Positions 1 through 64,000 of a stretch of 64,000 nucleotides of DNA are shown here, in pieces. The DNA lies in the NCBI GenBank assembly GCA_014799475.1, contig JAAVHX010000024.1:31555-95554 (forward strand). The letters are read 5' to 3'. Position numbers and translations under genes: made by a program. This DNA comes from Clostridiales bacterium (GTDB taxonomy: Bacteria; Bacillota; Clostridia; Oscillospirales; Oscillospiraceae). Position 1 is the stretch's first letter; each line of letters starts with the position of its first letter. The notes beneath the pieces are model-generated. The model did not search any database. It worked only from the letters and a program-made list of their open reading frames with translations, and had not been told where the DNA came from.

Positions 1-533
1 ACGTCATACCGCTCCGGCAAGGCGTCGGTGACGAAGCCCTTCACCCCGGCGCTCCCATCCACGGTGGTGATCACGGTGTCCACGCCCAGGGTGCGGAACT
101 CTTCCTCATAGAAGATGTCGTCTTTGCTGTTGAAGCCCAGCACCGCTGTCGGTTTTCTGCCCTCGGCCAGCAGGGCCTTGGCGAGACCGTAGAGGGGCGC
201 GACCCCAAGGCCGCCCCCCACAAGCAGGGGGCGCTGCCCGCAGCAGGACAGGTCGAAGCCGTTGCCCAGGCCGCATAGAAGGTCCAGTGTTTGGCCTTCC
301 CGCAGTTCGGCCAGAGCCGCCGTCCCTTTGCCCACGACCTTGAACACAAGGGTCAGGCTGTCCTCATCCCAGTGGCAGACCGAGATGGGCCGCCGCAGAA
401 AACAGCCGTCCAGTTGGATGTTGACAAACTGCCCCGGCGCGGTGATAGGCCCGGTGTCCCCCGAGAGCCGCAGCTCCCAGACGCCGCGGGCCAGCGCCCT
501 GCGCCGACGGAGCGTATAAAGTCCCTGTTTCAC
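1..533 (-). CDS. pyrK: Dihydroorotate dehydrogenase electron transfer subunit (PyrK), partial at left edge
   Basis: Minus-strand frame from a GTG at ~533 reads MKQGLYTLRRRRALARGVWELRLSGDTGPITAPGQFVNIQLDG...LLVGGGLGVAPLYGLAK...VLGFNSKDDIFYEEEFRTLGVDTVITTVDGSAGVKGFVTDAL, typical of the PyrK FAD/NAD domain; no stop before the window edge. Confidence 0.8.
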   Translation of the reverse strand, partial: MKQGLYTLRRRRALARGVWELRLSGDTGPITAPGQFVNIQLDGCFLRRPISVCHWDEDSLTLVFKVVGKGTAALAELREGQTLDLLCGLGNGFDLSCCGQRPLLVGGGLGVAPLYGLAKALLAEGRKPTAVLGFNSKDDIFYEEEFRTLGVDTVITTVDGSAGVKGFVTDALPERYD

Positions 534-811
534 AGATAAGCCGCCCCCTATTGTTGCCGTATTTTGGGAAATTCCCAAGTTTCCGCTACTATATCATAGC
601 CTATCCCATTTGTAAACCCCAAATTTCACCTGTTTCTGTTCGGCATCTTTGGTCTGCCGCGCCTTCCGGCCGTCAGCGCCGTTTTGGTCGGCCGGAATCA
701 ATGCGTAACAGAATGTTTACAGAAATTTCAGTTTGAGTTTAAGCTCATTTCGGGCGCTTCGTGTAGACTAACCACAGCTTTTTTAGCAAATAGGATAGAA
801 AGGAGAACATT

Positions 812-1483
812 ATGGATTACCGGCATGAGTGGAAGCACGAGATCAGCCGGGCCGATCTGCTGGTCCTCCGCCAGCGGCTGCGGGCGGTGGCGAGCCCGGA
901 TCCCCATGCGGTTGACGGCAAATATAAGATACGCAGCTTGTATTTCGACAACGCCGCCGACAAAGCCCTGCGGGAGAAGCTGGACGGCGTCAGCCGCAGG
1001 GAAAAATTCCGTATCCGCTATTATAACAGCGATACCTCCGTCATCCGCCTGGAAAAAAAGAGCAAGCTGGGCGGGCTAGGGAACAAGCGAAGCGCCGGCC
1101 TCACCGCGGCCCAGGCCCAGGCCATCGCGGACGGCCGCCTGGACTGGATGCCGGGCAGGGAAGAGGAGCTGATCCGTGAGCTGTACGTTAAAATGCGCAC
1201 CCAGGGCCTGCGGCCCAAGATGATCGTGGACTACATACGGGAACCCTTTGTCTTTGCCCCCGGCAACGTCCGGGTCACCCTGGATCATGACATCCGGGCG
1301 GGCCTGCGCTGCTCGGATTTCCTCGACCCGGCCTGCCTCACCATCCCCGCCGGGGACGCCCCTATCATCCTGGAGGTGAAGTGGGATCATTTTCTGCCCG
1401 ATGTGATCCGGGATGCCGTCCAGCTTCCGGGGCGGCGGGTTACCGCCTTTTCAAAATACGCGCAATGCCGGATCTACGGCTGA
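812..1483 (+). CDS. VTC domain (polyphosphate polymerase-like) protein
   Basis: YRHEWKHEIS...KYKIRSLYFDNAADKALREKLDGVSRREKFRIRYYN...RLEKKSK resembles the VTC/CYTH triphosphate tunnel domain; RBS AAAGGAG upstream. Confidence 0.85.
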   Translation: MDYRHEWKHEISRADLLVLRQRLRAVASPDPHAVDGKYKIRSLYFDNAADKALREKLDGVSRREKFRIRYYNSDTSVIRLEKKSKLGGLGNKRSAGLTAAQAQAIADGRLDWMPGREEELIRELYVKMRTQGLRPKMIVDYIREPFVFAPGNVRVTLDHDIRAGLRCSDFLDPACLTIPAGDAPIILEVKWDHFLPDVIRDAVQLPGRRVTAFSKYAQCRIYG

Positions 1484-1501
1484 GCAAAGGAGAAAACGAT
1501 T

Positions 1502-2173
1502 ATGACATTCAACGATATTTTTAAGTCCAGCTTTCTGGAAAACGTGTCCGCCGTCAGCCTGTTTGACATGGCGCTGGCCCTCGTCCTGGCCTTTGGCCTG
1601 GGGATGTTTATCTTCCTGGTCTATCAAAAGACCTATCAGGGGGTCATGTACTCCTCCAGCTTCGGCGTCACGCTGATCGCCCTGACCATGATCACCACCG
1701 TGGTGATCCTCGCCGTGACCAGCAATGTGGTGCTGTCCCTGGGCATGGTGGGCGCTCTGTCTATCGTCCGCTTCCGCACCGCCATCAAGGAGCCGCTGGA
1801 CATCGCGTTCCTGTTCTGGGCCATCGCCGTGGGTATCGTGCTGGCGGCCGGGATGATCCCCCTGGCCGTGATCGGCAGCGTCATCATCGGCGTGATCCTT
1901 CTGGTGTTTGTGAACCGGAAGTCCCATTGCAATCCGTACATCGTGGTCATCCAGTGCGACGGCCACAGCAGCGAAAGCGCGGCGAGGGCTTATCTTGAGC
2001 GGATGACGGAGCGCTGCGTGGTCAAAAGCAAGAGCGCGCAGAAGGGCAGCCTGGAGCTGACCATGGAGATCCGGCTGAAAAGCGATGATACGGACTTCAT
2101 CAACGCGCTGTCTGAGATGGAGGGCGTCAGCAGCGCGGTTTTGGTCAGCTACAATGGGGATTACATGGGGTGA
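1502..2173 (+). CDS. DUF4956 family membrane protein
   Basis: FLENVSAVSLFDMALALVLAFGLGMFIFLVYQKTYQGVMYSSSFGVTLIALTMITTVVILAVTSNVVLSLGMVGALSIVRFRTAIKEPLDIAFLFWAIAVGI; follows the VTC gene as usual for this family. Confidence 0.85.
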   Translation: MTFNDIFKSSFLENVSAVSLFDMALALVLAFGLGMFIFLVYQKTYQGVMYSSSFGVTLIALTMITTVVILAVTSNVVLSLGMVGALSIVRFRTAIKEPLDIAFLFWAIAVGIVLAAGMIPLAVIGSVIIGVILLVFVNRKSHCNPYIVVIQCDGHSSESAARAYLERMTERCVVKSKSAQKGSLELTMEIRLKSDDTDFINALSEMEGVSSAVLVSYNGDYMG

Positions 2174-2185
2174 GGAGGCGGACGC

Positions 2186-4051
2186 GTGTCGACACACAAA
2201 AAAATTGACCTCATCTGCGTCATCGTCATCCTGCTTACGGTGGGGCTGACGGCCCTGTTTATGAACGGCAAGGCCCTTGGCATGACCCCCATAGTAAGTG
2301 GGGAAGCGGTTGGCGAGCTGTTTACCGCCAATGATTTGAACGCCGGCTGGGAGACCTCCTCCGCCACAAAAATCACGCTGTCTGACAGCGGAACCAAGAT
2401 CAGCGGCAACGGGGCCTACGCCCATGGCGGAGACGTTTATATCATATACGGGGGCCACTATGTGCTGACCGGCGGGCTGACGAACGGCAGCGTCATCATC
2501 GACGCCGGCAAGACCGACAAGATATGGGTGTCCCTGGACGGGGTGGCGCTCCACTGCGACGACGGCGCGGCGATCCGGGTGGAGCAGGCGGATAAGGTGT
2601 TCCTGACGCTGGCGGACGGCACAGAGAGCACGATAACCTCCGGCGCGTGGTACAGCGAGGAGATGACCGCCTCCGGCGTGGACGGGGCGATCTATTCCCG
2701 GGATGATTTGACCATCAACGGAAGCGGCGCCCTGGTGATTGACGGCGGGTACAAGCACGGCGTGGTGTGCAACGACGACCTGGTGATCGCCGGCGGGGAC
2801 ATCACGATCAGCGCCGCGCAGGACGGCATCCACGCCAATGACAGCGTGCGGATCCGGGAGGCCGCGATCTCCATTTCCGCCGGTGACGACGGCATTACGG
2901 TGTCCAACGACGATGAGACGGCGTTTCTCTATGTGGAATCGGGCAGCATTGCCATACCCGCCTGCTACGAAGGGATGGAGGCCGTTGACATCACCATCGC
3001 CGGCGGAACCATTGACATTGAGGCGGAGGACGATGGGATCAACGCCAACGGGAGCGGGGACGGCTCTGTCATCCGGATTACCGGCGGCGACCTCTCGATC
3101 ACAAACCCCTCCGGCCGGGACGGGGACGGGCTGGATTCCAACGGCAGCATCTACATAGAGGGCGGCAGGGTTTTCATCAGCGTCTCGGACAGCGGCGGGA
3201 ACTGCGCCCTGGACTACGGGAGTGAAAACGGCGGCGAGTGTATCGTCAGCGGCGGCACCGTCATCGCCTGCGGCGGCAACATGATGGCGGAGGGCTTCGA
3301 CGCCGCCTCGCCCCAGGGCTTCTTGATGTACAGCACGTCGGCGGCGGCGGGGACGGAAATCAGCCTGGTGGATTCCAACGGCAGGGAACTGCTTTCCGGG
3401 GAAATTCCCTGCGGCTTTTCCTCCGCTGTGCTCAGCGCACCCGGACTGCGTGTGGGCGATGTCTGCACGCTTACGATTGGCGGCGAGCAGGAGCAGATCA
3501 CGATCGACAACACCTCATCCTCCGGCTTTGTGGCGGCCGGGATGTTTGGGGGCGGGATGCGCGGCGGCCAGGGCGCTGCCGGCGGAAAGAATATGGAGCC
3601 GCCTGGAGCTGTAAGCGGTGGGTTTCCCACCGATGATATGACCGGACGGCCCGATGATTCCGACTTCCAGGGAAACCGGGAGCGCCCCGACGGTATGCAG
3701 CGCCCCGATGGCGGGGATATGTCCAATGGGGCAGATATATCGGATGGGGCGAATATGCCCGATAGCGGGGATATGCCTGGTGGAGTGGATATGCCCGATG
3801 GGGCGGATATGCCTGAGGGCGGAGCCTGGCCGGATCAAAAGGAGTTCCAGGGAATGGGCGGAAGGCCCTTTGGTTCTGACGCCGGACAAGACCGGGAGGA
3901 CGCGGCGCGTTTCCCGCAGCAGGATTGGGGACAGACGCGTCCCGAGGACGGCGCCGCGTCGTCCAACCTTTCGGCGGAGGCGCTTGTTTTAGTGGGTGTC
4001 TCCGTGCTGATCCTGCTGGCCGGCTTGGTGTTCGCGATCAAGGCAAAATAG
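2186..4051 (+). CDS. Carbohydrate-binding domain (DUF4353-like) secreted/anchored protein with Gly/Asp/Met-rich repeat tail
   Basis: N-terminal TM segment, beta-helix-like repeats (ITISAAQDGIHANDSVRI...ISAGDDGITVSNDDE...), repeat tail, C-terminal TM helix. Confidence 0.7.
   Translation: MSTHKKIDLICVIVILLTVGLTALFMNGKALGMTPIVSGEAVGELFTANDLNAGWETSSATKITLSDSGTKISGNGAYAHGGDVYIIYGGHYVLTGGLTNGSVIIDAGKTDKIWVSLDGVALHCDDGAAIRVEQADKVFLTLADGTESTITSGAWYSEEMTASGVDGAIYSRDDLTINGSGALVIDGGYKHGVVCNDDLVIAGGDITISAAQDGIHANDSVRIREAAISISAGDDGITVSNDDETAFLYVESGSIAIPACYEGMEAVDITIAGGTIDIEAEDDGINANGSGDGSVIRITGGDLSITNPSGRDGDGLDSNGSIYIEGGRVFISVSDSGGNCALDYGSENGGECIVSGGTVIACGGNMMAEGFDAASPQGFLMYSTSAAAGTEISLVDSNGRELLSGEIPCGFSSAVLSAPGLRVGDVCTLTIGGEQEQITIDNTSSSGFVAAGMFGGGMRGGQGAAGGKNMEPPGAVSGGFPTDDMTGRPDDSDFQGNRERPDGMQRPDGGDMSNGADISDGANMPDSGDMPGGVDMPDGADMPEGGAWPDQKEFQGMGGRPFGSDAGQDREDAARFPQQDWGQTRPEDGAASSNLSAEALVLVGVSVLILLAGLVFAIKAK
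3715..3830 (+). repeat. In-frame tandem repeats of about 18 nt (GATATGCCCGATGGGGCG-like)
   Basis: Encodes GDMSNGADISDGANMPDSGDMPGGVDMPDGADMPEGG. Confidence 0.75.
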
Positions 4052-4075
4052 CCGCAAGCGGCTATTTTACATGAT
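4045..4075. terminator. Rho-independent terminator
   Basis: Perfect palindrome AAAATAGCCGCAAGCGGCTATTTT directly after the stop of the 2186-4051 CDS. Confidence 0.75.
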
Positions 4076-4120
4076 TAGACTGATTTACCACAACGGCGCT
4101 TCGCGCCTGTGGTAAAATAA

Positions 4121-4156
4121 AGGATGCCCCGGCAGACCATCTGCCGGGGCATCTTT
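4121..4156. terminator. Terminator-like hairpin
   Basis: GATGCCCCGGCAGA-ccat-CTGCCGGGGCATC downstream of the minus-strand GH13 gene. Confidence 0.7.
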
Positions 4157-4207
4157 GGAGTTTGGCACTTATTTGCAGGCTCGCTCCAATGCTTTGCCGC
4201 ACATTTG

Positions 4208-5503
4208 TCAATCCTTCATCCTGGGGGCCTCAAAGATGATGGGATCACCCTGGCAGCTCACCCGGCCGAATTTCACTTCTACGCTGCCGCCGTCCGCGAG
4301 ATTCGGATAGATCCCGTCGGGAGCCTCTACACTCACCAAACCACAGTTCCCCTTCAGACTAAAAATGCCGGTCAGCTGAGATTCCCTGCCGCGGTGAACC
4401 GCGCAAAGGATGTCGCCGCCCAGGGCGCGGACCGAATAGGAGCTGTCAGTCAGCAGCGGATGCTGCTTCAGCGCGTAAAGCCGCCGCAGCTGTTCTGTCC
4501 GGTCCGGGCCGGAGGTCCAGTCCACAGGGTCTTTCTCAAAGAGGTTGGGCAGATGGACGCAGCTGCATTCCTGACCGCCGTAAAGCAGAGTGGTTCCTTT
4601 TTGGAAATAGAGGAACGCCGTCCAGTTCAGAAGGGCAGCCTCGTCAGGGATGGCGGCCGCGGCGCGGAGCTGGTCATGATTTTCCAGAAAACGGAGCTTT
4701 ACATAGTTATCCGGGTAGATCGTTTCCTGCTGGTTGATGGCCTCGGCGTACCGGCTCAAGGGGAGATCCCCTTCCAGATAGCCCTGGAACCGGGTGAAAA
4801 TATCATACTCATAGCTCATGTCGAACGCCTGGAAAATTTCCGAGTCAGACAAGGCGGGGAGGCCCTCGGCCCGGGCGGCGGCAACAAACTCCGTGTGCAC
4901 CGACTCCGCCAGCCAGATACAGCCGGGACGGACAGTCTCCACTTCCTCCCTGGCCCGGAGCCAGAAGTCCAGGGGCACCAGGGAGGCCACGTCGCATCGG
5001 AAGCCGTCCACCATGGCGGCCCAGTTTTTCAATGTCTCGATCTGGTAATCCCACAGGTCAGGGTTGGTGTAGTCCAGGTCCACAATGTCGGTCCAGTCCC
5101 CGACATGGTTGCCCAAGCTTCCGTCGGGTTTATGATAGAACCACTCCGGATGGTTCCGAACCAGCCAGGAATCCGGCGAGGTGTGATTGTACACCACGTC
5201 AATGATACACTTCATGCCCAGCCGGTGGATCTCATCGGTCAGATGCCGGAAGTCCTCCAGGGTGCCATAGTCGGGATTGACCGCGCGGTAATCGGAAATG
5301 GCGTAAGGGCTGCCGATGGTGCCCTTGCGGTCCTTCTCGCCGATGGGATGGATGGGCATCAGCCAGATGATGTCCACACCCAGGGATTTGATCCGCTCCA
5401 GATCCCGGCAGACGGCCTCAAAAGTGCCCTCCTGGCTGTGGTTGCGGACAAATACCGAATACATGACCTGATTACGGTACTTTTTTGCTGTATTCTTTGC
5501 CAT
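4208..5503 (-). CDS. Alpha-amylase family glycoside hydrolase (GH13)
   Basis: DIIWLMPIHPIGEKDRKGTIGSPYAISDYRAVNPDYGTLEDFRHL...GMKCIIDVVYNHTSPDS...VDGFRCDVASLVPLDFW...RFLENHDQLR: GH13 catalytic motifs. Confidence 0.92.
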   Translation of the reverse strand: MAKNTAKKYRNQVMYSVFVRNHSQEGTFEAVCRDLERIKSLGVDIIWLMPIHPIGEKDRKGTIGSPYAISDYRAVNPDYGTLEDFRHLTDEIHRLGMKCIIDVVYNHTSPDSWLVRNHPEWFYHKPDGSLGNHVGDWTDIVDLDYTNPDLWDYQIETLKNWAAMVDGFRCDVASLVPLDFWLRAREEVETVRPGCIWLAESVHTEFVAAARAEGLPALSDSEIFQAFDMSYEYDIFTRFQGYLEGDLPLSRYAEAINQQETIYPDNYVKLRFLENHDQLRAAAAIPDEAALLNWTAFLYFQKGTTLLYGGQECSCVHLPNLFEKDPVDWTSGPDRTEQLRRLYALKQHPLLTDSSYSVRALGGDILCAVHRGRESQLTGIFSLKGNCGLVSVEAPDGIYPNLADGGSVEVKFGRVSCQGDPIIFEAPRMKD

Positions 5504-5593
5504 AAAGATACCTCTTTTCTTGACTTTTTGCCTCTCTGTTTTTCGACCACCTTGCCGGATAAGACAAAGGGCCGCCCGGGGGCGGCCCTTTGA

Positions 5594-6601
5594 TCAGCTC
5601 AGTTGCGCGACACTCTCCCCCTCGACCAGATGGAAGGGGATCATCTCATGCACCGGGGGAGTTCGGCGCTGGATGCTGCGGAGGAGGGCCTCCACCCCGC
5701 GTTCAGCCAGCTGCTGGGTATCCTGACGGACGGTGGCCAGCCGGGGCAGGGAGTACTGCCCGATGGCCACGCCGTCGTAACCCATGACGGAGATGTCCTC
5801 CGGGACCCGCTTGCCCAAATCATGCAGGGCGCGGATGGCCCCCAGAGCCATGACATCGCTGACAGCGAAAACGGCGGTCAGGTCAGGGCAGCGCTCCAAC
5901 AGCACCCGGGCGGCGGCGTAGCCGTCCTCCAGGGAGTAGCGGCACGGCTCACACTGGGACCTCCCGTCGAAGGGGAGGCCCAGCTCCTGACAGGCCTGCT
6001 GGCAGCCCAGGTAGCGGCTGTAGCCGATCTGAAAGCAGGACCAGTTGCCCCCTAACAGCCCGATGCGGCGGTGGCCCCGCTCCGCCAAAAACCGCACCGC
6101 TTGACGGGATGCCTCCCGGTCATCGGTGGTGACGGAGGACAGGTTGTCAAACCCCAGATCCACGGCGGTGTTGGTCAGCAGCACACAGGGGACTGTGATC
6201 CCCCGGAATTCGGACTGGAACAGCTCCCGGTCGCCCCCCAAAAACAGCATACCCATGGGGCGGCGCTCCCGGCACAGCTGGAGTGCGTAGACCACCTCGT
6301 TGGCGTCCTCGTCCAGGTAGTAGACGGCGATGTCCTGCCCCGCGTCCAGCAGCAGCGCCTGGAGCTTTTCCACCAGGTCGGCAAACAGCATATTCATGGT
6401 TCCCTTGACGATGATGGCGATGCTGCTGCTGGCCTGCTGCTTGAGATGCTTGGCGTTGGTGTTGGGCTGGAAGCCCTGCTCCGCCACCACCGCCATTACC
6501 TTCCGGCGGGTCTCCTCGGAGACGTCGGGGTGGTTGTTCAGCACCCGGGACACGGTGGCCACGCCTACACCGGAGATACGGGCGATGTCTTTGATGGTCA
6601 T
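5594..6601 (-). CDS. LacI family transcriptional regulator
   Basis: N-terminus MTIKDIARISGVGVATVSRVLNNHPDVSEETRRKV plus periplasmic-binding-like sensor domain. Confidence 0.95.
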   Translation of the reverse strand: MTIKDIARISGVGVATVSRVLNNHPDVSEETRRKVMAVVAEQGFQPNTNAKHLKQQASSSIAIIVKGTMNMLFADLVEKLQALLLDAGQDIAVYYLDEDANEVVYALQLCRERRPMGMLFLGGDRELFQSEFRGITVPCVLLTNTAVDLGFDNLSSVTTDDREASRQAVRFLAERGHRRIGLLGGNWSCFQIGYSRYLGCQQACQELGLPFDGRSQCEPCRYSLEDGYAAARVLLERCPDLTAVFAVSDVMALGAIRALHDLGKRVPEDISVMGYDGVAIGQYSLPRLATVRQDTQQLAERGVEALLRSIQRRTPPVHEMIPFHLVEGESVAQLS

Positions 6602-6700
6602 TCGCGTCCCTCCTGTTCCAATCGATTATTTTACCCCATGTTTGCCTTGGATTGCAAGTCTTTTTGTAAGAGATTCCATCCCAGGCGGGGTATGAAAGCC

Positions 6701-7636
6701 TTAGCCCTTCACCGCGCCGGCGGCCACGCCCTTGATGATGTGCTTCTGGCAGGTGAGGTAGAACACGATGACCGGGATGATGGACAGCAGGATCAGGGCC
6801 GTGGTGGCGCCCAGATCCACGGTGCCGTAGCTGCCCTTCAGGTACTGGATGTGGATGGTGATGGTGCGGTACTTCTCCAGGTCCAGCACCAGGTAGGGGA
6901 GCAGGTAGTCGTTCCACACCCACATGATCTCCAGAATGCCCACGGAGATCATGGTGGGCTTCAGCATGGGCACCACCACCATAAAGAAGGTGCGCACCGG
7001 CCCGCAGCCGTCGATGGCGGCGGCCTCCTCGATCTCCAGGGGGATGGACTTGACGAAGCCCACGAACATGAAGATGGCCAGGCCCGCGCCAAAGCCCAGG
7101 TATACGATGGGAATGGTCCAGGGGGTGTTCAGCTTAAGCTGGTCCGCGGTGTTGGACAGGGTGAACATCACCATCTGGAATGGGACCACCATGGAGAACA
7201 CGCACAGGAAGTAGAGGATCTTGCAGAACAGGGAGTTCACCCGGGCGATATACCACGCGGCCATGGAGGTGCCCACCAGGATGAGGGCGGTGGACAGCAG
7301 GGTGATGATCACGCTGTACTTCACGCTGTTCCAGAAGGGGTATTTGCCGAAGGTCATGCCCTTGATGAAGTTGGCGAAACCGACCCACATTTTCTGCTCC
7401 CCCGAGGGGTGGGGGGCGATCTCACCGTCGTTGGCGAGGCTCTCGCCGAAGGTGCTGACAAACTCGTCCCATCTCTCCCCAAAGGGGACGGCAAACGTGT
7501 CGGTCTTAACAAAGGTGTTGGCCTTAAAGGAGTTGATGAGCACCGCCAGCACAGGCAGCACATAGATGACGCAGATAATGCCCAGGATGATGGACAGGAT
7601 CATTTTGTTCCTGCGTTCCGAAGCCAGACCGTTCAT
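6701..7636 (-). CDS. Carbohydrate ABC transporter permease (MalG-like)
   Basis: EAAAIDGCGPVRTFFMVVVPMLKPTMISVGILEIMWVWNDYLLPYLVL: EAA loop and TM segments. Confidence 0.92.
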   Translation of the reverse strand: MNGLASERRNKMILSIILGIICVIYVLPVLAVLINSFKANTFVKTDTFAVPFGERWDEFVSTFGESLANDGEIAPHPSGEQKMWVGFANFIKGMTFGKYPFWNSVKYSVIITLLSTALILVGTSMAAWYIARVNSLFCKILYFLCVFSMVVPFQMVMFTLSNTADQLKLNTPWTIPIVYLGFGAGLAIFMFVGFVKSIPLEIEEAAAIDGCGPVRTFFMVVVPMLKPTMISVGILEIMWVWNDYLLPYLVLDLEKYRTITIHIQYLKGSYGTVDLGATTALILLSIIPVIVFYLTCQKHIIKGVAAGAVKG

Positions 7637-8553
7637 TATTGCTGCACCTCCTTTTTACGTGTGTAGGCAAGCTGGGCCAGGCCGAGGCCCGCCACCAGGA
7701 TGAAGAAGATGACCGCCTTCGCCTGGGCCGTGCCGTGAGCGTTGATGTTGTTGTTGTAGTAGGTGGTGTAGATGTTGAGCGCCAGCATTTCAGTGGTCTT
7801 GATCATGGTGCCGCCGGGCTGGGTGATGATGGGCTGGCCGGCGGTGAGGGCCAGGTTCTGGTCAAACAGCTTGAAGCCGTTGGTCAGGGACAGGAACATA
7901 CAGATGGTGATGGAGGGCATGACGTTGGGGATGGTCACCCTAAACAGGGTCTGGGACTTGGAGGCACCGTCGATGCGGGCGGCCTCCATCATATCCTCGG
8001 GCACCGCCTGGAGCCCGGCGATGTAGATGATCATCATGTAGCCGATCTGCTGCCAGCACATGAGGATGATCAGGCCCCAGAAGCCGTACTTGGAGTCCAT
8101 CACGATGGAGGTGGCGAACCGGCTGAGGATGCCGTCAAAGATCATGGACCAGATGTAGCCCAGCACGATGCCGCCGATGAGGTTGGGCATAAAGAACACC
8201 GTGCGGAAGATGTTGCTGCCTTTGATGCTCTGGGTCAGGGCGTAGGCCACGGCGAAGGCCAGCACGTTGATGAGTACCAGGGACACCACGGCATACATCG
8301 CGGTGTACCAGAAGGCGTGGGTAAAGCTGGCGTCTTTGAAGGCCCGGAGGTAGTTGCCGAACAGATTGTCCAGCCCCAGGGGTTTGGCGTCCTTGATCAG
8401 TTTGAACTGGCAGAAGGAGAGGTAAATGCCCTGGATGAAGGGCCAGACGAAGCCGATGGCAAAGGCGGCTACCACTGGGCCCAGGAACAGCGGGAACCAG
8501 TGCCGGGTGGACCGGCGGATGGTATTGCCGCGGGTTAGTTTTTTCCGTTTCAA
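7636..8553 (-). CDS. Sugar ABC transporter permease (MalF-like)
   Basis: EDMMEAARIDGASKSQTLFRVTIPNVMPSI EAA loop. The track start at 8673 reads through a hairpin, so a TTG at ~8553 (LKRKKLTRGNTIRRSTRHW) is preferred. Confidence 0.88.
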   Translation of the reverse strand: MKRKKLTRGNTIRRSTRHWFPLFLGPVVAAFAIGFVWPFIQGIYLSFCQFKLIKDAKPLGLDNLFGNYLRAFKDASFTHAFWYTAMYAVVSLVLINVLAFAVAYALTQSIKGSNIFRTVFFMPNLIGGIVLGYIWSMIFDGILSRFATSIVMDSKYGFWGLIILMCWQQIGYMMIIYIAGLQAVPEDMMEAARIDGASKSQTLFRVTIPNVMPSITICMFLSLTNGFKLFDQNLALTAGQPIITQPGGTMIKTTEMLALNIYTTYYNNNINAHGTAQAKAVIFFILVAGLGLAQLAYTRKKEVQQ

Positions 8554-8639
8554 GGTATACCAGCTTCCTTTCCTATTTGTGTCGTGCGGTACGAACCCTC
8601 TCTCAGTCCCGCTCAGCTGATGAGGGGGACTGAAACAGA

Positions 8640-8670
8640 GGTGGGGCGGGCGATCACGCCCGCCCCACCA
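8640..8670. terminator. Terminator-like hairpin between SBP and permease genes
   Basis: GTGGGGCGGGCGATCACGCCCGCCCCAC palindrome. Confidence 0.65.
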
Positions 8671-8703
8671 CATTAATCTGTCTAAACCGGAGTGAGAGGA
8701 TGC

Positions 8704-10065
8704 TTAGCCGTTGACGGCCTGATACTGGGCGGCCCAGCCGTCCACGAAGGCGATGCGGACGTTCTCCCAGTTGGCGTCGGACTGGTCGGCGTTGTAGGCG
8801 TTCAGGGCGGACACCAGGGCGGCGCGGTACTCGTCCACGTTGGGCTGATAGTTGGTGGCCCAGTTCATGACGTAGCAGCCGTTGGCGGTGTACTGGGCAG
8901 CATCGGCCAGGAAGCCGTTGGTGGACTCGGGGGCGTTCTTATAGGGAAGGACGCCCAGCTGCTCCACCATCTGACCGGCAGCCTCGGGATCGCTGACCAG
9001 CCACACCATGAAGTCGATGGAGGCCTTCTGGTCGGCCTCGGAGACCTGGGAGTTGATGGCCCAGCAGTTCTCAGTGCCGCAGTTCAGACCGGCCTTCTCC
9101 TCGCCGGACACGCCGCAGTAGTAGGGGATCATGGTGGCGTTGGGCACGTCGCCGGAGACAGCGGCGTACTCCCAGGAGCCGTTGATGAAGAAGGCGGCCT
9201 TGCCGGATTTGAACTCGCCCTCAGCGTCGTGGCCGCCCACGGACAGGTCGGTGGGAGCGGTCAGGCTGTTGTTGATGCACAGGTCATACAGGTTCTTGAA
9301 GTTGTCCATGTACTTGCCGGAGATGGTGGCGGGGCACTCGGTCCAGGTGGTGCCCTCCTGCTCGTAGTAGTACTCCAGGTTGGCCATGTGGCCGGTGAAG
9401 CGCCAGGAGGAGGAGTCGTCCATGTCGGAGGAGCTGAAGGCGTCGAAGCCCAGCTCGGCGGCGCGGGCGTGGATGTCCTCGGCCACGGCCTTCAGGCCGT
9501 CAAAGTTCTTGATCTCGTCCATGGTGTGGCCGGCGGCCTCGATCAGGTCGGGGTTGACGATGATGCCGTAGCACTCATAGCAGTAGCCGATGGAAACCAG
9601 CTTGCCACTCTCGTCATAGAGGTTGTAGGCGTCGGTGTTCAGCTCGGCCTCGATGGCGGTGCCCTTCAGATCCATGGCGTAGTCGGTCCAGTCGCGCACG
9701 CCGGCCTGGTTGCCCACCACGAAGATGGTGGGGGCCTCGGACTTGCCCATCTCGGCGTTCAGGGTCTGGCTGTAGGTGCCGGAGGCGGCGGTGATGACCT
9801 TCACGGGCACGCCGGTCTTGGCGGTGTAGGTCTCAGCCAGCTTCTGGGCGGTCTCTTCCAGCTCGGGCTTGAAGTTGAGCCAGTAGACGCGGCCCTCGGC
9901 AGCGGGGGTGTCATCGCCGACGGGCTGGCTGGCCTCGGGCTGGTTGGTGTTGTCGCCCACGGGGGCGTCGCTGTTCTTGTCGGCGCTCTTGGAGCAGCCG
10001 GCCAGCAGAGACAGGGACATAGCCGCGCCAAGGGCCAGGGCAAGGATCTTTTTGGATGCTTTCAT
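8704..10065 (-). CDS. Extracellular sugar-binding lipoprotein (ABC transporter)
   Basis: MKASKKILALALGAAMSLSLLAGCSKSADKNSD lipobox; ABC solute-binding family body. Confidence 0.92.
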   Translation of the reverse strand: MKASKKILALALGAAMSLSLLAGCSKSADKNSDAPVGDNTNQPEASQPVGDDTPAAEGRVYWLNFKPELEETAQKLAETYTAKTGVPVKVITAASGTYSQTLNAEMGKSEAPTIFVVGNQAGVRDWTDYAMDLKGTAIEAELNTDAYNLYDESGKLVSIGYCYECYGIIVNPDLIEAAGHTMDEIKNFDGLKAVAEDIHARAAELGFDAFSSSDMDDSSSWRFTGHMANLEYYYEQEGTTWTECPATISGKYMDNFKNLYDLCINNSLTAPTDLSVGGHDAEGEFKSGKAAFFINGSWEYAAVSGDVPNATMIPYYCGVSGEEKAGLNCGTENCWAINSQVSEADQKASIDFMVWLVSDPEAAGQMVEQLGVLPYKNAPESTNGFLADAAQYTANGCYVMNWATNYQPNVDEYRAALVSALNAYNADQSDANWENVRIAFVDGWAAQYQAVNG

Positions 10066-10112
10066 TTCATTGTCCTCCAAATAAAAATTTTGCTAGGCTT
10101 AGCAGCTGTACT

Positions 10113-10137
10113 GGAAACGCTATCGGAATCGTTTTCA
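10113..10137. promoter_or_regulatory. Putative LacI/CcpA-type operator
   Basis: GGAAACGCTATCGGAATCGTTTTC upstream of the SBP start; cre-like half-sites. Confidence 0.4.
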
Positions 10138-10280
10138 GTGCGGCTATGGTTATCATAGCAAGTTTTTTGAAAAGACGCAAGAGAAATTTGGTTATAAATG
10201 CAAAAATCGGAAGATTGCAAAAAAGCGGCCGTCTGTTTTTGTAGGATATGACCAGCGGCCTGACCGCGCCCCAGCATATT

Positions 10281-10340
10281 AAAAAACTGAGGCATATCAT
10301 TTTGGTGCTAAGCGCTCCTCCGTGATATGCCTCAGTTTTA
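10281..10340 (-). terminator. Long terminator hairpin after ppdK
   Basis: AAAACTGAGGCATATCA ... TGATATGCCTCAGTTTT perfect stem, with a T-run on the minus strand. Confidence 0.75.
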
Positions 10341-10382
10341 CTGATTTATGCTATATTCAGCTGTTTATTTGTGCCCAGCCGT

Positions 10383-13010
10383 TCAGGCTTCTTTGATGGC
10401 GGCCTGCGCGGCGGCCAGCCGGGCGATGGGCACCCGGAAGGGGGAGCAGGACACGTAGTCCAGCCCAATCTTGTGGCAGAACTCCACGCTGGAGGGATCG
10501 CCGCCGTGCTCGCCGCAGATGCCGACATGGATGTCGGGATTGGTGGAGCGGCCCCAGCGGGTGGCGTTGGAGATCAGGCGGCCCACGCCGTGCTGGTCCA
10601 GCTTGGCGAAGGGATCCTGCTCGTAGATCTTCTTCTCGTAGTAGGCGCCCAGGAACTTGCCGGCGTCGTCCCGGGAGAAGCCGAAGGTCATCTGGGTCAG
10701 GTCGTTGGAGCCGAAGGAGAAGAAGTTGGCGTGGGGGGAGATCTCATCGGCGGTCATGGCGGCCCGGGGGATCTCGATCATGGTGCCAACTTTATACTTC
10801 ATGGAGGAGCCAGCCTCGGCGATGAGCTTGTCAGCGGTGGAGGTGACGACGCCCTTGACGTAGAGGAACTCCTTCACCTCGCCCACCAGGGGGATCATGA
10901 TCTCGGGAACCATGGTCCACTCGGGGTGGCGGGCCTGGACGGCCAGGGCGGCCTTGATGACGGCGTTGGTCTGCATCACGGCGATCTCGGGGTAGGTGAC
11001 GGCCAGACGGCAGCCGCGGTGGCCCATCATGGGGTTGAACTCGTGCAGCCCGGCGATGATGGCCTTAATGTCGGCCACGCTCTTGCCCATATCCTCGGCC
11101 AGCTTCTCGATGTCGGCCTCCTCGGTGGGGACGAACTCGTGCAGCGGGGGATCCAGGAAGCGGATGGTGACGGGCAGGCCCTCCATGGCCTCATAGATGC
11201 CCTCGAAGTCGGACTGCTGCATGGGCTCCAGCTTGGCCAGGGCCTTCTCGCGCTGCTCCACGGTGTCGGAGCAGATCATCTCCCGGATGGCGGGGATGCG
11301 GTCGTCGTTAAAGAACATATGCTCGGTGCGGCACAGGCCGATGCCCTGGGCGCCGAACTTCTTGGCCTGGGCGGCGTCGTGGGGGGTGTCGGCGTTGGTG
11401 CGCACCTCCAGGCGGCGGTACTTGTCCGCCCAGCCCATGACCCGGCCAAACTCGCCGCCGATGGTGGCGGGGACGGTGGGGATGGCGCCGTCGTAGATCT
11501 TGCCGGTGGAGCCGTCCAGGGAGAGCCAGTCGCCCTCGTGGAAGGTCTTGCCGGCCAGCTCGAACTGCTTGTTCTCCTCATCCATCTTGATCTCACCGCA
11601 GCCGGACACGCAGCACTTGCCCATGCCGCGGGCGACGACGGCGGCGTGGGAGGTCATGCCGCCGCGCACCGTGAGGATGCCCTGGGCGGCCTTCATGCCC
11701 TCGATGTCCTCGGGGGAGGTCTCCAGGCGGACCAGGACCACCTTCTCACCGCGGGCGGCCCACTCCTTGGCCTCCTCGGCGGAGAAAACGACCTTGCCGG
11801 AGGCGGCGCCGGGGGAGGCGCCCAGGGCGGTGGCCAGCAGGGGGGCTTCTTTCAGGGCGTCCCCATCGAATTGGGGATGGAGCAGGGTGTCCAGGGAGCG
11901 GGGCTCGATCATGGCCACGGCCCTCTTCTCGTCGATCATGCCCTCGTCCACCAGGTCGCAGGCGATCTTCAGGGCGGCGGCGGGGGTGCGCTTGCCGTTG
12001 CGGGTCTGGAGCATATAGAGCTTGCCGTGCTCCACGGTGAACTCCATGTCCTGCATATCGCGGTAGTGATCCTCCAGCCGCTTGCACACGTCCTCAAACT
12101 GGGCAAAGGCCTCGGGGAACTTCTCCGCCATCTCGGCGATGGGCATGGGGGTGCGCACGCCGGCCACCACGTCCTCGCCCTGGGCGTTGGTCAGGAACTC
12201 GCCGAACAGCTTCTTCTCGCCGGTGGCGGGGTTGCGGGTGAAGGCCACGCCGGTGCCGCAGTCGTCGCCCATGTTGCCGAAGGCCATGGACTGCACGTTG
12301 ACGGCGGTGCCCCAGGAGTAGGGGATGTCGTTGTCCCGGCGGTAGACGTTGGCGCGGGGGTTGTCCCAGGAGCGGAACACGGCCTTGATGGCGCCCATCA
12401 GCTGCTCCTTGGGGTCGGAGGGGAAGTCCTGGCCGATCTTGGCCTTGTACTCGGCCTTGAACTGGCCGGCCAGCTCCTTCAGGTCGTCGGCGGTGAGCTC
12501 CACGTCCTGGGTGACGCCCTTCTTCTCCTTCATCTGGTCGATGAGCTGCTCAAAGTATTTCTTGCCCACCTCCATGACCACGTCGGAGTACATCTGGATG
12601 AAGCGGCGGTAGCAGTCCCATGCCCAGCGGGGGTTATTGGACTGCTTGGCGATGACCTCCACCACCTCTTCGTTGAGACCCAGGTTGAGGATGGTGTCCA
12701 TCATGCCGGGCATGGAGGCCCGGGCGCCGGAGCGGACGGACACCAGCAGGGGATTCTCCAGATCGCCGAACTTCTTGCCGGTGATCTCCTCCATCTTGAC
12801 GATATACTCCATGATCTCGGCCTGGATCTCGTCGTTGATCTTCTGCCCGTCCTCGTAGTACTGGGTGCACGCCTCGGTGGTGATGGTGAAGCCCTGAGGC
12901 ACGGGCATGCCGATGTTGGTCATCTCGGCCAGGTTGGCGCCCTTGCCGCCCAGGAGCTCGCGCATATTGGCGTTGCCCTCGGAGAACAGGTAGACGTACT
13001 TTTGAGCCAT
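10383..13010 (-). CDS. ppdK: Pyruvate, phosphate dikinase
   Basis: MAQKYVYLFSEGNANMRELLGGKGANLAEMTNIGMPVPQGFTITTEACTQYY...GGMTSHAAVVARGMGKCCVSGC...GICGEHGGDPSSVEFCHKIGLDYVSCSPFRVPIARLAAAQA; full-length PPDK. Confidence 0.97.
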   Translation of the reverse strand: MAQKYVYLFSEGNANMRELLGGKGANLAEMTNIGMPVPQGFTITTEACTQYYEDGQKINDEIQAEIMEYIVKMEEITGKKFGDLENPLLVSVRSGARASMPGMMDTILNLGLNEEVVEVIAKQSNNPRWAWDCYRRFIQMYSDVVMEVGKKYFEQLIDQMKEKKGVTQDVELTADDLKELAGQFKAEYKAKIGQDFPSDPKEQLMGAIKAVFRSWDNPRANVYRRDNDIPYSWGTAVNVQSMAFGNMGDDCGTGVAFTRNPATGEKKLFGEFLTNAQGEDVVAGVRTPMPIAEMAEKFPEAFAQFEDVCKRLEDHYRDMQDMEFTVEHGKLYMLQTRNGKRTPAAALKIACDLVDEGMIDEKRAVAMIEPRSLDTLLHPQFDGDALKEAPLLATALGASPGAASGKVVFSAEEAKEWAARGEKVVLVRLETSPEDIEGMKAAQGILTVRGGMTSHAAVVARGMGKCCVSGCGEIKMDEENKQFELAGKTFHEGDWLSLDGSTGKIYDGAIPTVPATIGGEFGRVMGWADKYRRLEVRTNADTPHDAAQAKKFGAQGIGLCRTEHMFFNDDRIPAIREMICSDTVEQREKALAKLEPMQQSDFEGIYEAMEGLPVTIRFLDPPLHEFVPTEEADIEKLAEDMGKSVADIKAIIAGLHEFNPMMGHRGCRLAVTYPEIAVMQTNAVIKAALAVQARHPEWTMVPEIMIPLVGEVKEFLYVKGVVTSTADKLIAEAGSSMKYKVGTMIEIPRAAMTADEISPHANFFSFGSNDLTQMTFGFSRDDAGKFLGAYYEKKIYEQDPFAKLDQHGVGRLISNATRWGRSTNPDIHVGICGEHGGDPSSVEFCHKIGLDYVSCSPFRVPIARLAAAQAAIKEA

Positions 13011-13282
13011 TGTACATTCCTCCAAAAATTTAATCAGATGTGCAGGGAAAGCAGGGGAAAAGTTACATGATGTTATTTTATCAGAACATAGAAGAATGGT
13101 CAAGTAAGAGTTGCCAAGCTTTTCATTTTTTCCCAGAGGCAAAAGGTCGAATCTTCGGGGCGGCATGGAAAAATCTGCTGTGCCACCATCCATCCCTCCA
13201 TGTAACATATCACAAAAAACGAGTTTTAAACGGAGAGAAACCTGTTTTCTGCGCTGAAAATTTGCATACGCGCAAAAAAGCG

Positions 13283-13310
13283 TTGACAAAAATCGGGTTT
13301 GTGCTATACT
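13283..13310 (+). promoter_or_regulatory. Sigma-A-type promoter for glnA
   Basis: TTGACA-N16-TATACT. Confidence 0.7.
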
Positions 13311-13331
13311 GAAACCCGTAATCGAGAGGAC

Positions 13332-13370
13332 AAAGGCGTTCCGGACCGGCAGGTTTGGGACGCTTTTTTA
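13332..13370 (+). promoter_or_regulatory. Intrinsic terminator/attenuator in the glnA leader
   Basis: AAAGGCGTTCC-ggaccggcaggttt-GGGACGCTTTTTT, between promoter and ATG 13457. Confidence 0.65.
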
Positions 13371-13456
13371 TATCTCGGATCATCCCAGGCGCGTTGGCCG
13401 CGGGGAGGGAGCATGATTTCCCGGCGGGCCAATATAAATGAAAGGGGAAGTCAAAC

Positions 13457-14788
13457 GTGGGATACTCAAAAGAAGACATCATCCGCATCGTGAAGGAAGA
13501 GGACGTCAAGTTCATCCGGATGCAGTTCACCGACATTTTCGGCCAGCTGAAGAACGTGGCCATCACCGCCTCCCAGATCGAGCGGGCGGTCAATAACGAG
13601 ATCATGCTGGACGGCTCCTCCATCGAGGGCTTTGTCCGCATCAACGAGTCCGACCAGTACCTGTACCCCGACCTGGACAGCTTCGTCATCTTCCCCTGGC
13701 GGCCCCAGCACGGCAAGGTGGCCCGGCTCATCTGCGACGTGCACAACCCGGACGGCTCTTCCTTCGTGGGCGATCCCCGGGGCGTGCTGGAGCGGGTGCT
13801 GGAGAAGGCGAAGGCTATGGGCTACGACACCTTCAACGTGGGTCCCGAGGCGGAGTTCTTCCTGTTCCAGACCGACGAGGACGGCAAGCCCACCACCAAG
13901 ACCAACGACGAGGCGGGTTACTTCGACCTGGGCCCCCTGGACCACGGCGAGTCCACCCGGCGGGAGATCTGCCTGGCCCTGGAGCAGATGGGCTATGAGA
14001 TCGAGGCGTCCCACCACGAAGTGGCCCAGGGCCAGCACGAGATCGACTTCAAGTACGCCCCCGCCCTGGACTGCGCCGACAAGATCATGACCTTCAAGCT
14101 GGCGGTCAAGATCCTGGCCCAGAAGAACGGCCTCCACGCCACCTTCATGCCCAAACCCATTTTCGGCATCAACGGCTCCGGGATGCACACTAATATGTCC
14201 CTCTACAGGGACGGCAAGAATGTGTTCTTCGACCCCAACGGCGAGAAGCAGCTCTCCAAGGAGTGCTACTCCTTCATCGCCGGCCTCCTGGCCCATATGA
14301 AGGGCATGGCCGCCATCACCAACCCGCTGGTCAACTCCTACAAGCGGCTGGTCCCCGGCTATGAGGCCCCCTGCTACATGGCCTGGTCCGCCTCCAACCG
14401 CTCCGCGCTGATCCGCATCCCCGCCTCCCGGGGCCAGGGCACCCGGGTGGAGCTGCGCTGCCCCGATCCCTCCTGCAACCCCTACCTGGCCCTGGCGGTG
14501 TGCCTGGCCGCGGGCCTGGACGGCATCGAGAAGGGCATGACCCCGCCCCCGGAGATCACCGAGAACATCTTTGCCATGACCCCCGCCACCCGGCGCCGCC
14601 GGGGCATCGAGGCCCTGCCCGGCTCCCTGGAGGAGGCGCTGGCCGCGCTGAAGAAGGATAAGCTGGTCATGGCCACCCTGGGCGAGCACGTCAGCTCCCA
14701 GTACATCGCCGGCAAGGAGAAGGAGTGGGACGAGTACCGCACCCGCGTGTCCAGCTGGGAAGTGGACAAATACATGATCAACTATTGA
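13457..14788 (+). CDS. glnA: Type I glutamine synthetase
   Basis: [21 protein letters not shown]...[23 protein letters not shown]...GPEAEFFLF...[15 protein letters not shown]...NGSGMHTN. Confidence 0.97.
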
Positions 14789-14818
14789 GCTGCCCGCGCC
14801 GGAAGGAAGTGAGCGGGT

Positions 14819-15382
14819 ATGCGGCAGGTGATCGTGGCCTTTGAGCGCCAGAGCAACTGCGACAGGCTCCGGGAGATCGTCGAGAAGAGCGGCGAGTTCT
14901 CCTGCGTCGTGTGCCGCACGGCCGACCAGGTACGGCGGGCGGTGCGTAAGCTACGGCTGGACATCGTGGTGTGCGGCTTCAAGCTGGGGGAGGAGAGCTG
15001 CGAGTCGTTGTTCTACGACCTGCCCCAGCGGTGCTCCATGCTGATGGTGGCCCCCCAGGCCCAGCTTGATCTGTGCGAGACGGAGGGGATCTTCAAGCTC
15101 CAGGCCCCTGTGCGCCGCTCGGAGCTGATGGCCTCAGTGCGGCTGCTGGCCCAGGTAGCGCGTAGCGCCTCGAGTCAGGTGGCGCGCGGCGCCTCGAGCC
15201 AGGGGCACTCTCCCGCTCGGCGAAGTCAGGAGGAGCGGGAGCTGGTGGAGCGGGCCAAGGCGGTGCTGATGAGCCGCCACGGCATGACAGAGGAGCAGGC
15301 CCACCGGTTTTTACAAAAGCAGAGCATGGACAATGGCGCCCGGCTGACTGACACCGCCAAGCTTGTGCTGGCGGATCAGTGA
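14819..15382 (+). CDS. ANTAR domain-containing response regulator (RNA-binding antiterminator)
   Basis: Degenerate receiver followed by ELVERAKAVLMSRHGMTEEQAHRFLQKQSMDNGARLTDTAKLVL, an ANTAR domain. Confidence 0.88.
   Translation: MRQVIVAFERQSNCDRLREIVEKSGEFSCVVCRTADQVRRAVRKLRLDIVVCGFKLGEESCESLFYDLPQRCSMLMVAPQAQLDLCETEGIFKLQAPVRRSELMASVRLLAQVARSASSQVARGASSQGHSPARRSQEERELVERAKAVLMSRHGMTEEQAHRFLQKQSMDNGARLTDTAKLVLADQ
15153..15200 (+). repeat. 24-nt direct repeat x2 inside the ANTAR regulator linker
   Basis: AGGTAGCGCGTAGCGCCTCGAGTC / AGGTGGCGCGCGGCGCCTCGAGCC. Confidence 0.8.
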
Positions 15383-15466
15383 ACATAGGACAGGGCGGCA
15401 GTGGGAAAACTGCCGCTCTGTTGTCCTCCCGTTTGGCTTCCCAATCGGCAAACAGGAGGGACGGCC

Positions 15467-16261
15467 ATGGAATTCACCAAAATGCACGGCCTGGGAAACG
15501 ACTACATTTTCCTGGACTGCATGGGATCCACACCCGACAACCTGGGCGAACTGGCCCGCCGCCTGTCCCACCGCCGCTTCGGCGTGGGTGGGGACGGCAT
15601 CATCTGCGTCTGCCCGTCGGACCGCGCGGACTTCAAAATGCGGATGTTCAACGCCGACGGCTCCGAGGGGGCCATGTGCGGCAACGGCATCCGCTGCTTT
15701 GGCAAATACGTCTACGACAGGGGGCTGACGGACAAACAGCACCTCACCATCGAGACCCTGTCGGGGGAGCGTGAGCTGTCCCTGATGATCCGGGAGAAGC
15801 GGGTATATGCCGCCGTGGTGAATATGGGGATACCTGTTTTTGAACCGCCCGTCACGCTCCAAATTGAGGGGGGTGAATATACCGCCGTCCCCGTGTCCAT
15901 GGGCAACCCCCACGCGGTCATCGAGGCGGACGTCCCCGCCGCCCTTGATTTACAGACCATTGGCCCGGCTGTGGAGCGGAACCCCGCCTTTCCCCACCGG
16001 GTGAACACGGAATTCATCCGCGTTTTAAACCGGGGGGAGTTGGAACTGCGTGTCTGGGAGCGGGGCAGCGGCGAGACGATGGCCTGCGGCACCGGGGCGT
16101 GCGCGGCGGCCGCCGCCATGATGGATGCCGGAAAGCTGGACCGGGAGGCGGTGGTCCACCTGGCCGGGGGTGACCTGCGGGTGCGCTGGGACGAAAAATC
16201 CGGCCATGTGTTCATGACCGGCCCCGCCGCCGCCGTTTTTGATGGCAAACTTGACAATTGA
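15467..16261 (+). CDS. dapF: Diaminopimelate epimerase
   Basis: MEFTKMHGLGNDYIFLDC...MRMFNADGSEGAMCGNGIRCFGKYVYD...ERGSGETMACGTGACAAAAA. Confidence 0.96.
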   Translation: MEFTKMHGLGNDYIFLDCMGSTPDNLGELARRLSHRRFGVGGDGIICVCPSDRADFKMRMFNADGSEGAMCGNGIRCFGKYVYDRGLTDKQHLTIETLSGERELSLMIREKRVYAAVVNMGIPVFEPPVTLQIEGGEYTAVPVSMGNPHAVIEADVPAALDLQTIGPAVERNPAFPHRVNTEFIRVLNRGELELRVWERGSGETMACGTGACAAAAAMMDAGKLDREAVVHLAGGDLRVRWDEKSGHVFMTGPAAAVFDGKLDN

Positions 16262-16318
16262 CCGCGCTGCCCTTTTTGCGGTAGAATGATTTAAACAAAT
16301 AAAGCGAGGAGTGGTCCC

Positions 16319-17536
16319 ATGGCCCACATCAATCAAAACTTTCTCAAGCTGCCGGGGGGCTACCTGTTCCCGGAGATCGGCCGCCGGGTGCGGGCCTTTT
16401 CCGCCCAGAACCCGCCCATGCCCCTGATCCGGCTGGGCATTGGCGACGTGACCCAGCCCCTGGCCCCCGTGGTGGTGGACGCCATGGTGAAGGCGTCCAA
16501 AGAGATGGGGGTGAAGGAGACCTTCCGGGGCTACTGCGAGGAGACCTGCTGCGCCTACGATTTCCTGCGCTTTGCTATCCAGAACTCCTACAAGGAGCGG
16601 GGGGTGGACATCGCCGACGATGAGATCTTCGTGTCCGACGGCGCCAAAAGCGACTGCGGCAATATCGGCGACATCTTCTCGGCGGACAACGTGGTGGCGG
16701 TGTGCGACCCGGTGTACCCGGTGTACGTGGACACCAACGCCATGGCAGGCCGGGCCGGCGACCACGACGGGGAGAAGTGGACAAATCTGGTCTACCTGCC
16801 CTGCACGGCGGAAAACGGCTTCTTCCCCGAGCTGCCCCAGGGGAAGGTGCCCGACCTTATTTACATCTGCTCCCCCAACAACCCCACCGGCACGGCGGCG
16901 ACAAAGGAGCAGCTCAAGGTCTGGGTGGACTACGCCAACGCCCATGACAGCGTGATTTTGTATGACTCCGCCTACGAGGCGTTCATCCGGGAGGAGGGCG
17001 TCCCCCACAGCATCTTTGAGGTGGAGGGGGCCAAGACCTGCACCATTGAGTTCCGCTCCTTCTCCAAGACCGCCGGGTTCACCGGCACCCGCTGCGCCTA
17101 CACCGTGATCCCCAAGGCGCTGGAGCGGGACGGCGCGTCCCTGAACGCGCTGTGGAACCGCCGCCAGGGCACCAAGTTCAACGGCGTGCCCTATGTGATC
17201 CAGCGGGCGGCGGAGGCGGTGTTCACCGACGAGGGCAAGGCCCAGACAAAGGCCGCCATCGACTACTACCTGAACAACGCCAAGGTCATCCGGGAGGGCC
17301 TTGTCAAGGCGGGTCTGACGGTGTACGGCGGGGTGAACGCCCCATACCTGTGGGTGAAAACGCCCAGCAATACGCCGTCCTGGGACTTCTTCGACCTGCT
17401 GTTGAAGCGGGCGTGCGTGGTCACCACCCCCGGCGCGGGTTTCGGCCCCAGCGGGGAGGGGTACATCCGGGTCACCGCCTTCGGCGACGCGGACGCCACA
17501 AAGGAAGCGGTGCGGCGCATCGTCTCGGTACTGTAA
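16319..17536 (+). CDS. dapL: LL-diaminopimelate aminotransferase
   Basis: [32 protein letters not shown]...[15 protein letters not shown]...[21 protein letters not shown]. Confidence 0.95.
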
Positions 17537-17550
17537 AATATAGAGACCAG

Positions 17551-17612
17551 AACCCGGCCCAACGGGGGGCAGGAGGGGGAAAATTCCTCTTTACCCCTGC
17601 TGGGCCGGGTTT
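17551..17612 (+). terminator. Long hairpin between dapL and gltB (terminator or leader attenuator)
   Basis: AACCCGGCCCA ... TGGGCCGGGTT perfect 11-bp stem with an inner GGGGCAGGAGGGG / CCTCTTTACCCCTGC arm. Confidence 0.6.
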
Positions 17613-17630
17613 CGTTTGGAGGATACGGAT

Positions 17631-20600
17631 ATGAAGCAAGAGCGGGAGCAGATACGGGGGCCGCTGTACGACCCCCGGTTCGAGCACGACAACTGCGGCA
17701 TCGGGGCCGTGGTGGACATCAAGGGCCGAAAAACCCACGAAACAGTGGACGACGCGCTGAAGATCGTGGAAAAGCTGGAGCACCGGGCGGGCAAGGACGC
17801 CGAGGGCCAGACCGGCGACGGCGTGGGCATCCTGGTGCAGATCTCCCATGCGTTTTTTGTGAAAGCGGCGGGGGAGCGCGGCATCGCCCTGGGTGGCGAG
17901 CGGGATTACGGCATCGGGATGTTCTTCTTCCCCCAGGAGACCCTGCGCCGGAACCAGGCCATGAAGATGTTCGAGCTCATCGTGGCCAAGGAAGGGATGG
18001 AGTTCATCGGCTGGCGGGAGGTGCCGGTGCGCCCGGAGGTATTGGGGCATAAGGCGCTGGCCAAAATGCCCCGGATCATGCAGGGCTTTGTCCGCCGCCC
18101 GGACAAGCTGGCAAAGGGGCTGGAATTCGACCGGCGGCTGTATATCGTCCGCCGGGAGTTCGAGCAGTCCAACGACAATACATACGTGGCGTCCCTGTCC
18201 AGCCGGACGATTGTCTATAAGGGGATGTTCCTGGTGGGACAGCTGCGGCAGTTCTACCCCGACCTGCAGAGCGAGACATATACCTCCGCCATCGCCCTGG
18301 TCCACTCCCGGTTCTCCACCAACACCAACCCCTCCTGGGAGCGGGCCCACCCTAACCGGCTCATCCTCCACAACGGGGAGATCAACACCATCCGGGGCAA
18401 CGTGGACCGGATGCTGGCCAGGGAGGAGACCATGCACGCCCCCGTTTGGGACAAGGACATCGACAAGGTGTTCCCGGTGGTGAATGTGGACGGTTCCGAC
18501 TCCGCCATGCTGGACAACACCCTGGAATTCCTGGTGATGAGCGGCATGGAGCTGCCCCTGGCGGTGATGATCTGTATCCCGGAGCCGTGGATGAAGGACG
18601 AAAACCTGTCCCGGGCCCGCCGGGACCTGTACCAATACTACGCCGTGATGATGGAGCCCTGGGACGGCCCGGCCTCCATCCTGTTTTCCGACGGCGACCA
18701 GGTGGGGGCGGTGCTGGACCGCAACGGCCTGCGCCCCTCCCGGTACTATGTCACCGACGATGGCCGGCTGATCTTGTCCTCCGAGGTGGGGGTGCTGGAC
18801 ATCGACCCCGCCCACATCGTGAGCAAATCCCGGCTGGAGCCGGGGAAGATGCTGCTGGTGGACACCGTCCAGGGCCGCGTCATCGGCGACAGCGAGATCA
18901 AAGAGGGCTATGCCGGGCGCAACCCCTACGGCGAGTGGCTGGACAGAAACCTGGTAAAGCTGAAGGATCTGCCCATCCCCAACAAGCGCGTGGAGCGGTA
19001 CAGCCCGGAGCGCCGGGCCCAGGTGCAGAAGGCGTTTGGCTACACCTATGAGGACGTGAAGGACGCCATCCTGCCCATGGCCCGCGCCGGCGCGGAGAGT
19101 ACCGCCGCCATGGGCGCGGACGTCCCGCTGGCGGTGCTGTCCGGCCATGACCAGCCCTTGTTCAGCTACTTCCGGCAGCTCTTTGCCCAGGTGACCAACC
19201 CGCCCATCGACGCCATCCGGGAGGAGATCGTCACCGACACCACCGTGTACGTGGGCGACGACGGCAATCTTTTGGAGGAACAGGGAGCGAACTGCCGGGT
19301 GCTGCAGATCCACAACCCCATTCTGACCTCCGTGGATCTGATGAAGATCCGTGCCATGGACAAGCCGGGCTTCCATGTGGAGACGGTGTCCCTGCTCTAC
19401 TTTAAAAATATGCCCCTGAAGCGGGCGCTGGATCAGATGAAGATCGCCGCGGACCGGGCCTACCGTAACGGGGCCAACATCATCATCCTGTCCGACCGGG
19501 GGGTGGACGAGAACCATGTGGCCATCCCGTCCCTGCTGGCGGTGTCTTGCCTGGAGCAGCACCTGGTGCGCACCCGCAAGCGCACGGCGGTGTCCGTGAT
19601 CCTGGAGTCCGCCGAGCCCCGGGACGTCCACCATTTCGCCGCCCTGCTGGGCTACGGCGCCCGGGCCATCAACCCCTACCTGGCCCAGGAGACCATCGGC
19701 CAGCTCATCGACGAGGGGCTGCTGGACAAGGACTTCGGCGCGGCGGTGGACGACTATAACAAGGCGGTTTTGCACGGCATTGTGAAGATCGCCTCCAAGA
19801 TGGGCATCTCCACCATCCAGTCCTACCAGTCCGCCCAGATTTTCGAGGCCGTTGGCATCGCCAAAGACGTGGTGGACGAATACTTTACCAACACCGTTTC
19901 CCGGGTGGGGGGAATCGGGCTGAAGGAGATCGAGCGGCTGGTGGACAAGAACCACAGCCGGGCCTTTGACCCCCTGGGCCTGGGCGTGGATAAAACGCTG
20001 GATTCTGTGGGCGCCCACAAGGCCCGCTCGGGGCAGGAAGACCATATGTACAACCCTAAGACCATCCACCTGCTCCAGCAGTCCACCCGCACCGGGGATT
20101 ACGGGCTGTTCAAGCAGTACAGCGCCCTGGTGGACGACGAGACCTGCCCCCACACCCTCCGGGGGCTGATGGAGATGAAGTACGCCGACGAGCCCATCCC
20201 CATCGACGAAGTGGAGAGCGTGGACTCCATCGTCAAACGCTTCAAGACCGGGGCCATGAGCTACGGCTCCATCTCCCAGGAGGCCCACGAGTGCATGGCT
20301 CAGGCCATGAATATGTTGGGCGGCAAGTCCAACTCCGGCGAGGGCGGCGAGCGGCCCGATCGGCTGAAATCCGACCGCTGCTCCGCCATCAAACAGGTGG
20401 CCTCCGGGCGGTTCGGCGTCACCAGCGAATATCTGGTGAGCGCGAAGGAGATCCAGATCAAAATGGCCCAGGGGGCCAAGCCCGGGGAGGGCGGACACCT
20501 GCCGGGGAAAAAGGTCTACCCCTGGATCGCCAAGACCCGGTACTCCACCCCCGGCGTATCCTTGATCTCTCCGCCGCCCCACCATGACATCTATTCCATT

Positions 20601-22169
20601 GAGGATCTGGCCCAGCTCATCTACGACCTGAAAAACGCCAACAGGCAGGCCCGCATTTCCGTCAAGCTGGTCAGCGAAGCGGGCGTGGGCACCGTGGCGG
20701 CGGGCGTGGCGAAGGCGGGCGCCCAGGTGGTGCTCATCTCCGGCTGGGACGGCGGCACCGGGGCCGCGCCCCGCACCTCCATCCACAACGCCGGCCTGCC
20801 CTGGGAGCTGGGGCTGGCGGAGACCCACCAGACCCTGATCCAGAACGACCTGCGCTCCCGGGTGGTGGTGGAAACCGACGGAAAGCTGATGACCGGCCGG
20901 GACGTGGCCATCGCCTGTATGCTGGGGGCGGAGGAGTTCGGCTTTGCCACCGCGCCGCTGGTCACCATGGGCTGCGTGATGATGCGCGTCTGCAACCTGG
21001 ACACCTGCCCCGTGGGCGTGGCCACCCAGAACCCCGAGCTGCGCAAGCGTTTTGCCGGCAAGCCGGAGTACGTGGTCAACTTCATGCGCTTCATCGCCCA
21101 GGAGCTGCGGGAGCACATGGCAAAGCTGGGCGTGCGCACCGTGGACGAGCTGGTGGGCCGCACCGACCTGCTGAAAAAGCGGGACAAGGCGGTGAACGAC
21201 CGGGCCGCCACCGTGGACCTGTCCGTCATTCTGGACAATCCCTATGTGGGCGAGGAATACAAGACCCACTTTGACGCTGCCGACATCTATGACTTCCAGC
21301 TGGAGCAGACGGTGGACCAGTCAGTGCTGCTGGCAAAGATGGGTTCCGCCCTGAAAAAGGGCCAGAAAAAACAGCTCGCCCTGGACGTCACCTCCACCGA
21401 CCGGGCCGTGGGGACGATGTTCGGCTCCGACATCACCCGCCTTCACGGGGAGGGGCTGGAGGAGGACACCTTCACCGTCCATTGCTCCGGCGGCGGTGGA
21501 CAGTCCTTCGGCGCGTTCATCCCCAAGGGGCTGACCCTGGAGCTGGAAGGGGACTCCAACGACTACTTCGGCAAGGGACTGTCCGGCGGCAAGCTGGCGG
21601 TATACCCGCCGAAAACCGCCCGCTACAAGGCGGATGAGAACATCATCATCGGCAACGTGGCCCTGTACGGGGCCACCTCCGGCAAGGCGTTCATCGCGGG
21701 CGTGGCCGGGGAGCGGTTCGCCGTGCGCAACTCCGGGGCCGTGGCCGTGGTGGAGGGCGTGGGCGACCACGGCTGCGAGTACATGACCGGGGGCCGGGTA
21801 GTCGTCCTCGGCGAGACGGGCAAGAACTTTGCCGCGGGCATGAGCGGCGGCATCGCCTATGTCTGGGACCCCAGGCGGGATCTGTACCTGCGGGTGAACA
21901 AGGAGCTGGTGTCCATCGAGCCGGTGCGGTCGAAGCATGACCTGGAGGAGCTGCGCTCCCTGATCGCCCAGCACGTGGAGGCCACCGACTCGGAGAAGGG
22001 CAAAGCGATCCTGGCGGACTTCGAGCACAGTTCCGAAAGCTTTAAGAAGATCCTGCCCCGGGATTACGACCGCATTTTAAAGGCCATCGCCCAGTTCGAG
22101 GAGCGGGGCATGGGCCATGACGAGGCGGAGATCGAGGCGTTTTACGCCGTGACGGGAGGTGCGCGATAA
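17631..22169 (+). CDS. gltB: Glutamate synthase large subunit
   Basis: [61 protein letters not shown]...[50 protein letters not shown]; RBS GGAGG before ATG 17631. Confidence 0.97.
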   Translation: [1512 protein letters not shown]

Positions 22170-23647
22170 TGGGAAAGCCAACCGGATTTTTAGAATATAG
22201 CCGTCAGGGCAACCCCGGCCAGCCGCCCCTGGAGCGTATTCGGCATTGGAACGAGTTCCATCCCATGCTGCCCGAGGAAGAGCGGCGGAAGCAGGGCGCC
22301 CGGTGCATGGAGTGCGGCGTGCCCTTCTGCCAGTCCGGGGTGGAGCTGGCGGGGATGTTCACCGGGTGCCCCCTGCACAACCTGGTGCCGGAGTGGAACG
22401 ACCTGGTGTACACCGGCAACATGGACCACGCCCTGAGCCGTCTGACCAAGACCAACAGCTTCCCGGAGTTTACGGGCCGGGTGTGCCCCGCGCTGTGCGA
22501 GGCGGCGTGCACCTGCGGGCTCAATGGCGACCCGGTGACGGTGAAGGAGAACGAGCTTGCCATCATCGAAGCGGGCTTCGCCTCGGGGGCCATGGGGCCC
22601 CAGCCGCCCCGTGTCCGCACCGGCAAGCGGGTGGCGGTGGTGGGCAGCGGCCCCGCGGGCCTTGCCGCTGCCAATCAGCTCAACCGCCGGGGCCATACCG
22701 TCACCGTGTTCGAGCGGGAGGACCGGGTGGGGGGCCTGCTGATGTACGGCATCCCCAACATGAAGCTGCAAAAGGAGGTCATCGCCCGCCGCGCCGACTT
22801 GATGGCGGCGGAGGGGGTGGAGCTGCGCACCTCCTGCGACGTGGGCCGGGACGTGTCCGCCCAAGAACTGCTGGATGAGTTTGACGCGGTGATTTTGTGC
22901 TGCGGGGCGAAAAAGCCCCGTGGGCTGGCCGTGGCGGAGGGCGTGAACGGCGCGTATTACGCGGTGGGCTTCCTGACCTCAACCACCAGATCCCTGCTGG
23001 ACAGCGGGCTTGCCAAGGGCACCTACATTGACGCGGCTGACAAAGACGTGGTCATTGTGGGCGGCGGCGACACCGGCAACGACTGCGTGGGCACCGCCAT
23101 CCGCCACGGGTGCAGATCCGTCATCCAGCTGGAGATGATGCCCAAGGCCCCCGACAGCCGCACCGATGACAACCCCTGGCCCCAATGGCCGAAGGTGTGC
23201 AAGACGGACTACGGCCAGGAGGAGGCCATCGCGGTGTTTGGGGCCGATCCCCGCCGCTACCAGACCACGGTGAAGGAGTGCCGCACCGATGAAAACGGGG
23301 CGCTGGCCTCCATCGTCACCGTGAAGCTGGAGCCGAAGGTGGAGGGCGGCCGCAGGATCATGGCGGAGGTCCCCGGCAGCGAGGAGGAGCTGCCCTGCCA
23401 GCTTTTGCTCATCGCGGCGGGTTTCCTGGGGCCGGAGGACTATGCGGCCGACGCTTTTGGGGTGGGCCGGGACGGGCGCTCCAATGTGGCTACCGCCCCC
23501 GGCGGCTATGCCACGGGAATTGATAAGGTGTTCGCCGCCGGGGATATGCGCCGGGGCCAGTCCCTGGTGGTGTGGGGCATCGCCGAGGGCTGCGCCGCCG
23601 CCCGGGAAGTGGACGAGTATCTCATGGGGTATAGCAGCCTGAGTTGA
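22169..23647 (+). CDS. gltD: Glutamate synthase small subunit
   Basis: [13 protein letters not shown]...[14 protein letters not shown]...[27 protein letters not shown]...[22 protein letters not shown]. Confidence 0.97.
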
Positions 23648-23659
23648 ACCTGTTTCGCA

Positions 23660-23703
23660 GGAGCGGTGTGCGATGCCCTGCTGGGCAGCGCGCACCGCTC
23701 CCC
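23660..23703 (+). terminator. Terminator-like hairpin after gltD
   Basis: GGAGCGGTGTGCG ... CGCGCACCGCTCC. Confidence 0.6.
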
Positions 23704-23845
23704 AGACTGCCCCTGCCCTCCGCCCAAGCGTGGATTGCGGTCCACGTGCCCTATTGCAAAATTCAAGGGCATATGTTATACTTTTTCTATATGATGGAAA
23801 AAGTTGAGGAAGGGTATAGGCAAGTAAAAGAGAGAGGTGCAACTT

Positions 23846-26056
23846 ATGGGAGAACTTGAGCAAATCATTCAGGGGGCGCAGGGCCTGCTGGTCTGTGTCG
23901 CGTTGGTTGTCGGAGCGATGCAGTGTTTCTTCGGTTACAAGCTGTTTCGGGCCATGACGGCCATTATAGGGTTTATTGTCGGAGGCGTGATCGGCGCCTT
24001 CCTCGGCGTTGCCATGGCGGGCCAATCGGGCGCCATTTTGGGGCTGCTGGTGTTGGGCGTACTAGGGGCGCTGCTGGCCTATGCGCTGTATCAGCTGGGC
24101 GTATTCATCGTCTGCTTCGGCGCCGGGGCGATGGTGGGCCTGATGCTGGCGACCATGATGGGGAGTACGGACTCGAATGGGACGCTGACTTTTATGATTT
24201 TCTGCGGCCTCATTTTGGGTGTTGTGGGCATTATCCTCACAAAGCCCATTATCATCCTCTCCACCGGCATTGGCGGCGGTATGTCTATGGGCTTTGCCCT
24301 GGGTACGCTGATCGACGAGACGGCGGGGCTCGTCCTGGGGGTCATCCTCTCGGTCATCGGCGTTTGCGTCCAATTCTATCTCGAAAAAGAAAAGAGCGCC
24401 AATGGGGAGCCCGCCGCCGATCGTAAAACGTCTGTGGGTTCCTCGCCGTCCGCGGCTCCCAGGAGTTACCAGTCCAACGCTCTGTTTACCATCGACAACA
24501 TCAAGATGTTGACCAAGGAGGACCTTACCAGCGCACAGGCCGTTTGCGGGGCGGTGGTCTGGGGGCTGTTGGGCCTTGGCATCTTTGGGTTCAGCCTGTT
24601 TGGGATCATTGTGAACGTGGCGTTGATCGCCATTGGCCTGTGTGTGGGCGGATGTGCCAACCAGGCCGAAATCGAATATTTTACGTTCGAAGATGAGGAC
24701 ATTCAAAATGCCCGGGTGCTCATCGGCGGCGGTATTGGCGCCGTGCTTGGACTGTTCGGCGCTGTAACGATGTCAAAATATGTTGGCTTTGGTACGCGGC
24801 TATGGTGCGTCATCTTTTGGACGAAGGTCGGCGCCATCATCGGCTATCTGCTGGAGATGAAAAAAGATTACAAAGAGGCCCGCGAACTTGAGGCATTCAA
24901 ATCTACTCCCGCCGACTCTACATCAAGTTTCTACGCAAAATCCCCTGACACCCCCTCGCCGGCTGTTGAGGACGAGCCGTCCACCGGCTCCTCTTCGGGG
25001 TTCTACAACGAAACTCCCTCCCCCTCTTCGGGGTTCTACAACGAAACTCCCTCCCCCTCTTCGGGGTTCTACAACAAAACTCCCCCCACCCCGCCAGTCG
25101 ATCCTACCCCCGAGTCCCCCACCAGGAAGGATGCCTTGGTGAGCAGCAGCGCCAGGCTGTGGACGCAGGGCCTTCCCATCGTGTTCACGGAAATCAGTAT
25201 CTTCCCCTCGGAGGACGATCCAACCCTCTTATCCCTGTCGCTGACGTTCCAAAATATCAGTGAGCAGCCGGTCATTGGCGTTTTTCTCGGTGTGAACTGC
25301 CGCAACCTCCTCCGTCAAGAGCTGGAGTCGTTGGACAAGCTGACCATACAGGACTTTGTGCTGGAGCCGGGGGAGTCGAAAACCTATATATGCCCCAAAA
25401 CGCTCCCTGACAGCGACACCCGCCGGGTGGAGCTGATCGTCCGCCATGTGGTCATGGCGGATGACTCCACCTGGGACTGCGAAGATGGGAAAATATTGAC
25501 CGCCCTGGAGGATCAGCCGCCCCTTCAGCTTGACGAGCACCTGAAGCAGCAGTTCCTCAGGGAGTGTAATGAACAGACAAGATACTATGCGTATAGCTTA
25601 TTCAAATTCCAGCCGCAGGAGCTCGAAGGCGGCTGGCGGTGCGCGTGCGGCCAATTGAACCAGGGCAAGTCCTGCGTGTTTTGCGGCATCCCCCGCGGGG
25701 ATCTGTTTGCGCACATTGACCTGGATCACCTGCAAAAAAGCTATGACCTTGAGCAGGAAAAGGAAGCGCGATACAGGGAGGAGCAAAGACGGCTCGAGGA
25801 AGAACGGCAGCGGAAGCTCGAGGAACAGAGGCAGGCCGAGGAGGAGAGACGCCGGATCGAGGAAGAGGAGCGCCGGCGGGCCGAAGCGGCTAAGCCCTCG
25901 GACCCCGTGAATTCCGCTCCGGTCGAGGAGACGCCCTCCTCCCCAAGGCCCATACCCAGACCCAGGTTTTGCACCAGCTGCGGCCAACCCTTGGAAGCGG
26001 CCGCGAAATTCTGCCCCCATTGCGGGAAAGCCCTGACCCCAGGGAAAACTGAATGA
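23846..26056 (+). CDS. Multi-TM (DUF4203-like) protein with proline-rich repeats, coiled coil and zinc ribbons
   Basis: Eight or more hydrophobic segments, SSGFYNETPSP repeats, CACGQLNQGKSCVFCG and CTSCGQPLEAAAKFCPHCGKAL zinc ribbons. Confidence 0.6.
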   Translation: MGELEQIIQGAQGLLVCVALVVGAMQCFFGYKLFRAMTAIIGFIVGGVIGAFLGVAMAGQSGAILGLLVLGVLGALLAYALYQLGVFIVCFGAGAMVGLMLATMMGSTDSNGTLTFMIFCGLILGVVGIILTKPIIILSTGIGGGMSMGFALGTLIDETAGLVLGVILSVIGVCVQFYLEKEKSANGEPAADRKTSVGSSPSAAPRSYQSNALFTIDNIKMLTKEDLTSAQAVCGAVVWGLLGLGIFGFSLFGIIVNVALIAIGLCVGGCANQAEIEYFTFEDEDIQNARVLIGGGIGAVLGLFGAVTMSKYVGFGTRLWCVIFWTKVGAIIGYLLEMKKDYKEARELEAFKSTPADSTSSFYAKSPDTPSPAVEDEPSTGSSSGFYNETPSPSSGFYNETPSPSSGFYNKTPPTPPVDPTPESPTRKDALVSSSARLWTQGLPIVFTEISIFPSEDDPTLLSLSLTFQNISEQPVIGVFLGVNCRNLLRQELESLDKLTIQDFVLEPGESKTYICPKTLPDSDTRRVELIVRHVVMADDSTWDCEDGKILTALEDQPPLQLDEHLKQQFLRECNEQTRYYAYSLFKFQPQELEGGWRCACGQLNQGKSCVFCGIPRGDLFAHIDLDHLQKSYDLEQEKEARYREEQRRLEEERQRKLEEQRQAEEERRRIEEEERRRAEAAKPSDPVNSAPVEETPSSPRPIPRPRFCTSCGQPLEAAAKFCPHCGKALTPGKTE
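24988..25085 (+). repeat. 33-nt in-frame tandem repeat (about 3 copies)
   Basis: CTCTTCGGGGTTCTACAACGAAACTCCCTCCCC repeated; encodes SSGFYNETPSP. Confidence 0.9.
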
Positions 26057-26190
26057 TTTGGCACACTGTCAGCTTTGACCTGAATATGGAGTAAGCCGTC
26101 CGCCGGACATCCGGCGGGCGGCTTTTTCGTTTTTCGGGCAGGAATAATCCGGGACAGGCCCTCATATGAATGGGGTAACAAGCGAGGCAG

Positions 26191-27102
26191 GTGAAGCGTA
26201 TGGACGAAAGAAAACCCTGGGAACAGGCGGCGGGGGTGCTGTCCGGGCCGCTGCGCAGGACCCTGTACACCCTGGAGCCGGACAGGCTGTGCGCGTTGGA
26301 GGAGCTGCGGCTGCGCCGGGGCTTTCCCATGACGGCGCTCCTGTCCGGGGGCGAGGTGGAGACGGGCGGCCCGCCCGTGGGCGAGGACGAGCTGCGCCAG
26401 GTGGTGGAAAACGCCACCCAGTCCTCCGCCCACACGGCACTGGATCGGGTGCGGCAGGGGTTCGTCACCCTTCGGGGGGGCCACCGGGTGGGCCTTTGCG
26501 GCACGGTGGTGAAAAAGGACGGGCAGATCGTCACCCTCCGGGAGTTGTCCTCCCTGTCCATCCGGGTAGCCAGGGCGGTGGAGGGGCTGGCGGGGCCGCT
26601 GCTGCCCGCGCTGACGGAGGGCGGGCGTTTTTTGAGCACCCTTATCCTGGCTCCGCCGGGGGCGGGCAAGACTACCCTCCTGCGGGATTTGGTGCGGGCG
26701 CTGTCCGACGGGGAAGGGGGAGCGCCCCTGCGTGTGGCGGTAGCGGACGAGCGGGGGGAGATCGCCGCGCTGTGGCGGGGTGAGCCCCAGCTCTACATAG
26801 GCCGGCACACCGACGTGCTGGACGGCTGCGCCAAGGCGGAGGGGCTGTCCATCCTCATCCGGGGGATGAACCCGCAGGTGGCGGCGGTGGACGAGATCAC
26901 TCGCCCCGAGGATGCCCAGGCCGTCATCGAGGCGGCGGGGTGCGGCGTGGCCCTCATCGCCACCGCCCACGGCGCGGGGATGGACGATTTGAAACGCCGC
27001 CCCGCCTATCGAGAACTATTGTCGGCGGGGGTGTTCCGGCGGCTGGTGGTGCTGGAGCGCCGGGGCGGTGAGCGGATCACGCGCACGGAGGTTTTGCAAT
27101 GA
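26191..27102 (+). CDS. spoIIIAA: Stage III sporulation protein AA
   Basis: STLILAPPGAGKTTLLRDLVRALSDG...VAVADERGEIAALWRGEPQLYIGRHTDVLDGCAKAEGLSILIRGMNPQVAAVDEI; head of the spoIIIA operon. Confidence 0.95.
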   Translation: MKRMDERKPWEQAAGVLSGPLRRTLYTLEPDRLCALEELRLRRGFPMTALLSGGEVETGGPPVGEDELRQVVENATQSSAHTALDRVRQGFVTLRGGHRVGLCGTVVKKDGQIVTLRELSSLSIRVARAVEGLAGPLLPALTEGGRFLSTLILAPPGAGKTTLLRDLVRALSDGEGGAPLRVAVADERGEIAALWRGEPQLYIGRHTDVLDGCAKAEGLSILIRGMNPQVAAVDEITRPEDAQAVIEAAGCGVALIATAHGAGMDDLKRRPAYRELLSAGVFRRLVVLERRGGERITRTEVLQ

Positions 27103-27611
27103 CGCGGCTGCTGGGGGCCGTCCTGGTGGTGGCCGGGTGCGGGGCGCTGGGCCTGGGCGGGGTAGCCCGGCTGGATGGCCGGGTGAAAGACCTGGGCGAG
27201 CTGGCGGCGGGGCTGGACGCCCTCCAGCGGGAGCTGGGCTGGCGGCTGGCTCCCCTGCCCGACGCGCTGGAGACGGCGGCAAAAGCGCTCCACGGCCCGG
27301 CGGCGGATTTTTTCAGCCGGTGCGCCCAGGGGGCGGGCCAGGCGGACGGCCAAAGCTTCCGGGAGGTGTGGCGGGACGGCCTAAACGCCGCCCCTCTCCG
27401 GCTGACGGCGGAGGATCGGAGCTTTTTGGAGCGGCTTGGCCCGGTGCTGGGCCGGTATGACGGCGACAGCCAGCGGCTGGCCCTGGAGGACGCGGCGGCG
27501 GGCCTGCGGCAGCTCCAGGGGGCGGCGGCGGACGACCTGCGCCGCCTGGGCCGGGTATACGGTGTGCTGGGCATGACGGCGGGGCTGTTTCTGGCTATTC
27601 TGTTGGTCTGA
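27099..27611 (+). CDS. spoIIIAB: Stage III sporulation protein AB
   Basis: Position in operon and SpoIIIAB-like helical pattern with C-terminal LGRVYGVLGMTAGLFLAILLV. Confidence 0.92.
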   Translation: MTRLLGAVLVVAGCGALGLGGVARLDGRVKDLGELAAGLDALQRELGWRLAPLPDALETAAKALHGPAADFFSRCAQGAGQADGQSFREVWRDGLNAAPLRLTAEDRSFLERLGPVLGRYDGDSQRLALEDAAAGLRQLQGAAADDLRRLGRVYGVLGMTAGLFLAILLV

Positions 27612-27676
27612 ATGGACCGTACTCCCCGCGGCGCGGCCGCGGGGAGTACGGAAATAAATCATACATAGGAGGACGG

Positions 27677-27874
27677 ATGATGGACGTGGATTTGATTTTC
27701 AAGATCGCCGCCATCGGCATCCTGGTGTCGGTGCTCAATCAGGTGCTCACCCGGTCGGGCCGGGACGAGATGGCCACCATGACCACCCTGGTGGCGCTGG
27801 TGGTGGTGCTGATGATCGTGGTGCAGCAGATCAACGACCTGTTCACCCTGGTGAAAGATCTGTTCGGGCTGTGA
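27677..27874 (+). CDS. spoIIIAC: Stage III sporulation protein AC
   Basis: MDVDLIFKIAAIGILVSVLNQVLTRSGRDEMATMTTLVALVVVLMIVVQQINDLFTLVKDLFGL. Confidence 0.96.
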   Translation: MMDVDLIFKIAAIGILVSVLNQVLTRSGRDEMATMTTLVALVVVLMIVVQQINDLFTLVKDLFGL

Positions 27875-28257
27875 GCGATATGATCAAAATAGCGGCGGCG
27901 GCGGTGGCGGCGGCGCTGTGCGCGGTGGTGGTGCGCCGCCAGTCGCCGGAGATCGCCCTGGTCCTGGGGATCGGGGCCTGCGCCCTCATCGTGCTGTACT
28001 GCTCGGGGGCGCTTACCGCCGTGATGGAGCTGGTGGACAAGCTGGCCGAGGCCGGGAACCTGTCCGCCCAGGCGGTGGAGCCGGTGATCAAAACGGCGGG
28101 CATCGCCATCGTCACCCGGCTGGCGGCGGATTTCTGCAAGGACGCCCAGGAGGGGGGCCTGGCCTCGGCGGTGGAGCTGGCGGGGACGGCGCTGGCCCTG
28201 GCGGCGGCGCTGCCGCTGATGTCGGCGGTGCTGGACGTGCTGACCCGGCTGCTGTAG
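27871..28257 (+). CDS. spoIIIAD: Stage III sporulation protein AD
   Basis: MIKIAAAAVAAALCAVVVRRQSPEIALVLGIGACALIVLY...VIKTAGIAIVTRLAADFCKDAQEGGLASAVELAGTALALAAALPLM. Confidence 0.95.
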   Translation: MSDMIKIAAAAVAAALCAVVVRRQSPEIALVLGIGACALIVLYCSGALTAVMELVDKLAEAGNLSAQAVEPVIKTAGIAIVTRLAADFCKDAQEGGLASAVELAGTALALAAALPLMSAVLDVLTRLL

Positions 28258-28273
28258 GGGGGAGGGGGAGTAC

Positions 28274-29377
28274 GTGAAGAGGGCGTGGGTGGTTTTAATC
28301 GCTCTGCTGGCCCTTCCGGCGCTGTGGGTCCCCGCCCGTGCCCTCACCACACAGGAGGCGCTGGAGCGCCAGGAGGAGCTGGTGGAGGTGGACGAGCTCC
28401 GGCGGTCGGCAGAGCAAAACGGCGGAGAAGCGGAGTACGGCGCCAGCCTGGACGAGGGCCTGGAGAGCCTGCTGGACACGGGCACCCGGGAGCTGAGCGG
28501 CGCGGTGCGCCGTGCGGCCCGCTCCGGGGCGCTGCTGCTGGCGATCCTGCTGTTCTGTGCCCTGGCGGAGTCGGTGGGGCAGGGGGCGGGCAAGGGCAGA
28601 GTGAACGCCGCCAATTTTGCGGGGACGCTGGCGGTGACGGCGGTGGCAGTGGCGGATGTGAACTCGCTGCTGGGCATGGGCACGGGGGCCATTGAAAAGA
28701 TGTCCTCTTTTGCCAACGTCCTGCTGCCCACGGTGGCGGCGGTGACGGCGGCCACGGGGGCAATTACGGGAGCGGCGGCGCGGCAGATGGCGGCGGCGGT
28801 GTTCTCCGATCTGCTCATCAGCCTCATCAGCGGTCTGCTGGTGCCCCTTTTATACGGTTATATCGCCGCCTCGGTGGCCCAGGCGGCGCTGGGAAGGGAG
28901 GAGCTGAAGCGTATGGCGGATCTGTTCAAATGGACGGTGACCACCCTGATCACCATTGTGATGACCGCCTTTGTCAGCTACCTCGCCGCCAGCGGGGTGG
29001 TGGCGGGGACGGCGGACGCCGCCGCGGTGAAAGCGGCCCGGTTCGCCATTTCCGGGGCCATCCCGGTGGTGGGGGGCATTTTGTCCGACGCGGCGGAGAC
29101 GATGCTGGCCTCGGCGGGGGTGCTGCGGGGGACAGTGGGGGTGTTCGGCATGATCACCGTTTTGGGGATCTGCCTGGTGCCGCTGCTGCGGCTGGCGGTG
29201 CACTATCTGGCCTACAAGCTGGTGGCGGCGCTGGCCTCCGCCTTTGGGGATGGGCCGGTATGTACGCTGGTGGATCGGCTCAGCTCCGCCTTCGGGCTGG
29301 TGCTGGGCATGACGGGGGCGTGCTGCCTGCTGCTGCTCATCACGCTGGTGTCCTGCGTGTCGGTGGCGGCGGTATGA
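28274..29377 (+). CDS. spoIIIAE: Stage III sporulation protein AE
   Basis: Multi-TM; VNAANFAGTLAVTAVAVADVNSLLGMGTGAIEKMSSFANVLLPTVAAVTAATGAITGAAARQ; operon position. Confidence 0.95.
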   Translation: MKRAWVVLIALLALPALWVPARALTTQEALERQEELVEVDELRRSAEQNGGEAEYGASLDEGLESLLDTGTRELSGAVRRAARSGALLLAILLFCALAESVGQGAGKGRVNAANFAGTLAVTAVAVADVNSLLGMGTGAIEKMSSFANVLLPTVAAVTAATGAITGAAARQMAAAVFSDLLISLISGLLVPLLYGYIAASVAQAALGREELKRMADLFKWTVTTLITIVMTAFVSYLAASGVVAGTADAAAVKAARFAISGAIPVVGGILSDAAETMLASAGVLRGTVGVFGMITVLGICLVPLLRLAVHYLAYKLVAALASAFGDGPVCTLVDRLSSAFGLVLGMTGACCLLLLITLVSCVSVAAV

Positions 29378-29868
29378 TGGGGGCGGTGCGCGGCTGGCTG
29401 CTGGGGGTGACCGCCGCCGCTCTGGTGCTGGCGCTGGCGGAGGCTTTGGCCCCCGAGGGCGGCGTAAAGAAAGTGTGCCGGCTGGCGGGGGGCATGGCCC
29501 TGCTGCTGGCGGCTGTGGGGCCGCTGACAGGACTGCTGGACGGCGGCTTTTTAACCCGGGCCGTGGACGGCTGGCGGGACCGGGCCCAGAGCTATGAGCT
29601 GGAGCTGGAGGAGAAAAGCGATTTGTTTTATCTGTCCATCATAGAGGAGGAGACCGCCGCATATATTGTGGACAAGGCGAAGGAATTTGGCTTCGATTGT
29701 CAGGCGGAGGTGACCTACGGCTATGACGAGGACAGCGTGCCCCGGCCCTGGGAGGTCACCGCCCGGGGAAGCTGGACACAGGAACAGCGGGAACAGCTCG
29801 GCCGGCTGCTGGAGGAAGAGCTGGGTATACCCGCCAAACGGCAGTATTACGAGGAGACACAGCCATGA
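29377..29868 (+). CDS. spoIIIAF: Stage III sporulation protein AF
   Basis: In the frame of ORF 28930-29868; begins MGAVRGWLLGVTAAALVLALAEALAPEGGVKKVCRLAGGMALLLAAVGPL (ATG 29377 or 29374); operon position. Confidence 0.9.
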   Translation: MGAVRGWLLGVTAAALVLALAEALAPEGGVKKVCRLAGGMALLLAAVGPLTGLLDGGFLTRAVDGWRDRAQSYELELEEKSDLFYLSIIEEETAAYIVDKAKEFGFDCQAEVTYGYDEDSVPRPWEVTARGSWTQEQREQLGRLLEEELGIPAKRQYYEETQP

Positions 29869-30383
29869 GATTCCAATGGAAAAAGCCGGAGGCGGAACAG
29901 GTTTGGAAGCTGCTGGAGAAATACAAGTATGTGCTGATCATCCTGGGGCTGGGGCTGATTTTGCTGCTGTGGCCCACGGGGGAGAAGAAGCAGGCGGAAG
30001 AAAGCGCCGACCACAGCGCCCTGGAGGAATTCGATCTGGCGGCCCTGGAGGAGAAGCTGTCCCAGACCCTGTCCCAGGTGGAAGGAGCGGGAAAGGTGAC
30101 GGTGGCCCTCACGGTGAAAAGCGGCATGGAGCAGGTGCCGGTCACAGACCGCTCCACCTCCGTGACGGAGCGGGGGAACAGCCTGGAGGAAAAGACGGTG
30201 GTCATCGGCACCGGCTCGGGCCAGGAGATGGTGGTGCGCGTGCAGCGCTATCCCCAGTTCCAGGGGGCGGTGGTGGTGTGCCAAGGGGGCGACCGGGCGG
30301 ACGTGCGGCTGCTGCTCACCCAGGCGGTGTCCGCCCTCACCGGGCTTGGCGCGGATCGGATTGCAATATGTAAGGGAGGATGA
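29865..30383 (+). CDS. spoIIIAG: Stage III sporulation protein AG
   Basis: KYKYVLIILGLGLILLLWPTG...LEEKLSQTLSQVEGAGKVTVALTVKSGMEQV. Confidence 0.93.
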   Translation: MRFQWKKPEAEQVWKLLEKYKYVLIILGLGLILLLWPTGEKKQAEESADHSALEEFDLAALEEKLSQTLSQVEGAGKVTVALTVKSGMEQVPVTDRSTSVTERGNSLEEKTVVIGTGSGQEMVVRVQRYPQFQGAVVVCQGGDRADVRLLLTQAVSALTGLGADRIAICKGG

Positions 30384-30417
30384 CTCCCTCAACAATGAAA
30401 AATGGGAGGACAGAAAC

Positions 30418-31011
30418 ATGAATGTGTGGAAACGGAACGCGGTCGTGGTGGCCATCGTGCTCTTTGTGGGGGCGGCGGTATACCTGAACTGGTCGTACAG
30501 CAGAGAGGCGTCGGCCACCGACGGGACCGGCGACAACAATGGGAGCGGCAAGCTGCTGGGCCAGGCCGCCCTGGTCAACGGCAAGGAGGACGCCTCGGCC
30601 AGCGCGTCCCCCTCCGCCGACCCCAGCGCCCAACCCAGCGCCGCCGGGGAGAGCACCGGCTACTTCGCCTCTGCCCGGCTCAACCGCCAGCAGGCCCGGG
30701 ACAGCGCCCTCCAGCTTTTGCAGCAGGCGGCCGCGGACGCGGGGGCCCAGCAGGACATCATTGACGAGGCCAACGCGTCCATCCAGGCCATGGCGGCCGT
30801 CACCCTGTCAGAGGCCAAGGTGGAGAACCTGATCACCGCCAAGGGTTATGGCGACTGCATCTGTTTCATCAACGACAACAGCGCCAGCATCGTGGTGTCG
30901 TCCACGGAAAACGGCCTGAGCGGGAATGACGCCACCAAGATTATGGAGATCGTCAAGGAGGAGACCGGCCTGGCGGCGGAGAAGATCACGATCATTGAGG
31001 CGGAGCCGTAG
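30418..31011 (+). CDS. spoIIIAH: Stage III sporulation protein AH
   Basis: MNVWKRNAVVVAIVLFVGAAVYLNWSYS...ARLNRQQARDSALQLLQQ...LITAKGYGDCICFINDNSASIVV. Confidence 0.94.
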   Translation: MNVWKRNAVVVAIVLFVGAAVYLNWSYSREASATDGTGDNNGSGKLLGQAALVNGKEDASASASPSADPSAQPSAAGESTGYFASARLNRQQARDSALQLLQQAAADAGAQQDIIDEANASIQAMAAVTLSEAKVENLITAKGYGDCICFINDNSASIVVSSTENGLSGNDATKIMEIVKEETGLAAEKITIIEAEP

Positions 31012-31240
31012 AAGAAGCGCGGAGCACCCGGGAGCAGGCGGCTAAGGCCCGAAGCCGTTAGGCGGCAAAGCCGCCCCAGGCCTAAGCCGCGCAGAGCGCG
31101 GCCCACGGCGGAGTGGACGGCTTGTTAGCCCAAAGGGCTAACAAACGGCGCGCGCAGTCGTAGGGACTTAGACGCCGTCGCGGAGGGTGCGAAGCGTGAC
31201 AACGAGTGACAGCAAGCAAAATACGGGATTGTATTTTCCG
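31012..31240. repeat. Structured intergenic region with consecutive short hairpins
   Basis: GGCGGC-aaa-GCCGCC (31061-31075), CCGCGC-aga-GCGCGG (~31087-31101), TTGTTAGCCC-aaa-GGGCTAACAA (31122-31144), ACGGCG...CGCCGT, AAAATAC-gggatt-GTATTTT. Confidence 0.7.
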
Positions 31241-31289
31241 GAATTGGGTGATATAATAGCCTCAGTATCGAAAAGGAGCGTGAGGCGAC

Positions 31290-31658
31290 ATGGCCGACGG
31301 CAAAGAATATATCTCCCACGAGGGCGAATTGGGCAGCGTCAGCATTTCCGAGGAGGTGCTGGCTGTCATCGCCGCCGCCGCCGCGGTGGATGTGGAGGGC
31401 GTGAGCTGCCTGGGCAACGGAGTGGGCCGGGAGCTGTCCGACCCCGCTAACCGCAAGGCGCTGACAAAGGGCGTACGCCTGTGGGTGGAGGACGAGCGGG
31501 TGAGCGTGGATCTGCCCATCCTGGTGCGGTATGGCTACGTGGTCACCGATGTGGCCAAGGCCGTGCAGGACGCGGTGTTCAGCGCCGTGGAGAACACCAG
31601 CGGGCTGGAAGTGGCCCAGGTCAACGTCACGGTGGTGGGCGTGAGCTTCCAAAAGTGA
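31290..31658 (+). CDS. Asp23/Gls24 family envelope stress protein
   Basis: ELGSVSISEEVLAVIAAAAAVDVEGVSCLGNG...GVRLWVEDERVSVDLPILVRYGYVVTDVAKAVQDAVFSAVENTSGLEVAQVNVTVVGVSF. Confidence 0.93.
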   Translation: MADGKEYISHEGELGSVSISEEVLAVIAAAAAVDVEGVSCLGNGVGRELSDPANRKALTKGVRLWVEDERVSVDLPILVRYGYVVTDVAKAVQDAVFSAVENTSGLEVAQVNVTVVGVSFQK

Positions 31659-31672
31659 CAGATGCGTATGAA

Positions 31673-31707
31673 CGGGAGCCGGGACAGAAGTCCCGGCTCT
31701 TTTTCAC
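31673..31707 (+). terminator. Rho-independent terminator after asp23
   Basis: GAGCCGGGACagaaGTCCCGGCTCTTTTTC. Confidence 0.85.
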
Positions 31708-31868
31708 GCGGGTCCGGCGCAGAGGCTTTTCTCAAAAAAACGGGAAAAACACATTTTATCCTTGCATTTTAAAAATTAAATGGTATACTAGGGAAGTAAC
31801 TTCCTGAAAATGCGTATTAAATTTTTGAATTCGGGCAGGATAAGTCCGTGTAAAAAGGAGGGTTTCCC

Positions 31869-33110
31869 ATGCTCTGCCAATTTTGGTTTAAAAATGTCTT
31901 TTCCTACCGGGATGAGACGGTCTTTGATATGCAGGCCGCTGCCATTGAGGAGTTTTCAGACAGCCTGATCCCGCCTCCGGGAGATAAGTTTTCGTCGCTG
32001 CTCCCTGTCTCCGCCATTTTCGGCCCCAACGGCGGAGGCAAATCCAACGCGCTCAGTGCCTTGATCTATCTGCTCTCCCGGATCCTGCTCCCCATCCGGA
32101 CCAGCTCGGACTATCGCAACCCCTTTACCTCGTATGTAAGGCGGTATGAGCCATTTCTGCTGGACGATCACTCCAGGGAGAAGCCGGCGGAATTCGGGAT
32201 CGTCTTTCGGACGCGGGCGGCCCAGTACCAGTACGAGCTGTCCGTGCTGTCCGATGCGGTGGTGGCCGAGTCGATGTCCTACACCAAGACCCATGGACAG
32301 CGCCGCCGGGTCAACCTGCTGTTTGAGCGGGAGGGCGGCCGGATCAAGCTGGGGGCCGCGCTGAAGGAGGCCAACACCCAAAAGGTCAGCGAGACGATCC
32401 CTTATCTCTCCTTCCTGTCCATTAACTACAGCTTTGCGGAGATCGAGGACGCGGTGGATTGGTTCAAGCAGTGCTGCGCGGTCAACTATGCTGTCCCGGA
32501 TAGGGACCACCGCTTTTACTCGATTCTGAACGAGCCGGAAGTGAAACCGGGGCTGCTCCGTATGCTGGCTGAAATGGACATCCCCATCTCCGATTACGAG
32601 GTGGAGGAAGAGGAAGGCGAAAACGGCGAGAAAAAGCGCCGGGTCTGGACGGCCCACGTTGTGGACGGGCAGCGCTATTATCTCAGGCTGAACCGGGAGT
32701 CAGAGGGTACGATGAAGCTGCTGAGCATTCTGCCCAACGTGATCCTCTCCCTGTCCACGGGGGGACTGCTGCTGGTGGATGAGCTGGACGCCAAGCTCCA
32801 CCCCCAGCTCCTCCGATACCTGATCAAGCTGTACACCGACCCCGCGGAGAACGAGGAGCACGCCCAGCTGATCTTTACCTGCCACGATACCTCCATCATG
32901 AGAAACGACCTGCTCCGGCGGGACGAGATCTGGTTTGCCGCCCAAAACGAGAAGAGCGCCAGCAATCTGTGGAGCCTGTACGACATCCACGAGCCCGGGG
33001 GAGGCCGCGTGAAAAACACGGCGGCCTACGACCGCCAGTACCTGGCCGGGCGCTATGGGGCGGATCCTTATTTGAAGAAGATGATGGATTGGGGTGATCC
33101 GGATGCCTAA
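31869..33110 (+). CDS. AAA family ATPase, AbiLi/RloA-like (AAA15/OLD-type)
   Basis: LCQFWFKNVFSYRDETVFDMQA...SAIFGPNGGGKSNALSALIYLLS (Walker A) ... GGLLLVDELDAKLHPQLLRYLIKLY (Walker B) ... QLIFTCHDTSIM. Confidence 0.88.
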   Translation: MLCQFWFKNVFSYRDETVFDMQAAAIEEFSDSLIPPPGDKFSSLLPVSAIFGPNGGGKSNALSALIYLLSRILLPIRTSSDYRNPFTSYVRRYEPFLLDDHSREKPAEFGIVFRTRAAQYQYELSVLSDAVVAESMSYTKTHGQRRRVNLLFEREGGRIKLGAALKEANTQKVSETIPYLSFLSINYSFAEIEDAVDWFKQCCAVNYAVPDRDHRFYSILNEPEVKPGLLRMLAEMDIPISDYEVEEEEGENGEKKRRVWTAHVVDGQRYYLRLNRESEGTMKLLSILPNVILSLSTGGLLLVDELDAKLHPQLLRYLIKLYTDPAENEEHAQLIFTCHDTSIMRNDLLRRDEIWFAAQNEKSASNLWSLYDIHEPGGGRVKNTAAYDRQYLAGRYGADPYLKKMMDWGDPDA

Positions 33111-33807
33111 AAAGCCGAAGCCCCATGAGATGCGGGATCGGGACTTCCGGGTGAGGTGCGGGGCGGAGCGGGCCAGTACCCCGCGCACGGTCCTGCCCGA
33201 GCGGCACCTGTTCGTCACCGAGGGGACGAAAACGGAGCCCAACTATCTGAAGGGCCTGGTGGATGTCATCTGCCGGAATTACGGCGAGGCGGCAAGGCGG
33301 CAGTTTGAAATCAAGCCTGAGGGGGATAACACCCTGTACCTGCTACAGCGGGCGGAGGCATATCTGCAGAACGAGGGCGACGAGTACCAGCACATCTGGA
33401 TCATCTACGACAAGGACGATTTTCCCGCCTGCGATTTTGACAACACGGTGAAGCGGTGCGAAGCGCTCAGCAAGCGGTATAAAGCGGACGAGGGGCCTCA
33501 ATACCACGCTATATGGTCGAACCAGTGCGTCGAGCTGTGGTTCCTCCTGCATTTCAACTATCTGGATACCGACATCGACCGGGCCCAGTACCGCGCCATC
33601 CTCTCCGATAAGCTGGGGCGGCATTACGAGAAAAACGATAAAGAAATCCTTGACGTGCTGCTCCCCCGCACGGATCGCGCCACCCGGAACGCGAAAAAAC
33701 TGATGGAGAAGTATGACAAGGATGCCCCTCCGTCGCAAAAGGCCCCGGGCACGAATTTCTATGAGCTGGTGGAGCATCTGAGGGGTTACTTAACGCCCGC
33801 CAAATAG
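33094..33807 (+). CDS. RloB/AbiLii-like family protein
   Basis: LFVTEGTKTEPNYLKGLVDVI...YQHIWIIYDKDDFPACDFDN...WSNQCVELWFLLHFNYLDTDIDRAQYRAIL; overlaps the ATPase gene by 17 bp. Confidence 0.88.
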   Translation: MIRMPKKPKPHEMRDRDFRVRCGAERASTPRTVLPERHLFVTEGTKTEPNYLKGLVDVICRNYGEAARRQFEIKPEGDNTLYLLQRAEAYLQNEGDEYQHIWIIYDKDDFPACDFDNTVKRCEALSKRYKADEGPQYHAIWSNQCVELWFLLHFNYLDTDIDRAQYRAILSDKLGRHYEKNDKEILDVLLPRTDRATRNAKKLMEKYDKDAPPSQKAPGTNFYELVEHLRGYLTPAK

Positions 33808-33841
33808 CCGCTTTGCGGGCTATACGCAGAATAGAGGCGTA

Positions 33842-33890
33842 TCATTCCGTCCAGATGGCGATATAAGCCGTTTGGACGGAATTTTTTGTG
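33842..33890 (+). terminator. Rho-independent terminator after the rloAB-like pair
   Basis: ATTCCGTCCA ... TGGACGGAATTTTTT. Confidence 0.85.
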
Positions 33891-33903
33891 GGGTGGATTT
33901 CCT

Positions 33904-33960
33904 CTTGACAGGGCGGTCTACTTATTGTAAACTATATGCAGGCTACAAGCAGTAAACCAA
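33904..33960 (+). promoter_or_regulatory. Promoter with two BlaI-type operators
   Basis: TTGACA-N17-TAAACT; GTCTAC-TTATT-GTAAAC and GGCTAC-AAGCA-GTAAACC. Confidence 0.6.
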
Positions 33961-33980
33961 CTTGGGAAGGGGGCGCCGAC

Positions 33981-34340
33981 ATGGCGCAATATAAACTGGG
34001 CGAGGTGGAGGCCAGCTTCGCCGCGCTGATCTGGGACAACGAGCCGCTGAGTTCCAGCCGGCTGGTGGAGCTGTGCGCGGACAAGCTGGACTGGAAGAAG
34101 TCCACCACCTACACCGTCCTGCGGCGGCTGTGCCAGAAGGGCATTTTCCAGAACAAGGACGGGGTGGTGACCTCCCTGATCGGCCGGGAGGAGTTCGCCG
34201 CCCGCCAGAGCGAGGAGTTTGTGGAGCAGGCGTTTGACGGTTCCCTCCCCAAATTTTTGGCGGCCTTCGCCAGCCGCAAGAGGCTGAGCGGCGAGGAGAT
34301 CGAGCAGCTCCAGCGGCTCATCGACGAGCAGAGGAGGTGA
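33981..34340 (+). CDS. BlaI/MecI/CopY family transcriptional regulator
   Basis: MAQYKLGEVEASFAALIWDNEPLSSSRLVELCADKLDWKKSTTYTVLRRLCQKGIFQNKDGVVTSLI. Confidence 0.93.
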   Translation: MAQYKLGEVEASFAALIWDNEPLSSSRLVELCADKLDWKKSTTYTVLRRLCQKGIFQNKDGVVTSLIGREEFAARQSEEFVEQAFDGSLPKFLAAFASRKRLSGEEIEQLQRLIDEQRR

Positions 34341-34344
34341 GGGG

Positions 34345-36231
34345 ATGGGAGCCCTGTTTCTCAAGGTGCTGAGCATGAGCGCCACGGCGGCGCTTGTCAT
34401 CCTCGTGGTGCTGCTGGCCCGGCTGCCGCTGCGGAGAGCGCCCAAGGTGTTTTCCTACGCCCTGTGGACGGTGGTGCTGTTCCGGCTGCTGTGCCCCTTT
34501 GTCATTCAGACCCCCTGGAGCTTTACCCCCTCCATTCAGGTGGAGGCCGCCGGGGAAAGCCTAAATATGGTGGAAATCAACATGGAACGGGTAGAAGGGG
34601 TCATCCGGGTGGACGATCCCCCGGTGATCCACTCAGAGTCCACGCCCTCTGATGTGCCGGCAGAGCCGACGGGCGGCCCGAGCGCCCCTGGGTTCAGCGC
34701 TTGGGCCGTCGCCGGCATTGTCTGGCTGGCCGGGGTTGCCGCCCTGCTGGGATATAGCCTGATCTCCCTGCTGCTCCTGCGGCGAAAGCTGGTGGGGTCG
34801 GTTCCGCTGGAAGGGGAGAAGGATGTCCGGCTGGCCGACTACATCCCGTCCCCCTTTGTGCTGGGGCTGTTCCGGCCGAACATCTATCTGCCCTCCAACT
34901 TGCCTGAGGGGGAGCGGGACTATATCCTCCTCCACGAGCGCACCCACATCCGCCGCTTTGACCACCTGTCCCGGGCGCTGGCGTGGCTGGCGCTGGCCAT
35001 CCACTGGTTCAACCCGCTGGTGTGGCTGGCGTTCCACCTGGCGGGCAGGGACATGGAGATGTCCTGCGACGAGGCGGTGCTGCGTAAAATGGGCCGGGAC
35101 GTGCGGGCGGACTACTCCACCTCCCTGCTGCGGCTGTCCACGGGGAAGCGCCTGCCGGCGGGGCCGCTGGCCTTCGGCGATGGCGATCCCACCAGCCGCA
35201 TCAAAAATGTGCTCAGCTACAAAAAGCCCGCCCTGTGGGTGATCGTGATCGCGCTGATTGGGGTGCTGTGCGCCGGGGCGGCGCTGGCCACTGACCGGAT
35301 GGCGGCTATCCGGGATTTGGACTTCCCCGCTTTTGACCCGGACAGCGTCACGGCCGATCTGACCTTCTCCCTGGATGAGACAGATGAGGAATTGGGGCCG
35401 GTCGTCCGCATCAACGGCACTGTGGGCGACGTGACGCTGCCCCGGGGGGCGATTTGGTATTCCAATGGCCTGTGGAAGGAACAGCAGCCGGGGGGAGAGC
35501 TGTCCATGGTGTACCCCGCCTTTACCGATGGGATCGAGGGGCATGTCACCGCCTGGTGGGCGGACGAGAGCCGCAGATCGGTCACCCTGTCCACCTACAT
35601 GACGGCCGTGCTCAGCAGCTACCTCCCCACGGGTTATTGGACATTTACCGTGGATGTGGACAGCGGGACTGTGATCGAGATGACACCTATCGGCTTTACC
35701 TCAATCGAGGGGGATGAGAGCGCCGAGGTGCGCTATTATCCCACCTCCATTTCCGACGAAGAGGCGGTGAAAGCCGCCCGCGTCGCCGCCAAGCTGCTGA
35801 CCGCGGCGGAGGACTACTACAATAACGGCGCGCCGGTACAGACAGCCCCCGCCAATTCCTCCGTTTTGCCGGAGGATGACGCCTGGATGGAGGTGCGGAC
35901 GGCCACCCCCACATTGCTGGAGTGCTACATCGGGAACCAATCGGGGAAAGCGCTGCTCTTTGAAGAGGGTTACAGGCTCCAGACAGAGGTCGGCGGCGTT
36001 TGGCGGGATGTGGAAGAGGAAACCCCGATGGACTTCGTGGCAAGCGCCCGCGTCTTGGATGGAAGCGAAGGTCAGCTCCAACTCATTAGCGGCTCCTTCC
36101 CGGTGGATGTGGGCAGCCGGTACGGCGAGCTGCCCCCGGGGCATTACCGCATCCTCAAGGAGGCGCACCTGGAGCGGGAGCTGGGGCGGGAGGCCGTGAC
36201 ACTGTCCGCCGAGTTTGAGATCGAAGAATAA
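34345..36231 (+). CDS. M56 family metallopeptidase (BlaR1-like sensor)
   Basis: SPFVLGLFRPNIYLPSNLPEGERDYILLHERTHIRRFDHLSRALAWLALAIHWFNPLVWLAFHLAGRDMEMSCDEAVLR. Confidence 0.93.
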   Translation: MGALFLKVLSMSATAALVILVVLLARLPLRRAPKVFSYALWTVVLFRLLCPFVIQTPWSFTPSIQVEAAGESLNMVEINMERVEGVIRVDDPPVIHSESTPSDVPAEPTGGPSAPGFSAWAVAGIVWLAGVAALLGYSLISLLLLRRKLVGSVPLEGEKDVRLADYIPSPFVLGLFRPNIYLPSNLPEGERDYILLHERTHIRRFDHLSRALAWLALAIHWFNPLVWLAFHLAGRDMEMSCDEAVLRKMGRDVRADYSTSLLRLSTGKRLPAGPLAFGDGDPTSRIKNVLSYKKPALWVIVIALIGVLCAGAALATDRMAAIRDLDFPAFDPDSVTADLTFSLDETDEELGPVVRINGTVGDVTLPRGAIWYSNGLWKEQQPGGELSMVYPAFTDGIEGHVTAWWADESRRSVTLSTYMTAVLSSYLPTGYWTFTVDVDSGTVIEMTPIGFTSIEGDESAEVRYYPTSISDEEAVKAARVAAKLLTAAEDYYNNGAPVQTAPANSSVLPEDDAWMEVRTATPTLLECYIGNQSGKALLFEEGYRLQTEVGGVWRDVEEETPMDFVASARVLDGSEGQLQLISGSFPVDVGSRYGELPPGHYRILKEAHLERELGREAVTLSAEFEIEE

Positions 36232-36263
36232 ATCAGAGATAGTCAAAAACAATCAAAGAAGAA

Positions 36264-36300
36264 ACCCGCCCCTTGGAATAAAGAGGGGCGGGCTTCTTTA
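36264..36300 (+). terminator. Terminator after the blaR1-like gene
   Basis: AGAAACCCGCCCCTtggaataaAGAGGGGCGGGCTTCTTT. Confidence 0.7.
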
Positions 36301-36358
36301 TCTGTGGGGCCGTTTTGTGCAAATGCACCAAAATCAAGGCTGCATTTTTGTGAGCGGA

Positions 36359-36426
36359 AATGATTGAAAATGATTGACTTCGATTGAAGACTGTGGTAGG
36401 ATTCAATCAAGGAAAATCAATCGCGC
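36359..36426 (+). promoter_or_regulatory. fru promoter with repeated DeoR-type TGATTGA operator elements
   Basis: TTGACT-N17-TAGGAT overlapped by TGATTGAAAA, TGATTGACTT, CGATTGAAGA and inverted TTCAATCAA, AATCAATCG. Confidence 0.65.
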
Positions 36427-36461
36427 TCATTCAAATAAAATCAGGAAAGGAAGTTGTGACC

Positions 36462-38384
36462 ATGCGTATCACCGATCTGCTTAACGTCAATGGGATCCAG
36501 CTCCACGCCGCCCCGGCGGACAAGAGCGCCGCCATCGACCTGCTGGCCGATCTCCAGGAGAAGGCCGGCAACATCACCGACAAAGCCGCGTATAAGAAGG
36601 AGATCTGGGCCCGGGAGGAGCTGGACTCCACCGCCGTGGAGAACGGCGTGGCCGTCCCCCATGCCCGGTGCGCCGCCGTCAAGCGGGCGGGCCTGGCCGC
36701 CATGACCGTCCCCGCCGGGGTGGACTACGGCGCGGAGGACGGGGAGCCGTCCAACCTGTTTTTCATGATCGCGGCCCCGGAAGGCGGCGGCGAGGTACAT
36801 ATGGAAATGCTGTCCCACCTGATGGTGATGCTGATGGACGAGGAGTTCTGCCAAAAGCTGCTGGACGCGGAAAAGACAGAGGACTTCCTGGCCCTCATCG
36901 ACGCCCAGGAGCGGGTGAAGTTCCCGGAGGAGGCCCCGGTGGAGGAGAAGAAGCCGGACGGCTCCCTGCGGGTGCTGGCCATCACCGCCTGCCCCACCGG
37001 CATCGCCCACACCTACATGGCCGCCGAGGCCCTGGAGAAGAAGGGCCGGGAGCTGAACATCGGCGTCAAGGCGGAGACCCAGGGCTCCGGCGGCGCGAAG
37101 AATATCCTGACCCGCGAGGAGATCGCCGCCTGTGACGGCATCATCATCGCCGCCGACAAGAACGTGGATCTGGCCCGGTTTGACGGCAAGCCCCTGCTGC
37201 GGGTGCCTGTGTCCGACGGCATCAACAAGCCCCAGGAGCTGATCGAGAAGATCGTCAGAGGCCAGGCCCCCATTTACCACCACGAGGGCGGCGCCGTTGT
37301 GGAGGACGCGGGCAGCGAGAGCCTGGGCCGCCGGCTTTACAAGCACCTGATGAACGGCGTGTCCCATATGCTTCCCTTCGTCATCGGCGGCGGCATCGTC
37401 ATGGCGCTGTCCTTCCTGCTGGACGGCGGCGCGGCGGGCGCCTCCAACTTCGGCTCCTCCTGGGCCCTGCCCGCGTTCTTCAACAAGGTGGGCAACATCG
37501 CCTTCGGCTTTATGGTGCCCATTCTGGCGGCGTTCATCGCCCAGTCCATCGCCGACCGGCCCGGCCTGATGGTGGGCTTTGTGGGCGGCTCCCTGGCGGC
37601 CACCGGCGCCACCTTCGCCTACTTCGCCGACCCCACCGTGCCCATCGTCCCCGCCGGCTTCCTGGGCGGCCTGCTGGCCGGCTTTGTGGGCGGTTGGTTC
37701 ATGAAAGTGCTGCGTAAAGCCTGCGACAAGCTGCCCCAGGCCCTGGAGGGCCTGAAGCCCATCCTCATCTACCCCGTGGTGGGTCTGCTGTTCATCGGCG
37801 CGTTTATGTGCCTGGTCAACCCCGTGGTGGGCATGATCAACGACGCCCTCATCAACGGCCTGAACTCCATGGGCGGCTCCTCCGCCATCCTGCTGGGCGC
37901 TCTGGTGGCCGGGATGCAGGCCACCGACATGGGCGGCCCCATCAATAAGGCGGCCTATGTGTTCGGCACCGCCTCCATCGCCATGGTGGAGGGCGGCTTC
38001 TCCCCGGTGATGGCCGCCGTCATGGCGGGCGGCATGGTGCCCCCCATCGCCATCGCCCTGGCCACCCTCTTCTTCAAGAACCGCTTCACCGCAGAAGAGC
38101 GCAAGTCCGGCCCGGTGAACTTCATCATGGGCCTGTCCTATATCACCGAGGGCGCCATCCCCTTCGCCGCCTCCGATCCGCTCCACGTCATCCCCTCCTG
38201 TGTGGTGGGCTCGGCTGTGGCGGGCGCCCTGTCCATGGCGTTCGGCTGCGCCTCTCCGGCTCCCCACGGCGGCCTGTTCGTGTTCCCGGTCATGCACAAC
38301 CCCCTGGGCTACGCCGCCGCCATCGCCATTGGTTCCGTGGCCGGTATGCTGGTGCTGGGCTTGCTGAAAAAGAAGAAGGCGTGA
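36462..38384 (+). CDS. fruA: PTS fructose transporter subunit IIABC
   Basis: EIIA (GVAVPHARCAAVKRAGLAAM), EIIB (AITACPTGIAHTYMAAEALEKKG), EIIC (GVSHMLPFVIGGGIVMALSFLLDG). Confidence 0.95.
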   Translation: MRITDLLNVNGIQLHAAPADKSAAIDLLADLQEKAGNITDKAAYKKEIWAREELDSTAVENGVAVPHARCAAVKRAGLAAMTVPAGVDYGAEDGEPSNLFFMIAAPEGGGEVHMEMLSHLMVMLMDEEFCQKLLDAEKTEDFLALIDAQERVKFPEEAPVEEKKPDGSLRVLAITACPTGIAHTYMAAEALEKKGRELNIGVKAETQGSGGAKNILTREEIAACDGIIIAADKNVDLARFDGKPLLRVPVSDGINKPQELIEKIVRGQAPIYHHEGGAVVEDAGSESLGRRLYKHLMNGVSHMLPFVIGGGIVMALSFLLDGGAAGASNFGSSWALPAFFNKVGNIAFGFMVPILAAFIAQSIADRPGLMVGFVGGSLAATGATFAYFADPTVPIVPAGFLGGLLAGFVGGWFMKVLRKACDKLPQALEGLKPILIYPVVGLLFIGAFMCLVNPVVGMINDALINGLNSMGGSSAILLGALVAGMQATDMGGPINKAAYVFGTASIAMVEGGFSPVMAAVMAGGMVPPIAIALATLFFKNRFTAEERKSGPVNFIMGLSYITEGAIPFAASDPLHVIPSCVVGSAVAGALSMAFGCASPAPHGGLFVFPVMHNPLGYAAAIAIGSVAGMLVLGLLKKKKA

Positions 38385-38398
38385 TAAAATGAGTATGC

Positions 38399-38427
38399 GG
38401 GGGCCGTCCCCGGACGGCCCCCGCCAA
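38399..38427 (+). terminator. Hairpin after fruA (terminator or attenuator)
   Basis: GGGGGCCGTCCCCGGACGGCCCCC. Confidence 0.5.
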
Positions 38428-38453
38428 TCAAAACAAGAAGGCAGGTTTTTGCC

Positions 38454-39437
38454 ATGAGTGAGAAGAAGCAGCTTCGCTGGGCTGTGCTGGGCACCGGGGT
38501 CATCGCCAACCAAATGGCCCAGGCGCTCCGGGCCATGGGCCGCACCCTGGACGCGGTGGGCAACCGCACCTATGAAAAGGCGGAGGCTTTTGCGGAAAAA
38601 TACGGCGTGAAAAAGGTCTACCGCGACTATCACGAGATGTTCACCGACCCGGACATCGACGTCATCTATCTCACCACCCCCCACAACACCCACATGGCCT
38701 ATCTGGAGCAGGCCCTCTCCCACGGCAAGCACGTGCTGTGCGAGAAGTCCATCACCCTCAACAGCGGGGAGCTGGCGCGGGCGGCCAAGCTGGCGGAGGA
38801 ACACCATGTGGTGCTGGCCGAGGCCATGACCATCTACCATATGCCCCTGTACCGTGCGCTGCGGGAGCGGGTGGCATCGGGTGAACTGGGGCGGGTGAAC
38901 CTCATCCAGCTCAACTTCGGCAGCTTCAAGGACTACGATATGAAGAACCGTTTCTTCAACCGCAGTCTGGCGGGCGGGGCAATGCTGGACATCGGCGTGT
39001 ACGCCCTGTCGCTGGCCCGGCTGTTCCTGGCCTCCAACCCAGACCAGGTGAAGTCCTTCGTCCAAAAGGCCCCCACCGGGGTGGACGAGAGCGCCGCCAT
39101 TGCTATGACCAACCGCGAGGGCCAGCTGGTCACGGCCGCGCTGTCCCTCCACTCCAAGCAGCCCAAGCGGGCGGTCATCTCCTGCGAAAAGGGGTACATC
39201 GAAATCATGGAGTACCCCCGGGCGGACGAGGCGGTCATCGTGGACGCCGCCACAGGGGAGCGGGAGACGGTGAAGGCGGGCCGCGCCGCCAACGCCCTGG
39301 TGTACGAGCTGGAGGACATGGAGGCGGCAATCCGGGGAGAGGGCGATATGCTGCTGCCCTACACCATGGACGTGATGGAGCTGATGACCGCCCTGCGGAA
39401 TGAGTGGGGCGTAGTCTACCCGGAAGAGGAAGTTTGA
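38454..39437 (+). CDS. Gfo/Idh/MocA family oxidoreductase
   Basis: LRWAVLGTGVIANQMAQALRAMGRTLDAVGNRTYEKAEAFAEKYGVKKVYRDYHEMFTDPDIDVIYLTTPHNTHMAYLEQALSHGKHVLCEKS. Confidence 0.94.
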   Translation: MSEKKQLRWAVLGTGVIANQMAQALRAMGRTLDAVGNRTYEKAEAFAEKYGVKKVYRDYHEMFTDPDIDVIYLTTPHNTHMAYLEQALSHGKHVLCEKSITLNSGELARAAKLAEEHHVVLAEAMTIYHMPLYRALRERVASGELGRVNLIQLNFGSFKDYDMKNRFFNRSLAGGAMLDIGVYALSLARLFLASNPDQVKSFVQKAPTGVDESAAIAMTNREGQLVTAALSLHSKQPKRAVISCEKGYIEIMEYPRADEAVIVDAATGERETVKAGRAANALVYELEDMEAAIRGEGDMLLPYTMDVMELMTALRNEWGVVYPEEEV

Positions 39438-39509
39438 GCGGATCCGCTTGACCCTGCTTGTTTTTGATGATATGATGGGATCGACAAACAACAGAGAGGA
39501 GCCTGCGGT

Positions 39510-40253
39510 ATGTTGGCGGAGCTGCGGATGGAGGCCATTCTGGCGGAGCTGGAGAAGGAGCAGGCGGTGAGCGTGGCCCACCTGTGCCGGGTGACCGGCG
39601 CGTCGGAGGCCACCATCCGCCGGGATCTGAACGAGCTGGCCCGGCGGGGCAAGCTGAACAAGGTCCACGGCGGCGCCCTGCCCGTCAGGGAGGAGTTCCG
39701 CGGCGAGGAGCTGGACATGGATGTGAAGCGGGAGCTCCACACGCCGGAGAAGCAGCGCATCGCCCGGTATGCCGCCGGCCTCATCCACGACGACGACGTG
39801 GTCTATCTGGACGCGGGCTCCACCGTCATGCACATGGTGGAGCATATCCAGGCCACCCGCGCCACCTTTGTCACCAACAGCGTGGAGTGCGTCCAGCGCC
39901 TGCCCCGGCGGGGCCTGCGGGCCTATGTGCTGGGGGGCGTGCTCAAGCCGGGCACCTTGGCCATCATCGGCGGGGAGGCAATGGAGGCGCTGAAAAAGTA
40001 TAACTTTACCAAGGCGTTTCTAGGCACCAACGGCATCGCCGTCGGCCCCGGCTTCACCACCCCCGACCCGGAGGAGGCCATGGTGAAGGCCGCTGCCGCC
40101 GCCCGCGCCCGGGAGACCTGGGTGCTGGCCGATTCCAGCAAGTTCGGCACCATCACCGCCGCGTCCGTGCTGCCTCTGGACGGGGCCTGGATCGTCACCG
40201 ACCGGCTGAATGACCGCAGATATTCAGAATATACCGACATCAAGGAGGTTTGA
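39510..40253 (+). CDS. DeoR/GlpR family transcriptional regulator (probable FruR)
   Basis: MLAELRMEAILAELEKEQAVSVAHLCRVTGASEATIRRDLNELARRGKLNKVHGGALPV; adjacent to fruK. Confidence 0.93.
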   Translation: MLAELRMEAILAELEKEQAVSVAHLCRVTGASEATIRRDLNELARRGKLNKVHGGALPVREEFRGEELDMDVKRELHTPEKQRIARYAAGLIHDDDVVYLDAGSTVMHMVEHIQATRATFVTNSVECVQRLPRRGLRAYVLGGVLKPGTLAIIGGEAMEALKKYNFTKAFLGTNGIAVGPGFTTPDPEEAMVKAAAAARARETWVLADSSKFGTITAASVLPLDGAWIVTDRLNDRRYSEYTDIKEV

Positions 40254-40259
40254 CCGATC

Positions 40260-41162
40260 ATGGTTTATACCGTTACCTTTAATCCCGCCCTGGACTATGT
40301 GGTCCGCATGAGCAGCTTTGAGGCCGGGGCGACCAACCGCACCGAGAGCGACGAGATCCAGTGGGGCGGCAAGGGCATCAACGTATCCACCGTCCTGCGC
40401 AACTTAGGGATCGACAACGTGGCCCTGGGCTTCCTGGCGGGTTTCACCGGCCAGGCCCTGGACCAGGGCCTGCGAAAGGTGGGCATCGCCACCGATTTCA
40501 TCTGGCTCCCCGAGGGGCTGACCCGCATCAACGTGAAGATCAAGGCGGGGCAGGAGACCGAGATCAACGGCATGGGCCCCGGCATTCCCGCCGCCGCCCT
40601 GGAGGAGCTGTTCGCCAAGCTGGACCGTCTGCAAAAGGGGGACGTGCTGGTGCTGGCGGGCTCCATCCCCGCCTCCCTGCCCGACGACGTGTACCAGCGC
40701 ATCCTGGCCCGGCTGGAGGGGCGGGACATCCTCACGGTGGTGGACGCCACCCGCGACCTGCTATGCGCGGTGCTGCCCTACCGCCCATTCCTCATCAAGC
40801 CCAACAACCACGAGCTGGGGGAGATCTTCGGCAGGGTGCTGACCACCGACGGGGAGATCGAGGACTGCGCCCGCAGGCTCCAGGAGCGGGGCGCCCGGAA
40901 CGTGCTGGTGTCCATGGCGGGGGCGGGGTCGCTCCTGCTGGACGAGACGGGGGCGGTCCACCGCCTGGGCGTGCCGAAGGGAAAGGTGGTCAACTCCGTG
41001 GGCGCGGGGGACTCCATGGTGGCCGGGTTCCTGGCCGGCTGGCTGGAGCACCGCGACTACGCCATGGCCCACCGCCTGGGCGCGGCCACCGGCTCCGCCA
41101 CCGCCTTCTCCGAGGGGCTGGCCGCCAAGGAGCAGGTGCTGGAGCTGCTGAACTCCTTCTGA
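40260..41162 (+). CDS. fruK: 1-phosphofructokinase
   Basis: MVYTVTFNPALDYVVRMSSFEAGATNRTESDEIQWGGKGINVSTVLRNLGIDNVALGFLAGFTG...VNSVGAGDSMVAGFLAGW. Confidence 0.95.
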   Translation: MVYTVTFNPALDYVVRMSSFEAGATNRTESDEIQWGGKGINVSTVLRNLGIDNVALGFLAGFTGQALDQGLRKVGIATDFIWLPEGLTRINVKIKAGQETEINGMGPGIPAAALEELFAKLDRLQKGDVLVLAGSIPASLPDDVYQRILARLEGRDILTVVDATRDLLCAVLPYRPFLIKPNNHELGEIFGRVLTTDGEIEDCARRLQERGARNVLVSMAGAGSLLLDETGAVHRLGVPKGKVVNSVGAGDSMVAGFLAGWLEHRDYAMAHRLGAATGSATAFSEGLAAKEQVLELLNSF

Positions 41163-41169
41163 ACATGAA

Positions 41170-41215
41170 AATAACCCCCGGCGGCCCGCAGGCCGCCGGG
41201 GGTTGATTTTTACTG
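41170..41215. terminator. Bidirectional terminator
   Basis: CCCCCGGCGGCCcgcaGGCCGCCGGGGGTTGATTTTT between convergent genes. Confidence 0.85.
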
Positions 41216-44200
41216 GGGAACCAATTCAAATTGGAAGCTGTCGGAGAGGACCTGGAAGCCTCCGCCCGTATAGCGGACGCTCCAATGGGCATACAGGGAC
41301 ACTCTGTCTGAGTATACTTTGCCCAGAGCCACCGGGGAGGACATATCGAAGTGGCCGCCGCGGAATATATACCCTGTGTAGGGGTATATCGTTTCCGGGG
41401 TGAAGGGGTGGGCAATGGCGACATCCGGATAGGAAGTGCCACCGCTGATGTACAGCGGCACTTGCACGGTCCTGCCCAGATAAGAGACAGTCAGCGCGGT
41501 ATAATCTTCCGCCATTTCCCAGGTGCGGCCCTGATCGAAGGCCGCGAATGTGGAACTGGGGTCGAAGGCAGAGGTCACCAGCTGGCCGGCTTCCCAATCA
41601 ACGATCATCATGAGCCCGTTTTGGAAGAAAGCGTGTTCAACGTGGCCGTCCCCGTCAAAATCCTCCGAGATCCCCGGCTCCCAGCTGCCCTGGGTGACGG
41701 CGGGCACGGGGTAGGCGGCGCCGTCCAGCTCACAGGTGAGCACCAGATACCCGTTAGACCAGCCGGATATAGCGTTGTCCAGGCCGTGCTCACAGGCCGT
41801 AGGGGCGGCGGAGGTGGTGGGGGAGGGCTCCGGCGAAGGGTCGGCGGCGGTGTCGTCAATTGGGCCGGTTTCATCCTGGTAGTCCATGACCAGCGCGTCC
41901 GCCTCCCGCACCCGCCACTGTGTCCCGTCGTAGCGCAGGGTGAAGCCGATGACGCCCACAGGCTTGCCGATCATGTAGTGGTCGGCATACCACGAATCGG
42001 GGCCTAAATCCACGTAGCCCAGCTCCTGCATGGTTTCGTCCGCCAGATAGAACTCAAAGTCGAAATAGTATTCGTTGGCGTCGTCCTTCAGATAGGACAG
42101 GTGGAACCCGTTGGCGTAGACGTGGGGATAGCCGTCCCGGATGTGTTCGTATCCGCCGTTGAAGAAGCCGTCAGGAAGGGTGCAGGAGCCGGAGACAAGG
42201 TGGCGGGAATAGTTCGGGTCGTCCATGCTCCCCTCCGTATGGGAGTAGGTGACGGTGAGGCCGCGGGTGTCCCTGTTGTAGGCGGCTACGTTGTTCTGGT
42301 TGAACCGCAGCAGGAGCTGCTGGGTGTTGTAGGTGGCGGCAAGGACGGGCGAGTTCCCCTCCCACTCGTACAGGTCGAGCTGGAGGAAGCCATTGAAATT
42401 GTAGGAGAAAACAACTTCGTTCTCGCCGTCGCCGTCAAAGTCACGGCAGTTGACGCCTGGGGCCTGCGCCGGGGTGACGAGGTTGTTCAGCCGGCTGGTG
42501 GAGCCGTTCCACTCCAGCCAGGGGATCTCCCCGTCCTGCAGCCACAGCTTGGCCTCGCCGGTGTCGGAGACGGGGTCAGTCTGGCTGACCAATTCCAGGT
42601 TGTCCGGGAGCCAGGGGGCCAGCACACCGTCGGTATAGGTATACCAGATTGGGTCGGGTTTGTCGCGTTGGGCGAAGCAGGCGGCATCAAATTCCTCCTG
42701 GGTGGCCCTTTGGCCGTCCACAAAATAGAGCTCGATGATGCCAAGTTCTTGGGCAGATTGGCACCAGGTGAAGTCATTGCTGACAGGTTCATTGCCGTTA
42801 AAGCTCATGGAGGCGTAGCCCCAGTCCGCCGCTCCGCTGCTCCAGTGGTAGGTGCCGTCCGCCTTGAGATCCCCACAGATGCGCGGGCCGTAGGCCCAGC
42901 CGTAAATGTCATCCCCCTGGCGGCGGAGGATCAGGTAGCCAATGTTGTTGAAGATCTCATAGGAGTCGTTGGGATCGCCCACGGGGTAGATGACCAATTC
43001 GTTGACGCCGTCCCGATCCATATCGACGATGGCCAGCTTGCCCATCTCAACCACCGCGTCGAGAAGTTGGTCGTCCCCGTAGTAGAACGATCTCAGGTCG
43101 TTAATGCCATATGCTTCATTGTTAAAGATGGAGGAGAAGGTTCGCTCCCCGTCCAGCAGCTCTTTCATCCAGGGGTCAAGCAGAGTGTCCGCGAAATCGA
43201 CCGGCTCCTGTGAGGAGGAGACGTTGGGGCTGGGATCGGCATTGGGATCGTCGTCCGGCGCTTTAGCCGCCACCGGGTCGGTGAGCAGGCACACCGCCGC
43301 CAGAATCGCCGCGATGACGCTGACCACCACGATCCACAGGGCGGGGCGGCGGTAGCGCAGCACGTTTTTGATGCGGCCCTTGGCGTTCCCCTCGTCAAAG
43401 GCCAGGGGGCAGGGGGCGGGCACCCGCCCGTTGGTGGCCAGGGCCAGCAGGGTGGCGGAGTAGTCGGCCTTGACCTTCGGGCCCAGGCGGCGGATAACGG
43501 CCTCGTCGCAGGCGGCCTCGATGTCCCGGCTCATGAGGATGTACGCCGCCCACACCGCGGGGTTGAACCAGTGGAGGGCCAGGGCCACCCAGCAAACCGG
43601 CTTGACAATGTGATCCAGGCGGCGCAGATGGGCCCGCTCATGGCAGAGGATGAACTGCCGGGGCTGGCCCGCCAGCCCGGCGGGCAGATAGATCCGGGGA
43701 CGGACAAAGCCCAGGATGAAGGGGGAGTTCACGGCGGGGTGCTCCCAGGCGCCGTCCTCGGCACGGATGGCGTCAAACAGACAGCGGCGCAGACGGAGAT
43801 AGGAGAACAGCGCGTAGAGCGTCAGGGAGGCCGCGCCCGCCAGCCACACCCCCGCCAGCACGGTCTGCCAAGGGGAGGGGGCCGGGGCCTCGGGCTGAGG
43901 AGCCGCGGGGGTCACGCCCTCGGGGATGGAGAGGGAAGGGGCGGCGGGATTGTTGGTCACGGGGGTGACCGTGCCATTTGCGGGCTGGTTTGGGGTGATA
44001 TTCTGCGCGGGGTTCTGGGGCTGGATCGGGGTGACAGGCTGTCCCGCCCCGGAGGGCTGATTCGGAAGGTGGATCTGCTGTTCCTGCCCGGGCAGGGCGT
44101 TGGGGACGATGGACAGCGGGCTCTCCAGCGACACCGGGATCAACAGCCGGGCGAACACCACCAGCCACAGCAGGCACAGCACCTGCCTGGGGGCCCGCTT

Positions 44201-44311
44201 TTTCAGCAGCAGCCGGAGGATCATGACCACGGCGGCGGCATAGGCGGCGGTGACGCTCATCTCCCACAGGGGGGCAAGCGATTGGAACAGGGCGTTCAAA
44301 AAGTCAAGCAT
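41210..44311 (-). CDS. Large M56 family metallopeptidase (BlaR1-like) with extended C-terminal domain
   Basis: SPFILGFVRPRIYLPAGLAGQPRQFILCHERAHLRRLDHIVKPVCWVALALHWFNPAVWAAYILMSRDIEAACDEAVIRRLG, followed by a long secreted-type region. Confidence 0.9.
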   Translation of the reverse strand: MLDFLNALFQSLAPLWEMSVTAAYAAAVVMILRLLLKKRAPRQVLCLLWLVVFARLLIPVSLESPLSIVPNALPGQEQQIHLPNQPSGAGQPVTPIQPQNPAQNITPNQPANGTVTPVTNNPAAPSLSIPEGVTPAAPQPEAPAPSPWQTVLAGVWLAGAASLTLYALFSYLRLRRCLFDAIRAEDGAWEHPAVNSPFILGFVRPRIYLPAGLAGQPRQFILCHERAHLRRLDHIVKPVCWVALALHWFNPAVWAAYILMSRDIEAACDEAVIRRLGPKVKADYSATLLALATNGRVPAPCPLAFDEGNAKGRIKNVLRYRRPALWIVVVSVIAAILAAVCLLTDPVAAKAPDDDPNADPSPNVSSSQEPVDFADTLLDPWMKELLDGERTFSSIFNNEAYGINDLRSFYYGDDQLLDAVVEMGKLAIVDMDRDGVNELVIYPVGDPNDSYEIFNNIGYLILRRQGDDIYGWAYGPRICGDLKADGTYHWSSGAADWGYASMSFNGNEPVSNDFTWCQSAQELGIIELYFVDGQRATQEEFDAACFAQRDKPDPIWYTYTDGVLAPWLPDNLELVSQTDPVSDTGEAKLWLQDGEIPWLEWNGSTSRLNNLVTPAQAPGVNCRDFDGDGENEVVFSYNFNGFLQLDLYEWEGNSPVLAATYNTQQLLLRFNQNNVAAYNRDTRGLTVTYSHTEGSMDDPNYSRHLVSGSCTLPDGFFNGGYEHIRDGYPHVYANGFHLSYLKDDANEYYFDFEFYLADETMQELGYVDLGPDSWYADHYMIGKPVGVIGFTLRYDGTQWRVREADALVMDYQDETGPIDDTAADPSPEPSPTTSAAPTACEHGLDNAISGWSNGYLVLTCELDGAAYPVPAVTQGSWEPGISEDFDGDGHVEHAFFQNGLMMIVDWEAGQLVTSAFDPSSTFAAFDQGRTWEMAEDYTALTVSYLGRTVQVPLYISGGTSYPDVAIAHPFTPETIYPYTGYIFRGGHFDMSSPVALGKVYSDRVSLYAHWSVRYTGGGFQVLSDSFQFELVPQ

Positions 44312-44678
44312 GGTGATCCCCCTCTCTGTAGCGGTCGATGATGGCCTTCAGCTCGTCGGCCTCGTCGTCGGAAATGGTGCGGCCCCCCATGAAGTGGGCC
44401 AGGAAGGAGGGCAGCGAGCCCTCAAAGGCGCGGTCCACCACCGCGCGGCTCTCCTCCCGGAGAATTTGCTCCTTGGGGATGGCGGCGGTGACCATGGCAT
44501 TTTCGTTGAGCAATATGCCCTTCTCCACCAGCTTTTTCAGCACGGTGTAGGTGGTGGACTTCTTCCAGCCCAGCTCCCGCTGGGACAGCTCCACCAGCTT
44601 TCCGGAGGGGAGGGGCTCGTGATCCCAGACAATACAGGCGAAGCGGTACTCGCCCTCGGCTAATCTCAGATGATCCAT
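44304..44678 (-). CDS. BlaI/MecI/CopY family transcriptional regulator
   Basis: MDHLRLAEGEYRFACIVWDHEPLPSGKLVELSQRELGWKKSTTYTVLKKLVEKGILLNENAMVTAAI. Confidence 0.93.
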   Translation of the reverse strand: MDHLRLAEGEYRFACIVWDHEPLPSGKLVELSQRELGWKKSTTYTVLKKLVEKGILLNENAMVTAAIPKEQILREESRAVVDRAFEGSLPSFLAHFMGGRTISDDEADELKAIIDRYREGDHHA

Positions 44679-44731
44679 TGGGGTTCCTCCTTAAGGGGCC
44701 GTCCCGGCGCGTCCGTCTGTGGAGCGGCCTG

Positions 44732-44788
44732 TTGGTCTACTGCTATCGACCTCAATGGCAGTCTATCACGATAGACCAACCCTGTCAA
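44732..44788 (-). promoter_or_regulatory. Promoter with two dyad operators (BlaI-type)
   Basis: On minus: TTGACA-N17-TAGACT; GTCTATCACGATAGAC (perfect dyad) and GGTCTACTGCTATCGACC. Confidence 0.65.
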
Positions 44789-44945
44789 CCCCTGATTTCC
44801 AAAATTCAGCAAATAATTTTTTATCTTGACAAAAAAGTCCCACAGGTGTCGGACATAGAAAACCGCGGGGTGTAAGATATTCGGCTTTGGGGCGCAGTAA
44901 TAGGTGAATCAAGCTTGATGGACTTTTTGACCGGGAGGTGGAGAG

Positions 44946-45497
44946 ATGGGGGATCAAGAGCTGCTGGACGCGCTGCGGCGCACGCCTGAGCAGGGCATGG
45001 CCGCCCTCATGGAGCAGTACGCGGGGCTGGTCTATGCCGTGGTGAAGCGCAGGCTGCCGGGGGACTTATTCTGCCCCGCCGATGTGGAGCTCTGCGCGGC
45101 GGACACGTTCAGCGAATTCTATCTGGATCTGGACAAATACGACCCGGGGAAGGGGAGCATCCGCTCCTGGCTGTGCGTGATCGCCAGGCACAACGCCCAG
45201 GATCTGGTGCGGCGGCGGTACCGCGAGACGGGGGTGATACCCCTGGACGGGGAGCTGGAAGCCGCCGCCGGGGTCGTGCTGGAGAGCGGCCTGGAGGAGC
45301 GGGAGCTGCGCCGGGCTGTGCTGGAAGCGGTGCGGGGCCTTGGGGAGCCGGACCGGGAGATCATCCTGCGCAAGTACTATCTGGGCGAGCGCACCCGGGA
45401 GATCGCGGCGCGGCTGGGGCTGACGGTTTCCAACGTGGACACCCGGGCGCACCGGGCCGTTGAAAAGCTGCGGGACAAGCTGAAGGAATGGGGGTAA
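44946..45497 (+). CDS. Sigma-70 family (ECF-type) RNA polymerase sigma factor
   Basis: FCPADVELCAADTFSEFYLDLDKYDPGKGSIRSWLCVIARHNAQDLVRRRYRE...REIILRKYYLGERTREIAARLGLTVSNVDTRAHRAVEKLRDKLKEWG. Confidence 0.93.
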   Translation: MGDQELLDALRRTPEQGMAALMEQYAGLVYAVVKRRLPGDLFCPADVELCAADTFSEFYLDLDKYDPGKGSIRSWLCVIARHNAQDLVRRRYRETGVIPLDGELEAAAGVVLESGLEERELRRAVLEAVRGLGEPDREIILRKYYLGERTREIAARLGLTVSNVDTRAHRAVEKLRDKLKEWG

Positions 45498-45502
45498 CCA
45501 CA

Positions 45503-47038
45503 GTGAAAAGAACGCTGACAGAATTGTTGGATGGGTGCGGGCCGGAGGAGCTGGACCGGCTGCTGCCCGAGGAATTTGACACGGCCCTGCCGGAGGGGGC
45601 CATGGAACGGATGAGGGAAAGGGCCTTTGAAAAAGCCTTCGGGCAGGCGCCGAACAAGAAGCGGACCCGGGTCCGTCCGTGGCTGCGCTGGGCGGCGGCG
45701 GCCTGCCTGGTGCTGGCGGTGGGGCTGGCCGGGGTGGCCTACGCCGCCGAGGCCAGGGAATACGGCGCGGCGGTGCGGTTTTTTGACGAGAATGGCCTGT
45801 CTATGGAGGGGCTGAGCCGGGAGGACGTGAAGGCGGTGTACCGGGACATCACCACCCAATGCTTCAGCTATGACAAGACGGCGGAGGTCATTGAGCGCGG
45901 CGTGCCCGGGGTGGAGATCTCCCAGCGGGAGCCCACGCCGGAGGAGCTGGCGGAGCTGTGGAACAGCAGGGACCCCAGCAAAAACCCCGCCGCGAGCCCG
46001 TGGGTGGAGCTGGACTACCGCGTGTTGATCGGGGACAGGTATGACGAGGAGCTGGGCTTCAACGTTTTTGAGCGGTGCTGGCTGAGCCGCTATCAGGACG
46101 GCGTCCAGGTCTGGCAGGCGGAGTTTGACCAATTCTGTGTGGATGGGTGGACCCCCGTGTCCGGGGCCACGGCGGTGTGGGGCTGTACCAGTACCTGGAG
46201 CAGCGAGGAGCCCATTGATACGTGGCTGGCCAGGGTGGACGACACCGGAAACGTACTGTGGGAGACCAAGCTGGACCACGGCTACAAGTGGGAGCATATC
46301 TCCGCCGTGATCGACAACGGGGACGGCACCTGGGCGGTGATCAGTTGGGGGGACTACGAGGTGATCTGCCTGTCGCAGTATTCCGATACCGGGGAGGAAT
46401 TGAGCTTTTGCAGGACCGAGATGGGCACATACAGCATCCGAAACGCCATCAGGCTGGGTGAGGACTATCTGCTCTGGCTGGAAAACTATATGAACGATGA
46501 CAAGTCGGAAAGGCTGGTGAAGATGGATCGAGAGGGCAGGGTGATCGACGGTTTCAGCTACGAGGGGAAGGACTGCGACTATTTCCTGAAGGATATGGCG
46601 GAGTTCAATGGCCGGGTGTACCTGTCCGCCTGCGCGGTCCCCAAACTGGAGGACGAGGAGTGCGGCGCCGAAGGCCGGTATGAGATCGCAGGCATTTTGG
46701 ACTATATCTTTGTCAATGATCTCATGGGTATCACCAGTGAGGAGCTGACCCCCCTGGTGCGGGACAACTACACGGCGGTGCTGCTGGTGTGCGACCCGGA
46801 AGGCGGCGCGCCGGAGACCTTCTACGCCATCAAGGGCTCCCTGGGGGCCGGGCTGACGGTGAATGAACAGGGGGAACTGGTCTGGGACGTGGAGAGCGTG
46901 GCGGAGACGTTTTTCTCCCCGGCCACCAGCTCGTTCACCATTGGCGGTACCAGCCAGGTGTTCCGCTATACCTTTGATCGGGCCGGCGTTTTGGTCAGCC
47001 AGGCAGATACTGGGGAGACGGTGCCTTACCGCCGCTGA
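45503..47038 (+). CDS. Putative membrane-anchored anti-sigma/sensor protein, co-transcribed with the ECF sigma factor
   Basis: Short cytoplasmic N-terminus, single TM (AAAACLVLAVGLAGVAYA), large extracellular domain; start next to the sigma gene stop. Confidence 0.55.
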   Translation: MKRTLTELLDGCGPEELDRLLPEEFDTALPEGAMERMRERAFEKAFGQAPNKKRTRVRPWLRWAAAACLVLAVGLAGVAYAAEAREYGAAVRFFDENGLSMEGLSREDVKAVYRDITTQCFSYDKTAEVIERGVPGVEISQREPTPEELAELWNSRDPSKNPAASPWVELDYRVLIGDRYDEELGFNVFERCWLSRYQDGVQVWQAEFDQFCVDGWTPVSGATAVWGCTSTWSSEEPIDTWLARVDDTGNVLWETKLDHGYKWEHISAVIDNGDGTWAVISWGDYEVICLSQYSDTGEELSFCRTEMGTYSIRNAIRLGEDYLLWLENYMNDDKSERLVKMDREGRVIDGFSYEGKDCDYFLKDMAEFNGRVYLSACAVPKLEDEECGAEGRYEIAGILDYIFVNDLMGITSEELTPLVRDNYTAVLLVCDPEGGAPETFYAIKGSLGAGLTVNEQGELVWDVESVAETFFSPATSSFTIGGTSQVFRYTFDRAGVLVSQADTGETVPYRR

Positions 47039-47065
47039 AGCCGGGTGGGAAGGTCAGACAGCGGC

Positions 47066-47100
47066 AAGGACAGCCCTGGGCGGTGCCCAGGGCTGTCCTC
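47066..47100. terminator. Bidirectional terminator between the anti-sigma gene and sigK
   Basis: GGACAGCCCTGGGcggtgCCCAGGGCTGTCC. Confidence 0.85.
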
Positions 47101-47591
47101 AGCTTTTTTCATATTCGAGTTTGAGCTTTTCCAGAGCTTTTTTTTCGATGCGGGATACATAGGACCGGGAGATGCCGCACAGCGACGCGATTTCCCGCTG
47201 GGTAAGGGGAGGACGGTTATCCAGCCCATACCGCAGGCGGATGATGTGGGCCTCCCGCCCGGTGAGGCAGGCGTCCACGCACCGGCGCACCTTGGCGCAG
47301 GCGTCCCGTAGATCCAGCTCCTCCAGCATGTTGTCGTCCACCCGCACCACGTCGATGAGGGACAGGGAGCCGTTTTCACCGTCGCCGTCCAGAGAATCCG
47401 ACAAGGACAGTTCCCCCTGGAGCTTGCGCTGGGCTCTGAAGTACATCAGGATCTCATTTTCGATGCACCGGCTGGCATAGGTAGCAAGCCGCACATTTTT
47501 GTCCGGCTTAAATGTGGACACCCCTTTGATCAGCCCGATGGTTCCAATGGAGATCAGGTCGTCCTGGTCGCCGTTGGGGGTGTAGTACTTT
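47099..47591 (-). CDS. sigK: sigK, 3' segment (sigma-K residues from KKYYTPNGDQDDL to the C-terminus); split gene
   Basis: KKYYTPNGDQDDLISIGTIGLIKGVSTFKPDKNVRLATYASRCIENEILMYFRAQRKLQGELSLSDSLDGDGENGSLSLIDVV...RLRYGLDNRPPLTQREIASLCGISRSYVSRIEKKALEKLKLEYEKS; no start codon or RBS at the 5' edge. Confidence 0.92.
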
Positions 47592-49221
47592 TTAGACGGT
47601 TGAAGCGGAAGGAAGAACTTGGCCGATGGAAAACGACCCCGGTGGGGTCGCCAAATTTCAGGTGGATATCCAGGTGTATTTCCTCTTTTGTGCTGCCTTT
47701 TTTGACGACTATATGGTCTAAAATCGTGGTCACCAGGGCGGAATTGATGCCGTTTTGGAAGGAGAGCTCCTGCTCTAAAGCTGCTCTGACTTCACCAAGC
47801 TGCTCAGTGGTTTTCCGTCCCTTTTCCGCTTCCGTTCGGAGCGCCGTCAAGCGGCCCTCCAACGCTTCGATTTGCTCATTGAAACCGTCATTGCGCTGCT
47901 TGAATTCCGCCATGGAGATGATGCCTTCAATGCTCATCTCCAGCAGACGGTCTTTTTTTGCCTGGATGACGGATATATCTTCCTGGACACGTTGGGTGTC
48001 CTGAGCGTAGTCGTGCTCGTCCGGGACAGACTGGATCATTTTTATCAGCGTGTCAATGATGGCCCGTTTGTCTTGGATCAGTTGGGTAAATATGTGGGCC
48101 ATGATCTGATCCAACTCTGTAGTCCGCAATTGGGGCGCGGAGCACCCCGCCCGTCCCCGGTTGCGGTACTCTCGGCATTGCCAGGTTTCTGTCTGGCCTT
48201 TGGAACTTTTGATCACCTGCCGGTGAAAACTGGTTCTGTGCTCTTCGCAGATAATTTTCCCGCTGTAGGGGTAGCGGTTGTGGAACTCGGCAGCACTCTG
48301 GTGGGACATCATCTGCTGGCTGCGGCGCTTGTAGAGTGCATTGGCCCGATTCCACAGCTCCTCGGACACGATGGCCGGGATAGATGGATCCGGATAGGTG
48401 ACCCACTCACTCTCGTCCAGGAAAATCTTTCGCTTGCTGCGGTAGTCCACAGTTTGACTTTTATTTGCGCAGTACCAGCCTTTGTATTTGGGGTTGCAGA
48501 GGATATGGCGGATAGTGAGCACATTGAAAGCATTGCCCTGGCGGCTGGTGAAACCCTCGTCATACAGGGTCTGAGAGATGCGCCGGATGCCCATCTGTTG
48601 ATTGGCGTAGAGCTCGAAGATTCGCTGTACCACTTGAGCCTCGGTTTCGTTGATCGTCAGCACGCAGTCCTTTTTGTCATAGCCCCACAGTTTGTCGTTC
48701 CCCAGTACGTGGCCATTTTTGATGGCCTGCCGAAAGCCAAATTTCAGTCGTTCCGACAGTTTGCGCACCTCGTCTTGGGCTACGCCCGCCATGACTACCA
48801 GACGAAACTCGCTGTCGCTGTCTAGAGTATTAATGTTGTCGTTCTGAAACAGCACCCCTACATCGTGTTCCAACAGCTCCTGGGTGTATTTGATGCTGTC
48901 CAGGGTGGAACGGGAAAAGCGGGATATCTCCTTCGTGATGATGAAGTCAAAGCGCCCCGCTTTGGCGTCCGTTATCATCCGATTGAAGCTATCCCGCTTT
49001 TTTGTGCTTGTCCCGCTGATTCCTTCGTCCACGTAGCCTTGGATGTAGGTCCAGTTTCGTTTTTCTTGGATGAACTGTGTGTAGTACTGCACCTGATTTT
49101 CCAAACTGTTAAGCTGCTCATCCTTGTCGGTGGAAACCCGGGCGTAGAAGGTCACCCGCAGGGGGAGGTCGAAAATGGTCTTTCCGTTGCGCATTTCATT
49201 GCGGATTCTAAGTATATTCAC
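47554..49221 (-). CDS. Large serine recombinase (SpoIVCA-like), adjacent to the attachment site
   Basis: RVTFYARVSTDKDEQLNSLENQVQYYTQFIQEK...GYVDEGISGTSTKKRDSFNRMITDAKAGRFDFIITKEISRFSRSTLDSI resolvase domain, recombinase domain, zinc ribbon, coiled coil; the last codons and stop lie in sigK DNA. Confidence 0.95.
   Translation of the reverse strand: MNILRIRNEMRNGKTIFDLPLRVTFYARVSTDKDEQLNSLENQVQYYTQFIQEKRNWTYIQGYVDEGISGTSTKKRDSFNRMITDAKAGRFDFIITKEISRFSRSTLDSIKYTQELLEHDVGVLFQNDNINTLDSDSEFRLVVMAGVAQDEVRKLSERLKFGFRQAIKNGHVLGNDKLWGYDKKDCVLTINETEAQVVQRIFELYANQQMGIRRISQTLYDEGFTSRQGNAFNVLTIRHILCNPKYKGWYCANKSQTVDYRSKRKIFLDESEWVTYPDPSIPAIVSEELWNRANALYKRRSQQMMSHQSAAEFHNRYPYSGKIICEEHRTSFHRQVIKSSKGQTETWQCREYRNRGRAGCSAPQLRTTELDQIMAHIFTQLIQDKRAIIDTLIKMIQSVPDEHDYAQDTQRVQEDISVIQAKKDRLLEMSIEGIISMAEFKQRNDGFNEQIEALEGRLTALRTEAEKGRKTTEQLGEVRAALEQELSFQNGINSALVTTILDHIVVKKGSTKEEIHLDIHLKFGDPTGVVFHRPSSSFRFNRLKSTTPPTATRTT
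47590..47612. other. Attachment site half (recombinase-proximal end)
   Basis: Plus strand TTTTAGACGGTTGAAGC; arm ACGGTTGAAGC 47596-47606. Confidence 0.75.
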
Positions 49222-49390
49222 GCTGTCCCGCCTCCTTTGTCAAGCACACAGGATACCTGAAAAGCGGGGGAATATCTATCACAGAATGTACCAAATCCAC
49301 CGCGTTTAAATAGGTGGTTTTCGACAAAAGACCTTGGTCGTGAACCGTGTCCAGAAGGACGCTCATCAGCTCTTGCTGTGCGCTTTCCAT
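49208..49390 (-). CDS. Small (60 aa) protein overlapping the recombinase start
   Basis: MESAQQELMSVLLDTVHDQGLLSKTTYLNAVDLVHSVIDIPPLFRYPVCLTKEAGQREYT; overlaps the next gene by 14 bp. Confidence 0.6.
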   Translation of the reverse strand: MESAQQELMSVLLDTVHDQGLLSKTTYLNAVDLVHSVIDIPPLFRYPVCLTKEAGQREYT

Positions 49391-49446
49391 GTTGCATCAC
49401 CTCGTTTTATGGATATGTGGGGACATAAAGGAAAATGCCGGATGCG

Positions 49447-49818
49447 TTAGCATCCGGCATTTATTTCTTGTGCTCTCGTTAAGTCAAAGCGAGCGATTAA
49501 GTATTCAGGATAGACCGCACCTGGAATCCGATAGGATTTATCCACATCCCATTCCATTTTTGCAGCAAGCAACTGGCAAAGCGCTCTGCTGCGGATGCGA
49601 AAGCTGACGTGTTTTCCCGGCAGATTCTTGTACAGCGCTTTCGGAACGCGAAATGACGTAAACTCCTTTTTGTGATATGGTTGTATGGCCAATTGCATCG
49701 TGTCAGGGTTGATTAGAAAACGGACATAGGCTGGGTGTCCCATTTTCTGAAAAACGCTGCAAAATACATAAACAGTATCGCAGCCCAGATAGAATGAAAG
49801 ATATGCGGGTTCAGCCAT
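49447..49818 (-). CDS. Hypothetical protein, member of a paralogous recombinase-associated domain family
   Basis: VRFLINPDTMQLAIQPY...FRIRSRALCQLLAAKMEWDVDKSYRIPGAVYPEYLIARFDL aligns with neighbouring ORFs. Confidence 0.7.
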   Translation of the reverse strand: MAEPAYLSFYLGCDTVYVFCSVFQKMGHPAYVRFLINPDTMQLAIQPYHKKEFTSFRVPKALYKNLPGKHVSFRIRSRALCQLLAAKMEWDVDKSYRIPGAVYPEYLIARFDLTRAQEINAGC

Positions 49819-50260
49819 TTTCCTGTACCAGCTTCATGCCCTGCCAGAGCTCGGGCTGGTTGAAGTCAAATAGAAGCATCAGTTTCTTATCAAATTTGAC
49901 CAGCTTCCCATTGGTGCGGTATTGATATGTATCGTCCCAGCCCCATTTTGTGAAGAGCTGACGGGTGAATAGGGAACACTCCATCTTGGTGGTTTTCGGC
50001 TTGGACGGATCACGGATCCAGTTAATGGCATCCGGCTCCTTGGAGGGCACAGGTTTGACGAGGATTTTCCGCTGCTCAAGATTGACAAGCATCTGCACCG
50101 ATTCACAGTTGTTCAAAGCACTGTAAGCGGGCACGTTGAATGAAATGGCGGTATTCCATAATTTTAGCGATGGTTCCAGCATCCGGCTGAAATAGAGACC
50201 GCGTACTACTTGAAAGCCGTCCATACTGATGTCGCCGATCACAAAATCTGTCTGTCCCAT
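49811..50260 (-). CDS. Hypothetical protein, same paralogous domain family
   Basis: GFQVVRG...ISFNVPAYSALNNCESVQMLVNLEQRKILVKPV...INWI...MECSLFTRQLFTKWGWDDTYQYRTNGKLVKFDKKLMLLFDF. Confidence 0.72.
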   Translation of the reverse strand: MGQTDFVIGDISMDGFQVVRGLYFSRMLEPSLKLWNTAISFNVPAYSALNNCESVQMLVNLEQRKILVKPVPSKEPDAINWIRDPSKPKTTKMECSLFTRQLFTKWGWDDTYQYRTNGKLVKFDKKLMLLFDFNQPELWQGMKLVQENG

Positions 50261-50273
50261 ATCACAATACCTC

Positions 50274-50885
50274 CTATGCGTTGTCTGTGGTCACGTAGCC
50301 GTCCGCAAGGTCGATTTTATAAGCTTCCTCGTGCCGTTCTACGGGAGTCCCAAAATAATCCCGCCAATTCTCCGGCAAATAAGAGCGCCTCTTTTTCGAT
50401 TCGGTAGTGACAAACAACTCAAAATCTGATAAATTAAAAAGAAACAGCACTTCGCTTCCATAGACGGCGGGCTTCCCCAGCATCTTGTAGCGGTACCGCC
50501 TGTCCCATTGCATAAGGTCAAACAGCTTCGCCGCAAAGATATGGCAGCGCATATCCCGATTTCTGCGTTCTTTCTCACCGCCGCCGTTTGCCCAGCGCAG
50601 GGAATCCGGCGCGTCCGGGTCACAGGGGCGAATAATCAGCCTGCGCTGCTCCGGATGGATCAGCAGTTGGATGTGGGTGACGCTGGGGAACCGGCGCAGG
50701 CAGGCCATGTTGAATTTGATGCGGTCTGCCCAGACGGTGATAGCCGGTTCCCTTGTATGCGCAAACAACTCTGCCTTTGTGACCTGGTATCCCGCAAGAT
50801 CGATGATTTCCTGATCTTCGGCTGTCTCATCTAATGGTCTGATCTCATTGAATATATCTTGGTTGTCAATTTGCATTTGCAACAC
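50274..50885 (-). CDS. Hypothetical protein, same paralogous domain family
   Basis: GYQVTKAELF...IKFNMACLRRFPSVTHIQLLIHPEQRRLIIRPC...LRWA...MRCHIFAAKLFDLMQWDRRYRYKMLGKPAVYGSEVLFLFNL...YLPENWRDYFG. Confidence 0.75.
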   Translation of the reverse strand: MLQMQIDNQDIFNEIRPLDETAEDQEIIDLAGYQVTKAELFAHTREPAITVWADRIKFNMACLRRFPSVTHIQLLIHPEQRRLIIRPCDPDAPDSLRWANGGGEKERRNRDMRCHIFAAKLFDLMQWDRRYRYKMLGKPAVYGSEVLFLFNLSDFELFVTTESKKRRSYLPENWRDYFGTPVERHEEAYKIDLADGYVTTDNA

Positions 50886-52704
50886 CTGTCCTCTGCCGTA
50901 TGTTTTCGATGCTCATTTGTAGCTCCTCCTCAGAGACGGGGGATACTTTCGTACAGCCAGGAACCAAGTGACTTTTTGCCTGCGCGTTCCAGCCAGTATG
51001 GGAGCTGAGATAGTAAAAACCGTTGTGGATGCTGTATGCATAGAATTCTTCACCGAACGCACTTTCCCATCCCTCGGGAAGCAAATCGATCCGACGTGAC
51101 CGCCTAAATCCGGCGGCCAAACTGCTCTGCTGCACAGTAACGACGGGTACCGCATTTGTGACATCGAATATGATGATTTCGTCCTGTCCAGAGGAAGCCC
51201 AGGTGCCCCTGACTCGGTATTGATATTCGGGATTCCAATCCATGATTTGAAATAATGCGGCGGAGAAATACTGACAGCGCAGGGTTTTTGAGGAAATGGG
51301 ACGCTCAGCGTCGACGCGCCAGCGGATACTGTTTATATCCAGCTCCCCGCAGGGGCGGATGGCCAGCTTTCGCTGCGATGGGTGGATTAGAAGTTGGACA
51401 TACCCCACATCCAAAAATTTGCGTTGGCATTCATGGTTGAAACTGATTTTTTGATCTGTGATCGTGATGCAAGGACACTCGGCACGGCGCATCATAAATT
51501 GGCCGCGTATTACCTGATAACCTGTCAGATTAAACGCACTGAACTGGTTGCGCCGGAGACGGAGTCTCCTGTGCTCTGTGCCTATGCTGTTTGAAGCTTC
51601 GAAATAAGTATTTGGATCATCGTTGATCCAATGGTGGTCAACCGGGACGAATCCCCGGAATATGCCGTCATCAATGACATGCAAGACCGGAAGCCCCCCG
51701 CGCAAATGATGCTTTTTGTTTTCCAGCAGGATTTGTGCCGCCTCAAACTTTTCTACAGGAATGATTGCTTCATGTTGGTTCGTATAGAGGTACTGATCAC
51801 GATCCTGGCGGTTCCGTTTCTTTTTGTGCTCAAAAACATCAGCAGTAAAGGTTTTCCATGTCAAAATGCTGCCGCAGTAGCGTTCATTTCGTAAAATATA
51901 ATTCAAGGATCCTTCGCTCCAGCTGCTGCGCCCTGTTTTTGTGGGGACGCCTGCTTCCGTTAGAATCTCTGCGATCGCGCACAGTGGATAGCCTGTGAGG
52001 AAAGCGTCAAATATAAAGCGGACAACTTCCGCTTCTTCTGCTACAATTTGCAGCTTTGCGCTCTGCACATATCGGCCGCTGGCATCCCGTTGGCGGGAGT
52101 AGCCATATGGTTCCGGGATTAGCAGCCGTTTTTCTGACTTGAAGCGTTCGGACAACGACCAAACCATGCTCTCGCTTTTTTTGATGGATTCTTCCTGGGC
52201 AAAGGTTGCCAAGAGGGACAGCTTCAATTCGGAGTCCTCCGACAGGGTGAAAAGGTTATCTGTTTCAAAAAAGACGCCTATTGGCGGAGTGTGGTTTTTC
52301 AGCCGCCGAACCAGAGATACACAGTCCACCAGGTTCCGGGCGAAGCGTGAGACGCTTTTTGTGAGGATCAGGTCATATTCTCCTGCCCAGCAGGCTTCCA
52401 GCATAGCGTTGAACTGATCTCGGTTCTTCAATGACGTCCCGGAAATTCCCTCGTCGGCGTATATTTTTCTTAAGTCCCAGTTTTTGTGTTTCCCAGCGAG
52501 GTTTTGATAATGCTCCGTCTGAAGTTCGAATGAGGATAGTTGCATATCGCTGTCTGTGGACACGCGGCAATATGCGCAGGCTTTCAATATCCGGCCTTCC
52601 GCAAAGGGATCCAGCTTGGCTTTTGCGGGAATAAAGTGCCGTTCAGGGTTCCCGCCTGTTTTGTTTGCGTTGGAGCCCTGTTGCATTTCAGAAAACATTG
52701 CCAA
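50866..52704 (-). CDS. Serine recombinase with atypical C-terminal domain homologous to the adjacent small ORFs
   Basis: ILKACAYCRVSTDSDMQLSSFELQTEHYQNLAGKHKNWDLRKIYADEGISGTSLKNRDQFNAMLEACWAGEYDLILTKSVSRFARN; C-terminus GYQVIRGQF...YVQLLIHPSQRKLAIRPC...LRCQYFSAALFQIMDWNPEYQYRVRG. Confidence 0.93.
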   Translation of the reverse strand: MAMFSEMQQGSNANKTGGNPERHFIPAKAKLDPFAEGRILKACAYCRVSTDSDMQLSSFELQTEHYQNLAGKHKNWDLRKIYADEGISGTSLKNRDQFNAMLEACWAGEYDLILTKSVSRFARNLVDCVSLVRRLKNHTPPIGVFFETDNLFTLSEDSELKLSLLATFAQEESIKKSESMVWSLSERFKSEKRLLIPEPYGYSRQRDASGRYVQSAKLQIVAEEAEVVRFIFDAFLTGYPLCAIAEILTEAGVPTKTGRSSWSEGSLNYILRNERYCGSILTWKTFTADVFEHKKKRNRQDRDQYLYTNQHEAIIPVEKFEAAQILLENKKHHLRGGLPVLHVIDDGIFRGFVPVDHHWINDDPNTYFEASNSIGTEHRRLRLRRNQFSAFNLTGYQVIRGQFMMRRAECPCITITDQKISFNHECQRKFLDVGYVQLLIHPSQRKLAIRPCGELDINSIRWRVDAERPISSKTLRCQYFSAALFQIMDWNPEYQYRVRGTWASSGQDEIIIFDVTNAVPVVTVQQSSLAAGFRRSRRIDLLPEGWESAFGEEFYAYSIHNGFYYLSSHTGWNAQAKSHLVPGCTKVSPVSEEELQMSIENIRQRTGVANAN

Positions 52705-52707
52705 TCA

Positions 52708-52800
52708 TCGTCCTTTTGGTATCCTTTCTGGATGTTGTCACTTTTAGTATAATACCGATGCGGAATTAAGTCAATAATTATTTTTCCGTTTTGGTATTTA
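52708..52800. promoter_or_regulatory. Divergent control region with repeated operator-like half-sites
   Basis: CCTTTTGGTAT, ATACCGATGCGG, CCGTTTTGGTAT between divergent recombinase and XRE genes. Confidence 0.45.
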
Positions 52801-52822
52801 TTTTGGCGTTAGGGGTGGTTTT

Positions 52823-53146
52823 ATGAATTTGAAGCAGCTTCGGGCAATCAAACGCGTTTCGCAAAAGGAGGTCAGTTCTTGTCTCGGCTGCTCTCCGGTG
52901 GTTTATTCACGCTACGAGACCGGGGAAAGGGAGCCTTCCCTTGAAATGTTGGGGAAGTTAGCCGACTATTTTGGCGTGTCCACCGATTGCGTTCTTGGGC
53001 GGGAAACGATTGCGCGGATCCCCATGAGTGAGTTTGAGGTTCAGCTCATTGAGGCCGCACGATACGCGGATACCCGTGCGAAAGAGGATGCGCTTGCTAT
53101 GCTTAAGGCCCACTGCGTTGATGCGAAAAAAGAGGGCCTTGCATGA
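52823..53146 (+). CDS. XRE family helix-turn-helix transcriptional regulator
   Basis: MNLKQLRAIKRVSQKEVSSCLGCSPVVYSRYETGEREPSLEMLGKLADYFGVSTDCVLGRE. Confidence 0.93.
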   Translation: MNLKQLRAIKRVSQKEVSSCLGCSPVVYSRYETGEREPSLEMLGKLADYFGVSTDCVLGRETIARIPMSEFEVQLIEAARYADTRAKEDALAMLKAHCVDAKKEGLA

Positions 53147-53204
53147 TGGCCCCCAATAATGTAATTTACTTGGAGACTGGCCACGAATAGCGGTTTGGAT
53201 GATT

Positions 53205-54131
53205 TTAGAGCGAAGTGCTGAATTTTCTGGCGCGTCCCTTCATTCTTTGCACCAGTTCAAAAGTACCTTTTTCAATAATTGGCTCATGAGCGTCCTCTAC
53301 CAGATAGGTGTCAAGCTGCCCTTGATTCTTTTCCCCCTGCCGGTCAAAAAATCGGCCGTGAAGGTTTTCTGCATCCGCACCTCGCCAATGTACTTTGCAT
53401 TGCTAAGCATCCGGTCAATGGTAGAGGTGCTCCATTCGGCTTTGCCTGTTACCGTTTTAATCCCATGTTCCTCCAGATACCGCTTGATTTTGCGCACCCC
53501 GTTGCCCTGGATGTAGAGGTCGAAGATTTTACACACGACCTCAGCTTCCTCCGGCACGATTTGCAGGATGCCGTTCGGCCCTTTGGTGTAGCCGAGAAAC
53601 TGTGTGTGGTTCAGCACAGTTTTCCCGCTCCTCATGCGGTGACGGATGCCGAACTTGATATTCTCGCTGCGGAAATGGCTCTCAGCCTGGTCAAGGGCCG
53701 CAAGCTGGTCGATCATACTATCGCTAATATTCAAGGTGTTCAGTCCTCCACTTTCGATGTAAACTCCGATATTCATTTTCTTCAACCTCCTGATTTGACG
53801 GATAGTTTCCAACATATCCCGACCAAAACGGCTGAGAGACTTCACCAGGATCAAATCGACTTTTCTGCTGGTGCAGTCTCTCATGAGTTGCTGGTAGCCA
53901 GGACGTTGATCAGTGCGAGTGCCAGATGCAATATCGGAATAGACCGCGACCAATATCCAATCGGGATGGTTTTGGATGTATCTTGTATAGTAGTCAATTT
54001 GGGCTTCCAAAACTTCGTTGCTGTTCTTTTTGCTTTGTACTGACGCGGCAGTAGGCCGCAACCTGGAGCGGTTGGTTTACTGCTGATGTCTGTTGTGCTG
54101 TCTTTAGAATCGCAGCTACTGTCTTGGACAT
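53205..54131 (-). pseudogene. Decayed serine recombinase (at least two frameshifts)
   Basis: N-term MSKTVAAILK...VAAYCRVSTKQKEQ in one frame; body NEVLEAQIDYYTRYIQNHPDWILVAVYSDIASGT... in another; C-term YLVEDAHEPIIEKGTFELVQRMKGRARKFSTSL* shifted again. Confidence 0.8.
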
Positions 54132-54138
54132 AACAAAG

Positions 54139-54177
54139 CCTCCATGATTATTGCTGTATAGCAGTATATCATGGAGG
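54139..54177. repeat. 39-bp near-perfect palindrome
   Basis: CCTCCATGATTATTGCTGTATAGCAGTATATCATGGAGG. Confidence 0.8.
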
Positions 54178-54189
54178 TTTTAAATTAGA

Positions 54190-54234
54190 AAAGCTACATT
54201 CTAACCCTGTGTAGCAAGGCCAAAATGTAGCTTT
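54190..54234. repeat. Inverted repeat AAAGCTACATT ... AATGTAGCTTT
   Basis: Perfect 11-bp arms, ~23-nt loop. Confidence 0.75.
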
Positions 54235-54238
54235 CAAC

Positions 54239-54266
54239 TTGGTCGGGCAGGCGGGACTCGAACTCA
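54239..54266 (-). other. tRNA 3'-end-like fragment (T-loop plus acceptor strand plus CCA)
   Basis: Minus strand GTGAGTTCGAGTCCCGCCTGCCCGACCA; no D or anticodon arm upstream. Confidence 0.4.
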
Positions 54267-54385
54267 CACATCGTTGTATATACACTGAATATAGTTGAAA
54301 AAAGTGTTGCAAATATAGAAAAGTCGTTTGACTTTTTGTGATTATGTGCTATACTGAAAACATAGTCAATTTGGAGGTGATGCCC

Positions 54386-55699
54386 ATGTATCGAATAGCA
54401 ATGGAACAGATGCGGAAATGGAAGGCGAGAAAAAGGCGCAAACCGCTTATTATCCGCGGGGCCCGTCAGGTAGGGAAGACCTGGCTTATGAAGGAATTTG
54501 GGGCTAATGAATATAAGCAGGTTGTTTACATCAATTTTGATAACAACCAACGTATGAAAAAACTATTTGAAGGTGGTTTGGAGGTTGAGCGTCTGCTTAC
54601 GGGGCTTGAACTGTATGCGGGGCACAAGATTGATCCATCCAACACCCTATTGATTTTCGACGAAGTGCAGGAGGTGCCTCAAGCCTTATCCAGTCTAAAG
54701 TACTTTAATGAGGATGCGCCACAATACCAGATTGTCTGTGCTGGCAGCCTGCTGGGCGTGGCATTGCATCACGGGACATCGTTCCCAGTAGGAAAAGTAG
54801 AGTTTCTTGATCTTTACCCGCTGTCCTTCTTTGAATTTTTGATGGCGATGGGGAAGGGGCAGTATGTGAAGCTTCTGGAAAAAAGCGACTTTGAAATGGC
54901 AATCACATTCAAGCAGGATTACGCCGACTTGCTAAAGCACTACTACTATGTTGGAGGTATGCCGGAAGTCGTGCAGGCTTTTGCGGACGACAGGGACTTC
55001 AATGAGGTGCGGGAGATCCAGCAGCGTATTCTGGCGGCGTATGAGCAGGACTTTTCCAAGCACGCTCCGAATGAAGCGGTGCCCCGTATTCGGATGCTGT
55101 GGAACAGCATCCCAGCGCAGTTGACAAAAGAAAATAAGAAGTTTATCTATGGCCTTGTCAAAGAAGGCGCGCGGGCAAAGGAATACGAATTGGCCATGCT
55201 CTGGCTTACAGATTGTGGGCTTGTCCACAAGGTACACCGGGTCAATGTGCCAAATCTGCCGTTGAAAGCGTACGAGGATTTAAAGGCGTTCAAGCTGTTC
55301 CTGGTGGATGTGGGGCTACTATCCTGTATGGTGGGGCTCCGACAGGACGTCCTGTTGGATGGCAATGCTTTGTTCAAGGAGTTCAAAGGCGCGCTGACAG
55401 AGCAATATGTGCTGCAGCAGTTAAAGACGATCAAAGGGCTCAATATCTACTACTGGACCGCGGAACGCGGGACGGCGGAAGTAGATTTTGTGATCGACAA
55501 TGGTACAGATGTATTCCCTGTGGAGGTCAAAGCGGAGGCAAATCTCCAGGCCAAAAGCTTAAAGGTATATCATGAGAAGTTCACGCCGAAGCTGTCGATT
55601 CGAACCTCTATGGCGGATTACAAGAGGGAAGAGTGGCTACTGAACCTGCCGTTGTGGGCGGTTGAATGCTTGAATATCAAATATAAGGAGGTAAAGTAA
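54386..55699 (+). CDS. ATP-binding protein, AAA_14 + DUF4143
   Basis: MYRIAMEQMRKWKARKRRKPLIIRGARQVGKTWLMKEFGANEYKQVVYINFD...LLIFDEVQEVPQALSSLKYF...ERGTAEVDFVIDNGTDVFPVEVKAE; promoter TTGACT-N16-TATACT at 54328-54355. Confidence 0.93.
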   Translation: MYRIAMEQMRKWKARKRRKPLIIRGARQVGKTWLMKEFGANEYKQVVYINFDNNQRMKKLFEGGLEVERLLTGLELYAGHKIDPSNTLLIFDEVQEVPQALSSLKYFNEDAPQYQIVCAGSLLGVALHHGTSFPVGKVEFLDLYPLSFFEFLMAMGKGQYVKLLEKSDFEMAITFKQDYADLLKHYYYVGGMPEVVQAFADDRDFNEVREIQQRILAAYEQDFSKHAPNEAVPRIRMLWNSIPAQLTKENKKFIYGLVKEGARAKEYELAMLWLTDCGLVHKVHRVNVPNLPLKAYEDLKAFKLFLVDVGLLSCMVGLRQDVLLDGNALFKEFKGALTEQYVLQQLKTIKGLNIYYWTAERGTAEVDFVIDNGTDVFPVEVKAEANLQAKSLKVYHEKFTPKLSIRTSMADYKREEWLLNLPLWAVECLNIKYKEVK

Positions 55700-55700
55700 T

Positions 55701-56315
55701 ATGGCATTAACGACATCCTATTTGACCTCAGTGAAAAACTTGGATAGTATAATAAACTCAGTTGTAAATGCTAAGGCTCCAGACCGTTTTACGAATAAGT
55801 TCTTAGAGGATTTGGGATTTAAAAGCAGCAATGATCGATTGGTGATAGGCGTTTTTAAGGCGCTGGGGCTTATTGATGATAGCGGGCAACCGTTGCAACG
55901 TTATTATGAGATGTTGGATCAAACCAGAACAGGAGAAGTTTTGGCAGTCGGAATACAAGAAGCCTACGAAGACCTTTTTAATCTTCGGAAAGATGCACAG
56001 AATTTAACTAACGACGAAATAAAAAACAAATTGCGGACTCTTACTCAAGGACAAAAAAGCGATGACGTGATTTCAAAAATGTCAAGCACTTTTCGTGCCT
56101 TATGTGATTTAGCGGACTGGTCAAAACCGCTACAGCATAAGCAAACTGGATCCATTCAAGAAAATGTTGTTCAGACACCCAAAATTGAGCAGGAAGAGAA
56201 GGTGTCTGGAGGTGGAATGAACTTACACTATAATATTCAAGTCCACCTTCCTGAAACAACAAATATGGCTGTTTATGATGCGATTTTTCAAAGCCTTAAA
56301 AAGCATTTGTTTTGA
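55701..56315 (+). CDS. DUF5343 domain-containing protein
   Basis: TSYLTSVKNLDSIINSVVNAKAPDRFTNKFLEDLGFKSSNDRLVIGVFKALGLIDDSGQPLQRYYEMLD. Confidence 0.8.
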   Translation: MALTTSYLTSVKNLDSIINSVVNAKAPDRFTNKFLEDLGFKSSNDRLVIGVFKALGLIDDSGQPLQRYYEMLDQTRTGEVLAVGIQEAYEDLFNLRKDAQNLTNDEIKNKLRTLTQGQKSDDVISKMSSTFRALCDLADWSKPLQHKQTGSIQENVVQTPKIEQEEKVSGGGMNLHYNIQVHLPETTNMAVYDAIFQSLKKHLF

Positions 56316-56908
56316 GGGTGTTTGATATGGATGATGACAAATTATATGCATTTGTGTTACGTGGGGAACTCACTAAGGTCGCATTGGGAAAAACTGAAGT
56401 TGTCAGTAAACATTCATCGTCCGATGCTTTAGTCCAAGAATATATAGAAACGCTATCATTGGATCTACTGGATGATGAGTGTATTAATGCTTCGAAACCA
56501 ATGGCAACAGTCTATACGGCTATTTCTGCATTTGAAAATATGGTTCGTCGATTCATTTCAAAAACACTCATGGAACATAGGGGAGAAAATTGGTGGGAAA
56601 CCTGTGTATCTGAAAGAATCCGAAAATTAGCTGAATCGCGTAGAATAGAAGAGGAAAAAATACGATGGCATACGCAACGCGGCTATTCTATGATTAATTA
56701 TACGGAATTTGGAGATTTGATCTCGATTATGCAACAGAACATCGTGCTTTTTGAACCGCACATTGTCTCAATTGATTGGGCACGACAGATAATACAAACA
56801 CTTGAACGTTCAAGAAATGTAATTATGCACAGTGGTGAATTAGAGCGTAAAGATGTGGAGCGGGTTGGCACAAATATTAGAGATTGGATTAGTCAAGTTG
56901 GAGGTTGA
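56312..56908 (+). CDS. Swt1-type HEPN domain protein
   Basis: TAISAFENMVRRFISKTLMEHRGENWWETCVSERIRKLAESRRIEEEKIRWHTQRGYSMINYTEFGDLISIM...RSRNVIMHSGEL (HEPN RxxxxH motif); ATG alternative at 56327. Confidence 0.78.
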   Translation: MRVFDMDDDKLYAFVLRGELTKVALGKTEVVSKHSSSDALVQEYIETLSLDLLDDECINASKPMATVYTAISAFENMVRRFISKTLMEHRGENWWETCVSERIRKLAESRRIEEEKIRWHTQRGYSMINYTEFGDLISIMQQNIVLFEPHIVSIDWARQIIQTLERSRNVIMHSGELERKDVERVGTNIRDWISQVGG

Positions 56909-56999
56909 ACTTAAGGTAACTGAGCGTTTGCATTCCAATATATGGTCACTTTCCTCGAATATCCAAGGAAAAAGTTCTTGCCTGAGATATGCCACAGAT

Positions 57000-57028
57000 T
57001 CTTTCCTTTTGCTTCACCCGTTGTTCAC
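57000..57028. other. Attachment site half (sigK N-terminal side)
   Basis: Plus strand GCTTCACCCGTTGTTCAC; arm GCTTCACCCGT 57011-57021, core TT (AA on minus) 57024-57025. Confidence 0.75.
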
Positions 57029-57220
57029 AATATGCGCCACCAGGCGCAGGTTGTGCTCGATGAGCTCATCCCGGGCGTCAGAATCGCCCTTTGCCATCCG
57101 TTCCAGACAGTCCTGCTCTTCTTCCCGAGTGAGGGCGCGGGGAAAGGACCCCGTGTTGCCCGCCAGCCGAAGGGTGAAGAACAGCCCGTTCAGCGTCAAT
57201 AACAGCCATGCCGTCCACAT
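57024..57220 (-). CDS. sigK: sigK, 5' segment encoding the pro-sequence and region 2.1 (MWTAWLLLTLNGLFFTLRLAGNTGSFPRAL...LRLVAHIV); split gene
   Basis: ATG at 57220 after GGAGGTGG RBS; reads NN-G-stop immediately past the junction in the integrated state. Confidence 0.9.
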
Positions 57221-57278
57221 GGACACCACCTCCACCTGAAATGTATGCGTGGGCGGCGTGTCCCTATTAGCGGAGAAA

Positions 57279-57322
57279 AAAGGCGCCCGATCCATTGCAG
57301 GAAAGGATCGGGCGCTTTCGTG
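57279..57322 (-). terminator. Terminator of the HK gene (minus strand)
   Basis: GCGCCCGATCC ... GGATCGGGCGCCTTTTTT on the minus strand. Confidence 0.75.
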
Positions 57323-57333
57323 TTTCAACGGTT

Positions 57334-58224
57334 TCAGCTCGTTTTCGGAAAACAGAGCGTCACATACAGCCGTCCGTCTTCAAACCGGGCGGCAATGGTC
57401 CCGCCCATCCGCTCGGTGAGGGCGCGGGCGATGGACAGTCCCAGCCCGGTGGAGGGCTGGGCGGATTCCACGGTGTAGAAGCGGTCAAAGAGCCGCCCCA
57501 TCTGCACCTCGTCCAGTCCAGGCGCGGCGTTGGACAGGGTGATCGTCCCATCCTCCTCCAGTGTGACGTTCAGGTCGCCGCCGCTGTACTTGAGAGCGTT
57601 GTTCAGCAGGTTGCCCAGCACCCGGGACAGGGCGGCGCGATCCAGATTGCGGACAACCCGCTCGTCCGGCAGGGACACTCGGGGGGTCACGCCGCCCTCC
57701 ACCAGCGCGCCGTAGAAGGATGCAACCGCCTCCTCCACTGCGGCGTTCAGGTTGACCGGCTCCAGCCTCGGCGCATCCTCGCCGCCCGCGGCCACCGAAT
57801 AGCGCAGCAGCTCCTCGGTCAGCGCCTTCATGGCCTCGGCCCGGTCGGCAATGAGGGAGAGATACCGCGCCTGGTCCGGGGACTTGTCTCCCTTGTCCAG
57901 CAGCTCCAAATAGCCGCAGATGGCGGTCAGGGGAGTGCGCAGATCGTGGGAGACGTTGGTGACGGCCTCCTTCAGCTCCCGGTCGCCGTTCTCATACCGC
58001 TGGCGCTGGCGGCGCAGCTCTTTGAGCTGGAAGTTCAGCTCCGCCGCCAGTTTCCGGGCGTGGGCGTCCCGGGAGGAGAGGAAGATGGGGTTGTTGGTGT
58101 CGGAGACCAGCCGCTCCCCCAGCTGGCGGCCGATCTCGTCCAGGCTGTTTTGGAGCAGTCTCAGGCGAACGAACAGCACCAGCACGATAACGGCCAGCGC
58201 GGCGCACAGCAGCCAGGGGAGCAT
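57334..58224 (-). CDS. Sensor histidine kinase
   Basis: AVTNVSHDLRTPLTAICGYLELLDKG...RVLGNLLNNALKYSGGDLNVTLEED...STGLGLSIARALTERMGG. Confidence 0.95.
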   Translation of the reverse strand: MLPWLLCAALAVIVLVLFVRLRLLQNSLDEIGRQLGERLVSDTNNPIFLSSRDAHARKLAAELNFQLKELRRQRQRYENGDRELKEAVTNVSHDLRTPLTAICGYLELLDKGDKSPDQARYLSLIADRAEAMKALTEELLRYSVAAGGEDAPRLEPVNLNAAVEEAVASFYGALVEGGVTPRVSLPDERVVRNLDRAALSRVLGNLLNNALKYSGGDLNVTLEEDGTITLSNAAPGLDEVQMGRLFDRFYTVESAQPSTGLGLSIARALTERMGGTIAARFEDGRLYVTLCFPKTS

Positions 58225-58236
58225 GGGGTTCGCCTC

Positions 58237-59091
58237 CTACTTCAAATCTTTTTTGCGGAACAGCGCCGCCCCGGCCCCGGTGAACAGGGCGGTCACCGCC
58301 GCTGCCAGCCCCATCAGCCTCGCCGGGTCGGTGAAGAGTAGGGAGCAGTACTGGACGGCCTGTCCTGTGGGCAGGAGGTCGTAGACAAACTGGCAGATTA
58401 CACGCTCCGCCGGCTGGAGAAATTGGGGATTGGGTTCCGGCGCGGAGGCCGTGACCTGGCCATTTACACTGAGAGTATAGTTCTCTATGAATTCCGGGGC
58501 ATCCAGCCGCGCATAGAGATAGATGGCCAGCATGAACAGCAGGAACACGCCCAGCAGGCAGACCATCACTGAAGTGGATTTCCGGCTGATATTCATGGTG
58601 ACAAAGGTAAAGATGGCACAGAACGCCGCCAGCATTAGTACCGAGCCAGCAATGGCGGTGAGGAGCAGGGGGGCGGGCTTGGTAAACCAGCCCTGCAGAG
58701 GCGCACCCACCGCCAGGCAGGACAGCATATAGCCCACCATGCACAGTGCCGAGGCGGCAAAGCCGGTGATGAGGTTGGCAAAGTAGATGGACAGGCGGGA
58801 GTGCCCCACGGCGATTTTGTTGCGGATGGTGCCGTCGCTGTACTCGGTGCCCAGGAACAGAGCGATGAACTCCGCCGCCAGAATGCCGATAAAGGCGGCA
58901 TATTGAAAGAATTTGACCTCCAGCGTGGCCGCTCCGACCAGAGGCTCGGATCCGTTATCCGTAACGAAGGAAACCCCATCTAGGGCGGACAGTATGCCCA
59001 GGCCGACGCAAACGCCCAGGGAACCCCAGAAGGTGTTGCTCTTTCTCAGCCGCAAAAAGTTGGCGCTCAGCAGTTTAGTCATGGGAGCCAC
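58237..59091 (-). CDS. ABC transporter permease (ABC-2 type)
   Basis: Six hydrophobic segments; LGTEYSDGTIRNKIAVGHSRLSIYFANLI. Confidence 0.88.
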   Translation of the reverse strand: MAPMTKLLSANFLRLRKSNTFWGSLGVCVGLGILSALDGVSFVTDNGSEPLVGAATLEVKFFQYAAFIGILAAEFIALFLGTEYSDGTIRNKIAVGHSRLSIYFANLITGFAASALCMVGYMLSCLAVGAPLQGWFTKPAPLLLTAIAGSVLMLAAFCAIFTFVTMNISRKSTSVMVCLLGVFLLFMLAIYLYARLDAPEFIENYTLSVNGQVTASAPEPNPQFLQPAERVICQFVYDLLPTGQAVQYCSLLFTDPARLMGLAAAVTALFTGAGAALFRKKDLK

Positions 59092-59989
59092 CTCCCACCA
59101 GGTTGACGAAGTAGCTCTCCAGGCTTTCGTCCCGCTCCTGGGCGGAGAGCAGCTCGCAGCCCTCCGTGTCCAGCGCCCGGCTGAGCTGGGAGATGTTCAT
59201 CTGGGCGAACACATCCGCCTGCCCGTCGGACAAAATTTTGTAGTCCACGCCCATGCTGTCCAGCACCCTTGCCAGGGGGCGGGTGTCGGTGACCGCGATG
59301 CGCAGGCACTTGCGGCAGGCGGCCTCCAGCTCCCGGGCGGACAGCTCCTTGACGATGCGCCCTGAGTCGATGAAGCCGTAGTGGGTGGCCAGCTTGGACA
59401 GCTCGTCCAGAATGTGGGAGGAGATCAGCACCGTGATCTTTCGCTCCCGGTTCAGCTTCAGGATCAGCTCCCGGATCTCGATGATGCCCTGGGGGTCCAG
59501 GCCGTTCACCGGCTCGTCCAGCACCAAAAAGTCCGGGTCGCCCGCCAGGGCCACGGCGATGCCCAGCCGCTGCTTCATGCCCAGGGAGAAGTTGCGGGCC
59601 TTTTTTCTTCCTGTGTCCTCCAGGCCCACCAGTTTCAAGAGGTCTGGGATGCCGTCGTCGGACGGCACACCCAGCACCCGGAACTGCTCCTTCAGGTTGT
59701 CCTGGGCGGTCAGATCCAGGTAGATGGACGGGGTTTCCACCACCGCGCCCATGCGGCGGCGGATGGCCGCGATGCCCTTTTCCCGGCTGTCCGTGCCATA
59801 CAGGGCGTAGGTGCCGGATGTGGGGTTCTGCAACCCGCAGATCAGCCGGATGAGGGTGGTCTTGCCCGCGCCGTTGCGGCCCACAAAGCCGTAGATCGAG
59901 CCTTTGGGCACGTGCATGGTGAGGTTGTCCAGGGCCTTGAAGTCCTTGTAGTGCTTGGACAAGCCCTGGGTGACAAGTACGTATTCCAT
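59075..59989 (-). CDS. ABC transporter ATP-binding protein
   Basis: GFVGRNGAGKTTLIRLICGL ... NFSLGMKQRLGIAVALAGDPDFLVLDEPVNGLDP. Confidence 0.95.
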   Translation of the reverse strand: MEYVLVTQGLSKHYKDFKALDNLTMHVPKGSIYGFVGRNGAGKTTLIRLICGLQNPTSGTYALYGTDSREKGIAAIRRRMGAVVETPSIYLDLTAQDNLKEQFRVLGVPSDDGIPDLLKLVGLEDTGRKKARNFSLGMKQRLGIAVALAGDPDFLVLDEPVNGLDPQGIIEIRELILKLNRERKITVLISSHILDELSKLATHYGFIDSGRIVKELSARELEAACRKCLRIAVTDTRPLARVLDSMGVDYKILSDGQADVFAQMNISQLSRALDTEGCELLSAQERDESLESYFVNLVGGGSHD

Positions 59990-60071
59990 AAAAAAGCCTC
60001 CGTTTCCTTGGATGGCGCTATCATAGCAGGAAATTGTTCAGAAAGCGGTCAAGGAAACAGTTCAGATTTCG

Positions 60072-60731
60072 TCAAGATTTCATTTTGAACCCGATGCCCC
60101 AGACTGCCTCGATGCAGTCCCCGGCCCCGGCGTCCCGCAGCTTTTTCCGCAGGTTGCTCATGTGGGTTTTCAGCGAGCTCTCCGTGCAGTCCGGGGTGTC
60201 CTGGGCGATGCGCTCCAGCAGGGCGGACTTGGTGACCACCTGGGCGGGATTTCGCATGAGCAGCTTCAAAATGGCGTACTCCGTCCGGGTGAGGCGCACG
60301 TCCTCATCGTCCACCCGCACCGAGCGGGCGTCCGGCTCCAGCCGCAGGTTCTGGAAGGTGAGGGCCCCGTCTCCCCGGGCGGCAGCCTCCCGCAGGCGCA
60401 CCGCCACCCTTGCCAGCAGTTCCCGCAGGACGAAGGGCTTGGTGATGTAGTCCGCCGCGCCGCCCAGCAGGAGGGAGGTCTTGCTGTCGATGTCGGCCTT
60501 GGCGCTGACCACGATCACAGGGATGCCCGCCAGGCGGGGCAGAACCTCCTCCCCGGACAGGCCGGGGAGCATGAGGTCAAGCAGGGCTAAATCGGGACGG
60601 GCACGATCCAGGGCCAGCACCGCCTCGGTGCCCGAGTAGGCCCGGCTGACCCGGTAACCCTCGGCCTCCAGGGCTTCTTGCAGGAGATTTCCAATGTGAA
60701 TGTCATCGTCGATGACCAAAATGTGTTTCAT
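60072..60731 (-). CDS. OmpR family response regulator transcription factor
   Basis: KHILVIDDDIHIGNLLQEALEAEGYRV...LALLDLMLPGLSGEEVL...VRLTRTEYAILKLLMRNPAQVVTKSALLERIA. Confidence 0.95.
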   Translation of the reverse strand: MKHILVIDDDIHIGNLLQEALEAEGYRVSRAYSGTEAVLALDRARPDLALLDLMLPGLSGEEVLPRLAGIPVIVVSAKADIDSKTSLLLGGAADYITKPFVLRELLARVAVRLREAAARGDGALTFQNLRLEPDARSVRVDDEDVRLTRTEYAILKLLMRNPAQVVTKSALLERIAQDTPDCTESSLKTHMSNLRKKLRDAGAGDCIEAVWGIGFKMKS

Positions 60732-60877
60732 GGTGTTCGCGACCTTCCGGTGTGTTTTTCCCTATTATATAGAGAACAGGGGAGAGGTTCAAGGAAAAGG
60801 TTTGAAGAAAGTTTTAAATTGCCAAAATCACCGGGATGGTGTATGCTTAGTGTAACCAAAACGTGGAGGGATCGACT

Positions 60878-61270
60878 ATGTCCATTGAGATCGGAATGAA
60901 GGGCCGCGCCGAGACCGTGGTCACCCCGGACAACACCGCCCAAGCGGCAGGCTCCGGGCTGGTGTCCGTGTTCGCCACGCCGTGGATGATCGCCCTGATG
61001 GAAAATGCCGCCGTCCGGGCGGTGCAGGGGGCGCTGGCCTCTGACGAGGGCACGGTGGGCACCCGGCTGGACGTGACTCACGACGCCGCCACACCCATCG
61101 GCATGAAGGTGTGGGCGGAGGCGGAGGTCACGGCGGTGGAGGGGCGCAAGCTCACCTTTGCGGTGTCCGCCTATGACGAGGCGGGGAAGATCGGCGGAGG
61201 AAGTCACGAACGGTTTGTCATCAAGACGGACAAATTCCTGGCCCACGCCCAGGCCAAGCTGGAACGGTAG
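60878..61270 (+). CDS. Thioesterase family protein
   Basis: MSIEIGMKGRAETVVTPDNTAQAAGSGLVSVFATPWMIALMENAAVRAVQGAL...TRLDVTHDAATPIGMKVWAEAEVTAVEGRKLTFAVSAYDEAGKIGGGSHERFVI hot-dog fold pattern. Confidence 0.88.
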   Translation: MSIEIGMKGRAETVVTPDNTAQAAGSGLVSVFATPWMIALMENAAVRAVQGALASDEGTVGTRLDVTHDAATPIGMKVWAEAEVTAVEGRKLTFAVSAYDEAGKIGGGSHERFVIKTDKFLAHAQAKLER

Positions 61271-61278
61271 ACGGAAAA

Positions 61279-61307
61279 TTCCCGGGGAAACCTGGGAATT
61301 TTTTTGT
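61279..61307 (+). terminator. Terminator after the thioesterase gene
   Basis: AATTCCCGGGGAAACCTGGGAATTTTTTTG. Confidence 0.75.
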
Positions 61308-61362
61308 TGACAAAAGCCCAGCAATGTGATAGGATAACACTACCCCCCAGGGGGGTGTTATC
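61307..61362 (+). promoter_or_regulatory. Promoter with CsoR-type operator
   Basis: TTGACA-N17-TAGGAT followed by ACACTACCCCCCAGGGGGGTGTT. Confidence 0.75.
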
Positions 61363-61383
61363 CGAACCGAGGAGGGATCGTCC

Positions 61384-61644
61384 ATGATGGCCGACCAGAA
61401 AACGGTGCTGCGGCTGCTCAAAACCGCACGAGGCCAGATCGACGGCATTATCAAAATGGTGGAGGAGGACCGCTACTGTATGGACATCTCCCAGCAGGTC
61501 ACCGCCGCCGACGCGATGCTGAGGCGGGCAAACCGGGAGATCCTCACCGCCCATCTGAAGCACTGCGTGGAGCACGCCGAGAGCGACCAGGAGCGGTCTG
61601 ATAAGATCGACGAATTGGTGGCGGCGCTGGGAAAGATAATATAG
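61384..61644 (+). CDS. csoR: Copper-sensing transcriptional repressor CsoR
   Basis: KTVLRLLKTARGQIDGIIKMVEEDRYCMDISQQVTAADAMLRRANREILTAHLKHCVEHA; C-H-C ligand pattern. Confidence 0.93.
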   Translation: MMADQKTVLRLLKTARGQIDGIIKMVEEDRYCMDISQQVTAADAMLRRANREILTAHLKHCVEHAESDQERSDKIDELVAALGKII

Positions 61645-61670
61645 ATGTGTTTTCAGCGAGGTGAAATCCA

Positions 61671-64000
61671 ATGAAGCAAAAATTTACCGTTACCGGCATG
61701 ACCTGCTCCGCCTGCTCAGCCCATGTGGACAAGGCGGTGCGCAAGCTGGATGGTGTGCAGGAGGTCAATGTCAACCTGCTGGGCGGCTCCATGACGGTGG
61801 ACTGGGATGGGGCGTTGACCCCCGAGCAGATCGTGGCCGCCGTGGAAAAGGCGGGGTACGGCGCGTCCCTGCCCGCCGCCGCAGGACAGAGCGCGGCCCA
61901 GGCTCAGCCCGCCGCCAACGCCATGGAGGACGATTTGAAGAACATGAAGGCGCGGCTGATCGCCTCCTTTGTGTTTTTCATCCCCCTGTTCTATCTGTCC
62001 ATGGGCCATATGATGGGCATGCCCATCCCGGCTTTTTTCCATGGGCCGGAAAACGCCATGACCTACGCCCTCACCCTGTTCCTGCTGACGGTGCCCATTA
62101 TGGTCATCAACCAGAAGTATTACCGGGTGGGATTCAAGACGCTGTTCCACCTGTCGCCCAATATGGATTCCCTCATCGCCGTGGGCTCCGCCGCCGCTGT
62201 CATTTACGGCGTCGCTGCCCTGTACTGCATCGGCTGGGGCCTGGGCCACGGCGATATGGGTCTGGTGGAGCACTACTCCATGGATTTGTATTTTGAATCC
62301 GCCGGAACCATTTTGACTCTCATCACCCTGGGCAAATTTTTAGAGACCCGCTCCAAGGGGAAGACGGGCCAGGCCATTGCCCGGCTCATGGACCTGACGC
62401 CCAAGACCGCCACCGTCCTGCGGGACGGGGGAGAGGTGGAGGTGCCTGTGGAGCAGGTGCAGGCGGGCGACCTGGTGCTGGTGCGCCCCGGCGGGTCTGT
62501 GCCGGTGGACGGCGTGGTGACAGAGGGCGCGTCCTCGGTGGACGAGTCCGCCCTCACCGGCGAGTCCATCCCGGTGGACAAAGGCCCCGGCGACACGGTG
62601 ATCTCCGCTTCCATCAATAAGTCCGGTGTGCTCACCATAAGGGCCACCAGAGTGGGAGACAATACCACCCTGGCCCAGATGATCCGGCTGGTGGACGAGG
62701 CGGCCTCCTCCAAGGCCCCCATCGCCAAGCTGGCGGACAAGGTGGCGGGTGTGTTCGTGCCCATAGTCATGGCCATCGCCCTGGTCACCGCCGTCATTTG
62801 GATGCTGGCCACCGGCTCGGTGGAGCGGGCCCTGACCTCTGGCGTGGCGGTGTTGGTGATCTCCTGCCCCTGCGCGCTGGGCCTTGCCACCCCTGTAGCC
62901 ATCATGGTGGGCACTGGCAAGGGCGCGGAGCAGGGCATCCTGGTGAAATCCGCCGAGGGGCTGGAAAACCTGCGCTCCGTCACCACCGTGGTGCTGGACA
63001 AGACGGGCACCGTCACCGAGGGCAAGCCGAAGGTCACCGACCTGTACCCTCTGGGCAAGACCACCACCGAGGAGCTTTTGTGTGTGGCGGCGTCGCTGGA
63101 AAAGCCCTCCGAGCATCCCCTGGGTGCGGCCATTGTGGAGGAAGCGGCCAATCGCGACATCCCCCTGTGCTCGGTGGAGAAATTTGAGGCCGTCCACGGC
63201 AAGGGTGTTCGCGGAACCATCCAGGGAGCTGACTTCCTGGCGGGCAACGCCGCCATGCTGGCGGACGCGAAGGTGGATTTAGGCCAGGACGCCATGATCG
63301 CGGACGAGCTTGCCAAGCAGGGCAAAACGCCCCTGTTCTTTGTGGAGGACGGCAAGCCCATCGGCATCATCGCCGTGGCGGACACGGTGAAGCAGACCAG
63401 CCGCGCCGCCATCGAGGGCTTCCAGAGGCTGGGGCTGAAGGTGGTCATGCTCACCGGCGACAACAGGCGCACCGCCGAGGCCATTGGCAAGGAACTGGGC
63501 CTGACCCAAGTGGTGTCCGAGGTGCTCCCCGCCGACAAGGAGCGGCAGATCGCCGCCCTCCAGGAGCGGGGGGAGAAGGTGGCCATGGTGGGCGACGGCA
63601 TCAACGACGCCCCGGCCCTGGCCCGTGCCGATGTGGGCCTCGCCATCGGCGCGGGGGCGGACGTGGCCATTGAGAGCGCCGACATCGTGCTGATGAAGAG
63701 CGACCTGGTGGACGCGGTGACGGCGGTGGAGCTGTCTAGGGCCACCATCCGCAACGTGAAGCAGAACCTGTTTTGGGCGTTCTTCTACAACGCCATTTGC
63801 ATCCCGGTGGCGGCGGGTGTGCTGGCGATTTTCGGCGGGCCTCAGCTCAGCCCCATGCTGGGCGCGGCGGCCATGAGCTTCAGCTCGGTGTGCGTGGTGT
63901 CCAACGCCCTGCGCCTGCGGTTCTTTAAGCCCAGCATTCAGTCCCATTCCGACGTGAAATCCGGCGGGAAAGCCGTCGTTGAAGTGAAAGGAGAACAAAA
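61671..64000 (+). CDS. copA: Copper-translocating P-type ATPase, partial at right edge
   Basis: MKQKFTVTGMTCSACSAHVDKAVRKLDGVQEV HMA domain; SCPCALGLATPVA; DKTGTVTEGKPKV; MVGDGINDAPALARADVGLAIGAGADVAIESAD; open to window end. Confidence 0.95.
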   Translation, partial: MKQKFTVTGMTCSACSAHVDKAVRKLDGVQEVNVNLLGGSMTVDWDGALTPEQIVAAVEKAGYGASLPAAAGQSAAQAQPAANAMEDDLKNMKARLIASFVFFIPLFYLSMGHMMGMPIPAFFHGPENAMTYALTLFLLTVPIMVINQKYYRVGFKTLFHLSPNMDSLIAVGSAAAVIYGVAALYCIGWGLGHGDMGLVEHYSMDLYFESAGTILTLITLGKFLETRSKGKTGQAIARLMDLTPKTATVLRDGGEVEVPVEQVQAGDLVLVRPGGSVPVDGVVTEGASSVDESALTGESIPVDKGPGDTVISASINKSGVLTIRATRVGDNTTLAQMIRLVDEAASSKAPIAKLADKVAGVFVPIVMAIALVTAVIWMLATGSVERALTSGVAVLVISCPCALGLATPVAIMVGTGKGAEQGILVKSAEGLENLRSVTTVVLDKTGTVTEGKPKVTDLYPLGKTTTEELLCVAASLEKPSEHPLGAAIVEEAANRDIPLCSVEKFEAVHGKGVRGTIQGADFLAGNAAMLADAKVDLGQDAMIADELAKQGKTPLFFVEDGKPIGIIAVADTVKQTSRAAIEGFQRLGLKVVMLTGDNRRTAEAIGKELGLTQVVSEVLPADKERQIAALQERGEKVAMVGDGINDAPALARADVGLAIGAGADVAIESADIVLMKSDLVDAVTAVELSRATIRNVKQNLFWAFFYNAICIPVAAGVLAIFGGPQLSPMLGAAAMSFSSVCVVSNALRLRFFKPSIQSHSDVKSGGKAVVEVKGEQ

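Follow-up and report, generated by a model that had tools for sequence, protein, structure and literature searches.

The 64,000-nucleotide stretch of DNA analysed here (the window) raises the question of what a serine recombinase does with three small proteins that resemble its own tail. Four minus-strand genes are found where the earlier note had placed them: R, a 612-aa serine recombinase with a C-terminal domain that we call D (R612; 50866..52704, from Pfam and an alignment of relatives); A, a 203-aa free-standing D protein (50274..50885; ORF, alignment, HMM and AlphaFold); B, a 149-aa free-standing D protein present only in four-gene modules (49811..50260; alignment, HMM and tree); and C, a shortened D protein of 123 aa (49447..49818; HMM E 1.2e-25, hhalign 99% to A and R). 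R and A overlap by 20 nt, A and B are separated by 13 nt, and B and C overlap by 8 nt, bearing out the operon proposed in that note. A perfect 13-bp hairpin at the end of C (49433..49462, minus strand) is the likely operon terminator. On the other side of R, an intergenic region (52705..52822) with two copies of an 18-nt direct repeat (52714-52731 and 52789-52806), likely operators, separates R from a divergent gene for a Cro/CI-type HTH repressor (52823..53146, plus strand; Pfam HTH_3 2.3e-13). Beyond it lies what remains of a third serine recombinase (254 aa, 53297..54061, minus strand; Resolvase 1.7e-22), approximately 42% identical to the 523-528 aa recombinases that adjoin related R modules. 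By eye, a minus-strand stretch at 54234-54262 resembles the 3' part (T-arm) of a tRNA gene and is perhaps the remnant of an old attachment site.

The pattern that the earlier note had picked out in the C-terminal half of R and in the three small ORFs corresponds to a common domain of ~125 aa, which in R covers about residues 390-527 (51124..51537, minus strand; HMM match and AlphaFold). Local alignment scores were 268 for the R tail with A (z 51), 166 for the R tail with B (z 32), and 191 for A with B (z 38), with lower values for the pairs that include C: 82 with the R tail (z 12), 61 with A (z 7), and 55 with B (z 7). In 1000 shuffles per pair, from which z was calculated, none equalled any of the six real scores. 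Rather than falling into unrelated families, the R, A, and C families joined one another in profile-profile comparison with probabilities of 99-100% (E 1e-18 to 1e-50). Two finer points of the note also held: C is without the N-terminal part of D, and the extra C-terminal block LPExWxxxFG occurs in R and A only. AlphaFold predicts the same two-part structure for D in A and in R, bbabb followed by babb, with a pLDDT of ~90 in both and above 90 in the core of A.

The family had not been recognized from its letters, and searches of Pfam, NCBIfam, and PHROGs returned no family covering D. The A profile had no match among PDB sequences, and Foldseek with D against the PDB gave no solved fold, the best hit being to beta clamps (E 0.018, TM 0.11). 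Against BFVD, Foldseek found only uncharacterised phage proteins, with a TM to target of about 0.6. A motif resemblance had pointed to an AbrB/MraZ-like fold; hhalign against SpoVT-AbrB and MraZ gave a probability of at most 1.5%, and we rejected this assignment, as we did DUF6128 (13.9 bits against a Pfam gathering cut-off of 27, E 0.057). Literature searches for the domain found nothing, and none of the loci checked encodes a protein with two fused D domains.

Judged by its domains, R is a member of the serine recombinase superfamily. Pfam identifies Resolvase (2.5e-22, residues 43-191) and Recombinase PF07508 (8.4e-23, residues 223-328), and the catalytic residues R47, S49, R120, R123, and E172 are invariant in 58 relatives of R. 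Large serine integrases such as the Listeria LI integrase, phiC31 integrase, and SprA/YokA of SPbeta share this Resolvase and recombinase architecture and match the first ~330 residues of R in Foldseek and phmmer searches. R departs from the canonical form in what follows PF07508: it lacks the zinc ribbon with coiled coil, having no match to Zn_ribbon_recom (PF13408) and no invariant cysteine, and D occupies that position. R555, another recombinase of the window, has Zn_ribbon_recom, as do the two partner recombinases of phage PV036411. DNA binding falls to the zinc ribbon of the Listeria integrase, and control of synapsis to the coiled coil of that ribbon (PMC3783163); from its position, D would stand in for these parts in R. 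The closest solved relative of R is PDB 3g13 (E 1.3e-33), a putative conjugative-transposon recombinase of C. difficile of which the catalytic domain alone was solved.

Is the association between D and the recombinase peculiar to this genome? Scanning IMG/VR, phage records, and bacterial genomes, we found R-A-C or R-A-B-C, in the same order and on one strand, at more than 120 clostridial loci in viruses, phages, and bacteria; many are near-duplicates, and a threshold of 85% identity leaves about 57 distinct ones. This order is kept in 122 of 153 D-containing loci, the others being variants or cut at contig or locus ends. R and A lie within 30 nt of each other in 173 of 176 loci and overlap in 154, a count that is overstated because ORFs were started at the first possible start. 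Relatives of A are encoded at 202 places in genome contigs, 80 of which were kept; their titles name mostly Oscillospiraceae, Lachnospiraceae, and other Clostridia, and the few other taxa may be binning errors. Of the 201 genomes in the host's family, 19 have D. Named carriers include Coprococcus comes, Blautia luti, Bilifractor porci, [Ruminococcus] torques, and Anaerocolumna, together with phages filed under Candidatus Heliusvirales.

The earlier note had taken the small ORFs for a recombinase tail amplified into free-standing paralogs, and the comparison corrects this reading in that the amplification is neither recent nor local. In the tree built from 98 D domains, supported branches set off the C, the B, and the R copies, the A copies lying beside those of B, and position labels require 3 changes as compared to a mean of 52 when shuffled; the alignment has few columns, leaving the fine branching unsure. 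This grouping by position, and the order kept across the loci described above, indicate that A, B, C, and the R tail are old, position-specific paralogues.

D also occurs with recombinases that do not contain it. At nine loci (L072, L073, L387, L388, L390, L393, L395, L402, and L405), from at least seven genomes of different genera, a recombinase without D, 340-413 aa long, is followed directly by a free D gene. Full-length versions of this split recombinase, about 400 aa, stop about where the pre-D linker of R meets D, and their closest solved relative is again PDB 3g13 (E 2e-43). In a tree of the recombinase part, R and the split recombinases form one clade with 100/100 support, separate from 23 other large serine recombinases that include R555. 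Thus D, whether in cis or in trans, keeps to a single lineage of recombinases. The fixed order, and the free D found next to recombinases of this clade that lack it, uphold the tie to serine recombinases that the earlier note had seen in one operon, and we consider a functional link of D to the recombinase well supported. Two further units of a 400-aa recombinase and a free D (L448:8220-9843 and L447:3845-5492) lie among ordinary chromosomal genes and are possibly minimal IS-like elements.

In the window, the operon sits inside an interrupted sporulation gene. A ~9.4-kb element (47592-57025) separates the sigK 5' half (57024..57328, minus strand), which ends HIVNNG, from the 3' half (47099..47593, minus strand), which begins SKKYYTPNG; sigK is intact in most of the genus, where the joined genes read HIVKKYYTPNG. 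The inferred crossover core is an AA dinucleotide (57024-57025 and 47592-47593). R555, a 555-aa zinc-ribbon serine recombinase encoded outside the R-A-B-C operon (47554..49221, minus strand), abuts the 3' half and is the likely excisionase of the element. The element also carries an ATPase-like gene and two ORFs of unknown function (54338-56908), which were not found in the corresponding element of a sister genome, G216.

Which of the two recombinases serves sigK? All 30 R555 homologues examined in the host family abut a sigK half, and because of this constancy R555, rather than R612, is likely the sigK recombinase. Only one of the 30, the window itself, has R612 at 1.5 kb or less from R555, and R612 shows no constant association with sigK, whereas R555 has the position that marks a sigK skin recombinase, a gene abutting the interrupted sigK. 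We therefore ruled out R612 for this role, R555 holding the place in all relatives checked. The R555 homologues (L350-L378) point in the same direction as sigK when beside its 3' half or are convergent with it when beside the 5' half, which argues for insertion or flipping of the element in both directions. The sigK skin elements of B. subtilis (SpoIVCA) and C. difficile (CD1231/CD1234) and the gin element of B. cereus likewise interrupt a sporulation gene. Gin, a close parallel to the window element, likewise has three serine recombinase genes with one at the junction, and there only GirC with GirX excises and rebuilds the sporulation gene, girA and girB being dispensable (PMC5595907). By analogy, R612 would be the extra recombinase of the sigK element, here one that carries D.

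Outside the window, an R module lies beside R555 in two more places, intact at L231 and decayed in G216, where R has a stop codon and A is truncated. The modules of the window and of G216 share 97-100% identity, with a pooled dS of 0.08 and a dN/dS of 0.16, whereas R555 has a dS of 0.58, the change being sharp near 49350. From this difference we conclude that the module has its own history, having moved or been exchanged separately from R555. We give nearly even chances to the view that the cassette of this particular genome is non-functional cargo, a prophage remnant caught inside the sigK element and without effect on sporulation. The adjoining HTH gene and recombinase relic match a phage layout, the constant partner of sigK is R555, and the cassette is broken in G216 and absent from the available part of the G228 sigK element, two observations that also count against the functional reading we prefer below. 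Against inertness stand the four intact ORFs of the window with their pooled dN/dS of 0.16 and the intact module at L231.

Elsewhere the module travels with other machinery. An HTH gene adjoins most R modules outside the window, and many Heliusvirales-type loci read HTH, R, A, C, ParB-like, DUF6551, with two convergent serine recombinases downstream, which bear zinc ribbons by Pfam in the one pair checked (L025). ParB-like and DUF6551 genes follow most three-gene R modules (for example L118:4919-6786), and 27 loci have an AAA_25 (RepA/DnaB-like) gene ahead of R. The records of the Candidatus Heliusvirales, temperate gut phages that encode the R-A-C-ParB-DUF6551 operon, annotate R, A, and C as hypothetical, and the main text of the paper describing them makes no mention of recombinases or integrases (PMC9226167). 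In Coprococcus, Blautia, Bilifractor, and Faecalicatena (four named species; L273, L274, L277, L279, and L379-L382), a ~20-kb island occupies the same cpaF-type ATPase gene with the R operon at one end. The two such islands that we read through have three Tn554-like tyrosine recombinases at the opposite end, and that of Bilifractor porci has a type I restriction system in between. A separate integrase thus accompanies the module in all three contexts (sigK element, phages, and cpaF islands), and therefore R-A-(B)-C probably does something other than integrate the element.

Our preferred reading, which we hold tentatively and at just short of an even chance, is that R-A-B-C is a site-specific recombination module, secondary in role, of clostridial mobile elements, temperate phages among them, in which A, B, and C serve R in trans as partner subunits. 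R would be a catalytically complete serine recombinase in which D replaces the part that recognizes sites and controls synapsis. We infer that A, B, and C bind DNA and, through the same domain, join R on its site in a hetero-complex, which would set when, or with which site, R recombines; this would keep the synapsis, directionality, or target choice roles proposed in the earlier note as possible ones. The operon would be under the adjacent Cro/CI-type repressor and probably made on induction, with the element itself placed by another dedicated recombinase: R555 at sigK, the zinc-ribbon pair in many phages, and the Tn554-like trio in cpaF islands. Candidate reactions for R include help with excision, multimer resolution, and inversion. 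That D is also made as two or three stand-alone proteins, encoded in a constant order, suggests a recombination machine of several matching parts. Counting against this reading, our searches found no recombination site for R, the sequence and structure comparisons gave no match marking D as DNA- or protein-binding, and a few D proteins have no recombinase within several kb.

Large serine integrases also work with small trans-acting partners, and A, B, and C could be strict directionality factors, with R alone integrating or inverting and the small proteins only switching it to the reverse reaction. Excision by known serine integrases depends on a small protein acting in trans, CD1234 for CD1231 in the C. 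difficile skin element (PMC5025042) and GirX for GirC (PMC5595907), and the R operon is repressor-linked. Known directionality factors, however, share no significant mutual similarity (PMC5025042), whereas A, B, and C are paralogous to the tail of R itself, and two to three per recombinase, always in the same operon, would be unusual; we consider this alternative unlikely, though a serious rival. We give the same weight to the idea that the module serves the stability or replication of phage or island circles outside the chromosome. R would then resolve multimers, and partition or replication would be the work of the D proteins together with the AAA ATPase or the ParB-like and DUF6551 proteins. 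The ParB-like and DUF6551 genes after most three-gene modules fit it, and so weigh against the preferred reading; the AAA_25 gene of the 27 loci fits it too, and where checked R is never the sole candidate integrase. The window element and several four-gene modules, however, have no ParB, DUF6551, or AAA gene, and the split form seems to require just a recombinase and D. Finally, the D proteins might be regulators that share R's operon and are unconnected with recombination. Some orphan D proteins do lie near HTH, Doc-like, or DUF499-type genes, but D is fused to R, and in the same clade a free D gene comes immediately after recombinases that lack it, making this highly improbable.

A bolder form of the recombination-module reading, possible and, in our estimate, doubtful, is that one recombinase lineage traded its zinc ribbon and coiled coil for a multi-copy D, one fused and up to three in trans, such that a multi-subunit, ordered hetero-complex governs synapsis and direction, starting from a two-gene, apparently IS-like ancestor. 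The serine integrases used in genome engineering are single polypeptides whose direction control is still debated. If the proposal were true, a lineage with its control domain split over several proteins would allow synapsis and directionality to be dissected part by part, and might be a source of recombination tools with tunable direction. Widespread gut phages, too, carry the module, labelled there as hypothetical.

At several loci (L074, L075, L391, L401, and L443-L446), orphan D proteins have no recombinase close by, in some cases within several kb. Their neighbours include an HTH gene, a Doc-like gene, DUF2188-like ORFs, and large DUF499-like genes, and D may have other uses.
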